Notes under the pieces: generated by a model
What the model saw: only the letters and a program-made list of their open reading frames with translations
Told to the model about the DNA's origin: nothing
Database searches by the model: none
Part shown: one piece after another, positions 1-12,205 of the stretch
How the letters are laid out: every line of letters begins with the position of its first letter
Position numbering within the stretch: position 1 is the first letter of the stretch
Position numbers and translations under genes: made by a program
Origin: Candidatus Latescibacterota bacterium
GTDB taxonomy: Bacteria; JAAXHH01; JABIQT01
NCBI GenBank assembly: GCA_018667995.1
Contig: JABIQT010000971.1
Coordinates: 1-12,205, forward strand
Direction: 5' to 3'
Length of the DNA stretch: 12,205 nt

Positions 1-732
1 CCTAACAGGAAGCGATGCCTCCCGTACGCCATATTTCGCGTACCGCGCCCGGAAGAAGAGGATCAGATACATGGCTCCGCCGGAGAGCCCCGCTATGGCT
101 GATCCCAGTGCTGATCCCTCAACCCCCATTCTTGGCAGGCCGAAGTTCCCGTATATCAGGCCATAGTTCAGCAGGATATTGATGAGATTAATTGCGATGC
201 CGATTTTCATGGGTGTTCTGGTGTCACCAATTCCCCGAAGAAAACTGGCAATGGTCATCCCGATGGTTAGACCGAGGCCGTCGAGTAGGCGGTACTGCAT
301 GTATTGAGTGCCCAGCAGTTGGACTCTTGCGGAGGGTTTCGCCAGCTCAAAGAGCCACGGAGCCAAGAAGAGGCTGAGCGTAATGATGATTCCGGCTACC
401 ACGGCGACATGCAGGCCCTGCCACGTCATTCGGCCACATTCCAGGAAACGCTTGGCGCCAAAGCTCTGGGAGACAAAGGTATTTACTCCCATGGCAAGCC
501 CGAGGAAAGGCAAATAGAAAAGCCAAGCCATCATGGAACCAAGTCCAACGGCAGCGACCTCAACCTTGCCCAACTGGGCTACCATATAGGTATCCACCAC
601 CCCCATGAGTGTCTCGGACATGTTAGCCAGGATGATGGGATAGGCGAGTAGCCAGACCTCACCATAGCTGCCTGGTTTAGGAGTATTGTCGGAGGCCAAG
701 GCAGGTATCGTTTTTTGGGGAGGGGACGACAT
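1..732 (-). CDS. MATE family efflux transporter, N-terminal 244 residues (partial)
   Basis: This is the N-terminal half of an inner-membrane multidrug/toxin extrusion transporter, a family that exports cationic drugs or metabolites in exchange for Na+ or H+. The frame is open from the ATG at 732 to the window edge with no stop. About six hydrophobic segments can be seen, roughly half of the twelve usual for the family. Family-typical signatures are a DTYMVAQLG stretch around residues 47-55, a QSFGAK stretch at 89-94 and FLRGIGDTRTPMK at 164-176, which is very characteristic of MATE proteins. The hydrophilic first 22 residues are cytoplasmic. No convincing Shine-Dalgarno precedes the ATG; an in-frame GTG four codons upstream is an alternative start. 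It lies 202 bases downstream of the kinase gene on the same strand, so it may have its own promoter. The substrate cannot be told from sequence. Confidence 0.93.
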   Translation of the reverse strand, partial: MSSPPQKTIPALASDNTPKPGSYGEVWLLAYPIILANMSETLMGVVDTYMVAQLGKVEVAAVGLGSMMAWLFYLPFLGLAMGVNTFVSQSFGAKRFLECGRMTWQGLHVAVVAGIIITLSLFLAPWLFELAKPSARVQLLGTQYMQYRLLDGLGLTIGMTIASFLRGIGDTRTPMKIGIAINLINILLNYGLIYGNFGLPRMGVEGSALGSAIAGLSGGAMYLILFFRARYAKYGVREASLPVR

Positions 733-872
733 GGTGTGTTGCACTTTCGGGATGGGAAACTTGGGGCGTGTTGACTGATAACATACCCATGAAAAAACCC
801 CCGCTGACAGGATCTCGGACAACTGCCCTGATCACGGAGGTTTGGTTTGAGGCTTTCACTGCAATGTGACCA

Positions 873-900
873 GCAGGTTCCGATGCCACACCGAACCTGC
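873..900. repeat. Inverted repeat, possible hairpin after the kinase gene
   Basis: GCAGGTTC (873-880) and GAACCTGC (893-900) form a perfect 8-bp stem with a 12-base loop. The hairpin begins 35 bases past the kinase stop codon and lies before the MATE start, so it could end or attenuate transcription from the triad. No T-run follows it on the minus strand, so it is not a canonical intrinsic terminator. It could instead be a regulator site for the MATE gene. Confidence 0.4.
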
Positions 901-934
901 ATGTTCTTCTGTCAGTCAGGTCATACAGCGAAAA

Positions 935-2941
935 CTACCTACTGGATTTGAGTGACACTGCTTGGTCTAGATCCTCCTGGGCCCCGGTGAGGTCACCCAT
1001 TTGTCGTCTGAGGTTGCTTCTGTTCTGATAAAAAGATGGTTGTGTAGGATTGATCTCGATCGCTCTATCATAGTCCACGCGTGCACCGTTCATATCACCT
1101 AATTGTACTCGGACCACGCCACGGCTATTGAATGCTATACTATCCTGATCATTGAGTGAGATCGTATGGTCGTAGTCCTCCAACGATCCTTGAAGATCAC
1201 CTTGTTGTCGTCGCAGGTTTCCCCTGTTTCGGAAGAAAGTGGATTCAACCGGGTTCAAGGCTATCGCTCTATCATAATCGGCTCGGGCACCTTGGAGATC
1301 TCCCTGCCGGCGGCGCAGAACACCTCGACTGTTATAAGCAGAGCTATATCTCGGATCCAGTGAAATCGCTTTGTCATAGTCCAGACGAGCACCCACCAAA
1401 TCGCCGATTCTCAGGCGGACATTACCGCGCTCGCGAAAATAAACCGGATCAGTGGAATTCATAGCAATTGCCAATCCGAAATCTTTCTCAGCACCAGCCC
1501 AATCCTTGTCATTAAGTCTCTGGAGTCCCCTGTCGTAATATTCTTCGGCCGAATCAAACTCAAACCGACTCTTGGGAGGCTCTGGTGTCGCCGCAGGGGC
1601 AGCTGTTTCCGGCGGACTTTGAATTGCCGGTGGGGGCGTCGGAGCCCGTTGTGGCGCTCTGCCTGCCGTGTTGGTCTGTGCGGGACGGGGTGCGACTTCT
1701 GTACCTGAGCGCTGTGGCAGTCGAAGCGGAGGTATATCTTCCGGGGGTTGAACCGAGGGACCTGCGTTCGGCACCGAAGTTGGCTGCTCCACTGGGGAGG
1801 CTTCGGGCGGTACGGCTGCGACAATCGGTTCGGGCGTTTCGGAAGGAGGTGGAACAGACTCAGTTTGATCAGAACCCGTAGGCGTCGAGAACATAAAGTA
1901 CGCTGCCACGGCGAGTACAACGACTGCGGCACCAAGAATGATTGGCAATCGGTTGGTAGAGTCTGATGTATCTTTGCTACTACTCTCTTTCTCAATAGAT
2001 TCGGCCCGAACGGCCGTGGATTGTTGGTGGTCAACCATCCGGATAGGGGGCGAACTCCCACCAGTAGCCACGTTTTCGAGCGTATCGTAGTCGACTCCCT
2101 CTTCACACCATTTGATGAGGGCGTCGGTCAATTCACTAACGCCATCGTCCTCCATCTTTTTCAACTCATGCACGATCTCGGAGTTTTTTGGAGCTGCCAG
2201 GTCTGCCTGGGAGAGTATCAAGTTTTCATCGTTGCAGTATTCGTCGAGAAGATGCGGTTGCTGGGCGACGGCCAGCATCGAGATGTAACCAACGAGGCCG
2301 GGGAATTGATCGAGATAGGGGCCGAAGGTATCGTTATTTCGGCCTGGGTGGTTCCAATTTGGATGACCCAGCTCGGGAGCTGAATTTCCCTGCATTTTAG
2401 GCACGAACATGCCATCGTAGTCGATTAACTTGACTTCGTCTTGGGGGGTGACGAGGACGTTCCCGTGTTGGAGATCCGCATGGGCCATCTGGAGTCCGTA
2501 AAGGGCACCAACCATTCCCCGCCAGTGCTTCGCCAGGTCCCGGATCATTTCGGGCTGTTCTCTGTGATTTTTTACCCACCGTGTGAGGGTCATACCCTCT
2601 ACCCACGTCATTTTCACGATAGGATACCACGAACCGCCTACTAAGATCCCTTCGGGATGAAAGGAGAAACGTACCATATATGGTACGCCTACCGACCCGA
2701 GGTGTTGGGATACCATCTGGTACCGTAAGTGTTGATCCGTCACCTCGTGGTTGAATGTACGGACCGCCCACATCTTGTCGGCGCATTGGATTTCATAGGC
2801 GCACGCAAAATTACCGGATGCCATCTTGGGCATTCCAAACATATCACACACGACTTCACCGGTCTGCAATTCAGGATCTGAAAAGCACAGTGCGGGCTCT
2901 TGTATTGCCCATCGAAAATCATCCAGTTGTGGCCAGGCCAT
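935..2941 (-). CDS. Membrane-anchored protein kinase-like protein with six C-terminal TPRs
   Basis: The 668-residue protein has four parts. Residues 1-290 are a protein-kinase fold. It has a glycine-poor nucleotide loop near SGNFA (42-46) and a catalytic-loop HADLQHGN (154-161) with Asp156 and Asn161. The DFG position reads DYDG (174-177), followed by a FVP stretch. Residues 332-351 form one transmembrane helix. Residues 360-457 are a Pro/Ala-rich linker. Residues 464-667 are six contiguous 34-residue TPRs. The usual VAIK lysine appears to be Arg61 (AVRTF). With a cytoplasmic kinase domain the TPRs should lie in the periplasm. The ATG at 2941 follows an AAGGG motif and lies 26 bases after the PP2C stop, so the gene is the third member of a VWA-PP2C-kinase operon. 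The kinase family assignment rests on motifs; whether it is active is not shown. Confidence in the domain layout is high. Confidence 0.9.
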   Translation of the reverse strand: MAWPQLDDFRWAIQEPALCFSDPELQTGEVVCDMFGMPKMASGNFACAYEIQCADKMWAVRTFNHEVTDQHLRYQMVSQHLGSVGVPYMVRFSFHPEGILVGGSWYPIVKMTWVEGMTLTRWVKNHREQPEMIRDLAKHWRGMVGALYGLQMAHADLQHGNVLVTPQDEVKLIDYDGMFVPKMQGNSAPELGHPNWNHPGRNNDTFGPYLDQFPGLVGYISMLAVAQQPHLLDEYCNDENLILSQADLAAPKNSEIVHELKKMEDDGVSELTDALIKWCEEGVDYDTLENVATGGSSPPIRMVDHQQSTAVRAESIEKESSSKDTSDSTNRLPIILGAAVVVLAVAAYFMFSTPTGSDQTESVPPPSETPEPIVAAVPPEASPVEQPTSVPNAGPSVQPPEDIPPLRLPQRSGTEVAPRPAQTNTAGRAPQRAPTPPPAIQSPPETAAPAATPEPPKSRFEFDSAEEYYDRGLQRLNDKDWAGAEKDFGLAIAMNSTDPVYFRERGNVRLRIGDLVGARLDYDKAISLDPRYSSAYNSRGVLRRRQGDLQGARADYDRAIALNPVESTFFRNRGNLRRQQGDLQGSLEDYDHTISLNDQDSIAFNSRGVVRVQLGDMNGARVDYDRAIEINPTQPSFYQNRSNLRRQMGDLTGAQEDLDQAVSLKSSR
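941..1552 (-). repeat. Six tandem TPR units with a 68-residue higher-order period
   Basis: Six units of exactly 34 residues (102 bases) follow each other without gaps, at kinase-protein residues 464-497, 498-531, 532-565, 566-599, 600-633 and 634-667. The units alternate in type. Units 2, 4 and 6 begin with an aromatic-rich F/Y-x-RxRGNxR pattern, while units 3 and 5 begin with AYNSRGV or AFNSRGV. The array therefore seems to have grown by copying pairs of TPRs, and the DNA shows a matching period of about 204 bases. TPR arrays usually bind peptides or partner proteins. Confidence 0.85.
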
Positions 2942-2967
2942 TATTTAACCCTTGCTGTCTTCGAGTC

Positions 2968-3738
2968 TCACGCCTGCGTTACCAGCGCTACAGTAGCATC
3001 GTCGTTTCGCATACCTGTTGATCGCGCGCCTTGTACCCAGTGAGCGAACTCCTTGGTGGACTCGATGGCCAGCAGTCTTTCCATTATCGAAGCGTCCTTC
3101 TCTACCGCGTACAAAAGGTATGCGGCTACGGCATCCGTACAGACAATCAGACTTTCGTCGGGTTGCCATTTGCCCGTTTTTCTCCAAAGGGAACTCAACG
3201 CCTGCTTGACTTGCGGACCTGGCATTGACGGAACAAGGGAAGGAGATGTCCCAAATTCATCTGCCGTCTCGGCCGGAACAGACAGTTTTACGATGCCGTT
3301 CTTCCCTACAATGAACAGGTTACAGTCGCCTATTCCAATGGCAGCCCATTTCTGTTCTTCAATTCGAACCGCAAGAAATGTCGCCAGGGCTCCCTGTTGG
3401 GCCTTCTCAACAAATAGCCATCCCAGATCCTCGAGCCGATCCCAAGGCACCTGATCATACCATTTTTGCTGCAGGTCGGCGACCATAGACCCTAATCGCC
3501 GGGACGGAATCAGTCTTTCGAGCATTCTTTCTTTGATGTTGCCGGGCTTCTTAGTCGCCGTGGAGATTGACTCGGCTAGTATCTCCGCCCACTCTCTCGA
3601 ATAGGATGCCTCGGTGGCACCATCAGCAACGGCGAGCCATCCTGCTTGCGCGTCGAATGCCACGGCATCTTCGTTCTCGCGTTCTTTGTGACCGTACTTC
3701 GGCACACTGAAGGCATGAATATGATGAGAGATACTCAC
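2968..3738 (-). CDS. PP2C-like protein serine/threonine phosphatase
   Basis: This is a 256-residue single-domain cytoplasmic protein of the metal-dependent PP2C phosphatase family. The visible metal-site motifs are ENED (21-24), VADGA (37-41, the DG motif with Asp39), GIGDC (135-139, the GD motif), TDA (201-203, where most PP2Cs have S/TDG) and RNDDATVAL (244-252, the closing acidic pair). No signal peptide or membrane helix is visible. The start is a GTG at 3738, chosen because a GAGGG motif sits about eight bases upstream inside the end of the VWA gene. Only three bases separate it from the VWA stop, which indicates translational coupling. The expected role is to reverse phosphorylation by the kinase encoded next. 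The TDA variant seems, from memory, common in PP2Cs of this operon type, so it need not mean loss of activity. Confidence 0.9.
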   Translation of the reverse strand: MSISHHIHAFSVPKYGHKERENEDAVAFDAQAGWLAVADGATEASYSREWAEILAESISTATKKPGNIKERMLERLIPSRRLGSMVADLQQKWYDQVPWDRLEDLGWLFVEKAQQGALATFLAVRIEEQKWAAIGIGDCNLFIVGKNGIVKLSVPAETADEFGTSPSLVPSMPGPQVKQALSSLWRKTGKWQPDESLIVCTDAVAAYLLYAVEKDASIMERLLAIESTKEFAHWVQGARSTGMRNDDATVALVTQA

Positions 3739-3741
3739 TGT

Positions 3742-4629
3742 CTAGCCCTCTCTCATGTCTGCCATGGCCGTCATTCGGGTACCGATATCGAGGAAACGGA
3801 TCAGATCATTCAGGCCACCGTTAAAGACGAACCCGTGGGCCCCCTCTTGAATGTCCATGCCACCCATGACTGCTTCTATTACAAGTTTGTCAGGTAATTC
3901 CGAGGACATTTCAAAGAGATTCTTGGCGTAGCTCTGCAGTTCGTTGTCGGCGGAAGGATACAGGATCGGCGGAAGCTTGGAGTTGGCGGTAATATGAATA
4001 TTGAATAACAGCGCTTTGCTTCTGTTACCATTCTGGGTTTGCATGATTTTCCATGCGGTATACCTGGGATCTCCATCCGTGGAGGCGCCATCTGTTATGT
4101 TAATGATGGTTGGAGGGTATGAATCCGGATGTTCTTCCATCCAAGTATTCATTGATGCCCGCACCGTATCGAATGCATCACACATAGGTGTCTCGCCATC
4201 GGCCTGTGGGTCGATCCAAACAGGATACTTGATGGTCTGCTCCCGCATGCCGCCTTTGCCATCGGGGATCTGGCGCACTCGGTTTTCTATACGGGAAAGG
4301 GTATAGAGTTCCGAAACCGGTACGAGAGGGTGCTCTGGGTCCGTGCCCGGCAGGGCAGTACTCACCGACTGACCGTAGCCCCAGATTCCAACGTAAAAGT
4401 AGTCGCGGATACCTTCGTCCTTTGTGCAGCGCATAATGATATTTGCAAGGCACCGGTTCAGCGCATCCGCTGCTCCCTGTGCCTTTGCGGCATCGGCGGC
4501 GGGAACGTCTTCAAACCCCTCCGCCATGGAACCGGATTGGTCCACAAGAAATGCGATACAGGACGGTTTTGTACGAGATATCTCTTCAGAATACGGGCGC
4601 ACGGCTGCCATAGCCTGCTCCTTCTTCAT
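3742..4629 (-). CDS. von Willebrand factor A (VWA) domain protein of a kinase/phosphatase triad
   Basis: The 295-residue cytoplasmic protein is a single VWA domain with an intact metal-ion-dependent adhesion site. It has DQSGSM at 30-35, a Thr in GETPMCDAF near residue 147, and ITDGASTDGD at 178-187. The C-terminus has an EGAHGFVFN...RFLDIGTR pattern that I recall from VWA proteins encoded beside PP2C and kinase genes. VWA domains usually mediate metal-dependent protein binding, so it may be the substrate or the scaffold of the kinase/phosphatase pair. The ATG at 4629 lacks a strong Shine-Dalgarno; an inverted repeat lies 12-29 bases upstream of it. The gene follows the SDR gene by 45 bases and precedes the PP2C gene by three. 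It resembles TerY in gene context, but TerY as I know it is shorter, so I do not give it that name. Confidence 0.9.
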   Translation of the reverse strand: MKKEQAMAAVRPYSEEISRTKPSCIAFLVDQSGSMAEGFEDVPAADAAKAQGAADALNRCLANIIMRCTKDEGIRDYFYVGIWGYGQSVSTALPGTDPEHPLVPVSELYTLSRIENRVRQIPDGKGGMREQTIKYPVWIDPQADGETPMCDAFDTVRASMNTWMEEHPDSYPPTIINITDGASTDGDPRYTAWKIMQTQNGNRSKALLFNIHITANSKLPPILYPSADNELQSYAKNLFEMSSELPDKLVIEAVMGGMDIQEGAHGFVFNGGLNDLIRFLDIGTRMTAMADMREG

Positions 4630-4640
4630 TATTGCACTGT

Positions 4641-4658
4641 AACGTGATAGTCCACGTT
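4641..4658. promoter_or_regulatory. Inverted repeat upstream of the VWA start
   Basis: AACGTG (4641-4646) and CACGTT (4653-4658) are perfect 6-bp arms around a 6-base spacer. The repeat lies in the 45-base gap between the SDR stop and the VWA ATG, at about -12 to -29 from that ATG on the minus strand. It could be an operator for the triad or an RNA hairpin that affects VWA translation, which otherwise lacks a strong ribosome site. A 6-bp dyad can arise by chance. Confidence 0.35.
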
Positions 4659-4674
4659 GTCTGGTGACGATTTG

Positions 4675-5424
4675 TTACGGGTCGCCTACGATTGTTAATC
4701 CACCATCTACCACAAGTGTCGTTCCAGTAATAAACGAAGCCGCATCAGAGGCGAGAAAAACCACCGCGGATGCAATATCATCGGGGACGCCAAGGCGCTT
4801 CATGGGACAACGATCAATAAAGGGCTTCTTGTCAATCTCCGTCGCGCCCTTCCAGGCACCAGTAAGTATTGCACCTGGTAAGACCGCGTTGACACGTACT
4901 TTCGGAGCGAAATCCACCGCCGCCGATCGGGTCAAGCCGACCACGCCACCCTTTGCAGCATCATAGGCGGCATGGTTTCGGAATGCCACATGGCTATGCA
5001 CGGAGGCGGTGTTCACCACGGAGCCTCCCCCGGAGCGTTCAATGACTGGGATGGCATGCTTTAAGCCCAGAAAGAGGGACTTGAGGCAGACGTCCAGAGT
5101 ACGGTCCCAGTCGTCCTCCGCCAATTCGGTAGCAGAACCAATCACATTTGAAAACGCGTTATTGTGCAATATGTGGAGGTCGCCGTAGCTTTCCGTGGCA
5201 CATTGGACCATGTTGGCTATTTGTTCACTGTCCCCAACGTCCGTTACGCAGGCAGTAACCTGACCACCTGATGCAGACATCTCCGATACAACGGAGGCCA
5301 GCAGTGGGGCGTTAATATCGGCCGCGACAACTCGGGCACCTGCACTTACCATTTGCTTGGCAGTTGCTTTTCCAATGCCTGATGCGGCACCCGTGACAAT
5401 AGCCGTTTTGTCGGATAGCTTCAT
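4675..5424 (-). CDS. SDR family NAD(P)-dependent oxidoreductase
   Basis: This is a classical short-chain dehydrogenase/reductase of 249 residues, the normal length for the family. It has the cofactor-binding TGAASGIG (11-18), Asp36 after the second strand (AADIN), which favours NAD(H), a HNNA motif (87-90), and the catalytic set Ser141, Tyr154 and Lys158 (YDAAK). The C-terminal VVFLAS...GTTLVVDGG is standard. The Gly that normally follows NNA is Phe (NNAF). The ATG at 5424 was chosen over one 27 bases upstream because a GGAG lies six bases before it and the protein then begins at the normal SDR N-terminus. It is the first gene of the minus-strand run leading to the VWA/PP2C/kinase triad. Substrate is unknown; SDR sequence alone does not reveal it. 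Confidence 0.92.
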   Translation of the reverse strand: MKLSDKTAIVTGAASGIGKATAKQMVSAGARVVAADINAPLLASVVSEMSASGGQVTACVTDVGDSEQIANMVQCATESYGDLHILHNNAFSNVIGSATELAEDDWDRTLDVCLKSLFLGLKHAIPVIERSGGGSVVNTASVHSHVAFRNHAAYDAAKGGVVGLTRSAAVDFAPKVRVNAVLPGAILTGAWKGATEIDKKPFIDRCPMKRLGVPDDIASAVVFLASDAASFITGTTLVVDGGLTIVGDP

Positions 5425-5724
5425 GGATATCTCCGATACGCAGCGGCCCATGTTCTTCTCGGATGCCGTATTTTACTCGGAAATTCGTATACTTGATTCT
5501 GGCGTATGTTTTTGAATGCCAGTATATTCTATTGGTTCAGGCCTATGATGTCAATAGCAAATGAAAGTCCACCCGGTGGTTATGTACTGATTGCGGAGAT
5601 CCTGTGAATGCCTGAATGAGGTGAAACTTCGCGACGTGTTTTCTTAAGAATATACAGTCACATGCATGAGTGAATTTATGCAAGAGACATGCCAAATGTT
5701 TCTACCTGCGAGCGGAGGGAGTTG
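5425..5724. promoter_or_regulatory. Divergent intergenic region with nested inverted repeats
   Basis: This 300-base region separates two divergent genes, so it must hold the promoters for the SDR/triad side and probably for the secreted-protein gene. Three dyads are nested within it. The outer arms are GTATATTCT (5522-5530) and AGAATATAC (5647-5655). The inner arms are TTCAGGC (5536-5542) and GCCTGAA (5610-5616). Near their centre is an 11-base palindrome, CCACC-C-GGTGG (5569-5579). The ribosome site for the plus-strand gene is GGAGGGAG ending a few bases before 5725. I could not assign -35/-10 boxes with confidence, and no small gene is apparent. Confidence 0.4.
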
Positions 5725-6702
5725 ATGGGGAGGCGTAATTTCGATTTTCGAAAGTGGTTTTTGATACTAAATATGTCTCTATTGGTGTTCGTGTATGACA
5801 TGGTTGGCACGGCGCAGGCGCAAGACGGTAACAAAGGATTGTTGAACGCCCTGTCGAGGACCTATTCCCTTATCAGGACTTACGAATCCGGTGACACCGA
5901 CTATTATCAGATTACGAGGCGTGAACACATTGTTGATGCTCATGGGCAAACTGCAGGAAATGCCGTGAGCGCAGGGCGTTTCAAGCGAGAGATTACACAC
6001 GCTGAAAACTCTGGGAGGCAGTTGGCGCGGTATACGTGGAAGGCCTTCGCGCGAGGCCAGTTCGACGGCAGTACAACCGATGTCAAACCCATCGAGATTT
6101 CAGCAATATCAGGATTCACCTATGACCTTGAGTCTGACGATCGGCACAGTGTGCCACCGATTCAGATAGGAGGGCTCGCAAAAACCTCCGATACCTTTAC
6201 GTTTTTCGTCTTGGCTTGGGACTTGGCTGTGTTGGAGAGTGTCGTGAGCGACCGGGCCGGATATTCGCTATCCGCTTTGAAGCATGTGGGTGACCGCATT
6301 ACCGACAGCGATCCCTATCTACCTGCAGTTTTTGATTTTACGCCTGTCGTCTCAGACTTCTCGCATACTCGCTCCCCGCTTACATCCACGTTTTCCGGAT
6401 TCACCGCTCTCGCGAAAACCCCCGCTGTCCAGATTTCGTATTCGGCACCATCGAGTCCTATGTCATATGCCTTCACCGACGGACGTATCGCCGTGCAACT
6501 TGAGGGTAGGGAATGGGTCAGTGGTAGCATTTTGCTCGACATGTCTGATAATTCAATGCTACAGGGCATATTGGAGACAACAACCGTTGTTTCCCAACGA
6601 GCGCAGATACCGGGTAAGAACTTGAGTTTTCCTCTCACGATTTTTCAGGACGTCTTGCTAGAGAAAATCTCAGAGGGCGACTACGATGAGGACGCTCCAT
6701 AG
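5725..6702 (+). CDS. Secreted protein of unknown family
   Basis: I do not recognise this 325-residue protein. The N-terminus looks like a signal peptide. A basic stretch at residues 1-10 leads into a hydrophobic core at about 11-28, and a likely signal-peptidase I site follows AQA at residue 32, so the mature protein is probably periplasmic or exported. There is no lipobox Cys and no second membrane helix. The mature part alternates polar and hydrophobic residues as in beta-rich folds. It has few or no cysteines and ends in an acidic tail (EGDYDEDAP). The ATG at 5725 is preferred to the in-frame ATG at 5689 because GGAGGGAG precedes it at proper spacing and it begins directly at the basic signal-peptide region. 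It lies 114 bases before kduD on the same strand. A link to carbohydrate use is only a guess from that neighbour. Confidence 0.8.
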   Translation: MGRRNFDFRKWFLILNMSLLVFVYDMVGTAQAQDGNKGLLNALSRTYSLIRTYESGDTDYYQITRREHIVDAHGQTAGNAVSAGRFKREITHAENSGRQLARYTWKAFARGQFDGSTTDVKPIEISAISGFTYDLESDDRHSVPPIQIGGLAKTSDTFTFFVLAWDLAVLESVVSDRAGYSLSALKHVGDRITDSDPYLPAVFDFTPVVSDFSHTRSPLTSTFSGFTALAKTPAVQISYSAPSSPMSYAFTDGRIAVQLEGREWVSGSILLDMSDNSMLQGILETTTVVSQRAQIPGKNLSFPLTIFQDVLLEKISEGDYDEDAP

Positions 6703-6759
6703 AAAGACATGGCCGTCGATTTTGACGGAAAGGACATTTGAGACCTGGCAATCTAGAAA

Positions 6760-6772
6760 TTGTCACTGACAA
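6760..6772. promoter_or_regulatory. 13-base palindrome upstream of kduD, candidate operator
   Basis: TTGTCA-C-TGACAA is a perfect dyad with 6-base arms and a one-base centre, starting 57 bases before the kduD ATG. Two further TGTCA words follow at about 6785 and 6793. The spacing and symmetry would suit a dimeric repressor of the GntR or LacI type, but no regulator gene is visible nearby and I cannot match it to a known consensus. Confidence 0.4.
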
Positions 6773-6816
6773 GTGGACATGTTGTGTCACGGTGTCATTG
6801 CAAGGGAGAGCTCCAG

Positions 6817-7587
6817 ATGGGAAATCTAAACGACAGGTTCCGCCTCGATGGCTCAACGGCTGTGGTTACCGGAGCCAGCTTCGGATTAGGTTACGGGATC
6901 GCGGAAGGATTGGCTGAATCCGGCGCCAATATTGTGGCGGTCAGTCGCAGAGCTGAAAACTTGAAGGATGTACAGGCTGTAGTCGCTTCCTACGGTCGGG
7001 AGTGTCTTCCTGTGGTATGTGATGTTTCCGATCAGGACCAGGTGGATGCCATGGTGGCGCAAGCATTGGAGCGATTCGGACGCATAGACATTCTGGTGAA
7101 TAATGCTGGTATTATAAAGAGATCTCCTGCCGTAGATTTCACTGAGGCAGATTGGAAGTCCGTTATAGATGTGAATCTGAATGGGGTGTGGTACTGTTGT
7201 CAGGCGGCAGGGCGGGCAATGGTTTCTCAGAAGCGAGGAAAGATCATAAATATCGGTTCCGTTCTTAGTTTTCAGGGCGGAATACTCGTACCGTCCTATG
7301 CCGCGGCCAAGGGGGCTCTTGGGCAGCTGACCCAGGCGCTGGCGAACGAATGGGCTTCGGAGGGCGTAAACGTCAACGGTATCGCCCCGGGATACTGTGT
7401 GACGGCCAATACCGAAGCTCTACGTGCGGATGCTGGGCGCTCTGAAGCCATACTTGCGCGCATCCCTGCTGGTCGTTGGGGTACTCCAGATGATCTGAAG
7501 GGGGCGGCCGTATTTCTCGCTTCGGAGGCATCTGATTACATCCACGGCCACATGCTTGTAGTTGACGGAGGTTGGCTGGGTCGGTGA
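6817..7587 (+). CDS. kduD: KduD-like 2-dehydro-3-deoxy-D-gluconate 5-dehydrogenase (SDR family)
   Basis: The 256-residue SDR closely follows E. coli KduD as I recall it, notably LSFQGG...VPSY (150-161), the ANEWA region, IAPGY (189-193), a LRAD...RS segment, RIPAGRWG (215-222) and the C-terminal VVDGGWL. KduD interconverts 2-dehydro-3-deoxy-D-gluconate and 3-deoxy-D-glycero-2,5-hexodiulosonate in pectin, alginate-like or glycosaminoglycan uronate breakdown in the cytoplasm. Cofactor motif TGASFGLG is at 18-25, NNAG at 95-98, and Ser148, Tyr161 and Lys165 are the catalytic set. After strand two it has SRR (43-45) rather than an Asp, which in SDRs tends to favour NADP(H). The ATG at 6817 is chosen over 6760 because AAGGGAGAG lies just upstream and KduD proteins begin here. 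A related gluconate 5-dehydrogenase role is possible. The usual partner KduI is not in the window. Confidence 0.85.
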   Translation: MGNLNDRFRLDGSTAVVTGASFGLGYGIAEGLAESGANIVAVSRRAENLKDVQAVVASYGRECLPVVCDVSDQDQVDAMVAQALERFGRIDILVNNAGIIKRSPAVDFTEADWKSVIDVNLNGVWYCCQAAGRAMVSQKRGKIINIGSVLSFQGGILVPSYAAAKGALGQLTQALANEWASEGVNVNGIAPGYCVTANTEALRADAGRSEAILARIPAGRWGTPDDLKGAAVFLASEASDYIHGHMLVVDGGWLGR

Positions 7588-7624
7588 GATTCAATGCAGT
7601 CCATTCCGTTTTGTGAGAAATTCT

Positions 7625-7659
7625 GCAGCAACCAGGCTTAAACGAACAGATCTTGCTGC
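7625..7659. repeat. Inverted repeat downstream of kduD
   Basis: GCAGCAA (7625-7631) and TTGCTGC (7653-7659) form a perfect 7-bp stem with a 21-base loop, 38 bases after the kduD stop. No T-run follows directly, so a terminator role is uncertain. The rest of the 224-base gap to the sigma gene is AT-richer, includes a T-run at about 7771-7777, and shows no gene. Confidence 0.3.
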
Positions 7660-7811
7660 TCTGTTACCGCATTGCTACGTTTACATTACTTCCTCTCCAA
7701 ATGCTTTTATTCAAATCCTTCGCAGCTGTCCAGGCATTCACACTAGCTTGAGTCATCTTAGAGCAATAGCTTTTTTTGTCACATTTAGGGTCCTTCGCGA
7801 CAATACCGTGT

Positions 7812-8348
7812 ATGAAGCATTCCAATGACAAAAGCATCAAGTTCGACAGCCTCGTTCTAGAACACCATGTTAGGCTCCGCGCATTTGTTCGATCGCTTGG
7901 GGTAGATGCGGATTGGGTGGATGACTTATCTCAGGAAGCATTTATGACAGCCTACGAGGAGTGGGAGACATTCGACTCAAAGCGAGATTTTGGCAAATGG
8001 GTACGTGGTATCGCCGCGAATATCGTTCGGAACGAGATACGCAAACAATCCCGGAGACGGCGCATTCTTAACTCGGACCTCACACATTTACTATTGAATC
8101 ATCACGGGCAATTGGCAGAGCGATCTTTGCCTATGACCGTTGTAGCAATTCGGGCATGCCTGGCAAAATTGAATTCCGAAAACCGAAATATCATCCAAGG
8201 ACGATACGTTGATGGCTTCTCAATTCTTGAGCTTGCTGATCGGTTTGGTAAATCGGCGGCCAATATGCGGCAGATTCTGTTAAGGATCCGACGTCAGATT
8301 CGTTCATGCGTTGAGTCACACATCACAATGGAGGATTACCATGGGTGA
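7812..8348 (+). CDS. ECF-type RNA polymerase sigma-70 factor
   Basis: The 178-residue protein has sigma region 2 at about residues 13-80, including DLSQEAFMTAYEEW (38-51) and GKWVRGIAANIVRNEIRK (61-78). Region 4 is at about 112-166, with a helix-turn-helix around SILELADRFGKSAANMRQ. No region 3 is present, as in extracytoplasmic-function sigma factors. The style resembles the sigma-70 group described from Rhodopirellula and Verrucomicrobium. The ATG at 7812 is preferred to an in-frame TTG at 7776, since the added residues would match nothing in the family; neither has a clear Shine-Dalgarno. Its last eight bases overlap the FecR gene, whose ribosome site lies inside this gene, so the two are translationally coupled. 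The likely role is directing transcription of a small regulon when released by the adjacent anti-sigma. Which promoters it reads is unknown. Confidence 0.9.
   Translation: MKHSNDKSIKFDSLVLEHHVRLRAFVRSLGVDADWVDDLSQEAFMTAYEEWETFDSKRDFGKWVRGIAANIVRNEIRKQSRRRRILNSDLTHLLLNHHGQLAERSLPMTVVAIRACLAKLNSENRNIIQGRYVDGFSILELADRFGKSAANMRQILLRIRRQIRSCVESHITMEDYHG
8329..8348 (+). promoter_or_regulatory. Ribosome site and coupled stop/start between sigma and FecR genes
   Basis: GGAGG begins at about 8330, some seven bases before the ATG at 8341. The sigma TGA is at 8346-8348, so the start of the anti-sigma lies before the end of the sigma gene. This decides the FecR start over an in-frame TTG at 8311 and keeps sigma and anti-sigma production linked. 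Confidence 0.8.
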
Positions 8349-9783
8349 TGATCGCTTCGTGGAACTGTTGGGCTGTCTGCTGGATGGTGAATTATCAGAG
8401 GACGAGCTGTCGGAATTAGCCTTGTTGGCGAAGGATGATCCTGGACGTCAGCAGGAAATCCAGGTCCAGCTGGAAGGGGAAGAGCTGATCGCCCTTTCGA
8501 AAGATGACCTTCGCGATAGCACTCTTTTCTTATCAGCCCTTCAGAACCGGATTTCTCATGACACGTCCGGATCGCCGATAGGTACCAGACTGTCATTTAC
8601 CAGGCGTGGTGGTTGGCGAAATGTGTTGATTCCGAGCATGGTCAGTGCGGCCGCAATTGCTCTTATTATATCGGTTTTCATTTTTTGGTCTCCTGGCGAC
8701 CACAATAATGTGGCGCAATTAGTTCAGGCCGAAGGTCTGCTTCGATGGACTGGTGATGGTGGACGGATTGACGAAACGCTTGATGTTGGGAGGCCTTTGT
8801 CTGGCGGTACTTTGGAACTGTTAGCTCCGGATGCTGGAGCCACTTTACGGTTTGCTGACCAGACTTCCGTGACGATCTCCGGACTGGCCATGTTGACACT
8901 TTCAGAGTACTCTCAAAAAGTCCTGCATCTTCGGTACGGTGTCCTTTCAGCGAACGTTTCAATGCAACCCGAACAAGAGGCAATGGTTTTACACACGGTT
9001 AACGCGGAACTCCTGATCGAGGGTACGCAGTTCAGCGTAGTGGCCGATCCCTCGCTGACCCGACTCACTGTCCATGAGGGGCGCGTTCGGATTAAGCGAC
9101 TTTCCGATGGAGAAGAGGCGGAGATAGGTGCGGCACAGCAATCTATCGTTCGTATCGATGACCAGGATCCGTTGCGTGTAGTTGCCCTTGGTGAGTCTAA
9201 GTATTCCTGGCGTGCGAATCTCGCGGACGATGTAGCCGCTGGATGGTCGCAGGAAGACGCACTCTCTGCATATGGAACACAGGTCCGTAACGCGGTAGGT
9301 CAAGGCGAAATGACTGATGCTGATGCCAGGGATAGCTACATGCAGTTTGTGCTACAACTTAAGGCTGAGGCACGTCTCGGTGCGGTGCCAATGCAGACTC
9401 AAAGTCGGACTGGTGGACTTAGCGGTGACCGAGGGGGCGTGTCATACATGATTGCCTTCTCTGTGCCGAGAGGGAATGATGCCGTGCCAGTTATCTTGGC
9501 GGAGAACAGCCACTTTCGCATTCAGGGTCGGGTGCAGACGCCCGCTGATGTAGAGTTCGGATTCGCGGTGTTGGATGCAGACGGAAAAGCCGGCGGAAAA
9601 TACAGGACGATACAGAGCATAGATTCAGACTTCGATCTGGTGCTACCTGCATCGATTTTTGAGATGCTGGATAATCAAGGTATCCAGTCTGCATCAGGGC
9701 GGACACTCGTAACTTGGTGGTGTTCCGCGAATGATCGGGATATAGGTCTGGAGATAACCGGTGTTGCTCTGGATCGACCGTAA
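8341..9783 (+). CDS. FecR-domain membrane protein, probable anti-sigma factor
   Basis: The 480-residue protein is a single-pass membrane regulator. Residues 1-75 are an acidic helical cytoplasmic domain (LLDGELSEDELSEL at 13-26) of the kind that sits N-terminal to FecR domains in PVC bacteria and probably binds the sigma factor. Residues 97-117 are the transmembrane helix. Residues about 155-275 form a FecR-like beta domain with LEL...GATLRFADQTSVTISG and IEGTQFSVVAD...LTVHEGRV, which is diagnostic. Residues about 300-345 are helical. Residues 365-480 are a separate beta-rich domain facing the periplasm that I cannot name. It may be a ligand-binding module. Family knowledge says FecR proteins pass an envelope signal to the sigma factor. 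Unlike the Bacteroidota SusC-linked FecR, this one is longer and has the extra C-terminal domain. Nothing proves it is an anti-sigma rather than a sigma activator. Confidence 0.88.
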   Translation: MGDDRFVELLGCLLDGELSEDELSELALLAKDDPGRQQEIQVQLEGEELIALSKDDLRDSTLFLSALQNRISHDTSGSPIGTRLSFTRRGGWRNVLIPSMVSAAAIALIISVFIFWSPGDHNNVAQLVQAEGLLRWTGDGGRIDETLDVGRPLSGGTLELLAPDAGATLRFADQTSVTISGLAMLTLSEYSQKVLHLRYGVLSANVSMQPEQEAMVLHTVNAELLIEGTQFSVVADPSLTRLTVHEGRVRIKRLSDGEEAEIGAAQQSIVRIDDQDPLRVVALGESKYSWRANLADDVAAGWSQEDALSAYGTQVRNAVGQGEMTDADARDSYMQFVLQLKAEARLGAVPMQTQSRTGGLSGDRGGVSYMIAFSVPRGNDAVPVILAENSHFRIQGRVQTPADVEFGFAVLDADGKAGGKYRTIQSIDSDFDLVLPASIFEMLDNQGIQSASGRTLVTWWCSANDRDIGLEITGVALDRP

Positions 9784-9798
9784 TGACACACGAGCTGC

Positions 9799-9936
9799 AT
9801 GGAGATCCCAAAATCAGAAAATATGTATCTGCCTGGAATGTATCAGATGGTCCTATACGTGTGCACTGTAGTTCTTGTGCTTTTGGAGGAGCTGCGTTCT
9901 GTGACGAGAAATCTCAATAGAGGAGTCCTAACTTAG
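9799..9936 (+). CDS. Possible small membrane peptide of 45 residues
   Basis: An ATG at 9799 opens a 45-codon frame ending in TAG at 9934-9936. The predicted peptide has a short polar start, then a hydrophobic run (MVLYVCTVVLVLL, about residues 17-29) that could cross or enter the membrane, then a polar basic tail. It begins 15 bases after the FecR stop. No convincing Shine-Dalgarno precedes it, and a frame this short can occur by chance. It is listed because the hydrophobic pattern and position between two envelope genes are suggestive. It has no family I recognise. Confidence 0.25.
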   Translation: MEIPKSENMYLPGMYQMVLYVCTVVLVLLEELRSVTRNLNRGVLT

Positions 9937-9939
9937 CTG

Positions 9940-10053
9940 ATGGCGCACGCAATCGCTGCCATGGTCAAGAAGAGTCTGCGGGGGGAGTTGACCGGATTCG
10001 TGCGGAGAAAACGCCGGAATCTGCAGAGACTGATGGCACAGGAAACAGAATAG
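9940..10053 (+). CDS. Possible small basic peptide of 37 residues
   Basis: An ATG at 9940, three bases after the previous small ORF, opens a 37-codon frame ending in TAG at 10051-10053. The peptide is strongly basic in the middle (FVRRKRRNLQR) and has no hydrophobic segment. The only nearby AGGAG is some 15 bases upstream, too far for efficient initiation. It ends 33 bases before the GLPGLI start. It may be a real coupled small gene, a decayed gene fragment, or chance; I cannot decide. Confidence 0.2.
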   Translation: MAHAIAAMVKKSLRGELTGFVRRKRRNLQRLMAQETE

Positions 10054-10086
10054 GGAAGCACTGATCAGCAACAGAGGAGACTGAAA

Positions 10087-10869
10087 ATGAGAGCGATATT
10101 TTTCATAGCAATCCTGTCGATCGTGGGGGGAACGCCTCCGGACTCAACAGTCGCCCAGGAGTTTGATGGTGGGACCGTTTTTTACCAGAAGACGGTAAAG
10201 TATGGATTTGAGAGTGTATATGGCGGAGAAATCAGCGACCCTCGCAAACAGCAGTGGTTAGAATCATTGCCCAAGGAGGGGAAGCAGGTTGGGGTCCTCT
10301 ATTTTACTAAGAACATTGCTCGCTATGAAGGAGATTCCTCGGAGCAGGAAGCTCAGTCACCATCACTTCAATGGGCCATCCAAGGAGCTTTTAAGCGCCG
10401 GCCGCCAAAACCAGAACTGAAGCAGGTGTACTATGATTTCGACGCGAAAAGGAAGACGGAACAGGTTGGCTTTATGATGCGTGATTTTCTTATGGAGTCA
10501 GAGATAGATCGCCAGACCTGGAAGCTGACCAATAGACTTGTCAAGGTACACGGCTATACCTGCATGGCCGCCGAGAGGAAAGAAGGCGAAAAGAGCGTTA
10601 CTGCCTGGTTCGCCTCCGAGATCCCGGTGCATGTGGGACCTGACAGATACTTCGGATTGCCAGGCCTGATACTCGTAGTTGAAGTAGACGGCGAAACGGT
10701 TTATATGGCCACCTCCGTTACTTTGGTGCGGCCGGAGGATGATTCATTGGCGGAACTGGAAGATGGTAAAAAGATAAGCGAGAGTGAATTCGACAAGATA
10801 GTAGAAGAAAAGGTGCTGGAATTCAACGAGATCATGAAATCTGGCAAGGGGAATGGTAGCGGAAAGTAA
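10087..10869 (+). CDS. GLPGLI family secreted protein
   Basis: The 260-residue protein carries the family-defining GLPGLIL motif at residues 190-196. It is preceded by the typical region with WKLTNR (145-150), a conserved GYTCMAA patch (156-162) and TAWFASEIPVHVGP (172-185). The first 23 residues form a signal peptide with likely cleavage after TVA, so it is exported to the periplasm or cell surface. The C-terminus is charged and lysine/glutamate-rich. GLPGLI proteins are of unknown function; in Bacteroidota they are often encoded beside outer-membrane receptor genes, as here. The ATG at 10087 follows AGAGGAG at proper spacing. The next gene starts 36 bases downstream, so the two are probably co-transcribed. 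Charge pattern and motif make the family call firm, although the family is unusual next to a PVC-type sigma factor. Confidence 0.9.
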   Translation: MRAIFFIAILSIVGGTPPDSTVAQEFDGGTVFYQKTVKYGFESVYGGEISDPRKQQWLESLPKEGKQVGVLYFTKNIARYEGDSSEQEAQSPSLQWAIQGAFKRRPPKPELKQVYYDFDAKRKTEQVGFMMRDFLMESEIDRQTWKLTNRLVKVHGYTCMAAERKEGEKSVTAWFASEIPVHVGPDRYFGLPGLILVVEVDGETVYMATSVTLVRPEDDSLAELEDGKKISESEFDKIVEEKVLEFNEIMKSGKGNGSGK

Positions 10870-10905
10870 ACCGGTTAATCCGACTTTCGCAGGGGGATTT
10901 GGAAG

Positions 10906-12205
10906 ATGAGCTTTAAGCTCGGTTCGTTAAGTATAATTGTCCTCATGATAGGATCATTCAACCCCGCCTTCGCCCAGCATGCGATCAACGGCCGGATTAT
11001 AGATGAATATGGCGCACCGCTGCCCTATGCATCGATCGTTCTACTGACTCCCGCGGACTCCACCATGCAGTATTTTAAGGTGGCTGACAATAAAGGTCTA
11101 TACGAAATAAAGGGGATAATAGCGGACGATTATCTCATGCAATTCTCCTTTGCGACAAAAGAGACTATCTATGCCAACGTGACAATTCCGGCCGATCGCG
11201 GAGAGGGCTTTGGTGACCAGATCTTGAAAGCGGCCATGCGTGAAGCTTTGCAGGTGGTCGCCGAATACATCCCGATAGAAATAAAACAGGATACGGTGGC
11301 ATTTAATGCAAGAGCTTTTAAAACCGCACCAGGGGCTGTCGTCGAAGACCTCTTAGCGAAGATTCCTGGAATTGAAGTTGATGAGACAGGAAATGTCAAG
11401 GCCCTAGGCGAGAATGTGTCCCGGGTCCTTGTCGATGGAAAGGAGTTCTTCGGTACTGATCCCAAAGTAGCTACAAAGAACCTCCCGGCGGGCGCTGTAG
11501 AAAAAGTACAGGTGTATGACAAGAGGTCGGAAGAGGCAGAATTCATGGGGATAGATGATGGTGTTCGTGATCGGACCATCAATCTATTGCTCAATGAAGA
11601 CAGCAAGAAGGGCTACTTCGGGAGCAATGAACTCGGGGGTGGTACCGGAGAATTCTTCAAAACGGGCGGTAAGATATACCGTTTTTCCAGTAACTTTCAG
11701 AGTGCCCTTCTGGGGATGTATAACAATGTCAACGAGTTCAAATTTACCGGAAAGAACCAGGGGCAGTTCGGACAGCAGGTCAGTGGACTGAATACAACGA
11801 CCGCAGGTGGGTTGAATCTGTCGTACAATACTGAAGGGAGCAATCGGTATTTTGCGAGCTATCTGGTCAATTCTACAAAGACAAGTTTGGTCCAAAAGAA
11901 ATCAACGCGAAATTACATCGTCGGCGATTCTTTCTTACAAGTCGAAGACATGACGGAAAATGAGAGGAATACCCCTCATGAATTGAACGTGGGGGTGCGG
12001 CATAATGTCGGCAGGCTGCATAGCATGTCTATCGACGGAAATCTCGACATGGCAGCCGACAAATTGGCGAGCAAGGTGAAGGCAGCCACACGCCAGAATG
12101 GTTCTCTGGTTAACGATCTTGACAACATCACCACCAATAGGTCGGAATTGCTTAATGGCGATGTCAGGGCCGTCCATATTGCTAAGCTGAATGGCGATTT
12201 GACGC
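10906..12205 (+). CDS. Outer-membrane beta-barrel receptor with CarboxypepD_reg-like domain (partial, 433 codons)
   Basis: The gene starts at the ATG at 10906, about eight bases after an AGGGGGA motif, and runs off the window edge. Residues 1-23 are a signal peptide ending AFA. Residues about 26-95 form a carboxypeptidase-regulatory-like beta-sandwich (INGRIIDEYGAPLPYASIVLL). Residues about 128-230 form a TonB-type plug-like domain with PGAVVEDLLAKIPGIEVD (142-159), ILVDG-type RVLVDGKEFFGTDPK (173-187), ATKNLPAGAVEKVQVYD (189-205) and the IDDG...TINLLL stretch. The rest is the beginning of a beta-barrel. Proteins of this kind in Bacteroidota are TonB-dependent or TonB-like outer-membrane receptors, but no TonB box is visible in this part. 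Its substrate is unknown. It pairs with the GLPGLI gene 36 bases upstream, an arrangement common in Bacteroidota. Confidence 0.9.
   Translation, partial: MSFKLGSLSIIVLMIGSFNPAFAQHAINGRIIDEYGAPLPYASIVLLTPADSTMQYFKVADNKGLYEIKGIIADDYLMQFSFATKETIYANVTIPADRGEGFGDQILKAAMREALQVVAEYIPIEIKQDTVAFNARAFKTAPGAVVEDLLAKIPGIEVDETGNVKALGENVSRVLVDGKEFFGTDPKVATKNLPAGAVEKVQVYDKRSEEAEFMGIDDGVRDRTINLLLNEDSKKGYFGSNELGGGTGEFFKTGGKIYRFSSNFQSALLGMYNNVNEFKFTGKNQGQFGQQVSGLNTTTAGGLNLSYNTEGSNRYFASYLVNSTKTSLVQKKSTRNYIVGDSFLQVEDMTENERNTPHELNVGVRHNVGRLHSMSIDGNLDMAADKLASKVKAATRQNGSLVNDLDNITTNRSELLNGDVRAVHIAKLNGDLT

Follow-up and report, generated by a model that had tools for sequence, protein, structure and literature searches.

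A TerY-P-type triad whose kinase carries a predicted membrane helix and a TPR tail, and the exchange of kinase tails among its relatives

The DNA analysed here (the window) is one entire contig of 12.2 kb from a draft genome of 6.06 Mb assigned to Candidatus Latescibacterota. Its minus strand carries three ORFs separated by 3 and 26 bases, exactly as an earlier note made from the letters alone had stated. They encode a TerY-type VWA protein of 295 aa (3742..4629), a PP2C-type Ser/Thr phosphatase of 256 aa (2968..3738) and a Ser/Thr kinase of 668 aa with a TM helix and a TPR tail (935..2941). On motif reading, the MIDAS of the VWA protein (DxSxS...T...D) is complete, with DQSGS, T147 and D180. 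Generic Pfam models gave weak matches for VWA (9.5e-4) and Pkinase (3.6e-4), both under the curated cut-offs, and PP2C_2 matched the phosphatase at 1.8e-12. Despite this weakness, the specific PADLOC TerY-P models are decisive for identity, as they match all three proteins: TerY at 1.4e-83 over the whole protein (residues 12-288), PP2C at 5e-29, and STK_OB at 2e-67. These searches of each protein, which the earlier note had proposed, uphold its assignment to a TerY-P-type phosphorylation triad. A novel gene system, also considered, is ruled out by the same matches. The VWA protein had also been described as longer than TerY; this does not hold against the TerY-P TerY model, whose length is 277, and is true only when the comparison is with small TerY-like proteins, for example YegL (219 aa).

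The STK_OB match is confined to the catalytic half of the kinase (profile positions 1-285 of 562); where the OB half would be expected, the protein has a TM helix, a Pro-rich linker and TPRs. The TerY-P-family kinase domain (aa 1-297, 2051..2941, minus strand) was modelled by AlphaFold2 with a pLDDT of 94, and its Foldseek matches are protein kinases. Downstream, on the same strand, follow a predicted TM helix (aa 333-351, 1889..1945, hydropathy 2.5), a linker of 108 aa with 28% Pro (1565..1888) and six TPR units (938..1546; TPR_2 8e-27). The PADLOC STK_OB match, ending at position 285 of 562, indicates the absence of a C-terminal OB fold, and the lack of any CxxC in the tail indicates the absence of a zinc ribbon, so that the layout proposed earlier stands. 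Lys and Arg residues precede the TM helix and few or none follow it directly, both in the window kinase and in a relative (L004), which predicts that the kinase domain lies inside and the TPRs outside. Accordingly, hydropathy and flanking charge lead us to predict a membrane-anchored kinase with its TPRs outside the cytoplasm, the orientation already suggested in the earlier note.

At the position of the beta3 Lys the window kinase has Arg61 (window 2759-2761), which is unusual in an active kinase family. The other catalytic motifs read HAD156LQHGN161 and D174YDG. Of the 92 kinase-domain matches listed, 74 have Arg here and 18 have Lys, whereas the HxD Asp is kept in 89, and the Asn and the Mg-binding Asp of DYD in all 92; the beta5 Lys (K110) is kept in 85. 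In model kinases, replacing the beta3 Lys by Arg usually abolishes activity, and the prevalence of Arg here makes catalytic strength uncertain. The protein could therefore be a weak kinase or a pseudokinase, a membrane-TPR scaffold that assembles an envelope complex while the TerY protein and PP2C act mainly on the products of other kinases. The usually inactivating Lys-to-Arg change, present in most of the matches listed, is what speaks for this. Nevertheless, we consider it improbable, given the near-complete retention of the catalytic Asp, Asn and Mg-binding Asp, the 18 family members with a beta3 Lys, and a PP2C partner kept beside the kinase.

The triad lies between two genes of the same strand. 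An SDR dehydrogenase gene (4675..5451) lies 45 bases upstream of TerY, and a MATE-type exporter gene, cut by the contig end (1..732), follows the kinase. A promoter-like TTGACA-17-TAGAAT sequence lies before the SDR gene (5554-5526) and a terminator-like site between the kinase and MATE genes. The two would fit an SDR-TerY-PP2C-kinase transcription unit, of which SDR is likely the first gene, although the promoter-like count is not above chance and promoter- and terminator-like sites are no commoner than in shuffled sequences. On the plus strand, a secreted-looking protein of 337 aa with no Pfam family (5689-6702) is encoded next; its counterparts adjoin the triad site in two genomes of the order (G001 and G011, 35-37% identity), and a search of the order's other 13 genomes found none. 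Further along are a second SDR gene and, on the plus strand, genes for an ECF sigma factor and then a FecR-like membrane protein (7776-9783). After these come genes for a Porph_ging protein (10087-10869) and for an outer-membrane receptor-like protein whose reading frame is still open where the contig ends (10906-12204). No RNA element was found in the window. Pfam searches of the other window ORFs found no defence or ter genes, and no GTPase family was present among the ORFs scanned.

To place this arrangement, sixteen genomes of the order were compared. The triad occupies one fixed site, between the SDR gene and the MATE exporter, in two families. In G001, which belongs to a family other than that of the window, the row reads MATE, kinase, PP2C, TerY, SDR, the unknown secreted-looking protein and a second SDR, with the same order and orientation as in the window and flanks that are equally free of defence genes and of GTPase/GAP1 genes. 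Its triad is intact and has the same kinase-TM-TPR layout; identity to the window is 57% for PP2C, 64% for TerY and 67% for the kinase domain, a range that also covers the SDRs. In a third family, the triad persists only as wreckage in two genera, represented by G011 and G013, and the remaining genomes of the order, all of one genus, had no TerY match.

Two forms of decay can be seen. In G011, one contig ends in the start of TerY, beside the SDR gene and the unknown secreted-looking gene. Another contig of that genome begins with a TerY fragment that runs, out of frame, into the kinase's TPR-coding region (L131:2-670); MATE comes next, and the PP2C gene and the kinase domain have apparently been deleted. 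A weak STK_OB match elsewhere in G011 (C59) was not accepted as a triad kinase. In G013, the row comprises the second SDR, a transposase-like ORF, a TPR-tail remnant and MATE; the transposase-like ORF adjoins the kinase-TPR remnant (L121:8644-10430), and a TM-like stretch is encoded before the remnant in another frame. Both genomes are draft assemblies; since the G011 fusion lies inside a contig and the G013 remnant beside a transposase-like ORF, real decay is likelier than contig gaps. The triad thus seems to have disappeared on more than one occasion within the order, and its three genes are either kept together or decay together, in agreement with the joint conservation that the earlier note had expected of a true module.

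The site shared by two families, with remnants in a third, indicates that it is old in the order and that the triad was inherited vertically with losses. A recently acquired island was also considered for this order and is ruled out by the same distribution and by a GC content like that of the host (0.53 for the triad, 0.52 for the contig). The same comparison bears on the idea that the triad is a local detoxification unit regulating the neighbouring SDR enzyme and MATE exporter. SDR, TerY, PP2C and kinase are co-directional with short gaps in the window and in G001, SDR and TerY are adjacent also in G011, and MATE comes next in G001, G011 and G013. However, this conservation is confined to one order, and different genes surround related triads; all 16 genomes of the order retain MATE, whether or not they have the triad, and the terminator-like site separates it from the kinase. 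Such a local role is therefore the least probable of the explanations we considered.

TerY-P was reportedly described by Anantharaman et al. in 2012 as a triad with a zinc-ribbon kinase, and Gao et al. are said to have presented in 2020 an antiphage TerY-P system with an OB-fold kinase. TerY-P was originally defined with zinc-ribbon kinases and also occurs in CoCoNuT systems, whereas the kinase of the antiphage form is fused to an OB fold (PMC11090510). T7-like phages are countered by TerY-P (PMC7699616), and a TerY-P system protects P. aeruginosa from Autographiviridae (PMC10889362). The window locus shares with the OB-fold form (PADLOC TerY, PP2C and STK_OB) its three genes, the TerY and PP2C families and the kinase-domain family, but the OB half is replaced and there is no defence context. 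With the zinc-ribbon form it shares VWA, PP2C and kinase genes in one cluster, without the zinc ribbon and without nuclease, helicase or ter genes nearby. With the defining tails absent, the window triad lies outside both forms.

Membrane-bound kinases in such triads have precedents. E. coli K-12 carries yegL-pphC-yegI, with the same VWA-PP2C-kinase order; YegI, a membrane-bound kinase, phosphorylates itself, and its neighbour PphC dephosphorylates it (PMC13232886). The tail of YegI is different, however, and any sequence kinship to the window kinase would be remote; the family profiles (Z=1000) gave 9.5e-7 for YegL, 0.003 for YegI and 1.2 for PphC. Actinobacterial kinase-PP2C-vWA sets in GAP1-N2 GTPase systems also include kinases fused to TM helices (Kaur et al., 2020, PMC7159879), as in the window, but the window has no GTPase or GAP1 genes, and a TPR tail is not mentioned for the actinobacterial kinases. 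Kinase-TPR and kinase-pentapeptide proteins in general were already listed in 2005 (PMC1262709). The triad is of a known kind, and TM-bound kinases are published for VWA-PP2C-kinase triads (PMC7159879; E. coli YegI); it is TerY-P in the broad sense, of a new tail variant. In the open-access literature, where silence is weak evidence, we found neither a TM-TPR tail on a TerY-P kinase nor tail exchange described.

Relatives of the kinase were sought in 84,980 species genomes, where more than 500 were found, and the best 80 of these were used, a sample biased toward the window kinase's branch. In these best 80, with the window and G001 included, the order VWA-PP2C-kinase held in 55/55 same-strand clusters from many phyla. 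Across about 85 related kinases, a predicted TM helix is present in 68 of the 82 tails of at least 100 aa, and about a dozen tails have no clear TM helix. Pfam recognised pentapeptide repeats in 11 tails, WD40 in 9 and TPR in 7; another 31 tails form one sequence-similarity group, whose tested members gave no convincing Pfam match, and single tails carry ricin-type lectin, Lcl_C or hydrolase-like domains, or zinc ribbons. The pentapeptide tails belong to cyanobacterial kinases (L047, L061, L063, L065, L067, L077, L083, L085, L087, L088 and L094), each with a PP2C gene adjacent and no VWA gene detected in the stretch fetched. Eleven Pseudanabaena-type loci have PP2C and kinase genes and no VWA gene in the fetched stretch; together with the tails lacking a clear TM helix, they indicate that not every relative needs the membrane or a VWA protein. 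In Obscuribacterales/Melainabacteria, kinases of this family occur in tandem at three loci (L052, L068 and L073); at L052 and L073 the VWA and PP2C genes lie on the other strand.

Mapped on a kinase-domain tree, six tail classes require 22 changes against a minimum of 5, counts that are approximate because the tree was built by a quick method and leaves many forks open, and because the class 'other' is mixed. The starred branches alone force at least 3 changes for TPR and at least 5 for WD40, and in one strongly supported clade five Thiotrichaceae kinases carry four tail types, TPR and WD40 among them. In tail sequence, the window's TPR tail clusters solely with that of G001. A tail that changes type about 22 times on a constant core behaves as expected of an exchangeable input domain.

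These relatives also allow the defence function raised in the earlier note to be weighed. The window triad could be an antiphage form of TerY-P in which the TPR tail recognises phage at the envelope and the kinase then sets off the defence. The PADLOC TerY-P models match all three proteins, the published activities described above concern phages, relatives are located on two plasmids, and patchy loss within the order would suit an accessory function. Set against this are the missing OB half of the tested defence kinase, the lack of any defence neighbour in the window, and a fixed, non-mobile site across families. Furthermore, among the 135 genes that neighbour related triads, none of the PADLOC families was matched more than 3 times, the sporadic matches were mostly to generic families with generic kinases the commonest, and Pfam revealed no common partner. 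A search of 50,697 phage records for TerY relatives gave 0 matches. A defence island is not supported by Pfam in the window or by PADLOC on the neighbours of related triads. The defence or stress context suggested earlier is likewise not what we see: MATE, SDR, ECF/FecR and outer-membrane-receptor-like genes flank the triad, and these flanks recur in another family. The earlier note had itself held that homologous triads always lying in core contexts without defence or stress neighbours would speak against such a role. This is the situation in the window lineage, with its fixed context, and defence-model matches beside relatives elsewhere are only sporadic; the tabulation it had proposed showed tails that vary (TPR, WD40, pentapeptide and others) and no dominant defence family. 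Overall, we regard an antiphage role for the window triad as unlikely, if less so than a scaffold or a local detoxification unit.

The explanation that we favour, with some confidence, is a membrane-anchored phosphorylation switch of TerY-P type, vertically inherited, with an exchangeable outer tail that reads an envelope cue. A single TM helix would hold the cytoplasmic kinase domain at the inner membrane and display the TPR tail outside. When the tail binds an envelope protein or peptide, the kinase would change its state, so that signalling would run inwards. The kinase would then phosphorylate itself and a partner, its putative target; PP2C would reset the kinase, and the MIDAS-bearing TerY protein may bind or gate the phosphorylated partner. 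The autophosphorylation of E. coli YegI and its reversal by PphC speak for such a switch. In the window lineage, the triad would be a chromosomal regulatory unit, vertically inherited and losable.

More tentatively, and with less confidence than for the window itself, the TerY-P core may serve bacteria generally as a receptor-kinase platform. Its VWA-PP2C-kinase set would be constant, usually with Arg at the beta3 position of the Lys that anchors ATP, and in most cases a TM helix would connect it to a replaceable repeat domain (TPR, WD40, pentapeptide, lectin and others) on which the sensed cue depends. If so, the published antiphage OB-fold form would be a specialised branch within a far broader signalling family. 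As TerY-P is catalogued as an antiphage system, annotators would label the window locus as defence. Our evidence suggests that, in at least one lineage, this core acts as a vertically inherited signalling switch at the membrane, and that the family diversifies by exchanging tails. This affects how TerY-P matches in defence catalogues should be treated, and the natural tail swaps allow tests of the role of the tail.
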